Assembly (NCBI RefSeq): GCF_021502675.1
Contig: NZ_JAKFHA010000003.1
Location: 138,644-202,643, forward strand
DNA from: Yinghuangia soli
GTDB taxonomy: Bacteria; Actinomycetota; Actinomycetes; Streptomycetales; Streptomycetaceae
Direction: 5' to 3'
Length of the DNA: 64,000 nt
Positions within the stretch are counted from its first letter, which is position 1, and each line of letters begins with the position of its first letter. Below the pieces are notes generated by a model, which saw only the letters and a list, made by a program, of their open reading frames with translations, had not been told where the DNA came from and did no database searches. The translations under genes and the position numbers were made by a program. Positions 1 to 64,000 of this stretch are shown piece by piece.

Positions 1-1000
<1,000 letters not shown>

Positions 1001-1004
<4 letters not shown>

Positions 1005-1747
1005 AGCTCACCCTGCGCGTCTGGCGCCAGAAGAACGCCGATGCCCCCGGAGCCATGGCCGCCTACGAGGTCGACGGCGTCTCCCCCGACATGTCCTTCC
1101 TCGAGATGCTCGACACCCTCAACGAAGACCTCATCGTGCAGGGCGAAGACCCGGTGGCCTTCGACCACGACTGCCGCGAGGGCATCTGCGGCGCCTGCAG
1201 CCTGGTCATCAACGGCGACGCGCACGGCCCGGAACGCACCACCGCCTGCCAGTTGCACATGCGGTCCTTCCGCGACGGCGACACCATCGACGTCGAACCC
1301 TGGCGCGCGGCCGCCTTCCCCGTGGTCCGCGACCTCGTCGTGGACCGGACGGCCCTGGACCGGATCATCCAGTCCGGCGGCTATGTGACCGCGCCGACGG
1401 GTTCCGCCCCGGATGCCCATGCCGTCGCCGTCCCCAAGCCCGACGCTGACCACGCCTTCGTGCACGCCGAGTGCATCGGCTGCGGCGCATGTGTCGCGGC
1501 CTGCCCCAACGGCTCCGCCTCGCTGTTCACCGCCGCCAAGGTGAACCACCTGAACGTGCTGCCGCAGGGAGCCCCCGAGCGGGAGAGCCGGGTCCTGGAC
1601 ATGGTCGCCCAAATGGACGCCGAGGGGTTCGGCGGCTGCACGCTCGCCGGGGAGTGCGCGACCGCGTGCCCGAAGGGGATCCCGCTGCAGGCCATCACGA
1701 CGATGAACAAGGAGTGGCTCCGCGCGGCCCGCACGTCCAAGCGCTGA
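1001..1747 (+). CDS. sdhB: Succinate dehydrogenase/fumarate reductase iron-sulfur subunit
   Basis: This 248-residue protein passes electrons from the FAD subunit to the quinone site. The N-terminal plant-type [2Fe-2S] domain has C58, C63, C66 and C83 (CREGICGAC and TAC). The C-terminal ferredoxin-like domain has C158, C161, C164 and C168 ([11 protein letters not shown]), then C213, C219 and C223 ([15 protein letters not shown]) for the remaining clusters. The GTG start overlaps the sdhA stop by 4 nt, which fixes the start. Length and the separated cysteine pattern fit the Sdh1 group better than the 250-260 residue SdhB of the four-subunit enzyme. The assignment to complex II is firm; the Sdh1 subtype is inferred. 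Confidence 0.95.
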
Positions 1748-1843
1748 CCGGACCGCGGACCGGCGACGCGACGGGGGGCGATCCGCCCTAGAATCACCTT
1801 TCTTTGCGGTAGTGCCCTGGGCATGCTCCGGAAGGTGTCGACG

Positions 1844-3949
1844 GTGAGACGACGGCGGATATCCGCGGTTTTCATGGCGGTGTTCGCCCTGGCCGCCGGC
1901 CTGGTGTCGCCGAGTGCCGGGCAGGCGGGTGTCGGCCGGCCGGCCGTCATGCAGATCGTCGCGCACCAGGACGACGACCTGCTCTTCATGAACCCCGACA
2001 TCCAGAAGGCGATCGATGCGGGCGTGCCGCTCACCACCGTGTACCTGACGGCAGGCGAGAACACGCCGAAAGCGCTGCCTGCCGGGGTCAGCCAGGAGGA
2101 GTACGCCGAACACCGCCAGGAAGGCGTCCGCGAGGCGTACGCCTGGATGGCCGGAGTGGACGGCTGCGAGGAAGCAGCGTCCGGCTGGGGTGCATGCTGG
2201 GACGAGGTCCGCCCGTCCGGTCTTCCGCGACCTGTCGAGGCTTTCAAGCTCAAGTCCCCCGGCAAGAGCGTCACGTTGGTCTTTTTGAACCTGCCCGAGG
2301 CGGCCGATAAGCGCCACCTGGGCGGCAAGGCACTCGAACAACTCGGCAATAGCGCGGTGAGCACGAGCACCCTGGACGCCGACGGTCCGAACGGGGCCGT
2401 CTGGCCGGTCTCCTACACCGGACTGACGCTGCGCAACGTGCTCACCGCCCTGATCACCTGGACCGAGGCCAGGGTCGTGCGTGCCCTGGACACGACCGAC
2501 GATCCCTCCCACGCCGCAAGCCACTCCGACCACGTGGCCGCCGGCAAGGCCGCAGACGCCGCCGTCGCGCACCACCAGCGGATGCACCCCGACCCCGGCG
2601 TGCGGGTGCTGATGGAGCACTACCGCGACTACAACATCAGCGCTCTGCCGCAGAACCTGTCCGGGCCGGATGCGGCGCAGAAGACCGCCGCGTTCGCAAA
2701 GTACGCCGCCAATGACGGCGTGCTGCTGAAGTCCCACGCGGTCACCGCGGACGGCATGCCGGACCCGGCCACCGGATCGGGCGCGGGCTATGGTAGCTGG
2801 GCGGTGCGGGAGTACGCGGCCGAGTCGCGCGGCACGCAGTGGGCGGGCCGGGACGCCGCCGGCCGGATCCATGCATTCGTCGCGGTCGGAGCGACGCTGT
2901 ACGAATGGACCGAGAACGCCGCGGGCGGCTTCGATGGTCCGGTTGTCCATGCGGGTCCTCCTGTTCTGGGCGCGATGGCCGAAGGCGTGGCCGTGGGCAA
3001 CGACCAGGGCGGGCGGATGGCGGTGTTCGTCCAGGCGCGCCTCACCCGGAACATCTGGACGCACTATCAGCGGGCCGACGGCAGTTGGGGCTGGGCGGAC
3101 CTGGGCAACCCCAACGCGGGCCGGCCCGAGAGGCTCTATGTGAGTCCGCCGACGGTCGTCTCCAACGCGGACGGCCGACTGCAGGTCTTCGTCCGCAACG
3201 GCGGAGGCGGTATCAGCACGCGATGGCAGACGACCGCCGGCGGCGCCTGGTCGGACTGGACGCACTTCACGGTCAACGTCGTCGACGGCAAGCAGCACCC
3301 GGCAACAGAACCGGTTCGCGGGACGGTCCACCTTGTCCAAGGTGCGCCGACCGCCGTCCTGGCCGGCGATGCCCGGTCGCCGGCGACTCGGCGCATCGAA
3401 CTCTTCGGCTCGGCCCCCAGCCGCGTCATCCACGCGTACCAGACCGCCCATGACTCCGGTTTCACGTCCGATCCCGGGTTCCCGGTACGGCCTCCCGCAA
3501 GTCCGGTCCGGGCCGCCGTCAACGCCTCCGGGCGCGTCGACCTGATGTTCCGGGCCCCGGGGACCGGACAGGTGCAGGCGTTCTCGCAGACCGCCCCGGA
3601 CGCCGGGTTCGCACCGGTGCCGGCGGACGTCGGCAGCGGTGGTCAGAACGGCGTCGGCGAGATCGCCGCCGGACACGGGGACGACGGGAACGGCATCCGC
3701 ATCGTGGCCGCCCAGCGCACCGGCGCCGGCAGCATCGGCGCCGTCCTGCAGAACTCCCCCGACGGTCCGTTCGGCACCTGGAAGGACATCGGCGGAGGCC
3801 GACATTTCGTCGGACTCCCGGTCGTCGCCGTCGACCGGCTCGGCAGTACGGAGACACCCGTCGTGCTGGCTCTCGGCGCCGACGGCCGGCTGTGGGTGTC
3901 CCGCGGCTGGGACCTCCCCCCGCTGAGCCCGATAGGCGGTCCTGCGTAA
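1844..3949 (+). CDS. Secreted PIG-L family deacetylase with C-terminal beta-propeller-like region
   Basis: PIG-L/LmbE enzymes are zinc N-acetylglucosamine-type deacetylases. The metal motif AHQDDD sits at residues 40-45, with a matching late histidine in HSDHVAAG. An Arg-rich start followed by a hydrophobic stretch is a Sec signal peptide, so the enzyme is probably exported. After about residue 300 the protein has repeated Trp- and Gly-rich blades (for example WTHYQRADGSWGWADLG) like the sialidase/PLL-lectin propellers found fused to secreted actinobacterial PIG-L proteins. GTG 1844 is preferred to ATG 1823 because GGAAGG at 1830-1835 lies 8 nt before it. The natural substrate is unknown; a cell-wall or extracellular amino sugar is an inference. 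Confidence 0.85.
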   Translation: MRRRRISAVFMAVFALAAGLVSPSAGQAGVGRPAVMQIVAHQDDDLLFMNPDIQKAIDAGVPLTTVYLTAGENTPKALPAGVSQEEYAEHRQEGVREAYAWMAGVDGCEEAASGWGACWDEVRPSGLPRPVEAFKLKSPGKSVTLVFLNLPEAADKRHLGGKALEQLGNSAVSTSTLDADGPNGAVWPVSYTGLTLRNVLTALITWTEARVVRALDTTDDPSHAASHSDHVAAGKAADAAVAHHQRMHPDPGVRVLMEHYRDYNISALPQNLSGPDAAQKTAAFAKYAANDGVLLKSHAVTADGMPDPATGSGAGYGSWAVREYAAESRGTQWAGRDAAGRIHAFVAVGATLYEWTENAAGGFDGPVVHAGPPVLGAMAEGVAVGNDQGGRMAVFVQARLTRNIWTHYQRADGSWGWADLGNPNAGRPERLYVSPPTVVSNADGRLQVFVRNGGGGISTRWQTTAGGAWSDWTHFTVNVVDGKQHPATEPVRGTVHLVQGAPTAVLAGDARSPATRRIELFGSAPSRVIHAYQTAHDSGFTSDPGFPVRPPASPVRAAVNASGRVDLMFRAPGTGQVQAFSQTAPDAGFAPVPADVGSGGQNGVGEIAAGHGDDGNGIRIVAAQRTGAGSIGAVLQNSPDGPFGTWKDIGGGRHFVGLPVVAVDRLGSTETPVVLALGADGRLWVSRGWDLPPLSPIGGPA

Positions 3950-4090
3950 CCCGACCACGCGGAGGCTTGCCGACCTGAACGCCTGCGGGCCCGGGCCGGA
4001 AACCGCCGAGCATCGGCCGACACGGGAGCAGCGATCCGTGGCGATGCGAGGGGCAAGCGCGGACGCCCCGATCGGAATTAGGGTTGGCGG

Positions 4091-5014
4091 GTGCGAGAGC
4101 AAGGATTGCGGCTCCGACGCGTGGGCAAACGCTTTCGGCGCGCGGACAATTGGGTTCTTCGCGATGTCGATGCACGTCTGGAGCCCGGAAGGCTCGTCCG
4201 CGTCGACGGTGCCAACGGCAGTGGCAAGTCGACACTGCTGCGGGTGATTGCCGGGACGACCCGCCCCGACCGCGGGCGGGTCCACGGCCGCCCGCCGACG
4301 GCTTACGTTCCCGAGCGGTTTCCCGGGGATCTGCCGTTCACGCCGGCCGACTACCTGGCCCATATGGGCCGCATCCACGGCCTGTCCACCGCTCGCGCGG
4401 TCGAAAGAGCAGGCGAACTGCTGGAGTTGTTCGGGGCGCACGGGTATGCGCGCACCCCGATGCGGGCCCTGTCCAAAGGCACGAGCCAGAAGGTCGCCGT
4501 CGCACAGGCGTTGCTGGCCGAGCCCGGCCTCCTCGTCCTCGACGAGGCGTGGACCGGCCTGGACCCCCCTTCGCGCGCGATCCTGGACTCGGCTGTACGC
4601 GAACGGGTCGTGCACGGCGGAACGGTCGTCTTCGTCGACCACGACGCCCTGCGATTGGCCGACACCGTGGACACGACCCTGTTAGTCCGCGACGGTCAGG
4701 TCACACGGGTGCCGCCGAGCATCGAACTGCTGGTCCACGGACCGCGGCGCGTGTCCGTGCCCGCGTCGCTCGTCCGCATCGACGTCGATCTGGGGATGGC
4801 CGCGGACGTCGCTTCCACGCCGATGCCGCCAGCCCTGGTCACGGCCCTGCGGTCGATGCCGGGCGTACGGGACGTGTGCCCGCGACCCGACGGCCACGTC
4901 AACGGGTACCGCGTGGACGTCGACCCGGACGTGTGCGCCGACGTCCTGCGTGCCCTGCTCGCGGACCCGGCCACGCGGATCCGCCGCGTGGCGGAAGAGG
5001 AGCCTGGCACGTGA
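4091..5014 (+). CDS. ABC transporter ATP-binding protein
   Basis: This 307-residue ATPase has Walker A GANGSGKST (40-48), an unusual signature LSKGTSQKV (127-135), Walker B LLVLDEAW (147-154) and switch His in FVDHD (about 184). The first 200 residues are the nucleotide-binding domain; the last 100 are a small alpha/beta extension found in some exporter ATPases. Its TGA stop overlaps the GTG of the following membrane protein, so the pair forms a two-gene exporter. The classic Q-loop Gln is not obvious (the stretch reads AYVPERFPGD). The cargo is unknown. Confidence 0.9.
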   Translation: MREQGLRLRRVGKRFRRADNWVLRDVDARLEPGRLVRVDGANGSGKSTLLRVIAGTTRPDRGRVHGRPPTAYVPERFPGDLPFTPADYLAHMGRIHGLSTARAVERAGELLELFGAHGYARTPMRALSKGTSQKVAVAQALLAEPGLLVLDEAWTGLDPPSRAILDSAVRERVVHGGTVVFVDHDALRLADTVDTTLLVRDGQVTRVPPSIELLVHGPRRVSVPASLVRIDVDLGMAADVASTPMPPALVTALRSMPGVRDVCPRPDGHVNGYRVDVDPDVCADVLRALLADPATRIRRVAEEEPGT

Positions 5015-5688
5015 TCCCCCCGCGCGTTCTTCCCCTGGCGCGCTACCAACTGGCTCTGCTGTTGAGGTCGCAGTGCTGGGTGGCGCCCGTGGTGCTGTAC
5101 GCGGCCCTCGTCGTGGGCGGCGCGGCCGGCGGACAAGAACTCGGCGACTCCCTCGCGTGGGCCGGCGCCGCCCTCATCCCCGTCACCGCCTGGGTGTCCC
5201 GCCTCGTGGTCACCGCCGAGTCCACCGCCGAACGAGCCGTCGTGGCCGCCGTGGTCGGCCCGCGCCGCGTCCAGGCCACCGCCCTGGCCGTGGCACTCCT
5301 GTTCGCCGCCGTGCTGGGCGCGGCCGGGGTCGTCTTCGAATACTTCGCCTCGGTCAAACCCCCGCCGGGCGCGCCCCGATCAGCCGGATCCGTCCTGCTG
5401 CAAGGCGTGATCGTGGTCGTCATCTGTCTGCTCGCCGGTTCGGCGGCGGGCGCTGTCAGCGCCCCGCCGCTCGTGCATGGCCGAGGGCCGGGCCTCGCCG
5501 CACTGGCAGCTGTCGTCCTTGCTTGGCTCGTGATGCCGCTGTCACCGGCCAACGCGGCGATCCGAAGCCAGTACACCGCCGCCCCCGACCCCACCTTCGC
5601 ACTTCTCGCACCCGTAATCGGCGTTCTCGTCCTGACCGTTCTCGCCTGGACGACGTCCCTCGTCTGCGTAGGCCGCGGCCGGGCGTAG
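5011..5688 (+). CDS. ABC transporter membrane (permease) subunit
   Basis: This 225-residue protein has about six hydrophobic segments, including WVAPVVLYAALVVGGAA, ATALAVALLFAAVLGAAG, VIVVVICLLAGSAAG and VLVLTVLAW. The GTG start lies in a 4-nt overlap with the ATPase stop, the standard arrangement for an ABC-2-like exporter pair. No sequence family beyond a generic ABC permease is recognisable, and the substrate cannot be inferred. It converges on the monooxygenase remnant, with only 94 nt between them. Confidence 0.8.
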   Translation: MIPPRVLPLARYQLALLLRSQCWVAPVVLYAALVVGGAAGGQELGDSLAWAGAALIPVTAWVSRLVVTAESTAERAVVAAVVGPRRVQATALAVALLFAAVLGAAGVVFEYFASVKPPPGAPRSAGSVLLQGVIVVVICLLAGSAAGAVSAPPLVHGRGPGLAALAAVVLAWLVMPLSPANAAIRSQYTAAPDPTFALLAPVIGVLVLTVLAWTTSLVCVGRGRA

Positions 5689-5782
5689 ACGCCGGCCGGC
5701 TCACCAACGCTCGGCCCCTGCCGCGAGTGCCACGGCCGTCCTGAGCCTGCCAGGCAGTGCAGATGTCAGGAGCACGCACTGG

Positions 5783-6751
5783 TCAACGGGCAGGCGCAAG
5801 CAGTTCGGCGGCCTGGATGATGAGGGATTCGAGGTAGGCGCGGGCGGGGCCGGGGCGGGTGAGGGGGGCGGCCTGGCCGGACCAGAGGCTGGTGAGGTCG
5901 GGGGTGCCCTGAAGGGTGGCGGCGCGGCGGAGGGGTTGCATCAGGGCGTTCTGGACGGGATAGGCGGGGACCTCCTGTTCGGCGTGGGCGAGTTCGCGGG
6001 TCAGGCGGTTGGGTATGCCGCGGGCGGTCCGGCCGGAGAACAGCCGGGTCAGGACTGTGGTGCGGGCGGCGTCGGAGTGCAGTGCGGCGCGGTGGACGGG
6101 GCTTGCCGCGGACTCGTCGGTGCCGAGGAAGCCGGTGCCGATCTGGACGCCGTCGGCGCCGAGGGTCAGGGCTGCGGCGATGCCTCGGCCGTCGGCGATG
6201 CCGCCCGCGGCGATGACGGGGATCGCGATGGCGTCGGCCACTTGGGGAATCAGGGCGAACGTGCCCACCAGGGATTCGCCGACCGGGCGGAGGAAGGCGC
6301 CGCGGTGGCCGCCGGCGTCGCTGCCCGAGGCGACGACGGCGTCGAGCCCGGCATCGGCCAGGGCGACGGCTTCGGCGACCGTGGTGGCGGTGCCGAGCGT
6401 GGTGATGCCCAGGCGGCGGGCCTCGGCGAGGACGTCGTGGGACGGGATGCCCATGACGAAGCTGACGACCGGGGGCCGGGCTTCGAGGAGGGCGGCGATC
6501 TGGTCGTCGTAGTCGGGCAGGTCGATGTCCGCGGTCAGGGCGTCGGCGTCCAGGCCCAGTTCCTCGTAGAAGGGGCGGATGCGGTCGACGGCGGTGCGGA
6601 GTGCGGGGCGGGCGGGCATGGTGCGGGGTTCGCCGGCGAGCGGAATCCAGAGGTTGACCGCGAAAGGCTGCGTGGTGGCGGCCTTGAGGTCGTGGACGAG
6701 GGTCTTGATCGCGCCCGGGTGGAGGTGGTGGGCGCCGAAGGAGCCGAGGCC
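5783..6751 (-). pseudogene. Nitronate monooxygenase (NMO/2-nitropropane dioxygenase family), 5' end missing
   Basis: The remaining 322 residues match the FMN-dependent nitronate monooxygenase fold: GSFGAHHL near the N-terminus, then PFAVNLWIP, the SGSDAGGHRG active-site loop and phosphate-binding VIAAGGIADG with GADGVQIGTGFL. Family members start about 40 residues earlier with an IVQGPMGG-type FMN segment followed by a GGLGSFG strand. Here homology stops exactly at 6751, inside that strand, and the upstream frame (VLTRTR) has no ATG or GTG. The lost part contains FMN contacts, so the product is probably inactive. Bases immediately to the right belong to a different truncated gene on the other strand (see 6752-7048). 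Confidence 0.8.
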
Positions 6752-7048
6752 GCGCGTCCGCGTCAGTACTGCTCGGACGCCTGCCGCATGCGCGCCTACC
6801 GGACCCGGCGGGCCGAATCCGCGGAATCCGCCGGCCCCGGCGGCAGCGGCTCGCCGATCGACCGGCGGCCGCTGCGGCACTCGCCCTGCTGCTCGAACCG
6901 GCGGGCCTGCCCGATCGACCGGCCGACGAGCCCACCGATGACCCCGCCGACGACCCCACCCACGGCCTGTCTCGCGACCCGGCTCACGACCCGGCACGTA
7001 CCCTGTCCCCCGCCCCCGCCCCACTCCACAGCCTGGCCAACAGCCTGA
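6752..7048 (+). pseudogene. 3' fragment of a CxxxC zinc-finger-like small protein
   Basis: The plus-strand frame opens abruptly with RPRQYCSDACRMRAYRTRR, the hallmark C-terminal block of small actinobacterial proteins whose full form begins with a CxxCG pair and continues GRPRxYCSDACR. Only the second half of the presumed zinc site (C and C of YCSDAC) remains, followed by a Pro/Thr-rich tail ending at TGA 7046-7048. No start codon precedes it. The fragment abuts the 5'-truncated monooxygenase on the opposite strand at 6751/6752, as expected if one deletion removed both promoters and both N-termini of a divergent pair. The tail after about 6850 may be non-native sequence. Confidence 0.55.
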
Positions 7049-7091
7049 CCCGCGACCCAGCCCGCGACCCAGCGAAGGATGCCCACGTCCC

Positions 7092-7664
7092 ATGACCGCA
7101 CCCGCAGCCGGTTCCCCCGCCCAGACCGCCGTCGTTCTCGCGGTCAGCAGCAACGCCGAGTACTCCTTCAGCAAGCCCAACCGCCCGAGCATCCGCCTGC
7201 TGACCGGCCGCGGCGTCGAAGGCGACGTGCACGCGGGCGTGACCGTGAAGCACCGGTCCCGCGTGGCCCGCGATCCCAGCCAGCCGAATCTGCGCCAGGT
7301 GCACCTGATGCACGACGAGCTGCACACCGAGCTGCGCGCCGAAGGCTTCTCGGTCGCGGCCGGACAGCTCGGCGAGAACATCACCACGACCGGCCTGGAC
7401 GTCCTGGGCCTGCCCACGGGCACGCGCCTGCACATCGGCGCGGAGGCGGTCGTCGAGGTGACCGGCCTGCGCAACCCGTGCGCGCAGATCGACGGCTTCG
7501 AAGACGGCCTGCTGTCCCGGCTGGTCGGCCGCGACGAAGACGGCAACATCGTGCGCCGCGGCGGCATCATGGGCGTCGTGCTGGCCGACGGCGACGTGCT
7601 GCCCGGCGACCCGATCCGCGTCGAGCTGCCGGCCGGGCCGCACTCCCCGCTTCAGCCCGTCTGA
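7092..7664 (+). CDS. MOSC domain protein
   Basis: This 190-residue single MOSC-domain protein has the conserved Cys in RNPCAQIDGF (C130), which in MOSC proteins binds sulfur or the molybdenum cofactor, plus GRGVEGDVHAG and QLGENITTTGLD, both characteristic of the family. Stand-alone bacterial MOSC proteins (YiiM-like) act in molybdopterin-dependent N-hydroxylated-compound reduction or sulfur transfer; which applies here is not visible. Its last codons and stop lie inside a 15-bp tandem repeat (7651-7710), so copy-number change there would alter the C-terminus. Confidence 0.9.
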   Translation: MTAPAAGSPAQTAVVLAVSSNAEYSFSKPNRPSIRLLTGRGVEGDVHAGVTVKHRSRVARDPSQPNLRQVHLMHDELHTELRAEGFSVAAGQLGENITTTGLDVLGLPTGTRLHIGAEAVVEVTGLRNPCAQIDGFEDGLLSRLVGRDEDGNIVRRGGIMGVVLADGDVLPGDPIRVELPAGPHSPLQPV

Positions 7665-7710
7665 CTTCGGCCCGTCCGACTTCGGCCCGTCCGACTTCAG
7701 CCCGCCCGAC
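7651..7710 (+). repeat. Four tandem copies of a 15-bp unit spanning the MOSC stop codon
   Basis: Units of TTCGGCCCGTCCGAC and one- to three-base variants start at 7651, 7666, 7681 and 7696. The MOSC stop TGA (7662-7664) is inside the first unit; the C-A variants at units 1 and 4 suggest two older flanking copies and two newer identical ones. Confidence 0.9.
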
Positions 7711-7789
7711 CCGCCCGGGCCACCGGGCGGCGACGCCCGGACGGACCTCCCGGCGCGCGCCGGGCGCGGAATCTGCCGACGATGAAGGC

Positions 7790-8770
7790 ATGATCACCGC
7801 GCCGACCGGCCTGCCCGAGAACGCCGACCTGCCCGAGCTGCCGTACGGAGCATGGTCGGAGACGCTCGACACCCTGCATCTGTTCGCGCAGATCGTCGGC
7901 AAGGTGAAGCTGGCCGCGACGCACCCGCAGAACCACTGGTGGAACATCACGCTTTCGGTCGACACCCGCGGCCTGACCACCCGCAGGCTCTCCGCCAACG
8001 GCATCTTCTTCGACATCGCGTTCGATTTCGTGGACCACCTCCTGGTGGTCCGCACCGACCGCGGCCAGGTGCGGACGTTCGCCCTCGACGGCGGCCTGAG
8101 CGTGGCCGCGTTCGACAAGAAGCTGCACGAGACGCTCGCCGCCCTGGGGGTGGACGTGCCGCTGCTGGAAAAGCCGTTCGGCGTCGAGCACCTGACCACG
8201 CCGTTCCCGGATGACACCGCGCACGCGGCCTACCAGCGCGAGTACGTCGAGCGGTATTGGCGGGCGCTGGCCTGGTCGGCGGACGTGCTGCAGGAGTTCG
8301 CGGGCTGGTTCACCGGCAAGTCCAGCCCGGTACACGTCTTCTGGCATTCGTTCGACCTGGCCCTGACGCGCTTCTCGGGAAAGCGCGCCGCGCCGCTCGC
8401 GGACGCCGATCCCGTGACCGCGGAGGCGTACACGCACGAGGTCGTGTCGTTCGGCTGGTGGCCGGGCGACCCGAAGGTGCGCTATCCGGCGTACTACTCG
8501 TACACCTCGCCGCAGCCGGACGGGCTTGCCGCGCGGCCGCTGAGCCCGGCCGGGGCGGAGTGGGTGAACGACGGCGGCATGGCGCTGCTGGCCTACGACG
8601 CCGTCCGAGCGGCGGAGAACCCGCGTCGGACCCTGCTCGCGTTCCTGCAGACCGCCTTCGACGCGGGTGCCGCCGCGGCCGACTGGCCCGCGGACGAGCT
8701 GACGTCCAACTGGTGTCCGACGCCCGAGCAACTGCAGGCTCTGGCGCGCTCCGGCCTGCGCGTGCGCTGA
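7790..8770 (+). CDS. DUF5996 family protein
   Basis: This 326-residue protein matches the DUF5996 family of unknown function common in actinobacteria. Recognisable blocks are LPYGAWSETLDTLHLF near the start, WWNITLSVDTRGLTT, FDFVDHLLVV, VHVFWHSFDLALTRFSG and EVVSFGWWPGD. It appears cytosolic, with no signal peptide or membrane helix. The ATG at 7790 follows GATGAAGG; the 126-nt gap from the MOSC gene is partly filled by the 15-bp repeats. No function can be assigned from the sequence or its neighbours. Confidence 0.85.
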   Translation: MITAPTGLPENADLPELPYGAWSETLDTLHLFAQIVGKVKLAATHPQNHWWNITLSVDTRGLTTRRLSANGIFFDIAFDFVDHLLVVRTDRGQVRTFALDGGLSVAAFDKKLHETLAALGVDVPLLEKPFGVEHLTTPFPDDTAHAAYQREYVERYWRALAWSADVLQEFAGWFTGKSSPVHVFWHSFDLALTRFSGKRAAPLADADPVTAEAYTHEVVSFGWWPGDPKVRYPAYYSYTSPQPDGLAARPLSPAGAEWVNDGGMALLAYDAVRAAENPRRTLLAFLQTAFDAGAAAADWPADELTSNWCPTPEQLQALARSGLRVR

Positions 8771-8844
8771 CCAGGCGCCCGCACCGGAGCCGGCATCCAC
8801 AGCCTCGCCCCATACCCGCGTGCACCGGAGCGCGCCGCTCATCT

Positions 8845-8850
8845 AGGCTC
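8845..8850 (+). promoter_or_regulatory. Candidate -10 box (TAGGCT) for a leaderless leader ORF
   Basis: TAGGCT ends 6 nt before ATG 8857, the spacing expected when transcription starts at the A of the start codon. The -35 region is poor, so this is a moderate prediction. Confidence 0.4.
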
Positions 8851-8856
8851 GGCGTC

Positions 8857-8907
8857 ATGCCCGGACCAGGTTGGTACCTCAGCACCCCGCCGCCGGTCGC
8901 CCTCTAG
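8857..8907 (+). CDS. 16-residue leader ORF upstream of the EamA exporter
   Basis: The ORF reads MPGPGWYLSTPPPVAL, with ATG at 8857 and TAG at 8905-8907. It contains adjacent Trp and Tyr codons and a PPP triplet; consecutive prolines slow ribosomes and need EF-P. A small hairpin (GGT-CGCCC/GGGCG-ACC, 8895-8915) covers its stop, a strong 9-bp hairpin follows at 8964-8992, and a third hairpin overlaps the RBS of the exporter at 9068. This layout resembles peptide-controlled attenuation or translational coupling. Translation of the ORF is unproven. Confidence 0.4.
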   Translation: MPGPGWYLSTPPPVAL

Positions 8908-8963
8908 GGCGTACCGGCACGGCCGTTTGCTCAGCCCCGTAGTACGAGGGCTTCTTACGCATG

Positions 8964-8992
8964 CCGTCGTCGGCGCATAGACGCGACGACGG
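8964..8992 (+). promoter_or_regulatory. Perfect 9-bp hairpin in the exporter leader
   Basis: CCGTCGTCG (8964-8972) and CGACGACGG (8984-8992) form a perfect 9-bp stem with an 11-nt loop, midway between the leader ORF and the EamA start. No U-tract follows, so an antiterminator-like or structural role is as likely as termination. Confidence 0.5.
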
Positions 8993-9021
8993 TGTGGTCT
9001 TGCGCCATGTCCGCGGTGCGC

Positions 9022-9060
9022 CCGTTTCGGATCCCTTTTCCCAGGTCCTGAAACGGAAGG
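9022..9060 (+). promoter_or_regulatory. Hairpin partly masking the RBS of the EamA gene
   Basis: CCGTTTC (9022-9028) pairs perfectly with GAAACGG (9050-9056). The 3' arm contains the first two bases of the GGAAGG Shine-Dalgarno (9055-9060) that serves GTG 9068, so folding should reduce initiation. Confidence 0.45.
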
Positions 9061-9067
9061 CTTCTGC

Positions 9068-10096
9068 GTGTCCACGCAATCCTCTTCGGTGCTCTCCCCT
9101 GCCCTCGAACCGTCCCCGTCCCCGTCCTCGTCTACGTCGGCGGCCGCCCGCACGTTCGTGCGCGGGCCGCTGCTGATCCTGGTGGCCTGCCTGTTCTGGG
9201 GCACCACCGGCACGGTCGCCTCGCTCGCCCCGGCCGGGCCTGGTGCCGCGACCGTCGGCTGCACGGGCTTGTTCCTCGGTGGTCTGCTGCTGGCCCTGAC
9301 CACGCGCGGCACGCTCGCCGTGCTGCGCGCGGTGTCGTGGCCGGAGCGGGCCGCGTTGCTGCTCGGTGCGCTGGCGGTGGCCGGCTATCCCCTGGTGTTC
9401 TACCCCGCGGTCGCGCGGACCGGCGTCGCGACGGCCACGGTCATCGCGTTGGCGGTGGCCCCGGTTTTCGCGGGCCTGCTGGAACGCACGGCGCTGCGGG
9501 CCCGCTGGTGCCTGGCGACCGGTACGGCGGTGGCCGGGTGCGCGTTGCTGGTGGCCGGCCAAGAGGCCGGCGGGGTCCGTGCGGACCTGGTCGGCATCGG
9601 CCTTGCGGCGGTCGGGGGGCTGGCGTACGCGGTGTACGCGACGGTCGGGGCGCGCCTGATCGAGCGCGGGCACTCCTCGCGCCCGGTGCTCGCGGTGATG
9701 TTCGGCGGCGCTGCGCTCGCGGTGCTGCCCGTGGCGGCCGCCGACATGCAGTGGCTGGCGACCGGCCGGGGTGCGGCGGTGGCGCTGCATCTGGGGGTGC
9801 TCACCACGGCCGTGGCGTACACGCTGTTCGGCTTGGGCCTGCGGCACACCACGGCCAGTGCGGCGACCGCGCTCACGCTCGGCGAGCCGGTCGCGGCCGC
9901 CGTACTGGGCATCGTGGTGCTGGGCGAACACATCGCCGCTGTCTCGTGGTTCGGGATGGCGCTGGTGCTGGCGGGCGTCACCGCGATGGCGTCGCCCGCC
10001 GACTCGGCGGCCATGCCGGAGGCGACCGCGCGGTCCGCTTCGGACGGCGGCGGCGAGGCGGACCGCGACGGACCGTCAGCCTCGCTGCCGGCGTGA
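9068..10096 (+). CDS. EamA/DMT-superfamily transporter
   Basis: This 342-residue membrane protein has about ten hydrophobic helices after a 30-residue Ser/Pro-rich cytosolic start. The two EamA halves begin at LLILVACLFWGTTGTVAS and at GIGLAAVGGLAYAVYATVG; GEPVAAAVLGIVVLGE near the end is typical of the family. DMT carriers export amino acids, aromatic compounds or other metabolites; the substrate is unknown. GTG 9068 follows GGAAGG at 7 nt. The roughly 300-nt leader carries a short ORF and hairpins that may control it. The 3' end overlaps the convergent surface-protein gene by 21 nt. Confidence 0.9.
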   Translation: MSTQSSSVLSPALEPSPSPSSSTSAAARTFVRGPLLILVACLFWGTTGTVASLAPAGPGAATVGCTGLFLGGLLLALTTRGTLAVLRAVSWPERAALLLGALAVAGYPLVFYPAVARTGVATATVIALAVAPVFAGLLERTALRARWCLATGTAVAGCALLVAGQEAGGVRADLVGIGLAAVGGLAYAVYATVGARLIERGHSSRPVLAVMFGGAALAVLPVAAADMQWLATGRGAAVALHLGVLTTAVAYTLFGLGLRHTTASAATALTLGEPVAAAVLGIVVLGEHIAAVSWFGMALVLAGVTAMASPADSAAMPEATARSASDGGGEADRDGPSASLPA

Positions 10097-12094
10097 CCGC
10101 ATGACGGCCCCGACGACCACCAGCAGCGTCCCCGCGATGAGGAGTCCGAAGGCGGACAGGACCGGCCCGGTGCCGGCCAGGCTGCCCCCGGGCTTCGGCT
10201 TGGGGAGCGGGGTGAAGGTGGTCGTCGGGGACGGCCCCGGCGTAGGCGGCGCGGTGGTGTGCGTCGGGGTAGGTTCCGGTGACGGTTCCGGCGTCGGGGT
10301 CGGGGGCGGCGGCGTCGGGTCCGGCGCGTATGGCGTGACGACCGGTTTGCCATCCTGCTCGACCGGGAGGTTGAGGGTCTCGGCCGTGTAGTCGATGCGC
10401 GCGAAGTTGGTGATGCCGTCGGCGGGGGCGTCCGCGCCGACGGTGACGTCGAAAGTGAAGGCGGCGGTCTCGCCGGGTGCGAGCCTGCCGCCGTCGGCGG
10501 CGTCGGCCCCGCTGCCGACGCGCATCCGCACCGTGCGCGTCGCCGCGTCGTACTCGCCGGTGTCGTCGCCCGCCTGGTCGGTGCGCGGCCCGGGTGCGGG
10601 GCCGTCGACCATGCGCAGCGATCCGGCGACGTATGCGGTGCCCGGCGGTACGGCGTCGGTGACGATGGTCTTCACGGAGGCGTCCATGCCGTCGTTTCGG
10701 TGCGTCACCGTATAGCGGAGCGTGTCCCCGGTCTTGGCGGGGTCGTGCCCCGACAGGTTCTCCACGGTCTTCGTCTCGCGCGCGAACTTGGGTGCGTACA
10801 GGTCGAATGTCGTGGTGATGACACCGGGGGCAAAGGCGTCCCCGGACGACAGTAGGTCGACGCGTGCGCTGCGCGCGTTGTTGCCGAGGATGCCCGGTGC
10901 GGAGACGGTCTTGACGTCGAAGCCGAACAGGTTGAGGTCGGGTGGCGTGCGGTCGGTGTACATCGCGCCGCGGACCGAGTTCTGCGAGTTGAAGAAGTTG
11001 TCGGCGGGGGTGACCGCGTCCGCGAGGTCCTGCCCGTCGAGTTGCATGCGGTCGCCGCCCCAGCCCTTTTCGCCTTCGTATGCGACGACGCCGATCTCGG
11101 CGTTGACCGGCCCGAAGGGCGGGGTGACGAAGCCGGAGACGGTGAGGTTGACCTGTTCGCGGGCGGCGACCGGTTCGATGCCGTGGAAGACGGTGAGGTC
11201 GCGCATCGGCAGGGCTTCGTCGCCGTAGACGACGACCAGGCTCCAGCCGGCGAAGCGGTCCTCACCAGTGCCCGCGGCCACGTTGCCGCCCCAATAGACG
11301 CCCGGTCCGGCGGACTTGACCAGGTCGGTGACGACGGCGTGCGCCTGGTAGACGCCGAACGCGGGGTCGTGGCCGCCGCCGTCCGCGGTGACCTGGACGT
11401 AGTCGGCCGAACCGGGCGGCTTGAGCTTCATGACGCGTCCGGAGGACGCGGGCGGCTGCCCGCCTGTGCCGGCCGTGGCGACGGCACCCCAGTAGAGGCC
11501 GGCCCACAGGACGCTGTCGCCGGACAGGAAGCGGACGTTCGAACTCGACGAGGAGTAGACCTGCCCTTTGCTGTCCGGGTCGGCATTGACCACGGCCATG
11601 TTCCAGAAGTTGTTGTTGACGTCCGGTCCTTGGCCGGTGCGCGCGACGATGCAGTCGGGGTCGGCGGACGGGCAGGACAGCAACGTGTTGCCGTAGAGCG
11701 CGATGGCGCCCGGCGCCTGGGTGCGGAACGCCTGGGCGAAGGGCTCGGGATAGGCGATCGGCACGGTGGCCTCCTGCGGCGAACCGGGAGGCGGGGGCGG
11801 CACCGTGGCCCGCGGCCGGAGCGCCGTGGCGCCCGGTGCAGGAGCCTGCGCGGGGGCGGGCCGCGGTGGGAACGGCAGCGCGGGCGACGTCGCCGGGGCC
11901 GCCGCGGCGGAGCCGGCGGCCGGGCGCGGAGGAGCGGCTTGCGGCTGCGGGCTGGGTGCGGCGCCGACGCAGAGGCAGGCGCCCACAAGCAGGCCCGCTG
12001 CGGGGCGCGGGACGCGGAGAAGGTGCACGGGTCCATCGAACGCGCTGCGCCCGGGCGGACCGACCGCCACGCACAAGGGCACGGCGGATACCAC
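10076..12094 (-). CDS. Sortase-anchored surface protein with DUF11-type domain
   Basis: This protein of up to 672 residues is exported and wall-linked. The C-terminus has the complete sorting signal: LAGTG, a hydrophobic helix (FGLLIAGTLLVVVGAVM) and RSRRQRG. LAxTG is the motif cut by class E sortases of high-GC actinobacteria. Before it is a Pro/Thr-rich stalk (about 590-635) and a DUF11-like domain (RYTVTHRNDGMDASVKTIVTDAVP). The large central region has Gly/Trp-rich blocks such as LWAGLYWGAVATAG. The N-terminus is uncertain: GTG at 12028 gives VHLLRVPRPAAGLLVGAC, a better-placed signal peptide than the longest start. The ligand is unknown. Confidence 0.85.
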   Translation of the reverse strand: MVSAVPLCVAVGPPGRSAFDGPVHLLRVPRPAAGLLVGACLCVGAAPSPQPQAAPPRPAAGSAAAAPATSPALPFPPRPAPAQAPAPGATALRPRATVPPPPPGSPQEATVPIAYPEPFAQAFRTQAPGAIALYGNTLLSCPSADPDCIVARTGQGPDVNNNFWNMAVVNADPDSKGQVYSSSSSNVRFLSGDSVLWAGLYWGAVATAGTGGQPPASSGRVMKLKPPGSADYVQVTADGGGHDPAFGVYQAHAVVTDLVKSAGPGVYWGGNVAAGTGEDRFAGWSLVVVYGDEALPMRDLTVFHGIEPVAAREQVNLTVSGFVTPPFGPVNAEIGVVAYEGEKGWGGDRMQLDGQDLADAVTPADNFFNSQNSVRGAMYTDRTPPDLNLFGFDVKTVSAPGILGNNARSARVDLLSSGDAFAPGVITTTFDLYAPKFARETKTVENLSGHDPAKTGDTLRYTVTHRNDGMDASVKTIVTDAVPPGTAYVAGSLRMVDGPAPGPRTDQAGDDTGEYDAATRTVRMRVGSGADAADGGRLAPGETAAFTFDVTVGADAPADGITNFARIDYTAETLNLPVEQDGKPVVTPYAPDPTPPPPTPTPEPSPEPTPTHTTAPPTPGPSPTTTFTPLPKPKPGGSLAGTGPVLSAFGLLIAGTLLVVVGAVMRSRRQRG

Positions 12095-12175
12095 TCGTTC
12101 GCGGCAATGCGCGGCGGCGGTCCGCGGAGCCGGGCGGGGTGGGAATGGCGGGTCGGATCCGACCCGCTCAGGGGG

Positions 12176-12838
12176 TCATCCCAGGCCGAGCAGCGAAGGC
12201 AGCTTGCGCATGTCGTCGAAGACGACGGTCCCGTCGCCGGTGAGCCGGTCCGCGGCGGTGAGGCCGCCCGCGTACGCGTATGACCGCATGCCGGCCGCGC
12301 GGGCCGCCAGGACGCCGTAGTGGCTGTCCTCGACGACGACGCATTCGGTCGGGGCGACGCCCATGCGTTCCGCGGCGTACAGGAAGACGTCGGGCGCCGG
12401 CTTGCCGAGGGCGACTTCGGTGGAGCTGAAGATGCGGCCTTCGAAGCGCGGGTAGAGGCCGGTGACGCCGAGCGTGTGGCGCATCTTCGCGTGGTCGCCG
12501 CCGGATGCGACGCAGGTGGCGACGGCGGGGAGGATGGCGTCAAGGGCTTCGCCGATGCCGTCGACCAAGGGCAGTCCGGCGTCGACTTCTTCGCGGTGCC
12601 GGCGGTGGAACACCTCGTCCCACTGGGCGCCCGCGCCGGTGCCGAGGTGCTCGTCGACGCTTGCCCGGATCGCCTGTGCGGAGCGTCCGATGAAGCGGTG
12701 GATCACCTCGGCCTCGTCCATGGGCCAGCCCATCGCGGCGAGGACTTCGACCTGCACGCGTACCGCGATCCGCTCGGAGTCCACGAGGACTCCGTCGCAG
12801 TCGAAGATGACGAGGCGGGGCGGACTGGCGGCGATCAT
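12176..12838 (-). CDS. HAD-superfamily hydrolase, beta-phosphoglucomutase-like
   Basis: This 220-residue HAD phosphatase/phosphomutase of subfamily IA has catalytic FDCDGVLVD (nucleophile D13, acid D15), a helical cap, the Thr/Ser position in CVASGGD, Lys in GKPAPDVF and the metal Asp in VVVEDSHYGV. The pattern matches sugar-phosphate phosphatases of the 6-phosphogluconate/beta-PGM group. It appears cytosolic. It lies upstream of the surface-protein gene on the same strand, but an 80-nt gap and unrelated function argue against a dedicated operon. Confidence 0.9.
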   Translation of the reverse strand: MIAASPPRLVIFDCDGVLVDSERIAVRVQVEVLAAMGWPMDEAEVIHRFIGRSAQAIRASVDEHLGTGAGAQWDEVFHRRHREEVDAGLPLVDGIGEALDAILPAVATCVASGGDHAKMRHTLGVTGLYPRFEGRIFSSTEVALGKPAPDVFLYAAERMGVAPTECVVVEDSHYGVLAARAAGMRSYAYAGGLTAADRLTGDGTVVFDDMRKLPSLLGLG

Positions 12839-12881
12839 GCTGCCACCCTATGCAGGTCCGCCCCGCCCGGCCGTCTCGGGG

Positions 12882-13661
12882 TCACATGCTCGACTTGAGC
12901 ACGGCGAACACGCCGCCCTGCGGGTCCTGCAGCACGGCCATGCGTCCGGCCGACATGTCGAAGGCCGGCATCAGCAGGGTGCTGCGGGCGCGCACCGCGG
13001 CGGCGACCGTGCTGTCGACGTCGTCGACCGCGAAGTACGTCAGCCAGTGCGAGGGCGTGTCGGCGGGGATGTCGGGGTTCATCGGCTGTGCGCCGCCGAC
13101 GACCCGGCCGGCGGCCAACATGCCGTGGTAGTCGGCCATCTCGGGCGTGGCCTCGAAGGTGACGCCGAAGACCGCCTCGTAGAACGGCAGCGCCTTGTCC
13201 AGGTCGCGGGTGTTGAGCTCGTTCCAGATCAGCGCGCCGGGCTCGTTGACCCGCTGCGCGCCGAAGAAGTCGATGCGCTGCCAGGCTCCGACCACAGCGC
13301 CGGACGGGTCGACGCAGACCAGCATGTGGCCTTGGTCGCCGACCTGCATCGGGGGGAAGAGGAGGGTGCCGCCGTTGGCGGTGACCTTGGCGGCGGTCTC
13401 TTCGATGTCGTCGACCGAGAGGTACGTCGTCCAGACCGTGGGCGGGGGCGGTCCGCCGTCCATCGCCATGGCAGGGCCGATGCCGGCGACCGGCTTGCCG
13501 CGCAGTTCGCAGATCGCGTACCCGCCGAATTCCGCGGGCCCTACTTCGCCGTTCCAGCCGAACAGGTCGGAGTAGTAGTCGATGGCGGCCTGTTGGTCGG
13601 ACGCCATCAGGTCGGTCCAGCAGGGGGTGCCTTGCGTGTACGGCTCGTTGACCTCGGCCAT
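12882..13661 (-). CDS. VOC family protein with two glyoxalase-like domains
   Basis: This 259-residue protein has two tandem VOC modules, each starting with a substrate-side pattern (GTPCWTDLMASDQQAAIDYY and LIWNELNTRDLDKALPFY) and ending in a D-P-x-G strand (VCVDPSGAVVGAWQ and AVLQDPQGGVFAVLK). Similar proteins are annotated as hydroxylase or glyoxalase-like; metal residues are only partly conserved, so catalysis is uncertain. ATG 13661 (MAEVNEPYTQG) gives the family-typical start; longer upstream starts read through low-complexity sequence. Confidence 0.85.
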   Translation of the reverse strand: MAEVNEPYTQGTPCWTDLMASDQQAAIDYYSDLFGWNGEVGPAEFGGYAICELRGKPVAGIGPAMAMDGGPPPPTVWTTYLSVDDIEETAAKVTANGGTLLFPPMQVGDQGHMLVCVDPSGAVVGAWQRIDFFGAQRVNEPGALIWNELNTRDLDKALPFYEAVFGVTFEATPEMADYHGMLAAGRVVGGAQPMNPDIPADTPSHWLTYFAVDDVDSTVAAAVRARSTLLMPAFDMSAGRMAVLQDPQGGVFAVLKSSM

Positions 13662-13822
13662 GCCGCTCTGCCTCCAGCGAGGGGACGGGGTTATGAGGGT
13701 GCTGCGGGCCTGCTGCGAACGCAGACCCTCCCCAATGTCACCCTGCGGCGCGGGTGCCGCCACCGGAGCCCGCAGGCTCCGGCTCGCGGGCACCGCACCC
13801 CGAGCCGCCGCCGTTGCGCGGT

Positions 13823-14320
13823 TCAGCGCGTACGGCGGTAGCGGATCATCTGGCCGAGAAGCCCCGGCTCGGTCGCGTAGGCGGTCATGCCGAGGCGGGC
13901 GACGACGGCGACTGAGGCCTTGTTGCCCTCGTCCACCTCGGCGAGGACCGCGGGGAGCGCGAGGACGGTGAGGGCGTGCTCGACGACTGCCCGGGCGGCC
14001 TCGGTGGCGTAGCCGCGGCCCCGGCCGGACGCGGCCAGGCTGTAGTAGATCTCGGTGCCGGCGGCGTCGAGCGGGCGCAGGCCGACGGCGCCGGCCAGGT
14101 CATCGCTGCCGTGCACGCGGACGATCCACAGTCCGGCCTCGGCGGCGGATTCGCGCAGGCTGCGCTCGATGGCTCCGGCGGTGTACTCGAGGGTCACCGT
14201 CTCGCCGTCGAAGAGGAAGGCGCGGACCTCGGCGTCGGTCCAGTGCGCGTGCAGGATGTCGAGGTCGGCGCGGGCCGCGGGCTCCAGGGTGAGGCGCTCG
14301 GTCTTCAGGATGTCTGCCAC
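13823..14320 (-). CDS. GNAT family N-acetyltransferase (RimJ/RimL-like)
   Basis: This 165-residue acetyltransferase begins VADILKTERLTLEPAARAD, the standard RimJ/L opening. The acetyl-CoA loop ASGRGRGYATEAARAVVEHA and the closing VDEGNKASVAVVARLGM pattern are clear. Targets of such enzymes include ribosomal protein N-termini and small amines; none can be specified. GTG 14320 is chosen because homologous sequence begins there. It is divergent from the small membrane protein at 14494. Confidence 0.85.
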   Translation of the reverse strand: MADILKTERLTLEPAARADLDILHAHWTDAEVRAFLFDGETVTLEYTAGAIERSLRESAAEAGLWIVRVHGSDDLAGAVGLRPLDAAGTEIYYSLAASGRGRGYATEAARAVVEHALTVLALPAVLAEVDEGNKASVAVVARLGMTAYATEPGLLGQMIRYRRTR

Positions 14321-14493
14321 CTGTTCACCATATGAGCGGTCCGCTCGGCCGACCGAGTGGTTTTCGGCCCATTCCGGCCCGGCAAGGCCGAGCGCCGACC
14401 GGTCGCGTGCAGGACTGCGCGGCCCGGTCGGGGGCAGCGCTTCAGGGGTGGGACCGCTGCCTTGTCTCACGGACACCGTCGAAAGGACTCGTC

Positions 14494-14766
14494 GTGAGGC
14501 GACCGACTCATCGCTATCAGTACGTGCGCCGCGAGCCCACGGTCATGGAGTACGTGGCGATGCTCGGGCCTGCGCTCGTGGTCGTCGGGCTCGGCTATCT
14601 GGCGTTGCTGCTGCTCATCGGCCTGGGCGGTGCGGGGGTGGCCGCGGTGGTGTGGGTGTGCGGCTTCTTCCTGTTCGCCGGCCTCGCGCATGCGCGGCCG
14701 ACGCTGAAGCTGCTGCGCTGGGCGTGGCTGGCTGCGGGTGCGTGCGTGGTCCTCACCATGCTGTGA
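14494..14766 (+). CDS. Small integral membrane protein
   Basis: This 90-residue protein has a basic start (VRRPTHRYQYVRREP) followed by three hydrophobic segments: MLGPALVVVGLGYLALLLLI, GVAAVVWVCGFFLFAGLA and WLAAGACVVLTML. GTG 14494 follows AAAGGA at a good distance, making it preferable to the much earlier ATG whose translation is Arg/Pro-rich and uncharacteristic. No family was recognised. Confidence 0.65.
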   Translation: MRRPTHRYQYVRREPTVMEYVAMLGPALVVVGLGYLALLLLIGLGGAGVAAVVWVCGFFLFAGLAHARPTLKLLRWAWLAAGACVVLTML

Positions 14767-14872
14767 CGCGGCGTGGCGTGACGCGGCGCGTATGCGTGTC
14801 GTCCCGCGGTCCGGATGCTAGACATTCCTGGACCGCAGGAACACCGGGACGACCGTGATCGGATGGGGAGCC

Positions 14873-15319
14873 ATGCCGCTTGAGGGTGCCTACGAGCCGA
14901 GCCCGACGAAGTGGGTGCGGGACCAGGTGGAGCTGTACGAGAGCTCCGGGGGCAAGAAGGGCACCACGATCCGCGGCATGCCTGTCGTGGTGCTGACCAC
15001 GCTCGGTGCCAAGAGCGGGAAGCTGCGCAAGTCTCCGGTGATGCGGGTGGAGCACGATGGTGCGTACGCGGCGGTGGCCTCGCTGGGCGGCGCCCCGAAC
15101 AACCCGGTCTGGTACTACAACATCACCGCGAACCCGCTGGTGGAGCTGCAGGACGGCGAGGTGCGCCAGGACATGATGGCGCGCGAGATCTCCGGTGACG
15201 AGAAGCAGGTGTGGTGGGAGCGCGCGGTCGCCGCGTACCCGGACTACGCCGCGTACCAGCAGAAGACGGACCGGGACATCCCGGTGTTCGTGCTGGAGAA
15301 GGTCTCCGCGGACGCCTGA
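14873..15319 (+). CDS. Deazaflavin (F420)-dependent nitroreductase family protein
   Basis: This 148-residue split-barrel protein is of the DDN family, which uses reduced F420 to reduce quinones or nitro compounds. The start [20 protein letters not shown] and the blocks [21 protein letters not shown] (Lys/Ser cofactor site), [13 protein letters not shown] and [17 protein letters not shown] match the family closely. ATG 14873 with GGGAG just upstream fits these homologues; an in-frame GTG at 14855 would add six residues. It probably acts in redox defence, possibly at the membrane. Confidence 0.92.
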
Positions 15320-15364
15320 CCGCGCACGGTCCGCGGCCCGTGGCGGAGGCGCTCCGCAGCGCAC

Positions 15365-16006
15365 TCAGCGCGGGTTGCGGCCCAGGTACGCGACGAGCCG
15401 GTCGCTCGGGCAGGCGCCCGCGGCGACCGCGGCGCGCCGTGCGAACCACGGGTGGCGGTCGGCCTCGGGCACCAGCAGGCCGCCCACCGCGAGGAGTTCA
15501 CCGGCGACCGGGGCCGGGATGGGCAGGTCGCGGCCGCATGCGCGGGCGATGTCCCAACCGTGCACGGAGACTTCCAGGGCCGCGGCGGCGGCCATGAGGT
15601 CGGTCGGCAGCAGTTGGTCGCCGATCGCGACCACGCGCGGGGCTGCGGCCCAGGCGCCCAGCAGCCCCACGGCGCGGTGCCGGAAGGCCGCCGCGGGGTC
15701 GGTAAACGGGTCGGCGAACGGGTCTGCGAACGGGTCTGCGAACGGGTCGTCGGCCGGGTCGCAGCCGCACGCGCAGCCGCAGGAGTCGCCGGACCGGTCC
15801 GGGGCGGCTGCCGTCTCGGGGCAGGCCACGAAGCCGGTGGCGACGCCCTCGGTGAGGGCCTCCAGCGACTCCCCCGCGTGCACGAGCAGCGTCCACAGGT
15901 CCCATTCGCGGCACGGCGTCGGACGGGACAGGAGCTCGGGCCGGACGCCGTGCACGGCGGTGACCGCGTAGCGCACGGCCTGGCCGAGCAGCGGCGGCGC
16001 GGTCAC
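15365..16006 (-). CDS. Maleylpyruvate isomerase N-terminal/TIGR03086-like protein with Cys-rich and DPFA-repeat insert
   Basis: This 213-residue protein has the DinB/maleylpyruvate isomerase-type four-helix fold (PTPCREWDLWTLLVHAGESL early, EVSVHGWDIARACGRDLPIP late), whose His residues usually bind zinc and whose relatives use mycothiol. An insert around residues 75-105 carries the cluster CGCACGC and then DPFA repeated four times, encoded by a 12-bp tandem repeat at 15701-15748. The GTG start overlaps the stop of the sigma factor gene (GTGA), so the two are co-translated. A role linked to that sigma factor is likely but undefined. Confidence 0.8.
   Translation of the reverse strand: MTAPPLLGQAVRYAVTAVHGVRPELLSRPTPCREWDLWTLLVHAGESLEALTEGVATGFVACPETAAAPDRSGDSCGCACGCDPADDPFADPFADPFADPFTDPAAAFRHRAVGLLGAWAAAPRVVAIGDQLLPTDLMAAAAALEVSVHGWDIARACGRDLPIPAPVAGELLAVGGLLVPEADRHPWFARRAAVAAGACPSDRLVAYLGRNPR
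15701..15748 (+). repeat. Four 12-bp tandem repeats inside the isomerase-like gene
   Basis: Units GGTAAACGGGTC, GGCGAACGGGTC and two copies of TGCGAACGGGTC encode, on the minus strand, the DPFA/DPFT tetrapeptide repeats. The in-frame unit length allows copy-number variation without a frameshift. Confidence 0.9.
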
Positions 16007-17028
16007 GGCACGAGGACCTTGCCGGGCACGACCGGCAGGCCGAACGTCGGGAACAGGTCCGGGTCGTGGAAGGCGACGACCTGCGCGACGGCCGGTCCGT
16101 GCGGGCCGTCGACGAGGTCGAGGACGTGGATCGCGTGCGCCTGCAGGACGCCGTCCGCGTCGGCCATGTAGACGCCGAAGGCGGGCTGCCCGTTGGCGCG
16201 CAGCGGCACGAAGCGCCAGCCGCGCCGGAATCCGGGGCAGTGCCGCAGCACCAGGCGGCCGATCTCCGCGCGGCCGCGGAACCAGTTCGGGACCGGCGGC
16301 ATCTGCCAGACGGCGTCCTCGGTGAGCAGGCCCATCAGGGCGTCGATGTCGGCGGTCTCGAAGGCGCGCGTGTAGCGGTCGAGCAGGGCGCGCTGGTCGG
16401 CTTCGGCGGGCCGGACGACCTGCTCGGCGACCGGTGAAGCCTCGGCGAGGCGGGCCCGGGCGCGCTGCAGTGTGCTGTTGACCGCGGCTTCGCTGGTGTC
16501 GAGGAGTGCCGCGACCTCGGCGGCGCGCCAGGCCAGGACGTCGCGCAGGATGAGGACCGCGCGCTGCCGGGGCGGCAGGAACTGGAACGCGGCGGTGAGG
16601 GCGAGGCGCATCGACTCGCGGGCGGTGGCGACCGCGGCCGGGTCGCCGGCGAGGTCGGCGGGGCCTGCGGGCGGCTGCCCGAGGAGGGCGTCGGGGATCG
16701 GCTGGAGCCAGGCATGCCCGGGCAGTTCGGGGTCGAGGGCGCGGGTCGGGTCGGGGTCGGGCCCGCCGAGGCCGATGGGCAGGTCGCGGCGTTCGCGGCG
16801 CTCCAGGGCGCGCAGGCACACGTTGGTGGCGATCCGGTAGAGCCAGGTCCGCATCGAGGCGCGGCCTTCGAAGGCGCCGTACCCCTGCCAGGCGCGCATG
16901 AGCGTCTCCTGCACGAGGTCTTCTGCGTCGTGCACGGATCCGAGCATGCGGTAGCAGTAGGCGAGCAGCTCGGCCTGGACCGGTCCGGTGTCGCGGACGA
17001 AGTCCTCGTCCTGCCGCGGCTGCGTCAT
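16003..17028 (-). CDS. ECF RNA polymerase sigma factor with C-terminal SnoaL-like domain (SigG/TIGR02960-like)
   Basis: This 341-residue sigma factor has region 2 at about 20-85 (ELLAYCYRMLGSVHDAEDLV, RASMRTWLYRIATNVCLRAL), region 4 at about 150-205 (LPPRQRAVLILRDVLAWRAA, LDTSEAAVNSTLQRARARL), and a C-terminal NTF2/SnoaL-like domain from about 215 (ALLDRYTRAFETADIDAL). The fused domain replaces a separate anti-sigma factor in this class and probably senses a ligand. It is coupled to the isomerase-like gene and divergent from an MFS pump, which may be a target. The promoter between them (17029-17230) has no motif I can assign. Confidence 0.9.
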   Translation of the reverse strand: MTQPRQDEDFVRDTGPVQAELLAYCYRMLGSVHDAEDLVQETLMRAWQGYGAFEGRASMRTWLYRIATNVCLRALERRERRDLPIGLGGPDPDPTRALDPELPGHAWLQPIPDALLGQPPAGPADLAGDPAAVATARESMRLALTAAFQFLPPRQRAVLILRDVLAWRAAEVAALLDTSEAAVNSTLQRARARLAEASPVAEQVVRPAEADQRALLDRYTRAFETADIDALMGLLTEDAVWQMPPVPNWFRGRAEIGRLVLRHCPGFRRGWRFVPLRANGQPAFGVYMADADGVLQAHAIHVLDLVDGPHGPAVAQVVAFHDPDLFPTFGLPVVPGKVLVP

Positions 17029-17230
17029 GGCCGCTCCTCTCGTCTCGTGCGCTGTGTGCCGTGCCGCCGCCAGGGCGCCTGGCGTACGGCCTCTCCTAGT
17101 ACAGATCCCGCAGGGGTCCGAAACTCATCGCTCGTCCGGCCGCGGATTCCGGATGCGGCGGCGTGCGATGACTTTCCGGACCGGGGCGGATCGGTATTGG
17201 CGAGGAACCGATGCGTCCCAGGAGGCGACG

Positions 17231-18757
17231 ATGCACGACAAGATCCGGCCGCCGGAGATCCCGGACGGCCCGTACCCGAATACCGCCCGCGGCCCTGATG
17301 CGGGCGCGGCAGGAGCCGACCCGAGGACGCGCCGCTGGGCGCTCGTCCTGGGTTCGGTGGCGTCGCTGATGGCGGCGCTGGACACCTTGGTGGTGTCGAC
17401 GGCGCTGCACACGATCCGCCTCGACCTCGGCTCGTCCGCCGAGGAGTTGGAGTGGACGGTGAACGCCTACAACCTGAGTTTCGCGGTGCTGCTGATGCCG
17501 GCCGCGGCGCTCGGCGACCGGTTCGGGCGCCGCAGGATGTTCGCCGTCGGCCTGGGGATCTTCACGGCGGCGTCGGCGGCGTGCGCGCTGTCCGGGAACG
17601 TCGCGGCGCTGATCGCCGCGCGAGCTGTGCAGGGCCTGGGTGCCGCGCTGATCATGACGCTGGCGCTCGCGCTGGTCAGTGCCGCGTTCCCGGCCGAGCG
17701 CCGCGGCGTGGCGATCGGCCTTCTGGAGGGCGTGACCGGGCTCGGGGTGGCGCTGGGCCCGCTGGTCGGCGGTGCGGTGGCCGAGGGCCTGGCCTGGCAG
17801 TGGATCTTCTGGGTCAATGTGCCGATCGGGCTGGCGGCCCTGCCGTTCGTGCTGCGGAAGCTGCCGGAGAGCCACGGTCCCGACCGGGCTCTCGACCTGC
17901 CCGGCGTGGGGCTGGTGACCGCGGGCGCGTTCGGGGTCGTGTGGGCGCTGGTACGCGGCAACGCGGCCGGCTGGGGCAGCGCGGAGGTCGTGGGTGCGGC
18001 GCTGGCCGGTGCCGCCGCGCTGGCGGGCTTCGCGTGGTGGGAGATGCGCACGCCGGAGCCGATGCTGCCGATGCGGTTCTTCCGGTCGCGGGCGTTCTCG
18101 GCGGGCAATGCCGCGGTGTTCTTCACGCTGGCGTCGTTGTTCGTGGCGGTGTTCTTCCTGGCGCAGTTCCTGCAGACCGTGCTCGGGTACGGCCCGCTGG
18201 GTGCGGGCCTGCGGCTGATGCCGTGGACCGCGACGTTGTTCTTCTGCGCGCCGGTGGCCGGGGTGCTGGTGGACAAGATCGGCGAGCGGCCGCTGATGGT
18301 GTGCGGGATGGCGCTGCAGGCGATCGGGATGGCGTGGATCGCGCTGATCGCCGAGCCGGGCATGGGCTACGGGGCGATGGTCCCGGCGCTGGTCATCGCC
18401 GGGTGCGGCGTGTCGATGGCGATTCCGGCGGTGCAGACGTCGGTGGTGGGTGCGGTGAGCCATGCCGAGATCGGCAAGGCCGCCGGGGCGAACGGCATGA
18501 TGCGGGAGCTGGGGGGCGTGTTCGGTATCGCGGTGGCGGTCGCGGTGTTCGCGTCCGCGGGCGGGTACGCGACCGTGGAGTCTTTCACCGACGGTTTCGT
18601 GGCCGCGTCGTATGCGGCCGTGGGCTTTGCGCTGCTCGGCGTGGTCGCGGGCCTGTGCCTGCCGGGCCGCCCGGGCACGACGGCCGCGCCGGAGGCTCCT
18701 TCGGCGCCCGATCCGGCCGAACTGGCCGGCTTGGCCGACTCGGCCCGGTCCCGCTGA
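17231..18757 (+). CDS. MFS drug transporter, DHA2 (14-helix) family
   Basis: This 508-residue exporter resembles EmrB/QacA. Motifs are LDTLVVSTALHTI (motif D1), WTVNAYNLSFAVLL, GDRFGRRRMFAVG (motif A) and GLGVALGPLVGG (motif C, antiporter signature). About 14 helices are expected, energised by the proton gradient. ATG 17231 follows GGAGG at 5 nt. Divergence from the ECF sigma factor suggests shared control. Substrate unknown; a toxic metabolite or drug is inferred from the family. Confidence 0.92.
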   Translation: MHDKIRPPEIPDGPYPNTARGPDAGAAGADPRTRRWALVLGSVASLMAALDTLVVSTALHTIRLDLGSSAEELEWTVNAYNLSFAVLLMPAAALGDRFGRRRMFAVGLGIFTAASAACALSGNVAALIAARAVQGLGAALIMTLALALVSAAFPAERRGVAIGLLEGVTGLGVALGPLVGGAVAEGLAWQWIFWVNVPIGLAALPFVLRKLPESHGPDRALDLPGVGLVTAGAFGVVWALVRGNAAGWGSAEVVGAALAGAAALAGFAWWEMRTPEPMLPMRFFRSRAFSAGNAAVFFTLASLFVAVFFLAQFLQTVLGYGPLGAGLRLMPWTATLFFCAPVAGVLVDKIGERPLMVCGMALQAIGMAWIALIAEPGMGYGAMVPALVIAGCGVSMAIPAVQTSVVGAVSHAEIGKAAGANGMMRELGGVFGIAVAVAVFASAGGYATVESFTDGFVAASYAAVGFALLGVVAGLCLPGRPGTTAAPEAPSAPDPAELAGLADSARSR

Positions 18758-18837
18758 GCCGCCCGGGCATCCGCCGCGGTCGCCACGCGCACGTCCGCTC
18801 CCCCGCGTGCGGCGATCGCGGCACATAGGGTCGGGTC

Positions 18838-19281
18838 ATGGTGCAGTTCGATGAGAATCCCGACCGGGAGCGCAGGCTCTGGCTGGGGCGGCGCCTGGAG
18901 GCCGACAACACGGCCGCCTCGCCCGTCCTGGCCCGCATGAAGGGGCAGCCGGCCGCCGACGAATTCCCGGTGCACGTCTACGCGATCGGCGACGGCGGCG
19001 AGGTGGTCGGCGGGGTGGCCGGCAAGACGTGGGCGTACTGGCTGCACGTCGACCTCCTGTGGGTCGACAAGGAGCATCGCGGTGCGGGGCTGGGCGGGCA
19101 ACTCCTGGCGCGGGCCGAGGAGATCGCCCGGACCGAGCATGGGTGCACGCATGTGCGGCTGGAGACCTGGGACTTCCAGGCCCCGGAGTTCTACCGCAAG
19201 AAGGGGTACGCGGTCGTCGGCGAGGTGCACGACTACCCGCCGGGGGTCACCGAGTACATCCTCGCCAAAAAGCTCGGCTGA
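18838..19281 (+). CDS. GNAT family N-acetyltransferase
   Basis: This 147-residue acetyltransferase has the acetyl-CoA loop KEHRGAGLGGQLLARAEEIA, preceded by the beta strand YWLHVDLLWVD and followed by HVRLETWDFQAPEFYRKKGY and VGEVHDYPPG, a combination typical of the small YhhY/PhnO-like branch. Substrate unknown. The start ATG 18838 sits 7 nt after the TAGGGT at 18826-18831, so the message may be leaderless. Confidence 0.88.
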   Translation: MVQFDENPDRERRLWLGRRLEADNTAASPVLARMKGQPAADEFPVHVYAIGDGGEVVGGVAGKTWAYWLHVDLLWVDKEHRGAGLGGQLLARAEEIARTEHGCTHVRLETWDFQAPEFYRKKGYAVVGEVHDYPPGVTEYILAKKLG

Positions 19282-19543
19282 GCGGCCGCACTCCCGGCCG
19301 CCGTCCGTCCCCGAGGCCGTCCCCGAGGCGGGGCGCGGCAGCACGAATCGGGGCCGTCCGGTCCGCGGCGTCGGGCCTTTGGGCCCGGCGGGTCGCGGCT
19401 TTCGCGGCCCCGGGCGGGGTGCCGGGGCGGACAGCATAGGGGTACCGGCCCGGTGGCGTGCGTGTCCCCGGGCCGGCCCGGACGGCCGGGCCCGGCTGCG
19501 GCTGCCCGGTTCCGCAAAACGCGCGGCGCGGAGGTGGACGGCG

Positions 19544-20893
19544 ATGCACGACGGTCTCGAAGCCCGGGTCGACGGCCTGATGGACGGGCTGTGCGACGAC
19601 TTGAAGCGGTTGACTCGGATCCCGTCGATCGCCTTCCCCGGCTACCCGGCCGAGCCGGTCGCCGAGGCGCACGACGCGGTGGTCGCGTTGCTGCGCGACG
19701 CTGGGGTGCAGGACATCGCGGCGCTGCGGCTGCCGGACACCGCCCCCGTGATCACCGGCCACATCCCGCCGCCGACCCCGGACGCCCCCACCGTGCTGCT
19801 GTACGCGCACTACGACGTGCAGCCGCCCGGCGACGAGTCGCTGTGGCAGACGCCGCCCTTCGAGCCGACCGAGGTCGACGGCGCGATCCACGGGCGCGGC
19901 GTCGCCGACGACAAGGCCAACCTCATGGCGCACATCGGGGCGCTGCGGGCGTTCGGCGGCCGCCCGCCGGTCGGCATCCGGATCGTGTTCGAGGGCCAGG
20001 AGGAGTACGGCAGCCCGTTCGACGACTACCCGGCCGCGCATCCGGACGAGTTCGCGTGCGATGCCATGGTGGTCGGCGACATGGGCAACATCCGTGCCGG
20101 GGTGGGCACGTTGACGACCGCGCTGCGTGGCGTCGTGGACGTCATCGTCGAGGTGCGGACGATCGCCGAGGCCAAGCACAGCGGCAACTTCGGCGGCCCT
20201 GCGCCGGACGCGCTCAAGGTGCTGGTCGCCGGGCTGGCCCGGCTGCACGACCACGACGGGAATGTGGCCGTGCCGGGTCTGCTGCGCCACGAGTGGGGCG
20301 GTGCGGGGTGGACCGACGAGGAGTTCCGCACGCTGGCCGGCGTCGAGGAGGGCCTGCCGCTGGTGGGCACGGGCGGGCTGGGCGAGCGCCTGTGGTCGGG
20401 TCCCGCGCTCACCATCACCGGTCTGGATGCGCCGCAGGTCGACACGGCGGCGTCCGCGGTGGTGCCGTATGCGCGGGCCAAGCTGAACCTGCGGGTGCAC
20501 CCGCGCCAGGACGCTTTCGAGGCCGAGCAGTTGCTGATCGACTTCCTGTCCGCGCTGCGCCCGTATGGTGTGCCGCTGACGGTCCGCCGCTCGGGTGAGC
20601 CCGGGGCGGGTTTCGCGGCCGCGACCGAGGGCCCGGCGTACCGGGCCGCGCATCAGGCGCTGCGCGCCGCGTGGGGCAAGGACCCCGTGCATGCGGCGGC
20701 GGGCGGTTCGATCCCGCTGGTGGCGAGCCTGGCCGCGGCGCAGCCGCAGGCGGAGATCCTGCTGTTCGGGGCCCAGGACAGCCTGTGCAACCTGCACGGC
20801 CCGAACGAGCGGGTGCTGATCAGCGAGTTGCGCGGCACGGTGCTCGCGGAGGCGGAGTTCTTCCGCGCCTTCGCGGAGCAGTCCGCCGAGTAG
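19544..20893 (+). CDS. M20 family metallopeptidase (dipeptidase/ArgE-DapE type)
   Basis: This 449-residue zinc peptidase has metal ligands in YAHYDVQPPGD (H89, D91), GRGVADDK (D122 region) and catalytic FEGQEEYGS (E153/E154), with later ligands in DMGN and NLHGPNER. A dimerisation domain separates the halves. The sequence fits the cytosolic nonspecific dipeptidase/CNDP-like group. The ATG is fixed by GGAGGTGG 6 nt upstream. The 262-nt stretch before it (19282-19543) has a duplicated GTCCCCGAGGC and no gene. It converges on nrdB across a strong hairpin. Confidence 0.92.
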   Translation: MHDGLEARVDGLMDGLCDDLKRLTRIPSIAFPGYPAEPVAEAHDAVVALLRDAGVQDIAALRLPDTAPVITGHIPPPTPDAPTVLLYAHYDVQPPGDESLWQTPPFEPTEVDGAIHGRGVADDKANLMAHIGALRAFGGRPPVGIRIVFEGQEEYGSPFDDYPAAHPDEFACDAMVVGDMGNIRAGVGTLTTALRGVVDVIVEVRTIAEAKHSGNFGGPAPDALKVLVAGLARLHDHDGNVAVPGLLRHEWGGAGWTDEEFRTLAGVEEGLPLVGTGGLGERLWSGPALTITGLDAPQVDTAASAVVPYARAKLNLRVHPRQDAFEAEQLLIDFLSALRPYGVPLTVRRSGEPGAGFAAATEGPAYRAAHQALRAAWGKDPVHAAAGGSIPLVASLAAAQPQAEILLFGAQDSLCNLHGPNERVLISELRGTVLAEAEFFRAFAEQSAE

Positions 20894-20916
20894 CCCCCGC
20901 AGCGGGGCCATGAACC

Positions 20917-20958
20917 CGGGTGCCGCCGGCCTGAGCCGCGTCCGGCCGGCGGCACCCG
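20917..20958. terminator. Bidirectional hairpin terminator between the M20 peptidase and nrdB
   Basis: A perfect 15-bp stem (arms 20917-20931 and 20944-20958, core GGGTGCCGCCGGCC) with a 12-nt loop lies between two convergent genes. No long U-tract follows, which is usual for high-GC actinomycete terminators. Confidence 0.75.
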
Positions 20959-20977
20959 TCCCAATATCAAGAACCGG

Positions 20978-22027
20978 CTAGAAGTCCTCGTCGAACGACA
21001 CGGACCCGGTGACCGCCACCTGGTAGGCCGAGACGCGGCGTTCGAAGAAGTTCGCCAGTTCCTGCACGTCCTGCAGCTCCATGAACGCGAACGGGTTGGC
21101 CACCCCGTAGACCGGCGCCATGCCGAGCTGGGTGAGCCGCCGGTCCGCGACGTGCTGGAGGTAGGTGCGCATGTCGGCGACCGTCATGCCGGCCACGCCG
21201 CCGCCGAGGAGGTCCTCGGCGAACGCGGTCTCGGCTTCGACGGCCTCGGCGAGCATCTTGCGGACGTCCTCGGCGAGCGCCTCGTCGAACAGGTCCGGCT
21301 CTTCCGCGCGCACGGTCTCCACGACCTGGAAGGCGAAGTCCATGTGCGCGGACTCGTCGCGGAAGACCCAGTTGGTGCCGGACGCGAGTCCGTTGAGCAG
21401 GCCGCGCGAGCGCAGGAAGTAGACGTACGCGAAGGCGCCGTAGAAGAACAGGCCTTCGATGCACGCCGCGAAGCAGATCAGGTTGAGCAGGAACTGCCGG
21501 CGGTCCTCGCGGGTCTCCAGCCGTTCGAGGCCCATCGCCGAGTCGATCCAGCGGAAGCAGAACTCCGCCTTGCGCCGGATCGAGGGGATGTGCTCGACGG
21601 CCGCGAAGGCCTTGGCGCGCTCGTCCGGGTCGGGCAGGTAGGTGTCCAGGAGCGTCAGGTAGAACTGGACGTGGACGGCTTCCTCGAACAGCTGGCGCGA
21701 CAGGTACAGGCGCGCCTCGGGGGCGTTGATGTGCCGGTACAGGTTGAGCACCAGGTTGTTGGCGACGATGGTGTCGCCGGTCGCGAAGAACGCGACCAGC
21801 CGCTGGACCAGGTGGCGTTCGGCCGGGCCGAGCTTGTCCAGGTCGGCGAGGTCGGAGTGCAGGTCGACCTCTTCGACGGTCCACGTGTTGCGGATGGCCG
21901 CCCGGTACTTCTCGTAGAAGTCCGGGTAGCGCATCGGGCGCAGCGTGAGGTTCATGCCCGGGTCCAGCAGCCGCGGCGCCGGGGCGGTGCCGTTGCTCTG
22001 GGCCGGGACGACGGGGGCGGTGGTCAC
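20978..22027 (-). CDS. nrdB: Class Ia ribonucleotide reductase small (radical) subunit
   Basis: This 349-residue R2 protein generates the diferric-tyrosyl radical used to make deoxyribonucleotides. Metal ligands and radical Tyr are all present: D85 (FATGDT), E116, H119 and Y123 in EAVHVQFY, Glu in CIEGLFFYG, and Glu/His in RDESAHMDF. The C-terminal tail SVSFDEDF is the acidic anchor that docks to NrdA. GTG overlaps the nrdA stop by 4 nt, so subunits are coupled. In Streptomyces coelicolor an AraC-like gene nrdS follows; here nrdB ends at a terminator facing a convergent peptidase, so nrdS is absent. Confidence 0.95.
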   Translation of the reverse strand: MTTAPVVPAQSNGTAPAPRLLDPGMNLTLRPMRYPDFYEKYRAAIRNTWTVEEVDLHSDLADLDKLGPAERHLVQRLVAFFATGDTIVANNLVLNLYRHINAPEARLYLSRQLFEEAVHVQFYLTLLDTYLPDPDERAKAFAAVEHIPSIRRKAEFCFRWIDSAMGLERLETREDRRQFLLNLICFAACIEGLFFYGAFAYVYFLRSRGLLNGLASGTNWVFRDESAHMDFAFQVVETVRAEEPDLFDEALAEDVRKMLAEAVEAETAFAEDLLGGGVAGMTVADMRTYLQHVADRRLTQLGMAPVYGVANPFAFMELQDVQELANFFERRVSAYQVAVTGSVSFDEDF

Positions 22028-24423
22028 TGGCACGCCTCGCAGGATTCGGGGTTCTCCAGGGAGCAGGCGATGGCGTCTTCGTCGGCGACGGCCGCGGGGG
22101 CGGCGGCGACGGTGGCCTGCTGGATGCGGGTCGCGGGGCGCGAGCGCAGGTAGTACGTGGTCTTCAGGCCGGTGGACCAGGCGTAGCGGTACATCGAGGA
22201 CAGCTTGCCGATGGTCGGGTCGGCCATGAACAGGTTGAGCGACTGCGACTGGTCGATGTACGGCGAGCGCGCGGCGGCCAGGTCGATGAGCGCGCGCTGC
22301 GGCAGCTCCCACGCGGTGCGGTAGAGCAGGCGTACGTCGGCGGGCAGTTCGGTGATGTCCTGCACGGAGCCCTCGGCGCGCTTGATGCGGTCGCGGACCT
22401 CGGCGGTCCACAGGCCGCGGGCCTTGAGCTCGCGCACCAGGTAGGTGTTGATCTGCAGGAACTCGCCGGAGAGCGTCTCGCGCTTGAAGAGGTTGGAGAC
22501 CTGCGGCTCGATGCACTCGTAGGCGCCCGCGATGGAGGCGATGGTCGCGGTGGGGGCGACCGCGATGAGCAGCGAGTTGCGCAGGCCGTGTGCGGCGACC
22601 TTGTCGCGCAGGGCGTCCCAGCGCTTGGTCTGGGTAGGCGTGACGCCGTCCCAGAGGTCGGGCTGGAGGCGGCCGCGGGCGGCGTGGGTCTCCTGGTAGG
22701 CGGGGTGCGGGCCGGCCTCGGCGGCCATATCGCAGCTGGTCTCCAGCGCGGTGAGGTAGATCTCCTCGGCGATGCGCGTGGACAGTTCGCGGGCTTCGGC
22801 GGAGTCGAAGGGCAGGCCGAGCGAGAAGAACACGTCCTGGAGGCCCATGACGCCGAGGCCGACGGGGCGCCAGCGCGGGTTGGACGCGGCGGCCTGCTCG
22901 GTCGGGTAGTAGTTGATGTCGATGACGCGGTCGAGGAAGGTGACCGCGGTGCGCACGGTGGTGCGCAGCTTCTCCCAGTCGATGCCGCCGTCGGCGACGT
23001 GCGCGCCGAGCTGGACGGAGCCGAGGTTGCACACCGCGGTCTCGCCGTCGCTGGTGACCTCGAGGATCTCGGTGCACAGGTTGGACAGGTGCACGACGTT
23101 GGCGGGGTCGGCGGCCTGGTTGCAGGTGCGGTTGCTGGCGTCCTTGAAGGTCATCCAGCCGTTGCCGGTCTGCGCGAGGGTGCGCATCATGCGGGCGTAG
23201 AGCTCGCGGGCCGGCATCTGGCGGACGAAGCGGCCGTCGCGTTCGGCCTGTTCGTAGACGGCGTCGAACTTCTCGCCCCACAGGTCGGGCAGCTCGGGGA
23301 AGTCGTTCGGGTCGAAGAAGGACCACACGCCGTCGGCCTCGACGCGGCGCATGAACAGGTCGGGGATCCAGTTCGCCAGGTTGAGGTTGTGGGTGCGGCG
23401 GGCTTCCTCGCCGGTGTTGTCGCGCAGTTCGAGGAATTCCAGGATGTCCGGGTGCCACGGCTCCAGGTAGACGCACGCGGCGCCCTTGCGCTTGCCGCCC
23501 TGGTTGACCGCCTGGACGGACGCGTCGAGGGTGTTGAGCCACGGGACGATGCCGTTGGAGTGGCCGTTGGTGCCGCGGATGAGGGCGCCGCGCGAGCGGA
23601 CCCGGGACCAGGCGACGCCGATGCCGCCGGCGAACTTCGAGAGGCGGGCGATGCGGCCGTACATCTCGTAGATGGACTCGATGTTGTCCTGCGGCGAGTC
23701 GAGCAGGTAGCAGGAGGACATCTGGGTGTGCCGGGTGCCGGAGTTGAACAGCGTCGGCGAGCTGGGCAGGTACGCGAGCGAGGAGAGCAGCCGGTAGAAG
23801 CCGATGGCCTCCTCGGCGGTCTTGGACAGGCCGCAGGCGACGCGCAGGAGGAAGTGCTGCGGGGTCTCGACGACGTCGCGGTTCACCGGGTGCCGCAGCA
23901 GGTAGCGGTCGTAGACGGTGCGCAGGCCGAAGTACTCGAAGCGGCGGTCGGCTTCGGTGTCGATCGCGGCGTCGAGTCCGGCGGCGTGCGCGGCCACGAA
24001 GGCGGCGGTCTCGTCGCCGATGAGGCCTTCGGCGTGGCCGAGCGCGATGCCGGTGCTGAAGGACTCGATGCCCTGGCGGCGGACCTCGGCGTCGATGGTG
24101 CGGGCCAGCAGGCGGGCGGCGAGGCGGGAGTACTCGGGTTCCTCGGCGATGAGTTCGGCCGCGGTGCGGACGACGAGGGCGTCGAGTTCGGCGGTGGTGG
24201 CGCCGTCGTAGAGGCCGGCCAGGGCGCGGGCGGCGACCCGGGCGGGCACCACGTCGGGCAGGTCGCCGGCGAGTGCGGCGATGCCGGCGAGGACCGCTTC
24301 GCGGCTGGGCAGGGGGCTCGCGGGGGTGACCGGGATTCCGGTGAGCGCCTCGGCAATTGCGGACGATTCATCGGAAACCGGGCGAGTCTGGGCGCGCGAA
24401 ATCGCGCTGTCCATGACGGTCAC
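22024..24423 (-). CDS. nrdA: Class Ia ribonucleotide reductase large (catalytic) subunit
   Basis: This 799-residue R1 protein reduces NDPs. Active-site pair C238 (TQMSSCYLL) and C465 (AVCNLGSV), thiyl C450 with N448 and E452 in NLCTE, and the C-terminal relay CEAC (795-798) are all present. The N-terminal region is shortened: the LYDGATTAELDALVVRTAAE segment resembles the end of an ATP cone, but the usual V-x-KRDG start is missing, so allosteric activity control may differ. GTG 24423 is preferred because GAGGAGAG lies 5 nt upstream; ATG 24414 is the alternative. Upstream are a cobalamin riboswitch and candidate NrdR boxes. Confidence 0.95.
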   Translation of the reverse strand: MTVMDSAISRAQTRPVSDESSAIAEALTGIPVTPASPLPSREAVLAGIAALAGDLPDVVPARVAARALAGLYDGATTAELDALVVRTAAELIAEEPEYSRLAARLLARTIDAEVRRQGIESFSTGIALGHAEGLIGDETAAFVAAHAAGLDAAIDTEADRRFEYFGLRTVYDRYLLRHPVNRDVVETPQHFLLRVACGLSKTAEEAIGFYRLLSSLAYLPSSPTLFNSGTRHTQMSSCYLLDSPQDNIESIYEMYGRIARLSKFAGGIGVAWSRVRSRGALIRGTNGHSNGIVPWLNTLDASVQAVNQGGKRKGAACVYLEPWHPDILEFLELRDNTGEEARRTHNLNLANWIPDLFMRRVEADGVWSFFDPNDFPELPDLWGEKFDAVYEQAERDGRFVRQMPARELYARMMRTLAQTGNGWMTFKDASNRTCNQAADPANVVHLSNLCTEILEVTSDGETAVCNLGSVQLGAHVADGGIDWEKLRTTVRTAVTFLDRVIDINYYPTEQAAASNPRWRPVGLGVMGLQDVFFSLGLPFDSAEARELSTRIAEEIYLTALETSCDMAAEAGPHPAYQETHAARGRLQPDLWDGVTPTQTKRWDALRDKVAAHGLRNSLLIAVAPTATIASIAGAYECIEPQVSNLFKRETLSGEFLQINTYLVRELKARGLWTAEVRDRIKRAEGSVQDITELPADVRLLYRTAWELPQRALIDLAAARSPYIDQSQSLNLFMADPTIGKLSSMYRYAWSTGLKTTYYLRSRPATRIQQATVAAAPAAVADEDAIACSLENPESCEACQ

Positions 24424-24494
24424 GGGGCTCTCTCCTCGCGAGCTCGAATGTGCGGTGACCACACCGCGCGGGCCGACAGGAAGCACGCGCGGGC

Positions 24495-24716
24495 AACTGG
24501 CAGGTCTTCGGACTTGCGGGCATGCCGGACACCGGCACGCCGTGGGCGCACCGGGCCGCGGAGTTCCTAGTGGCCGTCGCTTCCCCCGGCCCGAAGGCCG
24601 GAGTGCTTTGGTGACGGCGGTCGTTCCCGCTCACCGCTGCGAGAGCAGTCCCGGCTTGCCGCGTCAGCTGCACCGACTCGCGTCGGACCGCCGGACACCC
24701 GGGTTCCCTCTTCAAG
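24495..24716 (-). promoter_or_regulatory. Cobalamin (B12) riboswitch upstream of nrdAB
   Basis: Read on the minus strand, this leader holds the conserved pieces in order: AGGGAACCCGGGTG, a GCCACTAGG core, GAACTCCGC, and the B12 box AAGTCCGAAGACCTGCCAG (24499-24517) matching rAGYCMGgAgaCCkGCC. It ends about 70 nt before the nrdA start. In S. coelicolor the class Ia nrdABS operon is shut off by B12 through such a riboswitch, so that the B12-dependent class II enzyme is used instead; the same logic is expected here. Confidence 0.92.
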
Positions 24717-24799
24717 GACCAATGCCGCCTGACGGGACATCAGCACCTTTTCGCCGCCTGCTCCCAGAGTGCGGAGCAGGCGAACCAGCTGCGAGCAGG

Positions 24800-24847
24800 A
24801 GCATATATGTAGTGGCCGGTCTCGCATGTGACCCCTACTGGTTGTGT
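24800..24847 (-). promoter_or_regulatory. nrdR box: Candidate pair of NrdR boxes in the nrdAB promoter
   Basis: On the minus strand, CCACTACATATATGCT (24815 to 24800) and ACACAACCAGTAGGGG (24847 to 24832) each resemble the NrdR consensus acaCwAtATaTwGtgt, the first at 11 and the second at 10 of 16 positions. Their centres are 32 bp apart, the helical spacing typical of tandem NrdR sites. They sit just upstream of the riboswitch, where the promoter should be. The nrdR gene is not in this window. Confidence 0.55.
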
Positions 24848-24910
24848 CCCGCGTGTCGCGCGGCACGTGTCGGGACAAGGGGGGTTCCGTCCCGGACTAC
24901 CTGCGGGTAT

Positions 24911-24925
24911 GTTACCCCCGGTAAC
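24911..24925. promoter_or_regulatory. Inverted repeat GTTACC-CCC-GGTAAC, candidate operator
   Basis: A perfect 6-bp palindrome with a 3-nt spacer lies 28 nt before the M24 peptidase ATG, where a repressor would block the operon promoter. It resembles TetR-type operators, but no regulator gene is adjacent. Confidence 0.5.
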
Positions 24926-24953
24926 ACCTCGATCCCCAGGGAAGGTGGTCGGC

Positions 24954-25859
24954 ATGGCGACCCTGCTCACGGACGCGCCCCCCGGCATGACCGCCGCGGA
25001 CATCGACGGCTTCCGCGCGGTCCAACGCCTTGCGTACGACTGCGCCGAGGCGGTCGCCGCCCGGCTGCACCCCGGCACCACCGAGCGCGAGGCGACCGCG
25101 ATGATGCGCCGCTGGCTCACCGAGCGCGGCGTGCGCGACTGGCTGCACCTGCCCTTCGCGTGGTTCGGCGACCGCACCGCCTTCACCGGCTTCAAAGTGC
25201 CGCACCAGTTCTTCGCCACCGGCCGCCGGCTGACCGAGGGCATGCCGTTCATCCTCGACGTGGCGCCGGTCTACAACGGATACACCGCGGACATCGGCTA
25301 CACCACGTCGCTGGGCCCCAACCGGGTCGTGGACCGCCTGCTGGACGACCTCGCCACGCACCGCGCGTTCATCCTCGAGGCCGTGCAGGCGGGCCGGACG
25401 CTGCGTCAGATCTACCTGGACGTCGACGCCCTGATGGCCCGTCAGGGCTACGAGAACCGGCACCGCGCCTACCCCTTCGGGGTCATCGCGCACCGCGTCG
25501 GCAAAGTCCCAGACGCGCGCTTCCGCCCGCACGCCTTCGGCTTCGGCCAGAACGCGCTGCGCGGCCTCCTCAAGGACGGCGTACGCGGCCACCGCGAGGG
25601 CTGGTCGCCGCTGTGGAACCACCGCAAGATGTCCGACCACCCGGCCACGCCGGGCCTGTGGGCGGTCGAGCCGCACGTCGGATTCCGCGGTGTGGGCGCC
25701 AAGTTCGAGGAGCTCCTCGTGGTCGAGGCGGACGGGCACGCGTACTGGCTCGACGACGACCTGCCGCACGTGCACCGCTGGGCCGACCGCGGCCTGCACG
25801 GCACCGCGGTCACCGGCACCGCCCCGGACCGCCTCGACACCCTGAAGGAGCCGGTGTGA
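24954..25859 (+). CDS. M24 family metallopeptidase (aminopeptidase P/creatinase-like)
   Basis: This 301-residue pita-bread fold protein has metal ligands D102 (FILDVAPVYNG) and D113 (YTADIGYT), a His in GVIAHRVGK, and glutamates in AVEPHVG and KFEELLVVE, so the five-ligand set looks complete. Many stand-alone M24 proteins are not peptidases in vivo. ATG 24954 follows GGGAAGGTGG. It overlaps the next gene (GTGTGA), forming an operon with an EphD-like enzyme and a PF10118 protein, which hints at lipid or membrane metabolism. Confidence 0.9.
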   Translation: MATLLTDAPPGMTAADIDGFRAVQRLAYDCAEAVAARLHPGTTEREATAMMRRWLTERGVRDWLHLPFAWFGDRTAFTGFKVPHQFFATGRRLTEGMPFILDVAPVYNGYTADIGYTTSLGPNRVVDRLLDDLATHRAFILEAVQAGRTLRQIYLDVDALMARQGYENRHRAYPFGVIAHRVGKVPDARFRPHAFGFGQNALRGLLKDGVRGHREGWSPLWNHRKMSDHPATPGLWAVEPHVGFRGVGAKFEELLVVEADGHAYWLDDDLPHVHRWADRGLHGTAVTGTAPDRLDTLKEPV

Positions 25860-27643
25860 CCTCCCTCTACAGCCTGCCCGGGGCCCGCCGGTTCGAGGTC
25901 ACCGCACCGGACGGCGTACGCCTCGCCGCGGTCGAGGCGGGCGCCGCCGACGGCCCGACCGTGGTCCTCGTGCACGGCTACCCGGACACCAAGGAGATCT
26001 GGACGGACGTCGCCGAACGCCTCGCCGACACCTACCGGGTGGTCGCGTACGACGTACGCGGCGCGGGCGAGTCGAGCCGCCCCGAGGCGACCTCGGCGTA
26101 CGCGCTGCACCACCTCGCGGACGACTTCGAGGACGTCCTCGACGCGGTCGCCCCCGAGGGCAAGGTGCACGTGGTCGGCCACGACTGGGGCTCCGTACAG
26201 GCCTGGGAGTTCGTCACCACGCCGCGCATTGCGGGCCGTATCGCGTCCTTCACCACGATCTCCGGGCCCAGCCTGGACCATCTCGCGCTGGTCACCCGGG
26301 AAGGCCTGACCCGGCCCACGCCCAAGCGCGTGTCGCGCAACGTCGAGCAGGCGTTCCGGTCCTGGTACGTCTACGCCCTGCACGTACCCGTCGCCCCCGA
26401 GATGGCCTGGCGCGGACTGCTCGGCAAGCACTGGCCCGCACTGCTGGCCAAGGGCGAGAAGACCCTCGGCGCGCCGGAGCCGTCGCTGCCCGAGGACGCG
26501 GCGTTCGGCGCCAAGCTCTACCGCGCCAACGTCCGGCACCGGATGGCCAATCCGCGCGGCGATGCGACCACCGACATCCCCGTCCAGCTGGTGGTGCCGG
26601 ACCGCGACAAGTTCCTCGCGAAGCGGCTGTACGACGAACTGCATCGCTTCGCACCGAACCTGACGCGCCGCCAGGTCTCCGGCGGGCACTGGGTGCCGCG
26701 TACCCGCCCCGATCTGCTGGCCCGCTGGATAGGAGAGTTCGTGGACCGCGTGGAGCGCGACGCGGTGCCCGCACCCGCTGCCGCCAAGGGCCGCAAGGCC
26801 CGCCGCGACGAGGACAACCGGCGCCGCTTCGCGGGGCAGCTGGCCGTCATCACCGGCGCGGGCAGCGGCATCGGCCGGGCCACCGCACTCGCCCTCGCGG
26901 AGGCCGGCGCGCGCCTGGTGCTGGTCGACCGCGACGGCGCCTCCGCGGCGCGCACCGCGGACCTGGCCGAAGTCCTCGGCGCGGTGGGGGCGTACCCGGA
27001 GACCGTGGACGTCTCGGACGCCGAGGCGATGGAGCAGCTCGCCGAGAAGGTGCGGGCCGCGCACGGCGTGCCCGACCTCGTGGTCAACAACGCGGGCATC
27101 GGCATCGCCGGGTCGTTCCTGGACACCTCGCCCGAGGAGTGGAAGCGCACGCTGGACGTGAACCTGTGGGGCGTCATCCACGGGTGCCGGCTGTTCGGCG
27201 CGATGATGGTCGAGCGCGGGCAGGGCGGCCACATCGTCAACACCGCCTCGGCGGCCGCGTTCCAGCCGTCGAAGTCGCTGCCCGCGTACTCGACGTCGAA
27301 GGCCGCGGTGCTGATGCTCAGCGAGTGCCTGCGCGCCGAGTTCGCCGCGCACGGCATCGGGGTCACCGCCATCTGCCCGGGCTTCGTGGCCACCGGCATC
27401 ACCGGCGCCACGCGCTTCGTGGGCACGAGCTCCGACCAGGAGCGGTCGCTGCGCGAGAAGACGACCAAGGCGTACAAGCGGCGCGGTTACCCGCCGGAGA
27501 AGGTCGCCGACGCCATCCTGCGCGCGGTCGGCCGCAACACCGCCGTGCAGCCCGTCACCCCCGAGGCGCGCGCCGCCCGGGCCGCGTCGCGCTTCACGCC
27601 GCGCGTGCTGCGCGCGCTGGCCCGCGTCGACCTGCCCAAGTGA
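25856..27643 (+). CDS. EphD-like fusion: alpha/beta hydrolase plus short-chain dehydrogenase
   Basis: This 595-residue two-domain enzyme has an N-terminal epoxide-hydrolase-type fold: oxyanion HGYPDT (40-45), nucleophile D110 in VGHDWGS and catalytic His in SGGHWVP (about 285). The C-terminal SDR domain starts near 325 with NAD(P) motif TGAGSGIG, then NNAG and catalytic YSTSK (about 477-481). The same order occurs in mycobacterial EphD, which acts on oxygenated mycolic acids. This genus is unlikely to make mycolates, so another hydroxylated or epoxidised lipid is the probable substrate. The GTG start overlaps the M24 stop. Confidence 0.92.
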   Translation: MTSLYSLPGARRFEVTAPDGVRLAAVEAGAADGPTVVLVHGYPDTKEIWTDVAERLADTYRVVAYDVRGAGESSRPEATSAYALHHLADDFEDVLDAVAPEGKVHVVGHDWGSVQAWEFVTTPRIAGRIASFTTISGPSLDHLALVTREGLTRPTPKRVSRNVEQAFRSWYVYALHVPVAPEMAWRGLLGKHWPALLAKGEKTLGAPEPSLPEDAAFGAKLYRANVRHRMANPRGDATTDIPVQLVVPDRDKFLAKRLYDELHRFAPNLTRRQVSGGHWVPRTRPDLLARWIGEFVDRVERDAVPAPAAAKGRKARRDEDNRRRFAGQLAVITGAGSGIGRATALALAEAGARLVLVDRDGASAARTADLAEVLGAVGAYPETVDVSDAEAMEQLAEKVRAAHGVPDLVVNNAGIGIAGSFLDTSPEEWKRTLDVNLWGVIHGCRLFGAMMVERGQGGHIVNTASAAAFQPSKSLPAYSTSKAAVLMLSECLRAEFAAHGIGVTAICPGFVATGITGATRFVGTSSDQERSLREKTTKAYKRRGYPPEKVADAILRAVGRNTAVQPVTPEARAARAASRFTPRVLRALARVDLPK

Positions 27644-27689
27644 CCGGCCCCCGCCCCTCCCCTCGACCGCAGAACAGGAGGTCACCGCA

Positions 27690-28607
27690 ATGACCGCGGT
27701 CATCCCCGCGTCGGTCTCCGACACGCCGATCCGCCCGCGCCGCGTGGCGTTCGACTGGCAGGACACCCCGGTCCACTGGATCCCGGGCGACGCTCCCAGC
27801 ACCCACCTGATCAACGTCCTGCACCTGCTGCTGCCGGCCGGCGAGAAGTGGTTCGTGCAGGTCTACAAGGAGGCCCTGCCGCTCATCACGGACGACAAAC
27901 TCCGCGAGGACGTCCGGGGGTTCATGGGCCAGGAGTCGGTGCACTCGTACTCGCACGCGGCGGTCCTGGACCACCTGCGCGCGCAGGGCATCGAGACGCG
28001 CGGCTACACGCAGCGCCTGGAGTGGTTCTTCTTCGACTTCCTGGGCGACAAGCCGTACATCCCGATGCCCAAGGGCGAGTGGCTGCGGTTCCGGCTGTCG
28101 CTGATCGCGGCCATCGAGCACTTCACCGCACTGCTGGGCGCCTGGGTACTGGACGCCGAGGAACTGGACATCATCGGCGCCGACCCGATGATGCTGGACC
28201 TGCTGCGCTGGCACGGCGCGGAGGAGGTCGAGCACCGCTCGGTCGCCTTCGACCTGTACCAGCACCTGGGCGGCCCGCTGCGCTACCCGCGGCGCATCGA
28301 GGGGATGCTCTTCACCGCCCCGATGCTGCTGTGGCTGTGGCAGATGGGCGCCAGCTACCTGATGCGGCAGGACCCGACGATCCCTGACCGCCGGTACAAG
28401 TTCCGCGACATGATGCGCGCGTCGGCGCAGGGCCGGGTGCCGAGCTACGTCGAGCTGATCGTCGCGATCCCCCGCTACCTGAAGCCGTCGTACCACCCGG
28501 AGGGCGAGGCCTCCACGCAGAAGGCGCTGGACTACCTGGCGAGTTCACCGGCCGCACTCGAGGCCGACCGGCGCGCCGCGGAACGGCGCCGCCGGCTCAG
28601 CGCCTGA
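27690..28607 (+). CDS. Predicted metal-dependent hydrolase, PF10118 family
   Basis: This 305-residue helical protein has Glu/His motifs expected for a di-metal site: MGQESVHSYSHAAVL, AAIEHFTALLGAWVL and WHGAEEVEHRSVAFDLY. The family (YbcI-like, often called metal-dependent hydrolase) has no firmly known substrate. AGGAGG precedes ATG 27690 by 8 nt. It closes the M24/EphD operon after a 46-nt gap and ends before a double hairpin. Co-occurrence with EphD and a hydrophobic helix (FTAPMLLWLWQMG) suggests work on membrane-derived substrates. Confidence 0.88.
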   Translation: MTAVIPASVSDTPIRPRRVAFDWQDTPVHWIPGDAPSTHLINVLHLLLPAGEKWFVQVYKEALPLITDDKLREDVRGFMGQESVHSYSHAAVLDHLRAQGIETRGYTQRLEWFFFDFLGDKPYIPMPKGEWLRFRLSLIAAIEHFTALLGAWVLDAEELDIIGADPMMLDLLRWHGAEEVEHRSVAFDLYQHLGGPLRYPRRIEGMLFTAPMLLWLWQMGASYLMRQDPTIPDRRYKFRDMMRASAQGRVPSYVELIVAIPRYLKPSYHPEGEASTQKALDYLASSPAALEADRRAAERRRRLSA

Positions 28608-28621
28608 GGCGCACAGAAGAC

Positions 28622-28677
28622 GTTCCGCCATCGCGGAACCGGGCGGGGCCAGGGTACGGGAGCACCCTGGCCCCGCC
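28622..28677. terminator. Double-hairpin bidirectional terminator
   Basis: Two adjacent perfect hairpins: GTTCCGC/GCGGAAC (28622-28639, 4-nt loop) and GGCGGGGCCAGGGT/ACCCTGGCCCCGCC (28642-28655 and 28664-28677, 8-nt loop). They separate the convergent PF10118 and DUF4328 genes. Confidence 0.8.
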
Positions 28678-28700
28678 TTCCGCTGACTTCGGGGCGGTGG

Positions 28701-29411
28701 TCAGCGCGGGTCGGACTGCATGGTGGTGATGCGGTGGACCATCGTGACGGCGAAGACGGCGGCGACGGTCAGGCAGATGCCCGAGAAGGCGCCGAGGACG
28801 CAGGAGCGTTGTGCGGCGTCGAAGTACTCGGCTGCCGTCACCTCGCCGGACTCCACCTCGCCCGCATACGAACGCGCCAGGAGCATCCTCCCGTAGAGAA
28901 ACCAGCCGGCCGCGAAGGTCAGCGCCCAGCCCCAGATCACGACGTGCCGGACACGCGAGGTTCCGGCATCCGCAGGCTGCGGGCCGACACTCCCCTTCCA
29001 GGTGTCGTGCGCCACGACGGCAGGTATCACTGCGCTGGCCAGCGGGATGAACCAGCCGCCGATCGCCATGCCCTTGCCCAGGTTGCGCGGCCCGGGGGCG
29101 ATCACGTCCACGTTCGCGCGGGCCCGGTGGAACCAGACGATGAACGGGATGGCGGCGGCAAAGAGCAGCATCATCGGGACGCCCCAGGCGAACCACAGCA
29201 GGGGGTCGGCGAACACGTTCTGGCCGTCCCAGTCTTCTTGACCGAGACCGCTGAACTCGCCGGCCCGCTTCAGCTGCACCACGGCAGAGAACAGCGCAAG
29301 GGTGCCGACCACTCCGACGCTGACCGACGCCGCCCGCGCCCAGTTCTTCAGCGGCCGGACCACCGCCACCGGTCTCGGGGACGGGGAGACCTCGGATATG
29401 CCCGCGGACAT
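28701..29411 (-). CDS. DUF4328 domain membrane protein
   Basis: This 236-residue protein has about six hydrophobic segments (for example LLWFAWGVPMMLLFAAAIPF and VIWGWALTFAAGWFLYGRML). FIVWFHRARANVDVIAPGPR and GMAIGGWFIPLASAVIPAVV are the conserved cytosolic and membrane blocks of DUF4328. Function unknown. It is transcribed alone between a terminator and an oxidoreductase gene that ends 118 nt upstream on the same strand. Confidence 0.88.
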   Translation of the reverse strand: MSAGISEVSPSPRPVAVVRPLKNWARAASVSVGVVGTLALFSAVVQLKRAGEFSGLGQEDWDGQNVFADPLLWFAWGVPMMLLFAAAIPFIVWFHRARANVDVIAPGPRNLGKGMAIGGWFIPLASAVIPAVVAHDTWKGSVGPQPADAGTSRVRHVVIWGWALTFAAGWFLYGRMLLARSYAGEVESGEVTAAEYFDAAQRSCVLGAFSGICLTVAAVFAVTMVHRITTMQSDPR

Positions 29412-29528
29412 GGCTGCGCCCTTTCGCTCGCGACCGGGCGGCCCGTGCCGTGCCGTATCGCGCGGAGCATCTTGCCGGGACCTGCGGCAACTGTCGACCG
29501 CCTTGTTGGCCGTGGCGGCGGATGCCGC

Positions 29529-30506
29529 TCAGCCGGGCAGGACCGACAAGACGATCTTGCCGGTGGTCCGTCCCGTTTCGCCGAGTTCGTGGGCCTTGGC
29601 GGCGTCGGCGAGCGGGAAGACCGCGTCGACGAGCACCCGCAACTTCCCCGCCTCGACGAGTGCGGTCAGGGCCTCCAGCGCGGTGTGGTCGGGTTCGACG
29701 AGCATGAAGCCGGCCCGGACGCCCGCTGCTTCGGCCTCGGCGGTCGGGTAGGTGGCCGACGAGGGCAGCGAGACCAGGATGCCGCCGCGGCGCAGTGTGG
29801 CGAACGAACGTGTCGTGTATTCGCCGCCGATCGCGTCCAGGACCACGTCCACGTCGCGCACCGCCTCCGCGAAGTCCTGGGTGCGGTAGTCGATCAGCTC
29901 GTCGGCGCCCAGTTCGCGGAGCAGGTCGTGCTTGGCGGCACCGGCGGTCCCGATGACATACGCGCCGCGGCTCTTCGCGATCTGGACGGCCAAGTGCCCG
30001 ACTCCCCCGGCCGCCGCGTGGATGAGCACCCGTTGCCCCGGCCGGACGTCGGCGGTGTCGACGAGGGCCTGCCAGGCGGTCAGTCCGGCCAACGGGATGG
30101 CGGCGGCGTGGATGTGGTCGAGCCCTGCGGGCTTGCGGGCAAGGTGGCGCGGCGGTGCGGTGAGGTACTCGGCGTACGCGGAGGCGGGCTGCGGGAACCG
30201 GGGCATGCCGTACACCTCGTCGCCGGGCTTGAAGCGCGTCACGCCGGGGCCGACGGCCTCGACCACGCCGGAGACGTCGTGGCCGACCGTGAACGGCGGC
30301 GTGGTGCCGATGGCGAACCGGCCACGTGCCCGGGTCTTCCAGTCGGTCGGGTTGACGGCTGCGGCGTGCACTTTGACGAGGACTTCGACGGGGCCGGGGA
30401 CCGGGCGTTCGACCTCGGTGAGGGTGAGGACCTCCGGGCCGCCGGCGCGGTCCTGGACGATCGCGTGCATGCGCTGCGGGGCGTCGGCGGTGGGCGGGGT
30501 CGTCAT
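29529..30506 (-). CDS. NADPH:quinone-type oxidoreductase (MDR family, zinc-free)
   Basis: This 325-residue medium-chain reductase has [15 protein letters not shown] in the N-terminal GroES-like fold, [12 protein letters not shown], the cofactor-binding loop [19 protein letters not shown] and the C-terminal [10 protein letters not shown]. The catalytic zinc Cys of alcohol dehydrogenases is absent, placing it with quinone oxidoreductases. ATG 30506 has GGGAG 7-8 nt upstream. It is divergent from the F420/PPOX-type gene at 30720, with about 210 nt between. Confidence 0.9.
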
Positions 30507-30719
30507 CCGGGGCTCCCAGGTCGGTGCGGCGTTCCGCGGCCGGCATCGCCGCGGTCCCCGCCCATCCTCGGGACCGGACGGGCCCGGATCGAGCCGCCTC
30601 GCTGCCAAATCCCGTGAAGATCCGGCCACCGGATCCGCACCGCGCCGATGAGTTTGCGCGCCCGCGCGAGTCTGCATTCACAGCGGGCCGAGGGAGCCCG
30701 TCCGACGAGGGGATCGCCC

Positions 30720-31112
30720 ATGTCCACGACGTTTTCCGAGGCCGCCCGCGCGTTGTTCGCCGGGCCGAACTACGCCCACCTGGCGACGCTGTTGCCGGAC
30801 GGCTCGCCGCACAGTGTGCCGCTGTGGGTGGACCTGGAGGGGGACCGCATCGTGTTCCTCACCGGGCCTGGTTCGCGGAAGGCGCGCAACATCGCCAAGG
30901 ACGCGCGCGTCTCCCTCTCGGTGCTCGATGCGCAGGACCCCACGCGGATGGCCCACGTGCGCGGCCGGGTGACCGCGCTGGTGGACGGAGATGAGGGTTG
31001 GGCGATCATCGACCGCATCGCGCACAAGTACACCGGGGCGCCTTATCCGCTGCGTGCGGACCGGGTGGTGTTCCTCGTCGAGGTGGAGCACGCCGGGGCC
31101 GTGGCTTTCTAG
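30720..31112 (+). CDS. PPOX-class F420-dependent split-barrel protein
   Basis: This 130-residue split-barrel flavin/deazaflavin protein shows ARALFAGPNYAHLATLLPDG, HSVPLWVDLEGDRIVFLT and RKARNIAKDARVSLSV, the classic F420H2-dependent oxidoreductase core. The cofactor is inferred from family. ATG 30720 lies about 20 nt downstream of AGGGAG, with a closer GAGGGG. Reactions in this class include reduction of biliverdin-like or unsaturated compounds; none can be assigned. Confidence 0.9.
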   Translation: MSTTFSEAARALFAGPNYAHLATLLPDGSPHSVPLWVDLEGDRIVFLTGPGSRKARNIAKDARVSLSVLDAQDPTRMAHVRGRVTALVDGDEGWAIIDRIAHKYTGAPYPLRADRVVFLVEVEHAGAVAF

Positions 31113-31268
31113 GAACACCGCAGCGCCGGCTGCTACACCGGCCGGCCCATGGCAGAGCCCGTCGGAAAGCAGATGATCGTCCCTCCGCTTCGATACCGTC
31201 GCCTGGGCCACGGCAATTGTCCGTGGCGACACGAACGGTACGCGGGCACAAGCACGGAGGGGGAGTTC

Positions 31269-31856
31269 ATGGGCGACTGGTTCCAGACGCTCGTCGACAC
31301 CGAGGCCACACCGGAGGAGGCGCAGGAACTCGCGGCGCACGTACTCGATTGGCTGATCGCAGACGGCTTCGTCGCTGCGGAGCGGACCGACTGCGTCCTC
31401 GGCGCTGACGCCGGGCACGCGCCCGGGACACGCTACGGCGAAGCCGTGCAGGACCCGGATCCCGAGCTGGCCAAGCTGTGGAGCAACGGCCTGCAGATCA
31501 CCGTCGAGCGTACGGTCTTCGATGCCGGACAGGGCGAACCCTCGGCCGTCACCTGCCCGCACTGCGCAGCGGAGATGCCCCTCGTCGACGCGTACTGGTC
31601 GCCCATCGAGGAGACGTGGGCCCGGTTCGCGGACGCGGTGGGTTCCTGGGCCGAGGGCGACGATGAGCCCGTCGCCTGCCCGTCCTGCGGCCGGACAGCT
31701 CCCGTACACACGTGGCTCTGGGCCGACGACTACTTCGCGTTCGGCCATCTCGGCTTCACGTTCTGGAACTGGCCCGCACTGCGCCCCGAGTTCGTCGCGG
31801 ACTTCGCGCGCCGCCTCGGCGGCCACCGCACCGTACTGCTCGAAGGCAAGCTCTGA
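31269..31856 (+). CDS. Uncharacterised protein with a zinc-ribbon-like CxxC pair
   Basis: This 195-residue soluble protein was not recognised as any named family beyond actinobacterial hypotheticals. Two CxxC knuckles, CPHCAAEMP and CPSCGRTAP, about 45 residues apart probably bind one zinc. Around them is Trp-rich sequence (WLWADDYFAFGHLGFTFWNW). The ATG is set by GGAGGGGGAG immediately upstream; a longer frame from 31149 lacks an RBS. Confidence 0.75.
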   Translation: MGDWFQTLVDTEATPEEAQELAAHVLDWLIADGFVAAERTDCVLGADAGHAPGTRYGEAVQDPDPELAKLWSNGLQITVERTVFDAGQGEPSAVTCPHCAAEMPLVDAYWSPIEETWARFADAVGSWAEGDDEPVACPSCGRTAPVHTWLWADDYFAFGHLGFTFWNWPALRPEFVADFARRLGGHRTVLLEGKL

Positions 31857-31900
31857 CGGGTCTCAGGGCGTCGAACGGGGCGCCGAAGCACCACCGACAC

Positions 31901-32410
31901 CTACACCCAGGACGCAGGGTCGAGGTGGGTGACCGGGAGGCCGTGGTCGGTGCGCAGACGGTCGGCGACGAGTGAGCGGTGGCAGGCGGCCGCCGCGCAC
32001 TCGACGCAGAGCAGGGCGGTCGCGGTGTCGTCCGGGAGTCCGGCGGCGAGGGTGCCGAGGTCGTACGGGTCGAGGATCTCGCGCGTGTAGCGCTCGGTGT
32101 ATGCGGGGGCCAGGGCTATGCGGTTGCGTTTGCCGACGCCTTGGCGGTCGTCCTCGCGGTATTGGAGCTGCCGCAGTTCGGTGGTGGGGGCCAGCGCCTT
32201 GACGTGCCGGTAGGCGATGCCCGCCTCGGCGAGGGCCTGTTGGAGGCGTACCGAGTTCGCCCAGGCGTAGTCGGGACCGCGGACGCCACGGCGCTGGCGG
32301 AGGTCGAGCAGCAGTCCCGTGCCGGCGCCGGCGAGTGCGTCGAGGAACGCCTCGCGGGTGAAGCCGTGGACGCCGATGGTCGCGATGCGCTTGGCATTCT
32401 CGTCGGTCAT
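31901..32410 (-). CDS. DUF488 family protein
   Basis: This 169-residue protein has DUF488 hallmarks: TIGVHGFTREAFLDAL at the start, LLLDLRQRRGVRGPDYAW with a conserved D-R-R, and LLCVECAAAACHRSLVADRL containing the Cys-His-Arg motif. Function is unknown, with hints of nucleotide or stress-linked chemistry. It is divergent from a WYL regulator 61 nt away, with a perfect palindrome between them, suggesting it is that regulator's main target. Confidence 0.9.
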   Translation of the reverse strand: MTDENAKRIATIGVHGFTREAFLDALAGAGTGLLLDLRQRRGVRGPDYAWANSVRLQQALAEAGIAYRHVKALAPTTELRQLQYREDDRQGVGKRNRIALAPAYTERYTREILDPYDLGTLAAGLPDDTATALLCVECAAAACHRSLVADRLRTDHGLPVTHLDPASWV

Positions 32411-32433
32411 GTATCAAGCTTCGCGACCGAACG

Positions 32434-32450
32434 ATGACACCCTCTGTCAT
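32434..32450. promoter_or_regulatory. Palindromic operator ATGACA-CCCTC-TGTCAT between DUF488 and WYL genes
   Basis: A perfect 6-bp inverted repeat with a 5-nt spacer is centred in the 61-nt divergent gap. It overlaps the -35 side of the regulator promoter, whose -10 box is TAGGCT (32460-32465), 6 nt before GTG 32472. Autoregulated repression is the simplest reading. Confidence 0.65.
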
Positions 32451-32471
32451 GTATTTGGATAGGCTTTTCGG

Positions 32472-33446
32472 GTGCGTGCCGATCGGTTGGTCTCGCTGGT
32501 TCTGCTGCTCCGCCAGCACGGCCGGCTGTCCGCGACCGCACTGGCCCGCGAGCTGGAGGTCACGCCCCGGACCGTGTTGCGCGACGTCGAGGCCTTGTCG
32601 GCCGCGGGCGTCCCGGTCTATGCGGAACGCGGCCGCAACGGCGGTTTCGCGCTGCTGCCCGGGTTCCGGACGGAGCTGACCGGGCTCAACCACGACGAGG
32701 CGCTGGCCCTGCTGGTGGCCGGATCGCGGCGCGGTGCGCAGATGTTCGGGCTCGGCACCGCGTTGGCCTCGGCCATGCGGAAGGTGGTCGACGCGCTCCC
32801 GGAGGAGCAGCGGGCGGTCGCGGCGGGTGCGGCCCGGCGGCTGCTGGTCGATCCGGAGACCGATCTGCTGGCCCGCCGCGAGGCCGCCGAGGAGGTGCCC
32901 GACGCGGTGGTCTCCGAGATCCGGCGCGCGGTGTTCTCCGGCCACCGCTTGCGGATCCGGTACGCGGCCGTGGACCAGAAGCCGAAGTGGCGGACCGTGG
33001 ACCCGGTCGGCCTGGTGACCGTGCGCGGGCAGGGCTACCTGCTCGCCGCGCGCGAGGGCGAGGACCGGACATACCGGCTCTCGCGCATCGCGGCCGCCCA
33101 GGAGACGGCGGAGTCGGCGGAGCGCGCGGACCGCGTCGACCTGGCGCGGGCGTGGCAGGACCGCAGCACGCAGTTCCGCACCGGGGGCGACCAAGTCGCC
33201 GTGCTGCTGCGCCTGGACCCGGCGCGGCGCAAGGAGTTGGCGGGCACCGCGCTGGCCGTGTTCGGCGAGGAGGCCGACGAGGACGGCCTGCTGCGCCTGG
33301 AGGCGACCTTCCAGGACGCTCGCCACGCCGTCTGGGCGCTGTGGCAACTGGGCCCGGGCGCCGAGGCGTTGTCCCCGCAGTGGCTGCGCGACTCGCTGCG
33401 GGAGCGGGCGGCGGCTCTGGCCGCCCGCTACGCCGCGCCGTCCTGA
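32472..33446 (+). CDS. WYL-domain transcriptional regulator
   Basis: This 324-residue protein has an N-terminal winged HTH (LVSLVLLLRQHGRLSATALA, TPRTVLRDVEALSAAGVPVY) followed by a WYL ligand-sensing domain (LRIRYAAVDQKPKWRTVDP, QGYLLAAREGEDRTYRLSRI) and a WCX-type C-terminus. GTG 32472 is likely leaderless (TAGGCT 6 nt upstream). Such proteins bind palindromes and are commonly adjacent to a single effector gene; here that is DUF488. Confidence 0.92.
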   Translation: MRADRLVSLVLLLRQHGRLSATALARELEVTPRTVLRDVEALSAAGVPVYAERGRNGGFALLPGFRTELTGLNHDEALALLVAGSRRGAQMFGLGTALASAMRKVVDALPEEQRAVAAGAARRLLVDPETDLLARREAAEEVPDAVVSEIRRAVFSGHRLRIRYAAVDQKPKWRTVDPVGLVTVRGQGYLLAAREGEDRTYRLSRIAAAQETAESAERADRVDLARAWQDRSTQFRTGGDQVAVLLRLDPARRKELAGTALAVFGEEADEDGLLRLEATFQDARHAVWALWQLGPGAEALSPQWLRDSLRERAAALAARYAAPS

Positions 33447-33473
33447 GCCTGCGGACAGCGGGCCGCCCGCGGC

Positions 33474-34112
33474 TCAGCCGAGCGTCGTGCGTGCCGGGTC
33501 GACGAGGTGCAGCGGAGTCGAGCGGGCCGCGATGCGGCTCAGGACGCCGGGTGCGTTGCCGCCCTGGGCGGCCGCGTACTCGTCCTCGGTGAGCCCGGCG
33601 ATCTGCAGGAAGGTCAGGCTGCCGAACGGCGTGGCGATCGCGCCCAGATCAGGGTCGACCAGGAACGCCAAGGCGGCGAGCTCGGTGTCGGCGGTGCCGA
33701 AGGTCCCGGATGCGACGTGGATGGTGTGGCCGGGAGCGAACGGCCGCTGCGCGACGACGTAGCGGGCGAGCTGCTGGAGCATGACCGCGGCCCACATCGG
33801 CGGGTCGTCGCCGTCGCGGCGCACCACACGGATGGTGAACTCGAAGCCGTAGCCGGATACTTCGGCGTCGGCGGACTCCTTTGCGTACAGCTCGGACATG
33901 CCGTAGCCGACGAGGAGCCAGTGCGGTTCGGGTGTGTCGCGCGCGTACACCGAGATCCCGTCGAGGGGGTCGGGGCCGCCGAGTGCATAGGGGACCTGCG
34001 TGCCGATGTGCCCGAACGGCTCGACGGCCCCGTAGGTCCGCTCCAGCGCCGCGTCGATCGCCGCCCAGCCCGGCGCCTCGTCGGTTGCGTCGTCCTCGTG
34101 TATCGCGTTCAT
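33474..34112 (-). CDS. Suppressor-of-fused (SUFU) domain protein
   Basis: This 212-residue single-domain protein has AIDAALERTYGAVEPFGHIG, GYGFEFTIRVVRRDGDDPP, LARYVVAQRPFAPGHTI and LTFLQIAGLTEDEYAAAQ, the defining blocks of bacterial SUFU proteins. Members frequently act as immunity proteins in polymorphic toxin loci or as stand-alone orphans. No toxin is adjacent. It converges on the WYL gene, only 27 nt away. Confidence 0.88.
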   Translation of the reverse strand: MNAIHEDDATDEAPGWAAIDAALERTYGAVEPFGHIGTQVPYALGGPDPLDGISVYARDTPEPHWLLVGYGMSELYAKESADAEVSGYGFEFTIRVVRRDGDDPPMWAAVMLQQLARYVVAQRPFAPGHTIHVASGTFGTADTELAALAFLVDPDLGAIATPFGSLTFLQIAGLTEDEYAAAQGGNAPGVLSRIAARSTPLHLVDPARTTLG

Positions 34113-34218
34113 CCGCGCAACCCTACCGGCGGGTGCCGCGGCGGAACCGCGTTGCCGCAGCTGGGGCGGGTGGTTAGTGTCGTTCTCTCCCCCGCTTCCC
34201 GGCCCGGAGACTCCCCAT

Positions 34219-34629
34219 ATGCCTCAGCACGACGCGTCGGCGGCAGCCGGTGTGCAGTTGAACCACACGGTCGTCTACGCGCGCGATCGCGCGCTGTCCG
34301 CGGAGTTCCTCGCCGCGGTGCTGGGGCTGGAGGTCGGTGCGCCGTTCGGGCCCTTCCTGCCTGTCGATCTCGGCAACGGCGTCACGCTCGACTACTACGA
34401 GATGCGCGGCGAGCCGATCCAGTCGCAGCACTACGCGTTCTTGGTGCCGGAGGACGTGTTCGATGCGGCGATCGCCCGCCTGGAGGTGCTCGATGTCAGC
34501 TACTACGCGGACCCCGGCCACACTGAACCCGGCCGTGTGAACGGGCTGTTCGGCGGGCGGGGTGCGTACTTCGACGATCCGGACGGGCACAACATGGAAA
34601 TCATCACGCGGCCGTACGCGCGCCCTTAG
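34219..34629 (+). CDS. VOC family (glyoxalase/bleomycin-resistance-like) protein
   Basis: This 136-residue single VOC module begins LNHTVVYARDRALSAEFLAA and ends DDPDGHNMEIITRPY. H, E and the central YYEMRGE provide plausible metal ligands (His near the start, Glu in MEII). Family roles include glyoxalase, dioxygenase and antibiotic binding. ATG 34219 follows CGGAGA. Its 3' end overlaps the convergent DJ-1-like gene by 4 nt. Confidence 0.88.
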   Translation: MPQHDASAAAGVQLNHTVVYARDRALSAEFLAAVLGLEVGAPFGPFLPVDLGNGVTLDYYEMRGEPIQSQHYAFLVPEDVFDAAIARLEVLDVSYYADPGHTEPGRVNGLFGGRGAYFDDPDGHNMEIITRPYARP

Positions 34630-35243
34630 GCGCCGGGCTCGTCGGCGAGGTAGGGCGGGGCGGGGTCGTACTGGATGTAGCGGCGGACGGCGCGGGCGTG
34701 GTCGCGGCCGTGGAGGCGGCCGATGAGCCACAGGGACATGTCGATGCCCGCCGAGACGCCTTGGGAGGTGGCGAGGTTGCCGTCGACGACGTAGCGGGCG
34801 TCGCGGACGACGGTGATGTCACCGCGGGCCTCCAGGGTGTCCTCGAAGCCGAAGTGCGTGGCGACGCGGCGGCCCTTGGCGGGTCCGGCCTCGTGCAGGA
34901 GCAGCGCGCCGGTGCACACGCTGGTGACCCACTGGGCGGTGGCCGCGGTCTTGGCGATCCAGTCCATGAGCGGGCGGTTGTGCACCTGGGTGCGGGTGCC
35001 CATGCCGCCGGGGACGAGGAGGACGTCGAGGGGCGGGTGGTCGGCGGTGGTGGCGTCGGGGACCACGCGGAGCCCCTTGGCGGAGCGCACCGGGTCGAGC
35101 GTCTCGGCGATGGCGACGACGCGGTCCTCGGCGGGCGGTTCCTGGCCGGCGCGGACCATCGCGGAGGCGCCGAAGACTTCCCAGGGGCCGGCGAAGTCGA
35201 GTTCCTCGGCGGCGTCGAACAGCAGGATTCCGTACGTGGTCAC
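34626..35243 (-). CDS. DJ-1/PfpI family protein
   Basis: This 205-residue glutamine-amidotransferase-like protein has VTTYGILLFDAAEELDFAGP, VLLVPGGMGTR and the nucleophile elbow VTSVCTGALLLHEAG, whose Cys is the probable catalytic residue; GRRVATHFGFEDTL follows. It resembles isonitrile hydratase-like proteins. The GTG start overlaps the stop of the GlxA-type regulator by 4 nt, so the two are coupled and probably respond to one compound. Confidence 0.9.
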   Translation of the reverse strand: MTTYGILLFDAAEELDFAGPWEVFGASAMVRAGQEPPAEDRVVAIAETLDPVRSAKGLRVVPDATTADHPPLDVLLVPGGMGTRTQVHNRPLMDWIAKTAATAQWVTSVCTGALLLHEAGPAKGRRVATHFGFEDTLEARGDITVVRDARYVVDGNLATSQGVSAGIDMSLWLIGRLHGRDHARAVRRYIQYDPAPPYLADEPGA

Positions 35244-36238
35244 AGGGTTCCTTCGATGGCGGCCATGGCGGCGGTCAGGGTGGCGGCGGGGCGGGCCGTG
35301 GTGCGGAAGCGGTCCCGGTAGTCGCTGGGCGAGACGCCGACCCGGCGGTGGAAGGTGCGGCGGAGGGTCTCGGCGGTCCCGAAGCCGCAGCGCCGGGCGA
35401 CGGTGTCGACCGGGTCGTCGCCTTCGGTGAGGGCCCGCCGGGCGGCCTCGACGCGGACTTGTTCGACGTAGCTGGTCGGCGGTATGCCGCATTCGGCGGT
35501 GAAGCGGCGCTGGAAGTGCCGGGCGCTGAGCCCGGCGCGGGCCGCGAGGGTGTCGACGGTGTGCCGGGCGGCGGGGTCGGTGGCGACCGCGTCGACGGCG
35601 GCGCGGATCGGGTCGGTGGCCGGGCGTACGGACCACAGCGGGGCGCTGAACTGCGACTGGCTGCCCGGTCGGCGCAGGTACATGACCAGGTAGCGGGCGA
35701 TGTCGTGGGCGGCGTCGCGGCCGTGGTCGTCCTCGACGAGGGCGAGGGCGAGGTCCATGCCGGCGGTGATGCCGGCCGAGGTCCAGATCGGCCCGTCGCG
35801 CACGAAGATCCGGTCGGTGTCGACGGTGACGCCGGGGTACGCGGCGGCGAGTTGGGCGGTGCGGATCCAGTGGGTGGTGACGGTCCGCCCGGTGAGGAGC
35901 CCGGCGGCGGCCAGCAGGAAGGCGCCGCTGCAGACCGAGGTGACGCGCCGGCTGCGGCCCGCGACCGCCACCCAGGCGACGGTCGCCGGGTCGCGGGATG
36001 CCGCGTCGACGCCGGAGCCGCCCGCGACGACGAGGGTGTCGATGCCGGTCGGGTCCAGGTCGCGGAGGCCGTACGCGGCGTGCACGGGCAGGCCGCTGTC
36101 CGAGGCCACCGGCCCGGCCTCGGGCGCGACGACCTCGCAGCGGTAGCTGGGGATCCGCGAGAAGACCTCGTGCGGACCGGTGAGGTCGAGCATCTGGAAG
36201 CCCGGGAAGACGAGGAAGGCGACGGTTCTGTCGGTCAC
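35240..36238 (-). CDS. GlxA-type AraC family regulator with DJ-1-like sensor domain
   Basis: This 332-residue regulator has an N-terminal DJ-1/PfpI-like domain (VAFLVFPGFQMLDLTGPHEV, SVCSGAFLLAAAGLL with the elbow Cys) and a C-terminal AraC double HTH (LAARAGLSARHFQRRFTAEC, ARRCGFGTAETLRRTFHRRV, GVSPSDYRDRF). It is divergent from an oxidoreductase and coupled to a DJ-1 enzyme. GTG 36238 gives the family-typical start. A long inverted repeat in the divergent gap (36259-36305) is a likely binding site. Confidence 0.92.
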   Translation of the reverse strand: MTDRTVAFLVFPGFQMLDLTGPHEVFSRIPSYRCEVVAPEAGPVASDSGLPVHAAYGLRDLDPTGIDTLVVAGGSGVDAASRDPATVAWVAVAGRSRRVTSVCSGAFLLAAAGLLTGRTVTTHWIRTAQLAAAYPGVTVDTDRIFVRDGPIWTSAGITAGMDLALALVEDDHGRDAAHDIARYLVMYLRRPGSQSQFSAPLWSVRPATDPIRAAVDAVATDPAARHTVDTLAARAGLSARHFQRRFTAECGIPPTSYVEQVRVEAARRALTEGDDPVDTVARRCGFGTAETLRRTFHRRVGVSPSDYRDRFRTTARPAATLTAAMAAIEGTL

Positions 36239-36258
36239 GCTCCCAGCTTGGCGCGCGG

Positions 36259-36305
36259 CCCGGATGGCGTCCACGCCGCGCATCCCACGGATTGCGCCAT
36301 CCGGG
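36259..36305. promoter_or_regulatory. Long inverted repeat in the GlxA/oxidoreductase divergent promoter
   Basis: CCCGGATGGCG (36259-36269) and CGCCATCCGGG (36295-36305) are perfect 11-bp arms with a 25-bp spacer, so centre-to-centre distance is 36 bp. The length and position suit a dimeric AraC-family protein acting on both promoters. Confidence 0.55.
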
Positions 36306-36416
36306 TCCGGAGGCGGCCGGCCGGAATCCGGGCGTCACCCGTCCGGCGTGTCCGCGTTGCCGTGGGTGCGAGGTCCGGTGACCATGAGCCAAAAGGCGGC
36401 AGACCAGGAGGAAACA

Positions 36417-37370
36417 GTGCGCGCGGTAGCTGTCGCGAAACCGGCGGGCGATCCGGAACTCATGCGTCTGCCGGTGCCCGAGCCGGGCCCCGGCGAGGTG
36501 CTCATCAAGGTGGTCGCGGCGGGCTTGAACCCGCTCGACTGGAAGCTCGCCGACCGGGCCCGGTCCGGGGAGACCGCCGAGCCGGCGGTGTATCCGCTCA
36601 TCTACGGCGTGGACTTCGCGGGCAAGGTCGCAGCGCTGGGCGAGGGCGTGACGCGGTTCGCGGAGGGCGATGCGGTCTTCGGGCAGCCCAAGCGGGTGCC
36701 GGTGGGCGCGTACGGGACGTATGCCGAGTACGTGATCGCGGCCGAGGACGGCGTGCTGGCGGTGGCCCCGGAGAATCTGCCGCTGCCGCTGGCTGCCGCG
36801 CTGCCGACCGCGGGGCAGACCGCGCTGTCGCTGCTGGAGGCCGCCGGGCTGGGCGAGGGGCAGACGCTGCTGCTGGTCGGTGCCGCGGGCGGCGTGGGGT
36901 CGTTCGTGACGCAGCTGGCCGCGGCCCGGGACGTGAAGGTGATCGCGGTGACGCGCGGGGTCGGCGAGCGTGTGATGGGCGAGCTGGGCGCTGCGGAGAC
37001 CGTGGACGCCAAGTCCGGTCCGCCGGTGGACGACCTGCGCGAGACGTACCCGGACGGTGTCGACGCGCTCATCGATCTGGCGTCCGACGCCGAGCAGTTC
37101 GCGGAGTACGCGGCGCTGGTGGCGGACGGCGGCGTGGCGGTGAGCACGGTCCATTCCGCCGAGCCGGAGGCGCTGGCGCGGCGCGGCGTCGAGGGCGTGA
37201 ACTTCGTGATCGCGCCCAGCGCCGGCCTGCTCGCCCGGTTGGCCGCCGAGGTGGCGGCGGGCCGGGCGACCGTGCAGCTGGACGCCCAGGTCCCGCTCGC
37301 CGATGCGCCGGACGCGGTGGCGCGCAGCCGGGCGGGCAAGTCGCGCGGCAAGACGGTGATCCTGGTCTGA
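36417..37370 (+). CDS. NADP-dependent quinone oxidoreductase-like protein (MDR family)
   Basis: This 317-residue zinc-free medium-chain reductase has GLNPLDWKLADRARSG, YGVDFAGKVAALGEG, the cofactor loop VGAAGGVGSFVTQLAAARDV and the tail SRGKTVILV. GTG 36417 is chosen over ATG 36384 because AGGAGGAAA lies 5 nt upstream and homology begins with the VRAVAVAKPAG strand. Divergence from the GlxA-type regulator suggests it is a target gene. Confidence 0.9.
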   Translation: MRAVAVAKPAGDPELMRLPVPEPGPGEVLIKVVAAGLNPLDWKLADRARSGETAEPAVYPLIYGVDFAGKVAALGEGVTRFAEGDAVFGQPKRVPVGAYGTYAEYVIAAEDGVLAVAPENLPLPLAAALPTAGQTALSLLEAAGLGEGQTLLLVGAAGGVGSFVTQLAAARDVKVIAVTRGVGERVMGELGAAETVDAKSGPPVDDLRETYPDGVDALIDLASDAEQFAEYAALVADGGVAVSTVHSAEPEALARRGVEGVNFVIAPSAGLLARLAAEVAAGRATVQLDAQVPLADAPDAVARSRAGKSRGKTVILV

Positions 37371-37386
37371 CCGGGGCGTACGCCGG

Positions 37387-37413
37387 GGCCGGGCCCGCCG
37401 CGCGGGCCCGGCC
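37387..37413. terminator. Hairpin terminator between convergent genes
   Basis: GGCCGGGCCCGC and GCGGGCCCGGCC form a perfect 12-bp stem with a 3-nt loop just after the oxidoreductase stop and before the convergent deacetylase. Confidence 0.65.
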
Positions 37414-37499
37414 GGGCGCCTCGGGGCGGTCTTGTCATGGCCGGTCAGTGGGCGCGTAGGGGCGGGTCATGCGGGCGGCCCGGGTCGGGGCAGGTCGGG

Positions 37500-38324
37500 T
37501 CAGGCCTTGGGGAAGCTGTAGGTGTAGCCCTCGGCGTCGAGGTGGTCGAGGATCTCGGCGAGGGCCGCGACCGACTGGGACCGCTCTCCTCCCCCGTCGT
37601 GCAGCAGGGCGACGCGGCCGGGCTTGATCTGCTGCTTGAGCCGGTCGACGATCGCCGCGGTGCCGTCGCGCTTCCAGTCGTCCGAGTCGACGTTCCAGCC
37701 GAGCGGGCGGAGGCCGTTCTCGGCGGCGATGTCGCGGATCCACGGCTTGAAGTCGCCGCCCGGGGCCCGGTAGTACCAGATCTTGGCGTCCGGCCCGGCG
37801 GCCTCCTGGATGAGCCGGTTGGCCTCGACGATCTCGTTGCGGTTGTAGTCCTCGGACTCGCTGCTCTGCCGCACGTTGTGGCTCATCGAGTGGTTGCAGA
37901 GCCGGTGGCCCTCGGCGGCGACGCGCTTGACGAGGTCCGGGTGGGCCTTCGCGGCCGGGCCGAGCATGCAGAACGTGGCCTTGGCGTTGTGCTGCTTGAG
38001 GAGGTCGAGCATCTGCGGGGTGGAGCGGGGGTCGGGGCCGTCGTCGATGGTGAGGGCGACGGCCTTGCCGCCGGCCTCGGTCTCGCGGGTGATCTCGGGG
38101 CTCACCTTGCGGTCCGGAGCCATGCGGTGCGAGCTGCGGCTTTCGCCGCCTGCGGTCGGCGCGGACGGGTCCCCGGAGGCCGCGGCAGGCGGGGGCGTCC
38201 GGTCGGCGCTGCCGCCTCCTCCGGTCCCGCAGGCGGCTATCGCGAGCAGCAGCGCGGCTCCGGCGGTTCCGGCGACGGCGCGGGCGGTGCCGCGTCCGCG
38301 GCCGGCCTCGGGGTTCCTCCGCAT
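37500..38324 (-). CDS. Polysaccharide deacetylase (NodB homology) lipoprotein
   Basis: This 274-residue exported enzyme has an Arg-rich signal peptide ending in lipobox LAIAAC (Cys32 lipidated). After a Ser/Pro linker comes the NodB domain: TIDDGPDP (metal and base Asp), NHSMSHN (zinc His pair), YRAPGGDFKPW, GWNVDSDDW and ALLHDGGG. All five motifs of carbohydrate esterase family 4 are present, so it probably removes acetyl groups from peptidoglycan or chitin-like glycans at the outer membrane face. It is divergent from the carboxyltransferase gene. Confidence 0.93.
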   Translation of the reverse strand: MRRNPEAGRGRGTARAVAGTAGAALLLAIAACGTGGGGSADRTPPPAAASGDPSAPTAGGESRSSHRMAPDRKVSPEITRETEAGGKAVALTIDDGPDPRSTPQMLDLLKQHNAKATFCMLGPAAKAHPDLVKRVAAEGHRLCNHSMSHNVRQSSESEDYNRNEIVEANRLIQEAAGPDAKIWYYRAPGGDFKPWIRDIAAENGLRPLGWNVDSDDWKRDGTAAIVDRLKQQIKPGRVALLHDGGGERSQSVAALAEILDHLDAEGYTYSFPKA

Positions 38325-38486
38325 GGCACAACTCCCTCATCGACGAAGCCGCCACTCTGCCGGTGAGGTGTGCCGCCAATACGTAGGTAATCCGACGGAT
38401 ATGTAACAGTCGTCCATCATTCGCAGAATCCTCCGCAAGACGGGCATCCCGCGGGCCGGGCCGCGCCGTGCCTGCACCGTCGCCCC

Positions 38487-38514
38487 TTGCCATCTATTTG
38501 ACTCTGTCTAGTAT
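38487..38514 (+). promoter_or_regulatory. Strong leaderless promoter of the carboxyltransferase gene
   Basis: TTGCCA (38487-38492), a 16-bp spacer and TAGTAT (38509-38514) match the housekeeping sigma consensus. The -10 ends 7 nt before ATG 38522, so transcription should start at or next to the A of the start codon. Confidence 0.7.
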
Positions 38515-38521
38515 TGGCGCC

Positions 38522-40060
38522 ATGACCGACAGCCCGTCGCACCGCGCCGCCTGGCAGCCCCTGCTGGACGACCTGGCCCAGCGCCGCACCGCCTCCCGCG
38601 CCATGGGCGGCCCGGCCAAGCTGGCCCGCTACGCCGCCGGGGGCCGCCTGCCCGCGCGGGCCCGCATCGACCGCCTCCTCGACGCCGGCTCGTTCGCCGA
38701 ACTGGGCACGCTCGGGGGCGGCGCGGAGTCCCCCGCCGACGCCTTCGTGGCGGGTTCGGGGCGGATCGCCGGGCGGCCGGTCTTCGTCGGTGCCGAGGAC
38801 TTCACCGTGCAGGGCGGCTCGATCGGCGCGGCCGCGGCCGCCAAGCGCGCCCGGCTGGCCCGCCTGGCCGGCCAGGAGCGCGCCCCTCTCGTGATGATCC
38901 TCGAGGGTGCGGGCCACCGGGCCACGAACGCCCTCCAGGGCCACACCGCCTCCCCCAACGACCTTCAGGCCCTCGCCGAACTGGCCGGCCTCGTGCCGAC
39001 CGTCGCCGTGGTCGTCGGCCCGTCGGCCGGGCACGGCGCGCTGACCGCGCCGCTGTCGGACTTCGTGGTCATGGTCGAGGGCAACGGCGCGCTGTTCACC
39101 GCGGGCCCGCCCCTGGTGGCCGCGGCCACCGGGGAGCAGGTCGACAAGCAGACCCTGGGCGGCAGTGCGGTGCACTGCGTGCTCAGCGGCGTCGCGCACA
39201 ACGCCGCGCCGGACGACGAGTCCGCGCTCGCGCTGGCCCGCCGCTACCTGTCCTACCTGCCGTCCAACGCGTGGCAGCGGCCGCCCCACGCCGGCCCCGA
39301 GCAGGGCAACACGGACGTCGGACCGCGCGAGACCGACGGCCTCCTCGACCTGATCCCGCCGGACGCGCGCCGCCCGTACGACATGGGCGCGGTGCTCAAG
39401 GAAGTCTTCGACGCCGGTTCGGTGTTCGCACTGCAGCCCAAGTACGGCGGCTCGATGCTCACCGCCTTCGCCCGGCTGGGCGGCCATGCGGTCGGCGTGC
39501 TCGCCAATCAGCCGCTGGTCAAGGCGGGCACCATCGACGCGGACGCGGCCGCCAAGGCGACGCACTTCCTCGACGTGTGCGGGGCGTTCCATCTCCCGGT
39601 GGTGTTCTTGGCGGACAACCCGGGCGTGCTGGCCGGCTCGGCGTCCGAGAAGGCCGGGATCCTGCGCGCCTCGGCGCGCCTGTTCGCCGCGCAGCACCGG
39701 CTGCGGGTGCCGAAGCTGCACGTGACGCTCCGCAAGGCCTTCGGCTTCGGGTCGTCGGTGATGGCGATGAACCCGTTCGACGCGCAGACCGTCTCGTACG
39801 CGTTCCCCGGCGTGACCCTCGGCGGCATCCCGGCCGCCGCGGGCGCCGCGACGGCGAAGCAGGACGACGAGACCAAGGCCAAGCTGGTGGCGAACGAGGC
39901 GTCGGGGCCCTGGCGTTCGGCGAATTCGCTGTCGTACGACGACGTCGTCGACCCGCGCGAGCTGCGCAACGTGCTGCTCGCCGGGCTCGGCCGCGCGCAG
40001 GCCCGCATCGGGCCGGACACCCCGGTGGCACCGGTCGCGCACCACGGCTACCTGCCCTGA
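38522..40060 (+). CDS. Acyl-CoA carboxylase carboxyltransferase (beta) subunit
   Basis: This 512-residue crotonase-fold protein transfers carboxyl groups from biotin to an acyl-CoA. Two ClpP-like halves are visible, the first with AKRARLARLAGQERAPLVMI and GHGALTAPLSDFVVMVEGNG, the second with LPVVFLADNPGVLAGSASEK and KAFGFGSSVMAMNPFD. The sequence is closer to the atypical AccD/methylcrotonyl-like group with GAGHRATNAL than to AccB/PccB, and no biotin carboxylase or BCCP is nearby. The exact acyl-CoA is unknown; partner subunits must come from elsewhere in the genome. Confidence 0.9.
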   Translation: MTDSPSHRAAWQPLLDDLAQRRTASRAMGGPAKLARYAAGGRLPARARIDRLLDAGSFAELGTLGGGAESPADAFVAGSGRIAGRPVFVGAEDFTVQGGSIGAAAAAKRARLARLAGQERAPLVMILEGAGHRATNALQGHTASPNDLQALAELAGLVPTVAVVVGPSAGHGALTAPLSDFVVMVEGNGALFTAGPPLVAAATGEQVDKQTLGGSAVHCVLSGVAHNAAPDDESALALARRYLSYLPSNAWQRPPHAGPEQGNTDVGPRETDGLLDLIPPDARRPYDMGAVLKEVFDAGSVFALQPKYGGSMLTAFARLGGHAVGVLANQPLVKAGTIDADAAAKATHFLDVCGAFHLPVVFLADNPGVLAGSASEKAGILRASARLFAAQHRLRVPKLHVTLRKAFGFGSSVMAMNPFDAQTVSYAFPGVTLGGIPAAAGAATAKQDDETKAKLVANEASGPWRSANSLSYDDVVDPRELRNVLLAGLGRAQARIGPDTPVAPVAHHGYLP

Positions 40061-40134
40061 CCCGCGACCGACAGAGGGTGTGCGCGGTGCCTTGGCCGTT
40101 GCCCATGCGTCTTCCCATCGCAAGCCTGCTCGGG

Positions 40135-40140
40135 TAGGCC
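40135..40140 (+). promoter_or_regulatory. Candidate -10 box TAGGCC for the SMP-30 gene
   Basis: TAGGCC lies 7 nt before ATG 40148, again fitting leaderless transcription. Confidence 0.4.
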
Positions 40141-40147
40141 TGGGCGC

Positions 40148-41047
40148 ATGGTGACGCGGACGACGATCCTGGACGGCCTGTGCTTCGGCGAGGGCCCGCG
40201 GTGGCATGACGGGCGTTTGTGGCTCTCGGACCTGATCGGCCATCAGGTCCTGGCCGCGGACGTCCCCGACCTCGAGGCACCCGGCGCCTGGTCGGCGCCA
40301 CCGGTGAAGGCCGAGGTGGTGGTGGCCGAGCACGCCGACCAGCTCTCCGGGCTCGGCTGGCTGCCGGACGGCGACCTGCTCGTGGTCGCGATGGCCGGCC
40401 GCCAGGTGCTGCGGCGTTCGCCCGACGGCGGGCTGGCCGTGCACGCGGACCTGGGCGGCCTCGGGCGCCTGCACGTCAACGACATGGCGGTGCGGGCCGA
40501 CGGGTTCGCGTACGTCGGGCAGATGGGCTACGACTTCCACGTGCACGGGGTGCGCCCGGAGCCGATGCCGCTGCTGGGCATCGCGCCGGACGGCACCGCG
40601 CGGGCGGTGGCCGAGGATCTGCACTGCGCGAACGGCATGGCGCTGTCCCCGGACGGCTCGCTGCTGATCGTCGCGGAGAGCGCGGCGCGGCGGCTGACCG
40701 CCTTCGACGTGGCGCCGGACGGTTCGCTGTCCGGGCGGCGGGTGTTCGCGGCGCTGGGCGAGCTGGACCATCCGGACGGCATCTGCCTGGACGCCGAGGG
40801 CGCGGTCTGGGTGGCGTGCCCGGTCGCGCGCCGGTTCGTGCGGGTGCGGGAGGGCGGCGAGGTCGCCGAGGCGGTCGAACTCGAAGCGGACCGCCGCGCG
40901 ATCGCCTGCGTCCTCGGCGGTGCGGACCGGCGGACGCTCCTCATGGTCACCGCGGCCACGCTGGGCGATGCGGAGCGCTCGCGCGAGCTGCGGGCCGGGC
41001 GGGTCGAGGCGGTACGCGTTGCCGTGCCGGGTGCGGGCACGCCGTAG
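40148..41047 (+). CDS. SMP-30/gluconolactonase family protein
   Basis: This 299-residue six-bladed propeller has metal ligands expected from the family: Glu in CFGEGPRWHDG, Asn in RLHVNDMAVRADG, Asn in CANGMALSPDG and Asp in DHPDGICLDAEG. It should hydrolyse a sugar or other lactone. It follows the carboxyltransferase on the same strand but has its own promoter candidate. The substrate cannot be predicted. Confidence 0.9.
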   Translation: MVTRTTILDGLCFGEGPRWHDGRLWLSDLIGHQVLAADVPDLEAPGAWSAPPVKAEVVVAEHADQLSGLGWLPDGDLLVVAMAGRQVLRRSPDGGLAVHADLGGLGRLHVNDMAVRADGFAYVGQMGYDFHVHGVRPEPMPLLGIAPDGTARAVAEDLHCANGMALSPDGSLLIVAESAARRLTAFDVAPDGSLSGRRVFAALGELDHPDGICLDAEGAVWVACPVARRFVRVREGGEVAEAVELEADRRAIACVLGGADRRTLLMVTAATLGDAERSRELRAGRVEAVRVAVPGAGTP

Positions 41048-41106
41048 GCGGGGCAGCCCGGTCCGGGGCGGCCCGCGGTCCGAGACAAACCGGCCCGCGG
41101 CAGTGG

Positions 41107-42066
41107 TCAGCCCGCGGCGAGCAGTACGGTCCCGGCCAGCGCGAGTCCGGCGCCGACCGCCTGCGCGGTCTCCAGGCGCTCCTTGAGGAAGCCGCGGGCG
41201 GCCAGGGACGTGATGACCGGGTAGAGCGAGGCCAGCACGGCCGCGACCGTCACCGGCCCGTGCTGCGCGGCGCTCGCGTAGGTGCCGTTGGCGGCGACGT
41301 CGGCGATGCCGACCGCGGTCAGGGCGAGCGCCAACTTCCACGGCCATGGGCGGCGTTCAGCCCGGGCTGCGGCAACGGGGAGCGTGGCGGTCGCCACGAC
41401 GCTGCCCGCCGAAGCCGCGGCAGGCAGCGGTCCGGCGGCCGGCGCCGGGGACTTCCCGCCCCCGGCCCGGGCCCGGCGCTCGGTCACCGCCAGGGCCGCG
41501 CCGCCGACCACGACGTTGACGCAGCGCTGCACGAACAGCGCGAGGAACAGCCCGGTGACCGTCGTGGAGGCCTCGGCGACGAGCGCGAACACGGTGCCGA
41601 AGCCGAGCGCCGAGCCCATCGTCAGCATGAGGGTCTTGCGCTGGATCGCCGCGCCGCCCAGCCGCAGCCCGCCGGCCATGGCGATCCCGGCGATCGCCAC
41701 CGCGATGCCCGCGTACTGGAGGAGGCCGGGCCGGTCGCCGTCGACCGCGAGCCCGATGCTCACCGGGATGAACACGCCCGCGGTCGCCAGCGGCGAGACC
41801 ACGCCCATCGGTCCGCGGGCGAGCGCCGAGTAGAAGCACAGCAGGGCCAGCGGCCCGACCACGCCTGCCGCGGCGGCGAACCACAGGCGCGGTCCGGCCT
41901 CGGAGAAGGCCCCGGTGGCCAGGACCACGGCACCGAGGACGAGCACGGCCGCGCTCTGCGACAGCACCACCACGCGAGCCGCGGCCATGCGGCGGGTCAG
42001 CAGCCCCGCGCCGAAGTCGGCCAGGCCCCACAGCACGCTGGTGAGCAACGCGAGCGTGATCGTCAT
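41107..42066 (-). CDS. EamA/DMT-superfamily transporter
   Basis: This 319-residue ten-helix carrier has TLALLTSVLWGLADFGAGLL at the N-terminus, GPLALLCFYSALARGPMGVV and the second-half motif GIADVAANGTYASAAQHGPV. A Pro/Ala-rich loop (GGGKSPAPAAGPLPAAASAG) separates the halves. It is divergent from an XRE-cupin regulator 100 nt away, the usual arrangement for amino-acid or metabolite exporters under cupin-sensing control. Confidence 0.9.
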   Translation of the reverse strand: MTITLALLTSVLWGLADFGAGLLTRRMAAARVVVLSQSAAVLVLGAVVLATGAFSEAGPRLWFAAAAGVVGPLALLCFYSALARGPMGVVSPLATAGVFIPVSIGLAVDGDRPGLLQYAGIAVAIAGIAMAGGLRLGGAAIQRKTLMLTMGSALGFGTVFALVAEASTTVTGLFLALFVQRCVNVVVGGAALAVTERRARAGGGKSPAPAAGPLPAAASAGSVVATATLPVAAARAERRPWPWKLALALTAVGIADVAANGTYASAAQHGPVTVAAVLASLYPVITSLAARGFLKERLETAQAVGAGLALAGTVLLAAG

Positions 42067-42160
42067 AGTGGACCCCACAGTGCAGTACGGTGAACCAATC
42101 TGCACGGCAGACTAGTGCAGCTCAATGAACTGTGTCATGCAGAATATTGGACTAGTGGAC
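42064..42160. promoter_or_regulatory. Repeated ACTAGTG/ATAGTG motifs in the EamA/XRE divergent promoter
   Basis: AGACTAGTGCAG (42109-42120) and GGACTAGTGGAC (42149-42160) are direct repeats 40 bp apart, each centred on the palindrome ACTAGT; CATAGTGGAC at 42064 overlaps the exporter start. The phasing suits a helix-turn-helix dimer controlling both genes. Confidence 0.45.
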
Positions 42161-42166
42161 GGTGCC

Positions 42167-42739
42167 ATGCCCGAACTGGAGATCGTCGCCCAGTCGCTCG
42201 CGCGCAACGCCAAGCGGGTCCGCCAGGCACGCGGGTTCAGCCTGGACACGCTTGCCGCCCGCGCCGGAGTCAGCCGGGGCATCCTCATCCAGATCGAGCA
42301 GGCCAAGACCAATCCCAGCATCGGCACCCTGATCCGGGTCGCCGACGCGCTCGGCGTGAGCATCGCGCAACTGCTGGACTACTCCGACGCGGCCAACGTG
42401 CGGATCACGTCCGCCGACGACGCCGTCGTGCTGTGGAGCACGCCCGCAGGCAGCACCGGCACCCTGCTGGCCGGCACCGAGGCACCGGGGCCGCTGGAGT
42501 TGTGGTCGTGGCACCTCATGCCGGGCGAGGGGCAGGACTCCGAGGCGCACCCGGCCGGTTCCGCCGAGCTCATCCGCGTCGACGAGGGCGTGCTGACGCT
42601 GGTCGTCGACGGCCGCGAGTACGCCGTCCCGGCCGGGCACACCGCGCACTTCGAGCCGCATGTCGCGCACGGCTACCACAACAGGGGCGACGTCCCGGCG
42701 GTCATCACGCTCGTCATCGCGGTCCCGCCGCCCGCCTGA
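42167..42739 (+). CDS. XRE-family regulator with C-terminal cupin domain
   Basis: The protein is 190 residues from ATG 42167 (204 from ATG 42125). The HTH is clear: ARNAKRVRQARGFSLDTLAA, ARAGVSRGILIQIEQAKTNP. The cupin (about 95-185) has AELIRVDEGVLTLVVDGREY and AGHTAHFEPHVAHGYHNRGD, with histidines for a small-ligand or metal site. Start 42167 is chosen because homologues begin MPELEIVAQSLARNAKR and the upstream stretch carries operator-like repeats. It probably represses the EamA exporter until its substrate accumulates. Confidence 0.9.
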   Translation: MPELEIVAQSLARNAKRVRQARGFSLDTLAARAGVSRGILIQIEQAKTNPSIGTLIRVADALGVSIAQLLDYSDAANVRITSADDAVVLWSTPAGSTGTLLAGTEAPGPLELWSWHLMPGEGQDSEAHPAGSAELIRVDEGVLTLVVDGREYAVPAGHTAHFEPHVAHGYHNRGDVPAVITLVIAVPPPA

Positions 42740-42780
42740 CGGGCCGGCCGGAAATTCGCGTCCCGCAAGTGGTCCCTTTT

Positions 42781-42795
42781 TGGCACGGCGTGCCA
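42781..42795. promoter_or_regulatory. Perfect palindrome TGGCAC-GGC-GTGCCA upstream of the SDR gene
   Basis: A 6-bp inverted repeat with a 3-nt spacer lies about 90 nt before ATG 42884, followed at once by ATACGGTGTACGG, which itself resembles TetR half-sites. No regulator other than the XRE gene is adjacent. Confidence 0.5.
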
Positions 42796-42883
42796 TACGG
42801 TGTACGGCGCCGGACCTGACGCGGTGTCACCTTCCCGCCCGGGCCCGGCGGCTCGTCCACACGTCGCCCAAGGAGCAGCGATC

Positions 42884-43645
42884 ATGAGTGTCACCCCCGT
42901 GCAGGCCGCCCGCACCGTCCTGGTCACCGGCGGCGGTTCCGGCATCGGCCGCGCCATGTCGATCGCGTTCGCGGCCAACGGCGACCGCGTCGTCGTCGCC
43001 GACCTGTTCCAGGAGACCGCGGCCAAGACCGTCGCGGAGATCGAGGCCGCGGGCGGCACCGCGACCGCCGTGCAGGTCGACGTGTCCGACGAGGCGTCGG
43101 TGGCCGCGATGACGGCCGCCGCGGTCGAGGCGTACGGCGGCCTCGACGTGCTGTGCAACAACGCCGGCGTGCTCGACTCGATGGGCCTGCTGGAGGACAT
43201 CTCGCTCGCCGAGTGGCAGCGCACCATCGGCGTGAACCTGACCGGTGTCTTCCTGGTCGCCCGCGCCGCGCTCCCGCACCTGCTGGAGAGCAAGGGCAGC
43301 ATCATCAACACCGCCTCCGAGGCGGGCATCCGCGGCGGCTGCGGCGGCCCGTCGTACACCGCCTCCAAGCACGGCGTGGTCGGCCTCACCCGCAGCATCG
43401 CGTACATGTACCGGGAGCAGGGCATCCGCTGCAACGCGATCTGCCCGGGCGGCGTCAACACCAACATCGTCCAGGGCGAGATGAGCGAGTCGGGCTTCGG
43501 CCGCCTGGCCGGCATCCTGATGAACGCCGGGGCGATGGCCGAGGCCGACCAGATGGCGTCGGTCGCGGTCTTCCTGGCGTCGGACGCGGCGTCCTACGTG
43601 AACGGCGCGATCATGCCGGTCGACGGCGGCTGGTTCGCGGGCTGA
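42884..43645 (+). CDS. Short-chain dehydrogenase/reductase (classical SDR)
   Basis: This 253-residue Rossmann enzyme has cofactor motif TGGGSGIGRA, NNAGVLDS, catalytic Ser in NTASEAG and Y-x-x-x-K in SYTASKHGVVG. The acidic residue after the second strand (VVVADLF) favours NAD. AAGGAG precedes the ATG by about 8 nt. Length and the C-terminal VNGAIMPVDGGWFAG match 3-oxoacyl-reductase-like members; substrate unknown. Confidence 0.93.
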   Translation: MSVTPVQAARTVLVTGGGSGIGRAMSIAFAANGDRVVVADLFQETAAKTVAEIEAAGGTATAVQVDVSDEASVAAMTAAAVEAYGGLDVLCNNAGVLDSMGLLEDISLAEWQRTIGVNLTGVFLVARAALPHLLESKGSIINTASEAGIRGGCGGPSYTASKHGVVGLTRSIAYMYREQGIRCNAICPGGVNTNIVQGEMSESGFGRLAGILMNAGAMAEADQMASVAVFLASDAASYVNGAIMPVDGGWFAG

Positions 43646-43820
43646 GCCCACGCGCGGAGCGGGGCGGGCGGCGGCGCGGCGGCACGCCCGCCCCGCTCCC
43701 GTGCTCCGGCCCGGCCCCGGCCCCGGCCCGGCTCCCCTGCTCCGGCCCGGCCCGGAAAGGCCAAGATCCCGAATCCGCACTGCCGGAACGGCGCACCGCG
43801 GCATAGGCAAGAATCTCCCC

Positions 43821-46800
43821 ATGTTGTTCGGCATCCTGGGCCCGGTCGAGGCACACCATGCGGACGGGACCGAGGTCGCCGTCGGCGGTCCGCGCGTCCG
43901 GTCGCTGCTCGCACTGCTGCTGCTCGACGCCGGGCGCATCGTCCCGACCGAGACCCTGGTCGACGGCCTGTACGGCGAGAACCCGCCCGGCGACGCCGCC
44001 AACGCCCTGCAGTCCCAGATCTCCCGGCTGCGGCGCGGGCTGCGCGACGACGCGGGCACCGACAAGCTGGTCGAGTTCCACGCCGCGGGGTACCGGCTGT
44101 CGGTGGACCGCGAGCAGGTCGACGCGCACCGCTTCGACCGCCTGGTGCGTGCGGGGCGACAGGCTCTGGCGCTGAGCGACCACGCCGGGGCGGAACGGCT
44201 CCTGGACGACGCGCTCGGCCTGTGGCGCGGCCCGGCGTTCGCCGACGTGATCGACGCACCGTTCGCCCCGGGCCAGGCGGCCGCCTGGGAAGAACTGCGC
44301 CTCGAAGCCTTCGCCGACCGCGCCGAGGCGCAACTGCTCCTGGGCCGGCACCAGGACGCCCTGCCCGAACTGCGGCGGCTGGCCGCCGAGCATCCGCTGC
44401 GGGAGCGCTTCGTCGGGCAGCTCATGCGCGCGCTGTATGCGTCCGGCCGCCAGGCCGAAGCGCTCGCCGCGTACGAGGAGACCCGCACGCTGCTGGCCGA
44501 CGAGCTCGGCACCGACCCTTCCGCGGAACTCGCCGCCGTGCACCTGGACATCCTGCGCGCGGCACCGACGCTGATCCCCGCGCCGGCCGCGCCCGCGGCG
44601 GCTCCGTCGACTTCGGCGTCCGGAACTGCCCTGATCCCCAGCGCACTTGCCGCGCCGGGGCCCGAGCACGTCGGCCTTCCCGTCCAGCTGACCAGCTTCG
44701 TCGGCCGCGAGGCGGAACTCGAACGCGTCGCCGCCCTGCTCGGCAGCGCCCGCCTGGTCACGCTCACCGGCCCGGGCGGGACCGGCAAGACCCGCCTGTC
44801 CGTCGAGACCGGCCGCCGCACCGCCGGCGACGTCTGCTTCGTCGACCTCGCCCCGGTCCGGCACGGCGGCGAACTCGTGCAGGCCATGCTGGCCGCGCTG
44901 GGGCTGCGCGAAGGCGGCCTCGCCCCGGGCAACACCGGCAACGACGGCGCGGCCCGGCTGTTCTCCGGGCTGGCCTCCCGCGAGATCCTGCTGATCCTCG
45001 ACAACTGCGAGCAGATCGTCGCGGACGTCGCCCGCCTGGCCCACCAACTCCTGAACGCCTGCCCGGGCGTGCAGGTGCTGGCGACCAGCCGCGAGGCGCT
45101 GGGCATCACCGGCGAGATGCTGTGCCCGGTGCCGCGCCTGGCCCTGCCCGCCGACGACGCGCAGTTCGAGGAGGCGATAGCCGCACCCGTGGTCCGGCTG
45201 TTCGCGGACCGGGCGGCCGCCGTACGCCCCGACTTCGCGGTGGATGCCGTGACGCTGCCGACCGTGCTCGGCATCTGCGGCGCCCTGGACGGGCTGCCGC
45301 TGGCCGTCGAACTGGCCGCGGCCCGGCTGCGGGCGCTGCCGCTGGAGGAGATCGCGGCACGCCTGGACGACCGGTTCCGGCTGCTGTCCCGCGGCAACCG
45401 GACCGCCGCGCCCCGGCACCAGACCCTGCGCGCCGTCGTCGAGTGGAGCTGGGAGCTGCTGGACGACGCCGAGCAGGAACTCGCCCGGCGCCTCACGGTG
45501 TTCCCCGGCGGCGCGACCATCGAGTCGGCCGCGCAGGTGTGCGGTCTGCCCGACGACGAGGTGGTCGAACTGCTCGCCGACCTCGCGGACAAGTCGCTGG
45601 TGGAGGGCAACGGCGGCCGCTACCGCATGTCGGAGACGGTCCGGCTGTACGGCAGCGAGCGGCTGGACGAGGCCGGTGAGCGCGCCGCGCTGGAACGGGC
45701 GCACGCGGAGTACTTCCTGGCGCTCGCCGAGCGTGCCGAGCCGTATCTGCGGACCGGCGAGCAGTTGGTGTGGCTGGACCGGCTCAGCGCCGAACTCGCC
45801 AACCTCCGCTCGGCGCTGCGCTGGGCGACGGGTACCGACCCGAACCTCGGCCTGCGGCTTAACGCGGCGCTGGCGTGGTTCTGGTGGCTGCGCGGCCTGC
45901 GCCACGAGGCGGGCGTCCCGGCGCACGAGCTGCTGCTCGCGGTCGGCGACGAGCCGCCTGCGGGGCTCATCGAGGAGTACTTGTTCTGCCTGCTCTGCTC
46001 GCTGGCCGCGACCACCGACCCCGACGACGAGCAGCGCGCGGCCCGCCTCGCCCGGGCCCAGCCGCTGTTGTTCTCGCTGCCCGGTCCGCCGCGGCAGCCG
46101 GTGCTGTTCGTGATCATGGGCATGGCGCTCGGCCCGGAGCGCTCGGACACCGAGCGCACGATGGCGCTGATGGGCGACGACGCATGGTCCCATGCGGTCA
46201 TGGCGATCGGCTACGGCTTCACGAAGCTGTACGGGGGCGACCTTCCGGCCGCCGGTCAGTACTTCGAGGACGCGCTCACCCGGTTCCGGGTCCTGGGCGA
46301 CCGCTGGGGCATCGCGAACGCCATCGACCAGCTCGCCGTGCTGACCGACTGGGCGGGCGACATCGAGGGCGGCCTCGCGCTCATGGACGAATCGTTCGAG
46401 CTGATGCGGCAGTTGGGCATCACCGCGGACATCGACGACCTGCAGGTCCGGCGCGCCGAGATGCTGGTGCGGCTGGGCGACCGGGACGGCGCGCGGGCCA
46501 CCTACGAGCGTGTGATGGTCTCGGCGACCCGGACCGGCCGGCCGTCGACCCGGGCGGTCGCGCGGGCCGGACTTGGCGAATTGGCGCGGCTGGACGGCGC
46601 GTACGCGGAGGCGAAGCGGCTGCAGGAGCAGGCGCTGGCGGAGTGCCCGTCCGACTCGTTCGACAGCGAGGGCTCGGTGGCCGGCATCCTGACCGCGCTG
46701 GCGTGGACGTCGGTGGCGCTGGACGACCCGCACAAGGCGCGGGGGCTGGCGCAGGCCGCGATGGAGCTGACGTACACGACCGGCAACCTCATGGTCGCCG

Positions 46801-47054
46801 CGGACGCGATCTCGGCGATGGCGGGCGCCGCCCTGCACGAGGGCGAGGCCGCCGAGGCAGCCGTACTGCTGGGTCTCGCCGCCTCGACCCGCGGCGCCGA
46901 AGTGCCGGGCCACGTGGACGTGATGCGGGTCGCGGCGGGCGCACGGGACGCCTTGGGCGAGGCGGCGTACGACGCCGCGTACGCCCGCGGGAACGCGGTC
47001 GAGCGCGGTGCGGCCCCGGCGCATCTGGTGTCGGGGCGCATGGCGGGCATCTGA
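43821..47054 (+). CDS. SARP/AfsR-like regulator: BTAD activator, NB-ARC ATPase and TPR region
   Basis: This 1077-residue regulator has an N-terminal OmpR-like winged helix (about 1-90; GGPRVRSLLALLLLDAGRIV), a bacterial transcriptional activation domain (about 95-245; HRFDRLVRAGRQAL), an NB-ARC ATPase with Walker A LTGPGGTGKTRL (about 315-325) and LILDNCEQI, and C-terminal TPR-like helices (LARAQPLLFSLPG, GDIEGGLALMDESFELMRQL). ATG 43821 gives the canonical MLFGILGPVEA start. The following MFS gene carries three 11-bp-spaced heptamers, the classic SARP site, so this protein is probably its activator. Confidence 0.93.
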   Translation: MLFGILGPVEAHHADGTEVAVGGPRVRSLLALLLLDAGRIVPTETLVDGLYGENPPGDAANALQSQISRLRRGLRDDAGTDKLVEFHAAGYRLSVDREQVDAHRFDRLVRAGRQALALSDHAGAERLLDDALGLWRGPAFADVIDAPFAPGQAAAWEELRLEAFADRAEAQLLLGRHQDALPELRRLAAEHPLRERFVGQLMRALYASGRQAEALAAYEETRTLLADELGTDPSAELAAVHLDILRAAPTLIPAPAAPAAAPSTSASGTALIPSALAAPGPEHVGLPVQLTSFVGREAELERVAALLGSARLVTLTGPGGTGKTRLSVETGRRTAGDVCFVDLAPVRHGGELVQAMLAALGLREGGLAPGNTGNDGAARLFSGLASREILLILDNCEQIVADVARLAHQLLNACPGVQVLATSREALGITGEMLCPVPRLALPADDAQFEEAIAAPVVRLFADRAAAVRPDFAVDAVTLPTVLGICGALDGLPLAVELAAARLRALPLEEIAARLDDRFRLLSRGNRTAAPRHQTLRAVVEWSWELLDDAEQELARRLTVFPGGATIESAAQVCGLPDDEVVELLADLADKSLVEGNGGRYRMSETVRLYGSERLDEAGERAALERAHAEYFLALAERAEPYLRTGEQLVWLDRLSAELANLRSALRWATGTDPNLGLRLNAALAWFWWLRGLRHEAGVPAHELLLAVGDEPPAGLIEEYLFCLLCSLAATTDPDDEQRAARLARAQPLLFSLPGPPRQPVLFVIMGMALGPERSDTERTMALMGDDAWSHAVMAIGYGFTKLYGGDLPAAGQYFEDALTRFRVLGDRWGIANAIDQLAVLTDWAGDIEGGLALMDESFELMRQLGITADIDDLQVRRAEMLVRLGDRDGARATYERVMVSATRTGRPSTRAVARAGLGELARLDGAYAEAKRLQEQALAECPSDSFDSEGSVAGILTALAWTSVALDDPHKARGLAQAAMELTYTTGNLMVAADAISAMAGAALHEGEAAEAAVLLGLAASTRGAEVPGHVDVMRVAAGARDALGEAAYDAAYARGNAVERGAAPAHLVSGRMAGI

Positions 47055-47055
47055 C

Positions 47056-47084
47056 GGTCAGCGTGCGGTCAGCCGCCGGTCAGC
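47056..47084 (+). promoter_or_regulatory. SARP operator: three GGTCAGC heptamers at 11-bp spacing
   Basis: GGTCAGC occurs at 47056, 47067 and 47078, identical each time and separated by 4 nt, so each copy is one helical turn from the next. SARP/AfsR proteins bind such direct repeats placed about 8 bp upstream of the -10. Here CACGCT at 47094-47099 is 9 bp after the last repeat and 7 nt before ATG 47107. Confidence 0.8.
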
Positions 47085-47106
47085 GGCCCCCGGCACGCTC
47101 CCGGGC

Positions 47107-48702
47107 ATGGAGTCCTCGCAGATCTCGCCCGCCCGCAGGTGGGCCACGGTGGCCGTCGGCTGCCTCGCCATGCTTGTGCTGTCCGTCGACCTGACCGCCC
47201 TGCACCTGGCCATTCCCGGACTGGTCGCGGACGTCGAGCCGTCCGCGAACCAGATCCTGTGGATCGCCGACTCGTACGGCTTCGCGCTGGCCGGGCTGCT
47301 CGTCACGATGGGTGTGCTGGGCGACCGGATCGGCCGCAAGAAGCTGTTCCTGATCGGCACGGTCGCGTTCGGCGCGGCGTCGCTGCTCACCGCGTACGCC
47401 TGGAACGCCGAGACGCTGATCATGGCGCGGGTGCTGCTCGGCGCGGCCGGGGCGACGATCATGCCGTCCACGCTGTCCATCGTCCGCAACGTCTTCACCG
47501 ACCCCAAGGAGCGGACCACCGCGGTCGGCGTGTCGATGGGCGTCGGGGCGCTGGGCGTGGGCCTGGGGCCGGTGTTCGGCGGGCTGCTGCTCGAACACTT
47601 CTGGTGGGGCTCGGTGTTCCTGGTCAACGTACCGCTGATGGCGGCGGCCTTCGCGGCCGGTCTGTTGATCCTCCCGGAGTCGCGCGACCCGCGGCCGCAC
47701 CGGCTGGACATGCCGAGCGTGCCGCTGTCGATCGTCGGCGTGCTGGGCTTCGTGTACGCGGTGAAGGAGGCGGCGGCGGGCGGCGTCGTGCAGAGCCGCG
47801 TGGCGGTGTCACTGGTGGTCGGGGTACTGGCTGCGGGCCTGTTCGTCCGGCGCCAGCGGCGTATCGCGCATCCGCTGATCGACGTGGGGCTGTTCCGGCG
47901 CCGGGCGTTCACCGGCTCGGTGCTGGCCAACATGTTCGCGATGTTCGCACTGGTCGCCCAATCGCTGCTGTTCGCCCAGTACTTCCAGTCGGTGCTCGGC
48001 TGGTCGCCGCTCAAGGCCGGACTGGCCGGGCTGCCCGGCGGCGTGTGCGCGATGCTCGGCGGGGTGGCCGCGGCGCCGCTGATCACCTTGCTGGGGCGGG
48101 CGCGCGTGGTCGCCGTCGGTCTGACGGTCGCGGCGGCGGGATTCGCGCTGTACCTGCTGTCCGGGTCCTCGGCGGACTACCTGCTGCTCGTGGTCGGCAT
48201 GGTGCCGTGCGCGGTCGGCATGGGCCTGGCCATGACGGTCACCGGCGACACGATCCTCGCGTCCGTGCCCAAGGACCGCGCGGGCGGCGCGTCCGCGATC
48301 GCGGAGACCGCCACCGAACTGGGCGCGGCGCTGGGCATGGCGGTCCTCGGCAGCATCCTCAACGGCGTCTACCGGCACACGGTCGACATGCCCGCGGACG
48401 TGCCGGAGGCCTCGCGCGGCGCGGTGGAGGACTCGATCGGCGCGGCCCTGCACAGCGCCGCGTCGCTCCCGCCCGACGTCGCGGCCCGGGTCGCCGACGC
48501 CGCCCGGCACGCCTTCGTGACCGGCATGCACGCCGCGCTGCTGACCAGCGCGGCGCTGGCCCTCGCGGCCGGCCTCGCCGCGCTCGTGCTGCTGCGCGAC
48601 GTCCCCAAGGTCCTGGAGGACGACCAGGACCCGGCCGACGGCACTCCGGCCGTCCCGTCACCTGCCGAAAGGCTCCCGGACCCCACTGCTGCAACACCGT
48701 GA
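47107..48702 (+). CDS. MFS transporter, DHA2 family (SmvA/QacA-like)
   Basis: This 531-residue exporter has about 14 helices. Motifs: LSVDLTALHLAIPGLVADVE (D1), GDRIGRKKLFLIG (A), GVGALGVGLGPVFGG (C) and a large external loop near DMPADVPEASRGAVEDSIGA. Close relatives export quaternary ammonium compounds and dyes. It lies 52 nt after the SARP-like regulator, whose predicted heptamer operator forms its promoter, so the pump is probably induced by that regulator. Confidence 0.93.
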   Translation: MESSQISPARRWATVAVGCLAMLVLSVDLTALHLAIPGLVADVEPSANQILWIADSYGFALAGLLVTMGVLGDRIGRKKLFLIGTVAFGAASLLTAYAWNAETLIMARVLLGAAGATIMPSTLSIVRNVFTDPKERTTAVGVSMGVGALGVGLGPVFGGLLLEHFWWGSVFLVNVPLMAAAFAAGLLILPESRDPRPHRLDMPSVPLSIVGVLGFVYAVKEAAAGGVVQSRVAVSLVVGVLAAGLFVRRQRRIAHPLIDVGLFRRRAFTGSVLANMFAMFALVAQSLLFAQYFQSVLGWSPLKAGLAGLPGGVCAMLGGVAAAPLITLLGRARVVAVGLTVAAAGFALYLLSGSSADYLLLVVGMVPCAVGMGLAMTVTGDTILASVPKDRAGGASAIAETATELGAALGMAVLGSILNGVYRHTVDMPADVPEASRGAVEDSIGAALHSAASLPPDVAARVADAARHAFVTGMHAALLTSAALALAAGLAALVLLRDVPKVLEDDQDPADGTPAVPSPAERLPDPTAATP

Positions 48703-48715
48703 CCCGCCCGCCTTG

Positions 48716-48752
48716 CGGCGCCCCGGACGCATTCCCCGCGCAAGGGGCGCCG
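48716..48752. terminator. Hairpin terminator between the MFS pump and barstar gene
   Basis: CGGCGCCCC and GGGGCGCCG form a perfect 9-bp stem around a 19-nt loop between two convergent genes. Confidence 0.6.
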
Positions 48753-48760
48753 GCGCGGCT

Positions 48761-49300
48761 TCACCTGGGGGCGAGGCGGACCAGGACCAGGCCGTCGCGT
48801 TCCTCGGCGACGAGTTCGGGGCGGCTCCGCAGCACGGCTGCGAAGTCCGATGCCGCGGCCGCGTCAGGGGCGAACTCGAAGACGAAGTGCTGGGCGTACA
48901 ACGGAAGTGCGTGGGGCAGGCCTTCCGCGTCGACGCGGAAGACGGCCCGCTCGGCCGCCTGGCCGAGGACGGACACGAACAGCGCCAGGAAATCCGCGTC
49001 CAGGAGCGATTCCGCGGCTTCGACGACCACTGCCATGTCCCGCTGCCGCACTTGGCCGTGCAAGTTGCTCAGGCAGTCGACCAGCGCGTCCCAGTTGCGG
49101 CCGAAGTAGCCCGGGAACGCCAGCGCGGCGGCAAACGTGTCGAAGACCTGCCGCGGTGTCGCCAGGTCGCGCGCGGCCAGCACGGTCACTCTTCCGCCCG
49201 CGGCGGTGAGCGCGTCGATCTCCCCGCGGACCCGCGGATCCCCTTCGGGTGCGAAGACCACCCAGGGCGGAGACATGGTGGTGAACGAGAACGGCGTCAC
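48761..49300 (-). CDS. Barstar-family protein
   Basis: This 179-residue protein has a barstar fold: LDARDLATPRQVFD-like strand and helix, then GYFGRNWDALVDCLSNLHGQ, the signature of RNase-inhibitor barstars, and a C-terminal extension with LPHALPLYAQHFVFEFAP. Barstars neutralise barnase-type ribonuclease toxins. No ribonuclease gene is in the window, so it is an orphan immunity protein or serves another role. GTG 49300 has AAGGA 9 nt upstream; ATG 49276 is an alternative. Confidence 0.85.
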   Translation of the reverse strand: MTPFSFTTMSPPWVVFAPEGDPRVRGEIDALTAAGGRVTVLAARDLATPRQVFDTFAAALAFPGYFGRNWDALVDCLSNLHGQVRQRDMAVVVEAAESLLDADFLALFVSVLGQAAERAVFRVDAEGLPHALPLYAQHFVFEFAPDAAAASDFAAVLRSRPELVAEERDGLVLVRLAPR

Positions 49301-49335
49301 GATTCTTGGTCCTTGCGCAGCGGGCGGACGGAGTT

Positions 49336-49899
49336 TCAGCGGATCACGCGGTAGCGGAGGCCCATGACCCGCTCGTCGTAGGTGCGGGCCGAGACGAGTT
49401 CGAGGTCGATCTGGTGCTCGTGCCGCGGGAGGAACGGGACGCCGCCGCCGAGCAGCACCGGGTAGACCCGCGGCCGGTATTCGTCGATCAGCCCCAGCGC
49501 GGTGGCCTGGGCGGCGAGGTTCGCGCCGCCGATCGCGATGTCGCCCTCCCCCGGCTCGGCCCGCAGCCGGGCGACCTCCTCGGCGAGTCCGCCGGCGGCC
49601 AGGCGGGCGTTGCCCTGCACCTCGGTCAGCGTGCGGGAGAAAACGACCTTGGGCAGCGGCTTCCACAGCGCGGCCCACTCCAGCTCCGCCTCGTCCAGCT
49701 CTTGTTCCTGGTCAGCGGTCTCCCAGTACAGCATCGTCTCGTAGAGCCGACGGCCCATCAGGTGCACGCCGACGCCGCGGATCTCGTCGACGGACGAACG
49801 GAACACCTCCTGGCCGGGGATGGTCCAGGCGATGCCGCCGTCCGGTCCGACGACATAGCCGTCCAGGGATACCGCCATCGAGTAGACCAAGCTGCGCAT
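49336..49899 (-). CDS. Dihydrofolate reductase/RibD C-terminal domain protein
   Basis: This 187-residue protein has the DHFR-like RibD fold: SLVYSMAVSLDGYVVGPDGG, HLMGRRLYETMLYWET, KVVFSRTLTEVQGNARLA, GDIAIGGANLAAQATALGLI and VLLGGGVPFLP. Such stand-alone members probably reduce pterin- or flavin-precursor-like compounds with NADPH. It lies 36 nt upstream of the barstar gene on the same strand. The following intergenic stretch 49900-50271 shows no gene or clear motif. Confidence 0.9.
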   Translation of the reverse strand: MRSLVYSMAVSLDGYVVGPDGGIAWTIPGQEVFRSSVDEIRGVGVHLMGRRLYETMLYWETADQEQELDEAELEWAALWKPLPKVVFSRTLTEVQGNARLAAGGLAEEVARLRAEPGEGDIAIGGANLAAQATALGLIDEYRPRVYPVLLGGGVPFLPRHEHQIDLELVSARTYDERVMGLRYRVIR

Positions 49900-50271
49900 C
49901 GCACGCCCTCCGCGTCGCCCGGAGCACCGACCCTACGGTCCCCCGGCGCCATCCGCCGGGAACGAACCGGCGGGCGGCCTGTGTCGGGCCCGCGTCGCCA
50001 CCCGTTCGGCGGTACGGCAGGACACCGAGCAGCAGGCCGGTGATCCACGCCGAGCTGTTCCGGTGCCGCTCCCCCGCCGCGCCGCGCTCCCGCAGCGCCG
50101 CGGAATCATGAACTTGGTGCGTTCGGCACGAACAAGCCACGGCGGTCAAGCACCCGTATATGGATTCCGGGGCGCGGACGCACAGTGCATCTTCCGCTCT
50201 CGCGGCTACCGGCTCCGGCGCGCCCGTCGTGGTGATTGCCGCGCGCGGGTTCCGGCGACACCATCGTCGCC

Positions 50272-50760
50272 ATGACACGCGAGGAAGCCGCCACCTTCGA
50301 CGGCGTCCCCCTGACCGAGCTGTTTCCCGAGCTCGACGCGGCCCGGCACGCCCGCGTTCGCGCGGCGGTGGCGTCGTTCGACGTGCTGCGTCCGGCCGCG
50401 CATCACACGCGGTGGGAGTGGTGGCGCGAGCATGTGCCGCGTCCGGAACCGCAGTCGAGGCGCGGGCCGATCGTCCTGCTCTCCACCGAGATGATGCTCG
50501 GCGTGTACGACGACAACTTCGAGGTGCTCCTGGATATCGCGTGGACGAGCAGCGGCCGTCAGATGTCCGCGGGCGTGTGCCTGCGGTGCTGGTGCCGGCA
50601 GGACCACGGCTCGCACTTCGCCGAGTCGTTCGAGGCGGACGTCCCGGACGCAGCCTCGCTCGCGGATGCGTTCGAGTCGGCGGCGTGGCAGATGCGCCGA
50701 TGGCTCGGGCAGCCGCACAGTGCCGCGTACTGGCGCGCGGAGATGGCGGTACCCGGCTGA
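50272..50760 (+). CDS. Uncharacterised actinobacterial protein
   Basis: This 162-residue soluble protein is not recognised. Features seen are an acidic helical N-terminus (PLTELFPELDAARHARVRAA), Trp-rich WEWWREHVP, a strand region MMLGVYDDNFEVLLDIAWTS and a Cys pair CLRCWC followed by RQDHGSHF, which could bind metal. Codon use is high-GC and regular. It converges on the kinase gene with 28 nt between. Confidence 0.65.
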   Translation: MTREEAATFDGVPLTELFPELDAARHARVRAAVASFDVLRPAAHHTRWEWWREHVPRPEPQSRRGPIVLLSTEMMLGVYDDNFEVLLDIAWTSSGRQMSAGVCLRCWCRQDHGSHFAESFEADVPDAASLADAFESAAWQMRRWLGQPHSAAYWRAEMAVPG

Positions 50761-50788
50761 CGCGCCCTCGGGTATCGCGCCAGGCGGG

Positions 50789-52549
50789 TCAGCCCGGGAC
50801 GGTCCAGGCGTCGAGGCGGCTGCGGATTCCGGCGACGTACGAGCTCTCCGCGCCATAGCGGGCCAGCGCCTCCGCGGCGAGCAGGTCGTACAGGTGCCGG
50901 GCGCGGGCGACGTCGCCGGTGGCGCCCGTCCAGTGCGCGAGGGCGTTCTTGGCGTCGAGGGTGACGGTGGCGCTCTCGCCGAGCGCGGTGCGGCACTCCC
51001 CCACGAGCGCCTCGAAGTGCCGCAGGGCGCGCACCGGGTCGCCGGCCTTGGCGATCCAGGTCGCCCATTCGGCGCGGACGGTCAGGGTCACTGCCGCGGT
51101 CTGCCCCGAGGCGCGCACATAGTCGGCAGCCAGTCCGGCAAGGTCGTCGGCAGCGCGGGCCGGGTCGCCCGCGTGCCCGGTCCAGTGCGCCAGTTCGCCG
51201 CGCAGCAGCAGCGTGAACGGGTGGTCCGTACCCAGGCTCTGGTACGCGTTCTGCAAGGCGGTGGCGGCCTGGTCGCGCGCGCTGGTGGCCCAGCCGAGGC
51301 GGCCGATCGCGTGGATGTTGCCCAGCAGCGAGAAGACCGTGTAGGCGTGCCACGGCCCGTGGACCTGCACGCCGCCCTGGAAGCCGACGTGGAAGGCCCG
51401 CGCGGCCTCGTGATAGCGGCCTTCGTGGATGAACCGGCAGGCGTCGTCGTACACCGCCATCGCCGCATGGTCGGCCTCGGTCTGCGGGGGCACGAAGGCG
51501 CGCGCCGCGGCGTAACGGCGCGAGCGCGGCTCAGGCGCTGCGGGGGCGGAACGTACCGCCGGGTGCATGGCGCTGGGCGCGGGCGGCGGCATGTCGGGCT
51601 TCGGGCCCGGCACCGGCGCTGCGCCCGGGGGCATGCGCGGCGGCGGCGGGACGGTCTGCGTGCGCTCCTCCGGCGTGGCGGGCAGCGGCGCGTCGCGGAA
51701 CGTGCGGATGAGTTTCCACGAGCACTCGTCGAGCCAGCCCTGGGCGTTGTCGTGCGCGACCAGGTCGACTTCGGCGGCCAGCAGCCGGATCAGCTCGCCG
51801 GGCGAGGGCCGCAGCCGCGCGTCGCGGTCCAGGCAGCGCTCCACTATGCCGCGCAGCGGCTCCGGCAAGCCTTCGGCGCTGTGCTGGACGGGCGCGTCGC
51901 TCTCGCCGGTGATGAGCCGTACCAGCGTGAGGCCGAGAGCGTAGATATCGGTGGCCGCAGTGACCGGCATGGTGCCGTACGCCTGCTCCGGCGACATGAA
52001 GCCGGGCGTGCCGATCGCGCTCGTGCCGCCCGTCGACACGTACGTACCCTCAGCGTGCACGACACCGAAGTCGATGACGCGCGGGCCGTTCTCGTCGAGC
52101 AAAATATTGGACGGCTTGAGGTCGCGGTGCACAACACCCACCGCATGGATCGACTCCAACGCCTCGGCGATGCCCGCCCCGAGCCACATCACGGTCCGCG
52201 CGGGCTGCGGCCCGCACGAAGTCAGCAGCAACTTGAGCGACGGGGCCGGCACATACGCGGTGGCAATCCACGGCACGTGCGACCCCGGGTCGCTGTCGAT
52301 GATGGAGGCGGTGAACACCCCACTCACCCGGGCCGCAGCCTGCGCCTCATGAGCAAACCGCCGCCGGAACTCCCCGACCGCAGCGAACTCCGGCCGGATC
52401 GTCTTGACCGCCACCCAGCGCCCGGTCGCCGAGCGGGCCAGGAAGACGCGTCCCATACCCCCGGAACCGAGCCGGGCCAGAACCTGGAACGGACCGACCG
52501 CGGCCGGGTCGCCCGGCTTCAGCGGCGCCCATGCCGACAACCCGCCCAC
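50789..52549 (-). CDS. Serine/threonine protein kinase with C-terminal TPR-like repeats
   Basis: This 586-residue PknB-type kinase has Gly-loop LGSGGMG (27-33), VAVK (K49), C-helix E68, catalytic HRDLKPSN (141-148) and metal-binding DFG (160-162), so it should be active. A Pro-rich linker (about 295-345) leads to helical TPR-like repeats with paired phrases such as ELAHWTGHAGDPARAADDLA and NALAHWTGATGDVARARHLY. No transmembrane helix is present, unlike PASTA-type PknB; it is probably cytosolic. No phosphatase or FHA protein is adjacent. Confidence 0.93.
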   Translation of the reverse strand: MGGLSAWAPLKPGDPAAVGPFQVLARLGSGGMGRVFLARSATGRWVAVKTIRPEFAAVGEFRRRFAHEAQAAARVSGVFTASIIDSDPGSHVPWIATAYVPAPSLKLLLTSCGPQPARTVMWLGAGIAEALESIHAVGVVHRDLKPSNILLDENGPRVIDFGVVHAEGTYVSTGGTSAIGTPGFMSPEQAYGTMPVTAATDIYALGLTLVRLITGESDAPVQHSAEGLPEPLRGIVERCLDRDARLRPSPGELIRLLAAEVDLVAHDNAQGWLDECSWKLIRTFRDAPLPATPEERTQTVPPPPRMPPGAAPVPGPKPDMPPPAPSAMHPAVRSAPAAPEPRSRRYAAARAFVPPQTEADHAAMAVYDDACRFIHEGRYHEAARAFHVGFQGGVQVHGPWHAYTVFSLLGNIHAIGRLGWATSARDQAATALQNAYQSLGTDHPFTLLLRGELAHWTGHAGDPARAADDLAGLAADYVRASGQTAAVTLTVRAEWATWIAKAGDPVRALRHFEALVGECRTALGESATVTLDAKNALAHWTGATGDVARARHLYDLLAAEALARYGAESSYVAGIRSRLDAWTVPG

Positions 52550-52910
52550 CCCCTTGCGCGCCGCCGGCCGCCCCCCGGCGCAGCCGTACGCACCGTCTCC
52601 CTCGAGCGACCTTGAGTGGTCGACCAGCGGATCTTTTCACATCCGGAGCCCCTCGGCGTCCCCCCGGGTCACCCCGCGCAAAACCGATCCCCTTACCGTC
52701 CTCCGCTCCCCCCACACGACCCCACCGATCCGCCCACCTGTCCCTCGAGGTCGCAACCCGAATCCACCCACCGAGCCGCCCACACGCCACCCCGGGACGC
52801 CTCCTCACGCCCACGCGCCGCCACCCACCCGACGTAACCGCCGAACCCACTGATGCGGCGCCCGGCCCCGGGCGGCCAGACCCCGACGCGGAACCTCAGC
52901 GAACCCTCTG
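52550..52910. other. Intergenic region at the edge of the accessory segment
   Basis: Pro- and Arg-biased frames on both strands look non-coding. No promoter motif, repeat or RNA gene is visible. Conventional genes end with the kinase, and visibly lower-GC accessory DNA begins just to the right. Confidence 0.5.
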
Positions 52911-53075
52911 AATGAGTGCAACTGGCAGTTCGTCTCCGACGCCGCATTCAACAAGCCCGGCCTCGGACAGTGCCTGTGCGCGGACTTCAAGTGCTGGTGG
53001 AACCAGCCGCTGCGGTGGAAGAACGACTGCGACTACACCTGCGGCAACAAGCTGGTGTGGTTCAAGTCCACTTAA
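52911..53075 (+). pseudogene. Cysteine-rich ORF remnant without a start codon
   Basis: The frame reads NECNWQFVSDAAFNKPGLGQ, then CLCADFKCWWNQPLRWKNDC and DYTCGNKLVWFKST before TAA 53073. Almost every third base is G or C, a strong coding signature, and six Cys plus five Trp suggest a disulfide-rich exported domain. No ATG or GTG exists upstream in frame, and the same frame continues past the stop as KEKADGTAYPPNCTLTG with coding-like bias. It is probably the 3' part of a larger gene interrupted by a nonsense change, or a gene whose start lies across a frameshift. No family recognised. Confidence 0.5.
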
Positions 53076-53247
53076 AAGGAGAAGGCGGACGGTACTGCGT
53101 ACCCGCCGAACTGCACCCTGACGGGACGTAACCGTCAGACGGGTAGGACTCGTTGCCCTCCGCAGGGGTGCTGTCGGGCAAGCTGCCTATGCTGCGCGAG
53201 CACGGAGTGTTTCTGTGGGCTGCCTGCCCGCCCTCGAGGAGATGAAC

Positions 53248-53766
53248 ATGGACGGCGACGGAACCCGGTGGCTGGCAGAGCGGGCGCATTTCCCGAACGG
53301 GTTCTGCGCGACGTTCGCCCGGGGTTTGTCGCCCGAGGAACTGCTGGACCGCTTGGGCTCCGACCCGGAGCACACTGCAGCCTTGGACGCGATGGACGCT
53401 CTGGAACTGTGTACCGACCTGGAAGTCGGTGGCGACGAAGAGGAAACGATCGTCGCCGTCCTCCGTGCCGGATCCCGCAGCGGCTGGGCATTCGCCCTTG
53501 AGGACGTCACGCTGTATGCCGCCGATCAGGAGCTGCTCAGTCGCGTGTCAGCCGGCACCGAGGTCGCCAGCCTGCGCCGCGACGCCGCGCACGGGGAGGC
53601 GTGGTTCGACCTGTGGCGGGACGGCCGGCCGGTCGAGCACCGCACTGTCTGGGAACCAGACGACCTGGCCGACCTCGAGGACGCGCTGGGTATCGACGCG
53701 CCCCTGCTTGATCTCCTGAGTCCCGCAACCGAGCTGCTGACCGGCTTCGCGCGTTGGGACGCCTGA
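53248..53766 (+). CDS. DUF6461 family protein
   Basis: This 172-residue protein has the family core: NGFCATFARGLSPEELLDRL near the start, SGWAFALEDVTLYAADQELL and then HGEAWFDLWRDGRPVEHRTV. Members are common orphans in Streptomyces, sometimes in toxin-immunity neighbourhoods. ATG 53248 is chosen because GAGGAG lies 6 nt upstream; ATG 53242 is too close to it. Function unknown. Confidence 0.82.
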   Translation: MDGDGTRWLAERAHFPNGFCATFARGLSPEELLDRLGSDPEHTAALDAMDALELCTDLEVGGDEEETIVAVLRAGSRSGWAFALEDVTLYAADQELLSRVSAGTEVASLRRDAAHGEAWFDLWRDGRPVEHRTVWEPDDLADLEDALGIDAPLLDLLSPATELLTGFARWDA

Positions 53767-53860
53767 CCGCCGAATACTCGTCAGGCCGACAGGACTCGTT
53801 TGCGGAGCAGGGGGACCACGGCGCTTGCGGCCCGCCTGGGCCGAAGCCTTCCGCACTCTG

Positions 53861-54568
53861 TCAGATGCCGAGTTGGGCGTCGCCAAGCACGCTGCTTCCG
53901 ATGTGCGCGGCAAGGCTGCGGGCCCTGGCCGAGTCTCCCCACTTGGTGACGTGGACGAACACGGTGTGGTGCGCGACCCACTCGCCGCCTTGGGCCCGGT
54001 CGTCGTGGAACGCAACCTGCACGCCGTCGTACTTGGGATGCGGGTCGCTTTCCGAATCCGAGTCCTCCGGCCACCGGCCGCCCCACTGCATCGACGCAGT
54101 TCCCTCGCCAAGCGCGCCAAGGACCGTCTCTTCGGCGGCGCCGGCCTGGATATCGGCCAGCACGTGGATGGGGAGCTCCGCCGCAATCTCGTCCTCCGCG
54201 GCCGAGCGAAGGTCGACGTATGCGGCACGGTTCGACGACCACACCCGGGCCGCCCCGGGCAACACAGCAGCCATGCGCCGTGCATCGGCAACGGTCCGGA
54301 GCTCGACACTCACGGCAACGTCGTCCTCGACGTACTCCAGCAGCTGCACGAGTTGCCGTGCGCGCAGGTACGCCTCGGCTGCGTCAATGGTTCGGAAGAC
54401 GGGATACGCCCGGGAATTGCCGACGGCTCCAAGATGACATATCACGCGCACCCTGAGGCCACCGGCCCAAAGGGAGCGCGGCAACCGTTTCACAAACCCG
54501 CAGCGGCGAACTGCCGCCCCCTCATCGAGCCACCGCTGCCGGCCCAGCGTGCAGACGACTTCAGGCAT
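53861..54568 (-). CDS. Uncharacterised protein
   Basis: This 235-residue protein is not recognised. It has a mixed alpha/beta look with RTIDAAEAYLRARQLVQLLE, a segment rich in Ala and Glu (AAEDEIAAELPIHVLADIQA) and a His/Asp-rich end (VAFHDDRAQGGEWVAHHTVF). No membrane helix. Third-position GC is lower than in flanking core genes, consistent with acquired DNA. The 280-nt gap on its right (54569-54851) shows no gene. Confidence 0.6.
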   Translation of the reverse strand: MPEVVCTLGRQRWLDEGAAVRRCGFVKRLPRSLWAGGLRVRVICHLGAVGNSRAYPVFRTIDAAEAYLRARQLVQLLEYVEDDVAVSVELRTVADARRMAAVLPGAARVWSSNRAAYVDLRSAAEDEIAAELPIHVLADIQAGAAEETVLGALGEGTASMQWGGRWPEDSDSESDPHPKYDGVQVAFHDDRAQGGEWVAHHTVFVHVTKWGDSARARSLAAHIGSSVLGDAQLGI

Positions 54569-54851
54569 CCGTGGAGCACGCTACGCACACTGACACGCGG
54601 CTCGCGGGTTCACAGGCCAAATCGTTTCACGGGATTTTGCAAATGGTCACCCTTTCTGCCCGTCCTATGAAGCGGCGAAAGCCCTATACATGGCGTGCGT
54701 CTGATGGTGGTTCATGAGCGACCGCCTGTGAAACAGCTCGACAGCTGACGACCGGATCCTGTGTGGCATCCGCGGCGGATCGGGCAAGCGGCAGTGCCAC
54801 CGACTCTGCCCCCGCTGAGGCGTTCCAGCACCTGGTTGCCAGGATGGGAGC

Positions 54852-56009
54852 GTGAGCACCGATCCCCTTGGACCCGGGCGGAGTGTCCTGGTCGACGATC
54901 GCGCCGTGGTTGCGTGGCTGGGCGCAGGCACCTGCGTTGATACCGGCGACGGCACGGTGTTCGTGCTTGCCAAAGCGGCGACCGCGGTTGTCATGGCGGC
55001 ATCCGACGACTGGGCATTCAGCGGGGTCCGAGACGCTCGCTCCTTCACCATCGTCGGTCCGATTCCCGAGGACGTCGAGCCGCGCTTGGTCGGACGCTTC
55101 GAGTGGTTCTACCCCAGCGGCGACGGTGACCGGGAAATGCCTCTGCACATCTTCGTCCGGGTCGCCGCAGGTCTCCTCTACCTAGGAATTGCCGGCCGGG
55201 AACGCGGCCGGGAGATCACCTGGTCCGGAGCGCTTGCGGAGTGGAGCGGGGAACTGCTCACGCCTCTGAGCCGCGAAGTGCTCGACATGGCCCGCCCGGT
55301 GGGCGACTCGAACTCGTTGCCTGGACTGGACTGGCTCGACCATGCGGCCGACGACCGGGTGGCTGCGCTGCAGAGTTTCGTGACGGGATGGTTCCCGGTC
55401 GTCGAGCGGGAGCAGCCCGACTCGGCTGCGGCCGCGGCGGACGCCGCGCAGCTGCCAGTTCCCCGGCCGTTGCGGGAGCTGTACCTCATGGCGGCGGGCC
55501 GCAGCCGACGCGTGCTGGCTGCCTGGGACGCGATCCGCTTCCCGCAAGAGCTGAGCCTTGACGCCTCGACGGGACGGCTGGAGTTCGCCGGGGGCAACGA
55601 AGGCGACTGGACCTGGGCGTGCGATCTCGACGAGGACGATCCGGCAGTGTGGTGGACCTGGGACGGCCGCGAGCCTGTCACGAGACGCGAACCCGAACCC
55701 TTGAGCGGGTTCCTGCTGCAGTTCATCCTCCGCCAGGCCATGGTGACGGCCGTTTACAGGGCCGAGAGCGGCTTCCCCTGCATCCCGGTAACCGTCGCGG
55801 ACGAGCTGGCCGCAGGTCTGCGCCCGGTCCCGCTGCATCCGCTCCACTGGCATTCCGATCGCAGCGTGCTGTACGTGGCCCCGGGACTCGTCGTCGCCAT
55901 TGAGCACGTCAACCACAACGAACGCTACGTCTCGGCCGGCGCGACCCACCGCAGCGCGCTGCGTCGGCTCGCCGACGCAGGCATTGACTGGATGCGCTTC
56001 GACGGCTGA
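54852..56009 (+). CDS. SMI1/KNR4 (SUKH)-like protein with N-terminal extension
   Basis: This 385-residue protein has a SUKH-type module about residues 195-290: VPRPLRELYLMAAGRSRRVL, FAGGNEGDWTWACDLDEDDP and VWWTWDGREP, the pattern of SMI1/KNR4 immunity proteins. The first 190 residues have no recognised domain. SUKH proteins typically neutralise nuclease or deaminase toxins in polymorphic toxin loci, but no toxin is adjacent. GTG 54852 follows GATGGGAG. Confidence 0.7.
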   Translation: MSTDPLGPGRSVLVDDRAVVAWLGAGTCVDTGDGTVFVLAKAATAVVMAASDDWAFSGVRDARSFTIVGPIPEDVEPRLVGRFEWFYPSGDGDREMPLHIFVRVAAGLLYLGIAGRERGREITWSGALAEWSGELLTPLSREVLDMARPVGDSNSLPGLDWLDHAADDRVAALQSFVTGWFPVVEREQPDSAAAAADAAQLPVPRPLRELYLMAAGRSRRVLAAWDAIRFPQELSLDASTGRLEFAGGNEGDWTWACDLDEDDPAVWWTWDGREPVTRREPEPLSGFLLQFILRQAMVTAVYRAESGFPCIPVTVADELAAGLRPVPLHPLHWHSDRSVLYVAPGLVVAIEHVNHNERYVSAGATHRSALRRLADAGIDWMRFDG

Positions 56010-56286
56010 ACTGCCGGGTGCTTGCCCAAGATGCCACAGCTTCCCGCTGCTGTCCCGGTTCACAGGTCAGGGGTCTCGCCCTGCCCCGGGGTTCAGCACG
56101 TCCCATGTTGGCGCTGCCTGTATTTCCCCATCTCAGGCTCGGGGGTTGGGACAGACCTGCTCGATGAAGTTCCTCACCCACTCACAGTCGAGCAAGCGGC
56201 GCTTCTCAGCGTGGCACGGGTACTGGCTGTGCTCTGGCCGACTGCCCCGGTGACAGTCCGTGATTCGCGCCGCCTGGGATGATTGG

Positions 56287-57186
56287 GTGACTCGCATGAC
56301 GAGTCACGGTGCGCCGATAAGCCTGTTCGACGCAGGACAGCAGCGGACCGTGTCGCTGCCGCCTCCCGCTGCAGTCCCGATCGTGGTATCCGTTGTCCCA
56401 GCGAGCGCAGGCGCGCTGACACTGGGTGAAGCGCGCGCGGGCGTAATCGCCGAGACGTTATGCCGCGTGCTGACCTGGAAGGGATACCACGTCCTCCGGG
56501 ATGAGCCCGAAACCCACCTCGCCTACCCCCCGGGGGGCGTCCGCGGCTGCCCCCCAGGAGTCGCCGGTCGCGTATGCGTGCACGTGTCCGGGCCACAGGA
56601 CAACGGCCGGCAGGGCTTGCGCTGTCACCTTCTTGTCGACGTGGTGCGACTCGGCACCTTCAGCAAGGTCTGCACGTACCGGGACTGGCATATCGAGCAT
56701 CGTCCGCCCAACCTGACCGACCTCGCCGAACACGGCATTTGCATCGCCGACTTCGAGTTTGGGCTTCTATGGGCAGGCCACTACCGTCATCCACGCAGGC
56801 TCCAGTGCTCAGCCCTGCACCACGGCGTGTCGTTCTGGGACGCCTCGGTCACTCGCCGCCGGTGGGGAAACCTCCTGCGTCGCAGGGAACCGCTCCCGCA
56901 GGTGCGGTCCCACGCCGAGGCCGCGGGGCTGCTGTCGTCGGAAGGCAAGCGTGTCCTCGACACCTTCGACGCGGCAATCAGCCGCGACCTGAACACGCCT
57001 GCCGCGCTGCCGGTGCTGTATCGGGCCCAACGGCGCGGCGAACTCCTCAACGAGGACCAAACCGTGCTGGCCACCGTGGCCCGCACCCTGGCCCCGTCCT
57101 TGGCCGCTCCGCTCATCGTCCGGGGCCAGGTCAGCGAGATCGGTTCCTCCAGTGCCTCCGGGCCAGGCAAGACGGCGTCGCTATAG
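56287..57186 (+). CDS. Degenerate cysteinyl-tRNA synthetase/MshC-like protein
   Basis: This 299-residue protein follows the class I CysRS/MshC layout without its catalytic signature. Residues 33-69 (VVSVVPASAGALTLGEAR then AETLCRVLTWKGYHV) align by eye with YVCGITPYDATHLGHAR and LARVLRWRGH. The zinc-binding Cys becomes Val, and H-x-G-H becomes T-L-G-E. A later segment TFDAAISRDLNTPAALPVLY copies the DALR-region DLNTPAAL motif. ATP-dependent aminoacylation or MSH synthesis is therefore unlikely. It may be a decoy or regulator, or simply decaying. The start is uncertain (GTG 56260, GTG 56287 or ATG 56296). Confidence 0.6.
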   Translation: MTRMTSHGAPISLFDAGQQRTVSLPPPAAVPIVVSVVPASAGALTLGEARAGVIAETLCRVLTWKGYHVLRDEPETHLAYPPGGVRGCPPGVAGRVCVHVSGPQDNGRQGLRCHLLVDVVRLGTFSKVCTYRDWHIEHRPPNLTDLAEHGICIADFEFGLLWAGHYRHPRRLQCSALHHGVSFWDASVTRRRWGNLLRRREPLPQVRSHAEAAGLLSSEGKRVLDTFDAAISRDLNTPAALPVLYRAQRRGELLNEDQTVLATVARTLAPSLAAPLIVRGQVSEIGSSSASGPGKTASL

Positions 57187-57297
57187 GCACCAGTGGCGAA
57201 TCCGCTTGGTTGTTGCCGCATCTTGTGAAGCGCATCCTCAGCACTGGCCGTTTCAAGGCTGTGGCGGATATCGCGTGACGACGTCGGCGCGGTCAGC

Positions 57298-57588
57298 TCA
57301 GTCGCCGATGAACCAGACGTCGCCTGAAATGCCTCCGGCGGCGATCCGGCACAGCTCCCGGACCTCGGCGACCCAGGGGCCTCCGCACTCGGCGGGGAGG
57401 CGTTCCAGTTCATCGATCAGCGCTGGAAGTTGCGGGCCTCTGAACGCTGCGTCCCTATACGGGTCGAGCGAGCCCAGCATCGGGAAGGCCGCCGGGTCGA
57501 GACCGGCGAGCGTCTCGAACCAGGGAAGTCCGCATGCGGCCCGGGCCACTACAACGCCGCCGTCCCCCCGCACATGCATGTTGATCAC
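57298..57588 (-). CDS. Small hypothetical actinobacterial protein
   Basis: This 96-residue protein has FPMLGSLDPYRDAAFRGPQL and LPALIDELERLPAECGGPW leading to a WFIGD end. This shape, a D-P-Y-x-D strand followed by an E-L-E helix and a short C-terminal WFxGD, recurs in small Streptomyces hypotheticals. Function unknown. Its start overlaps the divergent ORF at 57574 by 15 nt. Confidence 0.65.
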   Translation of the reverse strand: MINMHVRGDGGVVVARAACGLPWFETLAGLDPAAFPMLGSLDPYRDAAFRGPQLPALIDELERLPAECGGPWVAEVRELCRIAAGGISGDVWFIGD

Positions 57589-57918
57589 CCACCGACTCTA
57601 TTCCGCTGGCTGCCCGAGTGGGATGGGGCTGACGGGGTGGTACGGGCGGTTGGCCGCGAAGGCCTTGTCGCTGCCGGCAGGTCGCTTGTCGACGCTGTGC
57701 TGACCGAGGACTGCAGCGTCATCGATGGGCTGTCTGGCGAAACCCAGGCCAGTCTGATTCCAGTGCTGTCCATCTTGGACCAAGTCCTGAGCTCCGAGGC
57801 GGACTACTCCCCGGTGCAACTTGTCGTCGCCTTGCGTCTCGCTCGCAACCATGTCTTGGAGGCCCGCCGAGAAATTCCTGAGTCAGTGTTTGAACTGGCA
57901 AGGGAAATTGCTGTCTAA
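57574..57918 (+). CDS. Uncharacterised small protein
   Basis: This predicted 114-residue protein has RWLPEWDGADGVVRAVGREG and then helical sequence ending VFELAREIAV. Codon bias supports the frame from about 57600. The start is unsure: ATG 57574 or 57578, or a GTG near 57637. No family recognised. The opening overlaps the divergent neighbour's start, which is unusual for two real genes. Confidence 0.45.
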   Translation: MHVDHPPTLFRWLPEWDGADGVVRAVGREGLVAAGRSLVDAVLTEDCSVIDGLSGETQASLIPVLSILDQVLSSEADYSPVQLVVALRLARNHVLEARREIPESVFELAREIAV

Positions 57919-57969
57919 GAGTTGTCACGCGGGCTGCGGCCACCGCTTCGTGCGCGACCGCCGTGCGGG

Positions 57970-59163
57970 TCAGCGCAGTACGAGAACCTCGTTGTCGGTA
58001 CAGACGTACAAGGCACCATCGGACAACACGAAGGGGGTCTCGGGCTCGTCATACTCACCGCAGTCCGGCGTCCAGGATGTCGCAGCGTCCAGTGTCAGGC
58101 TCCACGACAAGCTGCCGGTCTCGGCGTCCACGGCGTGCAGGGCACCATCGGCGGTCGCGGTATGCAGCGTGCCTCCGGCCCACAAGGGCGTGCCGACGAT
58201 CTCGGCCGCGAAGCTGCGCGTCCAGCGCACGATGCCGGTGTCGAGCGCGACGGCTTCTATCCGTCGGCTGCTCGTGCGGATGATCGCGCCTGGCGTGAAC
58301 ACTGGTGCTCCGGCCGGGTATTCGTCGGCCTCGAGGTCCGGCCAGGAAGAGTCGGCTACGCGGTGACGGGGGCTTCCGTCTGCGGGGTCGGCACCGACGA
58401 ACTCGAACGTCGCTGCCTCCTCGGCGTGGTCGCGGCTGCGCAGAGTCCAGACCAAGCCGTAGGCATAGACCGGGTGGAACGGCGCCACCATCAGATCGTC
58501 CTCGACACAGGCCGGATCATCGGGACATGCGGTGGTGTCGCTCTCGACCCCCCATAGGAGCCGACCCGTGTCCGCGGCGAAGGCATGGAGCCCGCCGTGG
58601 ACGTGATTTCCCTCGAAGCCTTCGACGACGAACACCCTGCCGCCCGCAACAGTCGGCCGAGTCTGCAGGAAGCCGTAGCCCGCCCCGTCGAACCGCGGTC
58701 CGCTCGACCATCGCCGAGCCCCGGACGCGAGATCGACAGCATGCAGGCTGTCCAGCCCTTCCAGGACCAGCAGCATGTCGTCGGCAATCGTGGGCCGAAC
58801 GTGAAACCCCTCAATTTCCCAGAGCAGTTCGCCCTGATGCGCATCGTGGGCGGTGATACGCCCGCCGGCGTCGACCACGACACGTCCGGAGCCGACGGCC
58901 ACCGCAGCGGGGGCTGCGTACGGGTGCACGGCCGCACTGTGGTCGCGGTGCCAGAGCCGGCTTCCACTGTCACGGTCGAAAGCGCAGACTGCACCCGTTG
59001 CATCCCCCACATACACCACGCCGTTCATGACAGCGGGCCGCGACGGAGCACCGCCACCGGGTGTCCGCAGCCGCACCAGCCGCGACGGCTCCGCAGTGAG
59101 TCCCGGCCCCGAACAGGCACCGGTACGGGCAAGATTGCTGTCGTCGTAGTCCACAGGGTTCAT
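57970..59163 (-). CDS. PQQ-type beta-propeller repeat protein
   Basis: This 397-residue protein is made of repeated blades of the quinoprotein-like type: GVVYVGDATGAVCAFDRDSG, GRITAHDAHQGELLWEIEGF, LHAVDLASGARRWSSGPRF, LHAFAADTGRLLWGVESDT, LHAVDAETGSLSWSLTLDAA. The D-x-x-x-G-x-x-x-W spacing is clear throughout. No signal peptide or lipobox is visible, unlike BamB or secreted dehydrogenases, so it is likely cytosolic. ATG 59163 is the only start before low-quality sequence. Partner unknown. Confidence 0.85.
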   Translation of the reverse strand: MNPVDYDDSNLARTGACSGPGLTAEPSRLVRLRTPGGGAPSRPAVMNGVVYVGDATGAVCAFDRDSGSRLWHRDHSAAVHPYAAPAAVAVGSGRVVVDAGGRITAHDAHQGELLWEIEGFHVRPTIADDMLLVLEGLDSLHAVDLASGARRWSSGPRFDGAGYGFLQTRPTVAGGRVFVVEGFEGNHVHGGLHAFAADTGRLLWGVESDTTACPDDPACVEDDLMVAPFHPVYAYGLVWTLRSRDHAEEAATFEFVGADPADGSPRHRVADSSWPDLEADEYPAGAPVFTPGAIIRTSSRRIEAVALDTGIVRWTRSFAAEIVGTPLWAGGTLHTATADGALHAVDAETGSLSWSLTLDAATSWTPDCGEYDEPETPFVLSDGALYVCTDNEVLVLR

Positions 59164-59391
59164 CGAATCAGAACGCGGCGACACACCTTGCCGCGGTCCC
59201 CGCTCTTCACGCCGACGACAGAATCCGCGAATATCCTTTACTGGTAAGGAATTTGCGAGCAGGAGACGCCCCGCCCCCGGTGTGTCGGGGCGCCCGCGGT
59301 TGTGCGCTGCCCAGTGCAGGGCGTGGAGGTCGTCCAGTGCGGCGCAGCCGCGGCCGGATGTGAAGGCTGCGCTTCTGTCAGGATTGCCGGC

Positions 59392-60420
59392 ATGCCTGAG
59401 CCGTTGACGGCCGCGTCGCTGAGTCGTGTTCTCGGTCCCATCGCTCCGGCGGCGGTCGGGGATGTCGAGATCGTCAGCGAGAGGCCCTGCGAGGGCTATC
59501 TGCTCCGCCATGTCGCGTACGACGTGCCCAGTGGCCGCGCGTCGGTGTTCGTCTGCATCCCGGACGGCCTGACCAGTCCGGCGCCGCTGGTGTTCTGCCA
59601 CCACCAGCACGCCGGCCGCTTCGACCTCGGCAAGAGCGAGGTGGTCGGGCTGCGAGGCCAGACCGACCAGCACTACGCCGCCGAACTCGCCCGCAGAGGC
59701 TTCGTCACGATCGCCCCTGACGCCATCGGCTTCGAGGACCGCAACTGGGCCGACGGGGACAACATCAGCTGGTTCGAACTGTCCTCGCGCCTGGTGCAGG
59801 GAAGGACGCTTCTGGCGGACCTGCTGCAGGAGGTGAGCCTGGCCATCGACTACGGGACGTCGCTCCCTGAAGCCGACGCGGCGCGCGTCGGCTTCATCGG
59901 CCACTCCTACGGCGGCCGGATGGCTATCTGGGCGCCCGCCTGGGACCGGCGCATCCAGGCGAGCGTGTCGAACTGCGGGTGCATCCCCTACCGGGACTCG
60001 GCCGCCCGAGACGCGGGCTTCCAGGCGGATTTCGTCATCCCGGGCTTCGCCCGCGACCACGACGTCGAGGATGTGATCTCGGCGGCCCGGCAATGCCGGT
60101 ACCTGCTCATTGCGGGAGACCAGGACGTGTGGAGCCGCGGCGCGTCCGACATCGCCCGCGAACTCGAGCAGCGAGGGCACGACCACGCCACCGTGCACCT
60201 CCGGCCAGGCGGCCACGCGTTCCCCGCCGAAGACCGCCGAAGACCGCCGACTCGCTTACCACTTCCTGGAGTCGGCTCTCGCCTGAGCACTCGCCTGCTG
60301 CCGCTCGTCACCTGCACCACAGCGTCGGTGTCATCAGCGAGCCTCCGTGTGGCCATCTTGCGCCCGTGGACGATGCCTTGGACATCAGTGCAGCCGTCGA
60401 CGCTTTGGCTTTGTCCATAA
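59392..60420 (+). pseudogene. Alpha/beta hydrolase (acetyl-xylan-esterase/DLH-like) with frameshifted C-terminus
   Basis: The hydrolase core is intact: CHHQHAGRFDLGKSEVVGLR, GFIGHSYGGRMA (nucleophile Ser near residue 171), LLIAGDQDVWSRG and GGHAFPAEDRR (catalytic His). A tandem 10-bp duplication, AGACCGCCGA at 60231 and 60241, shifts the frame just after the catalytic His. Without one copy, the gene would end RLAYHFLESALA at TGA 60284, a normal family ending, for 294 residues. As found, it runs to 60420 as Arg/Thr/Leu-rich sequence. The active site may survive, but the C-terminal helix is lost. Confidence 0.75.
60231..60250 (+). repeat. 10-bp tandem duplication causing a frameshift
   Basis: AGACCGCCGA occurs twice in direct succession. 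Removing either copy restores the expected C-terminal reading of the hydrolase. Confidence 0.85.
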
Positions 60421-60743
60421 GAAGTGGCTCTGGGTCAGGTTCTGTGGAGCTGTGACGGAGAGTTGACGGCGCGATGGATGCACGGGCGATGGGTCATGCG
60501 CCGTCGTGTACGCCCGCGCCCAATTGCCTCTCCTGACGCTCCATCAGTCGGCACCACAGCACGAACACGCCAGCAGCCCGGGGCAACTAACAGACGCGCA
60601 CTGATCGGTGCCACACGCGGTCGTCCTGTCCTGAACCCACGAGCGCGCCTCTATCTGCCGTCCGAGCCAGCAGCGAATGCCATTGCCGGAGAACCGGCCC
60701 GCTGCTTTTGGCTCCTCTCCAGGCTGCGGCATGTCCTGCCTGG
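60421..60743. other. Intergenic region
   Basis: No convincing gene. Around 60424-60460 the sequence GGCTCTGGGTCAGGTTCTGT vaguely recalls an insertion-sequence end, but no inverted partner or transposase frame is present. Confidence 0.4.
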
Positions 60744-61826
60744 CTAGAAGGGCGGATCATCGGTGTAGCCGCCGTCCGGCCCGGTGCCGCGAGAAGCCTG
60801 CTGAGCGTGGTCAGGGTTCGGCGTCGTCCGGGTCGCCGGTGGCCACCGGTCCTCGGCTACCGCGTGGATCATCGTCTGAAGGCTTCGGCGCAGGCCATCG
60901 CCGTAGACGTCTTCGGCATCGACCATCCACGGCAGCGGGGCCATCAGCAAAGCCATTTCGTCTGTGGCCAGTTCGTCGATGACTGCGTGCAGTTCCTGCG
61001 GGACGGGTGCATCGGACAGGCACAGCCAGCCCAGTGCGGCGCTGATGCGGACCTCGGGCGGACTGCCGGGGTCGGACCAGTGCGCGTGTGTCCATGCCAT
61101 GGCTCCCGCGTCGTGGTGGGCGATGGCCAGCTGTGCGATCGCCAGCACCAGGCCGGCGCGCGTACGCGGGTCGTGCTCGGCACGCAGGCGGGCGTGAAGC
61201 GCAGTGCGGACGTCGTCGGCCTGTTCGGACACGGCCGCGAGCGCGTACGTGGCGGCAGTGCGGATGTCGGGGTCCGGGTCGTCGAGCAGTGGCACGAGCA
61301 GGTCGATGTCCGCGGCGATCGCGTCGCGGGCGGCCCGTACCGACCAACTCCCCAGGTATCCGCTCGGTTCGAAGGCCCACACGTCGCCGCAGTAGCGGAA
61401 GCGCAGCATCTCGGCACGTGTGCAGACACCCTGGTTGTGCCAGCGCGCCACCCCGGCCGCTACCAGCAGGGTGCGGGCCCGGTGATGTGCACCTGGATCC
61501 GCGCCGACCCGCAGCAGGAAGGGGACCGCCGGCGCGACCGCAGCCCGCATGTCGTTCGCGCACCACCCCCACAACTGCATCTGCGCGTTCCGGACGACCG
61601 CGGGGTCGTCCGAGCGCAGCTCGCACACTGCCGTCGGCACACCAGCACCGTCAGGGAAGCGCTCCCAGGGAACGCGCCAGAGAAGGAACCCGTCTTTGAC
61701 CTCACGCGGCATGGCCGCCACCACCGCACGGACATCCAACGGTCCGCCCGCCTGCGCCTGCGGATCCCCTTCGCAGAACGCCTGCACCACTGCTCGGTGT
61801 GCCGGATCGTCCTCCCACCGCTCCAT
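60744..61826 (-). CDS. HEAT-repeat protein
   Basis: This 360-residue protein has paired-helix repeats such as DIDLLVPLLDDPDPDIRTAA, TYALAAVSEQADDVRTALHA and ISAALGWLCLSDAPVPQELH. Pro after the acidic turn (DPDPDIR) is typical of HEAT/PBS-like repeats that make protein contacts. No enzymatic motif. Start MERWEDDPAHRAVV is the natural one. GC is slightly lower than in core genes. Confidence 0.85.
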   Translation of the reverse strand: MERWEDDPAHRAVVQAFCEGDPQAQAGGPLDVRAVVAAMPREVKDGFLLWRVPWERFPDGAGVPTAVCELRSDDPAVVRNAQMQLWGWCANDMRAAVAPAVPFLLRVGADPGAHHRARTLLVAAGVARWHNQGVCTRAEMLRFRYCGDVWAFEPSGYLGSWSVRAARDAIAADIDLLVPLLDDPDPDIRTAATYALAAVSEQADDVRTALHARLRAEHDPRTRAGLVLAIAQLAIAHHDAGAMAWTHAHWSDPGSPPEVRISAALGWLCLSDAPVPQELHAVIDELATDEMALLMAPLPWMVDAEDVYGDGLRRSLQTMIHAVAEDRWPPATRTTPNPDHAQQASRGTGPDGGYTDDPPF

Positions 61827-62143
61827 GCAACCCCCACCCCGAAGTCAAACGCCCGTCGACTGAATGTACGGCCGCGCGCGAGGTTGGACTGCGATGGTGA
61901 TCTTGGCTGCGAGCTGCGGCGCGGGTGAGGGCCCGGGGTGTGCGGCTGGCCATGGGGCAAGTTTGGCGGCCGTAGCGCCGAAATCGTCCTGGGCCGCGTC
62001 GCGGCGGTCACCGTCGAACGCCGCCAAGTCTGGGACTCGGAGAGCCGGCAAAGGGTCGAAAGGGGCTTCCCCAAGTCCGCGTGATCCCCCGCAGGGGCAG
62101 CCGCAGCGGCTGATCCCGGCCTAGGGTTGGGGGTCTAAACAGA
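61827..62143. other. Intergenic region before the low-GC islet
   Basis: A minus-strand frame (about 61845-62040, VPDLAAFDGDRRDAAQDDFG) has some coding bias but no start signal or known motif. Otherwise nothing is seen. Confidence 0.35.
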
Positions 62144-62317
62144 TTAGGGATCGGATCGCCACCAATCCTGCCCCGTTTCGACAAGAAGGCCATTGAAGAG
62201 GAAGGGACGCATTTTCACGTTGTATACGGATCCGGCACTGGCGGTCGGCGTCGAAGCCGTGAAGACAAATAGCGCAACCGCGCAGACCGCCAGGACCTTC
62301 TTCACAAGAGAAGTCAT
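62144..62317 (-). CDS. 57-residue secreted peptide
   Basis: MTSLVKKVLAVCAVALFVFT followed by ASTPTASA is a textbook signal peptide with an AxA cleavage site near residue 28. The mature part of about 29 residues reads GSVYNVKMRPFLFNGLLVET then GQDWWRSDP. AAGGG precedes the ATG by 8 nt, and the ATG overlaps the stop of the small ORF before it (ATGA), implying coupling. GC is visibly lower than the surrounding genome. It may be a bacteriocin-like or signalling peptide, or the start of a truncated exported protein. Confidence 0.6.
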   Translation of the reverse strand: MTSLVKKVLAVCAVALFVFTASTPTASAGSVYNVKMRPFLFNGLLVETGQDWWRSDP

Positions 62318-62490
62318 TGCTCGCCCTTCTGTTTATCCACGTTGATCCAAGCCGCCGAGGCGACCGAGAACGTATCCTTAAGCACGAGAATGACCAAGGG
62401 TCGAGTGTGGAATCCTTGACCGCCTGGCTTGATTTGATCTCTGGGCAGGTTCAAGACCTCGTCGCCGACGTTGCGAATGGGTCGGATCAT
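62314..62490 (-). CDS. Small low-GC ORF coupled to the secreted peptide
   Basis: This predicted 58-residue protein begins MIRPIRNVGDEVLNLPRDQI and ends WINVDKQKGEQ, with TGA overlapping the ATG of the next gene by 3 nt. A longer in-frame start exists at 62604. No motif or homology recognised; the coupling is the main evidence that it is real. Codon use is mixed (AGA, CAA, TTG), unlike neighbours. Confidence 0.4.
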   Translation of the reverse strand: MIRPIRNVGDEVLNLPRDQIKPGGQGFHTRPLVILVLKDTFSVASAAWINVDKQKGEQ

Positions 62491-62677
62491 CTTCGTTTGT
62501 GTTTCATGCCTTCTGCTATGCCGGCTGATCAAGTCTCCTGACACTGCGGGAGATGGAGCAGAGCTCTTCTCACTACACCCGTCAAGCCTTAGGCCCGTAC
62601 GCATTTAGACAACGGCGATGCGGGGAATACAGGAGCTCAGCGTTCGCGTCGGTGAATTCACGCACGCCGGCCGTCAG

Positions 62678-62880
62678 TTAAAGGCGGATGTCGTCCCGGA
62701 CGAGCACAATCGGTCCACCGAGCTGGATGTGGGCACAGGTGATCAAGTCGCGGGAGTCACGCCGGTCAAAGCCCTTCGGCTCCTCCTTGCCGCGCCGGTA
62801 CTCGCGGATCGCGCAGATCAACCTGGACCGATTCCGGGGTTCGAGTCGGATGCGGGCAAGGCCACTACCGTGCAAAGCGA
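62678..62880 (-). pseudogene. 3' fragment of an unidentified gene
   Basis: The frame SGLARIRLEPRNRSRLICAI, then REYRRGKEEPKGFDRRDSRD and LITCAHIQLGGPIVLVRDDI ends at TAA 62678-62680. Third-position bias is coding-like and no in-frame ATG or GTG precedes it. It runs directly into the truncated gene on its right, out of frame, so a deletion joined the two. No family assigned. Confidence 0.5.
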
Positions 62881-62889
62881 GCCACCCGC

Positions 62890-63258
62890 CCTCCCCCTGC
62901 GACGGGTGGTCACGCGGCGGCCGTCGCCGAGCAGCGGCCCGAAGCGCAGGCCGCTCGCGGTGCGCTGATGGACGCTCGTGAACATGCCGCCGTGGTTCTC
63001 GGTGACCCGGCGGAAGACGGTGAGGCGCAGCGTGGCCGAGCACCGCCACACCTCCCATCCGTCGAGCCTGATGCGCACGTCGGGGCCGCGTCCGGCCTCG
63101 GCCGGGTGCGGCACCCAGGCGGGCGCGAGCCAGTGGTTCGGCGGGTGCTCCTCGCCGTGGCCTTCGTCCGGCGGGGTGTAGCGCACCAGGTAATGCGCCT
63201 GGGGCATCGGCGGTTCGGGCTCCGGGTCCGCCGCGACGAGTCCCTCGAAGAAGCTCAT
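62890..63258 (-). pseudogene. 5' part of an uncharacterised actinobacterial gene (truncated)
   Basis: ATG 63258 opens MSFFEGLVAADPEPEPPMPQ, a start seen in larger Streptomyces hypothetical proteins, and continues with IRLDGWEVWRCSATLRLTVF, TSVHQRTASGLRFGPLLGDG and RRVTT. Such proteins usually carry on for another 40-60 residues; here familiar sequence stops near 62905 and the frame runs into unrelated residues until 62818. Function of the intact form unknown. Confidence 0.6.
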
Positions 63259-63395
63259 CGCCTCAGCGTGCCGCACCCCACCGACAACCCGTTGGGCGCA
63301 ACTCCCCTGCAGGCCAAGCCTGATGACCTTGGGCCTGAGCGGTGGCCCGCCCCGAGGACGGCGCTCCGGAGAATTGCCGCTTTGAACTCCGTACA

Positions 63396-63415
63396 TCGTA
63401 CCGTACGCTGTACGA
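63396..63415. promoter_or_regulatory. TetR-like operator TCGTAC-N8-GTACGA
   Basis: A perfect 6-bp inverted repeat (63396-63401 and 63410-63415) encloses a CGTACG palindrome, 34 nt before ATG 63450. The pattern is typical of TetR-family operators, but no TetR gene is in the window. Confidence 0.55.
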
Positions 63416-63449
63416 AGTAAGCCCGAGAACGTGCCCAGGAGGACCATCC

Positions 63450-63875
63450 ATGTACCAGCCGACCACCGAAGAACTGCAGGCCGTCGACGCGTGGTTCGCC
63501 GCGTACGACGCTCTCGCCGAGCGCGGCGCGATCGAGGAGTTGGCCGACCTGGCGGTGTTCCCGATGAACGTGGCCACCGACGTGCCGGGCGGCCACGCCG
63601 TGCTGAAGCAGTGGACCCGCGAGGAGTACGTCGAGGCCATGGGCCAGGCGATGGGCGGCGGGACCGCGGGGCTCGAACTGTCGTCCGTCCGGACGCCGCG
63701 CTTCGTCAGCGCAAACCTGGTCATCGTGGAGACCGAGGCGACCATGACCATCGAGGGGCAGCGGCAGAGCATGCACTACGCCGACCTGCTGGTCCGCACC
63801 GAGGACGGCTGGGCGTTCCAGACGATGGTGCAGGGCGGCTGGGGCTACGGCTGGCCGGCCGCCAAGCGCGGCTGA
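63450..63875 (+). CDS. NTF2/SnoaL-like (DUF4440-type) protein
   Basis: This 141-residue single-domain protein has TTEELQAVDAWFAAYDALAE, FPMNVATDVPGGHAVLKQW, VIVETEATMTIEGQRQSMHY and ADLLVRTEDGWAFQTMVQGG, matching the NTF2-like cone fold. Members are small-ligand binders or isomerases. AGGAGGA precedes the ATG by 7 nt. The palindrome upstream suggests repression by a TetR-type protein encoded elsewhere. Confidence 0.82.
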   Translation: MYQPTTEELQAVDAWFAAYDALAERGAIEELADLAVFPMNVATDVPGGHAVLKQWTREEYVEAMGQAMGGGTAGLELSSVRTPRFVSANLVIVETEATMTIEGQRQSMHYADLLVRTEDGWAFQTMVQGGWGYGWPAAKRG

Positions 63876-63943
63876 CCGCACGACGCGGCTGACATCGCGC
63901 GGCGCGGCCGAGCGCAAGACGTGTCCCGGTGGCGCCGGGGAGA

Positions 63944-63973
63944 CCGAACGGCATCCCGCCGAACGGCATCCCG
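63944..63973 (+). repeat. Two tandem copies of CCGAACGGCATCCCG
   Basis: A perfect 15-bp tandem duplication lies in the gap after the NTF2-like gene; no coding effect is evident. Confidence 0.75.
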
Positions 63974-63983
63974 GCGCCTCCGG

Positions 63984-64000
63984 TCACGCGAGGTAGATGG
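63984..64000 (-). CDS. Possible C-terminal end of a gene continuing beyond the window
   Basis: A minus-strand frame closes with TGA at 63984-63986 and reads IYLA before it. Only five codons are visible, so this is a weak call based on its convergent position after the NTF2-like gene. Confidence 0.2.

What the first reader, a model, noticed from the sequence alone, without database searches (positions are those of the whole stretch)
62144..62490. Coupled micro-operon with a 57-residue secreted peptide in low-GC DNA
The second ORF is too short for most gene callers but has a good RBS, perfect signal peptide, AxA cleavage site and ATGA coupling. The mature peptide of about 29 residues has a WWRSDP end. 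A new secreted signal or antimicrobial with its partner protein is possible.
Basis: partly seen in the sequence, partly recalled or inferred. Interest (0 to 1): 0.6.

Follow-up and report, generated by a model that had tools for sequence, protein, structure and literature searches.

The report
Orphan secreted-peptide gene pair, actinomycete
Two tiny overlapping genes in an actinomycete-type genome look real and the second probably makes a short secreted peptide, but no relative was found in the genomes searched, so it is a credible orphan of unknown role rather than a recognised signal or antibiotic.

Summary
On the minus strand a 58-codon ORF (62490-62314) overlaps by ATGA a 57-codon ORF (62317-62144) that begins with a Sec-type signal peptide and an ASA|G site, in the lowest-GC part of the window (about 55% against 72%). 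Tests favour real coding: bacterial codon-position GC in both ORFs (0 of 20,000 shuffles reach the combined value), absent just upstream of the proposed start; the top signal-peptide score among 940 candidate starts; 0 of 2,000 Markov sequences giving such an ORF. The ribosome site is only modest (AAGG); ORF1's ATG has none. No credible homologue of either protein was found in sampled related genomes, GTDB and viral contigs (pattern-based), plasmids, phages, Pfam, NCBIfam or PHROGs. A broken transposase fragment lies about 140 bases upstream, and a same-genus genome shares only one flanking gene. Best reading: a strain-restricted, probably horizontally acquired two-gene orphan whose second product is exported and cleaved to a neutral, cysteine-free 29-residue peptide. 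A signal or antimicrobial role has no positive evidence. Expression is untested.

The parts
62314..62490 (-). ORF1, 58 aa partner protein, ATG start, no clear Shine-Dalgarno site
   Evidence: codon-position GC 0.60/0.36/0.69; no family for the 96-aa open form
62144..62317 (-). ORF2, 57 aa precursor of the presumed secreted peptide; ATGA overlap with the ORF1 stop
   Evidence: codon-position GC 0.56/0.47/0.67; AAGG 7 nt upstream
62234..62317 (-). predicted Sec signal peptide, residues 1-28, ASA cleavage site
   Evidence: read; heuristic score 3.19, top of 940 candidate starts; no SignalP run
62147..62233 (-). predicted mature peptide, residues 29-57, net charge 0, no Cys
   Evidence: cleavage inferred
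62101..62750 (.). lowest-GC stretch of the window (400-bp windows below 58%)
   Evidence: 100-bp profile
62630..62842 (-). broken transposase fragment, stop inside, both ends missing
   Evidence: 70% identity over 71 of 173 residues to a transposase in NZ_CP109402.1, which matches PF13358 DDE_3; 24 plasmid records match window 62600-63100, and the 20 listed lie at about 62624-62841
60744..61826 (-). downstream protein with weak HEAT-repeat matches, 360 aa, about 320 bases after ORF2; probably a separate unit
   Evidence: HEAT_2 E 2e-5, 25 bits, just under the Pfam cut-off of 27.7; matches in 6 of 41 genomes, the own one included

Best explanation
A real, strain-restricted two-gene unit on a small piece of low-GC, probably foreign DNA near a broken insertion-sequence fragment. 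Ribosomes finishing ORF1 re-start at the overlapping ATG of ORF2 (inferred from ATGA). The ORF2 product is exported by Sec and cut after ASA by signal peptidase I, releasing a neutral 29-residue peptide (inferred). ORF1 is a small cytoplasmic partner or a translational feeder for ORF2 (inferred). My committed guess for the role is an accessory secreted or surface-associated peptide of mobile-element or phage origin; the target is not shown. Shown: the anatomy, the codon-position signal, the GC anomaly and the lack of relatives in what was searched. Inferred: expression, coupling, export, cleavage, foreign origin, role.
For: Codon-position GC in both ORFs and its absence upstream; signal-peptide score and null models; lowest GC in the window; transposase fragment; in a 19-kb stretch of the same-genus genome G001 only window 63366-63880 has a counterpart; no credible paralogue in the own genome.
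Against: No homologue, so selection on the protein cannot be tested. The ORF1 ATG has no ribosome site and no promoter was found. The 94 bases after ORF2 fold no better than shuffles (z -0.03); the only terminator-like site found lies inside ORF2 and is at chance level (1 found, 0.7 expected). Single-sequence models are weak (mean pLDDT 69.5 for ORF2; 60.8 for ORF1). ORF2's own codon signal is modest (p 0.0235). The surroundings hold debris, so the pair may be decaying.
Confidence: 0.55

Rival explanations
1. Debris: ORF1 and ORF2 are leftovers of foreign genes, truncated when the island formed, with coding statistics inherited but no present function. ORF2 would be the cut-off start of a longer secreted protein.
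For: Broken transposase fragment nearby; little shared gene order; no promoter found; ORF1 ATG without ribosome site.
Against: Both ORFs have starts and stops in coupled register; no longer secreted protein credibly resembles the peptide; in the three frames below the ORF2 stop I saw no continuation by eye.
Confidence: 0.25
2. The hydrophobic segment stays in the membrane: a small membrane protein, like a Hok-type toxin or a phage lysis accessory, with a 29-residue outer tail.
For: Short N-terminal hydrophobic helix and short tail resemble such proteins (recalled); the AF2 model has a helix at 3-22.
Against: The stretch TPTASA after the helix favours cleavage (inference); no PHROG, Pfam or credible NCBIfam match; no Rfam family at gathering scores in 61000-64000.
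Confidence: 0.1
3. Chance ORFs in low-GC non-coding DNA.
For: No homologues; weak ribosome sites.
Against: 0 of 20,000 shuffles and 0 of 2,000 Markov sequences.
Confidence: 0.1

Closest known systems
Unannotated Streptomyces smORF-encoded peptides with signal peptides (PMC10654065, passages read)
   Same: Short, of unknown function, signal peptide predicted; [quoted passage not shown]
   Different: Those came from peptide data and 20 non-annotated ones were common to two species; this one has neither kind of support.
RRNPP propeptide/receptor pairs (PMC10075063, start of abstract seen in the listing)
   Same: Two adjacent genes, one for a short exported propeptide.
   Different: The partner is 58 aa with no recognised domain, not an intracellular receptor; described there for Firmicutes and their mobile elements.
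Hok-type small membrane toxins (recalled)
   Same: Similar length and N-terminal hydrophobic helix.
   Different: This one has a signal-peptidase-like site; no family match.

Membership tests
RRNPP quorum-sensing pair | Adjacent gene for a cognate intracellular receptor (TPR type, recalled) | tested here: not met
   ORF1 (96-aa open form) has no Pfam match at E 1; the other four neighbouring frames scanned show no TPR; the downstream protein shows weak HEAT matches and no HTH
RRNPP quorum-sensing pair | Short propeptide with an export signal | tested here: met
   heuristic signal-peptide score; no SignalP
Known protein families (Pfam, NCBIfam, PHROGs) | Profile match for ORF1 or ORF2 | tested here: not met
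   the one NCBIfam row for ORF2 (FocB, E 0.049, 13.2 bits against a cut-off of 499) is noise
Cationic or Cys-rich secreted antimicrobial peptide | Net positive charge or disulphide cysteines in the mature part | tested here: not met
   charge 0, Cys 0 in 29 residues
Lipoprotein | Lipobox cysteine at the end of the signal | tested here: not met
   the only Cys (residue 12) is inside the hydrophobic run (read)
Hok-type membrane toxin | Toxicity on expression and antisense control | not testable with these tools
   no Rfam match at gathering scores in 61000-64000 is the only indirect sign

The most novel reading that the evidence does not exclude
A new two-gene secreted-peptide system on a mobile fragment: ORF2 releases a linear, neutral, Trp-rich-ended 29-mer that acts on neighbouring cells, and ORF1 is its tiny cognate partner (immunity or chaperone), translated in step by ATGA coupling.
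Probability: 0.1. Interest if true: 0.55.

Novelty: new member of a known kind. Interest (0 to 1): 0.22.

Why it matters
If expressed, it is one more secreted orphan peptide of the kind that is easily overlooked in actinomycetes, with a partner gene that gives a handle on function. As it stands it is one locus without relatives, so it makes no wider open question directly testable.

Tried and rejected
Weak genome hits to ORF2; 4 of 394 family genomes matched at E 0.01: the own one and three at E about 0.007. Two of these three (G359, G352) are one and the same frame, with a stop just after the aligned W, no hydrophobic run, and lying antisense to a 204-codon frame that looks like a conserved gene; the third (G161) has two stops inside; 2 of 394, the own one and G508 with a stop inside; a second place in the own genome at E 0.26.

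Weak hits to the joined pair; 1 of 392, 19% identity, a stop inside; 1 of 14 at E 0.05, no stop; it lies in a longer frame that reads by eye like an alpha/beta hydrolase, without a signal peptide at that place; 0 of 4; that tool warned that an empty answer without a positive genome shows nothing.

Partner hits. Phage Scarif, E 0.9, 31 residues at 48%; the next annotated gene there has no signal peptide by eye. Two viral contigs share HTRPLVIL; the frame of one of the two was extended and looks non-coding by eye.

DNA of 61830-62620: 32 of 61 genomes matched, the own one included (the tool scored at most 8 candidates per genome). The 43 rows other than the own are short: 34 lie outside both ORFs, 1 in ORF1, 8 in the signal-peptide part of ORF2. 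Five of these 8 were fetched: four lie in one conserved gene that looks like mreB (recalled), one in another frame; a shared 20-21-base word, so chance.

HEAT link: short ORFs with a signal peptide (score 2.3 or more, 35-110 aa) were sought around 11 other HEAT loci, with about 1.5 kb on each side where available, plus one 8-kb stretch of G020; 1 of these 12 stretches gave a hit (L012, 110 aa, unlike ORF2) (a cruder pattern was dropped). Seven of the 11 loci come from two genomes, one from the own genome, and 3 of the 15 matches had no locus. As background, two of three other stretches scanned (L032 beyond ORF2 itself, L041) also gave one hit each. So the peptide is not a standing partner of the HEAT gene.

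Paper searches gave context only; no claim is made that the locus is absent from print.

Full report
What is there. On the minus strand, ORF1 (62490-62314, 58 aa) and ORF2 (62317-62144, 57 aa) overlap by ATGA. ORF2 starts MTSLVKKVLAVCAVALFVFTASTPTASA|GS: a short basic n-region, a 12-residue hydrophobic run and an ASA site, then 29 residues with net charge 0 and no Cys. The window lies in a 9.7-Mb genome (G000, contig C23), has 71.8% GC, and the pair lies in its only stretch where 400-bp windows fall below 58%.

Is it more than chance. A home-made signal-peptide score put ORF2 first among 940 candidate starts of 35-100 codons, and none of 2,000 Markov sequences with the region's own composition gave an ORF of 40 or more residues scoring 3.0. 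The last two use the same home-made score and are not independent; SignalP was not available. Weak points: ORF2 has only AAGG at 7 nt and the ORF1 ATG nothing; an in-frame TTG at about 62532 has AGGAG only 2 nt away (read); no sigma-70-like promoter; no extra-stable structure after ORF2. I also see by eye a six-codon frame (62507-62487) whose stop overlaps the ORF1 start by ATGA; its meaning is unknown.

Relatives of ORF2. In its own genome only itself at a convincing score; 1 of 3 genus genomes, the own one; 394 family genomes and 394 class genomes, both drawn from larger groups, gave the own match plus chance matches (checked); none by pattern search in GTDB contigs or viral contigs; none in 72,556 plasmid and 50,697 phage records at E 1, with the low-complexity filter on.

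Relatives of ORF1 and of the pair. ORF1: only the own genome among 394; none in GTDB contigs or plasmids; one phage row at E 0.9; two viral rows judged chance. The joined pair: 1 of 392 genomes of the genus of G010 (with a stop), 0 of 4, 1 of 14 at E 0.05, inside an unrelated-looking frame. The genome sets overlap, so the numbers must not be added. No family in Pfam, NCBIfam or PHROGs apart from one noise row. The pattern scans reach close relatives only, and a 57-residue query has little power for distant ones, so the statement is 'no close relative in what was searched'.

Surroundings. About 140 bases above the ORF1 ATG (62842-62630) is a transposase fragment, 70% identical over 71 residues to a transposase of a Streptomyces anulatus plasmid, with a stop inside and both ends missing; that relative matches DDE_3. 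Of 24 plasmid records matching 62600-63100, the 20 listed match this part. About 320 bases below ORF2 is a gene with weak HEAT-repeat matches, with relatives in 6 of 41 genomes including the own, but other loci of that gene have no such peptide beside them. In the same-genus genome G001 only 63366-63880 has a counterpart in the 19-kb stretch compared, so the pair sits in variable DNA and no empty site could be defined.

Mechanism. The most likely course is: transcript from an unrecognised promoter above ORF1; ORF1 translated; re-initiation at ORF2 through ATGA; Sec export; signal-peptidase cleavage; a free neutral 29-mer. All of these are inferences from anatomy. The role is not known; neutral charge and lack of cysteines argue against the commonest antimicrobial types, and no receptor was recognised in the neighbouring frames scanned. 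A decayed remnant is the main rival.

Literature. Passages of PMC10654065 report non-annotated small proteins in Streptomyces (54 in one set) and four novel ones predicted secreted, so the kind is known. PMC10075063 (start of abstract in the listing) describes RRNPP pairs, to which this does not belong by the partner test.

Verdict. Observation confirmed; interpretation partly supported; a plausible orphan of modest interest.

Noticed in passing
window 62630-62842 (-): Broken DDE_3-type transposase fragment with relatives in Streptomyces and other Streptomycetaceae plasmids.
   Followed up: partly
window 62487-62507 (-): A six-codon frame whose stop overlaps the ORF1 start by ATGA, making a possible chain of three overlapping frames.
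   Followed up: no
window 60744-61826 (-); L013: HEAT-like protein with a second copy at 55% identity in the same genome and seven matches in one other genome (G020), two of them neighbours on one contig.
   Followed up: partly
window 63366-63880 (+); L041:13188-13700: Small gene with sub-threshold SnoaL-like matches, 87% DNA identity in a same-genus genome while its surroundings are not shared; 63386-63419 upstream also matches there in reverse, so it looks palindromic, like an operator.
   Followed up: partly
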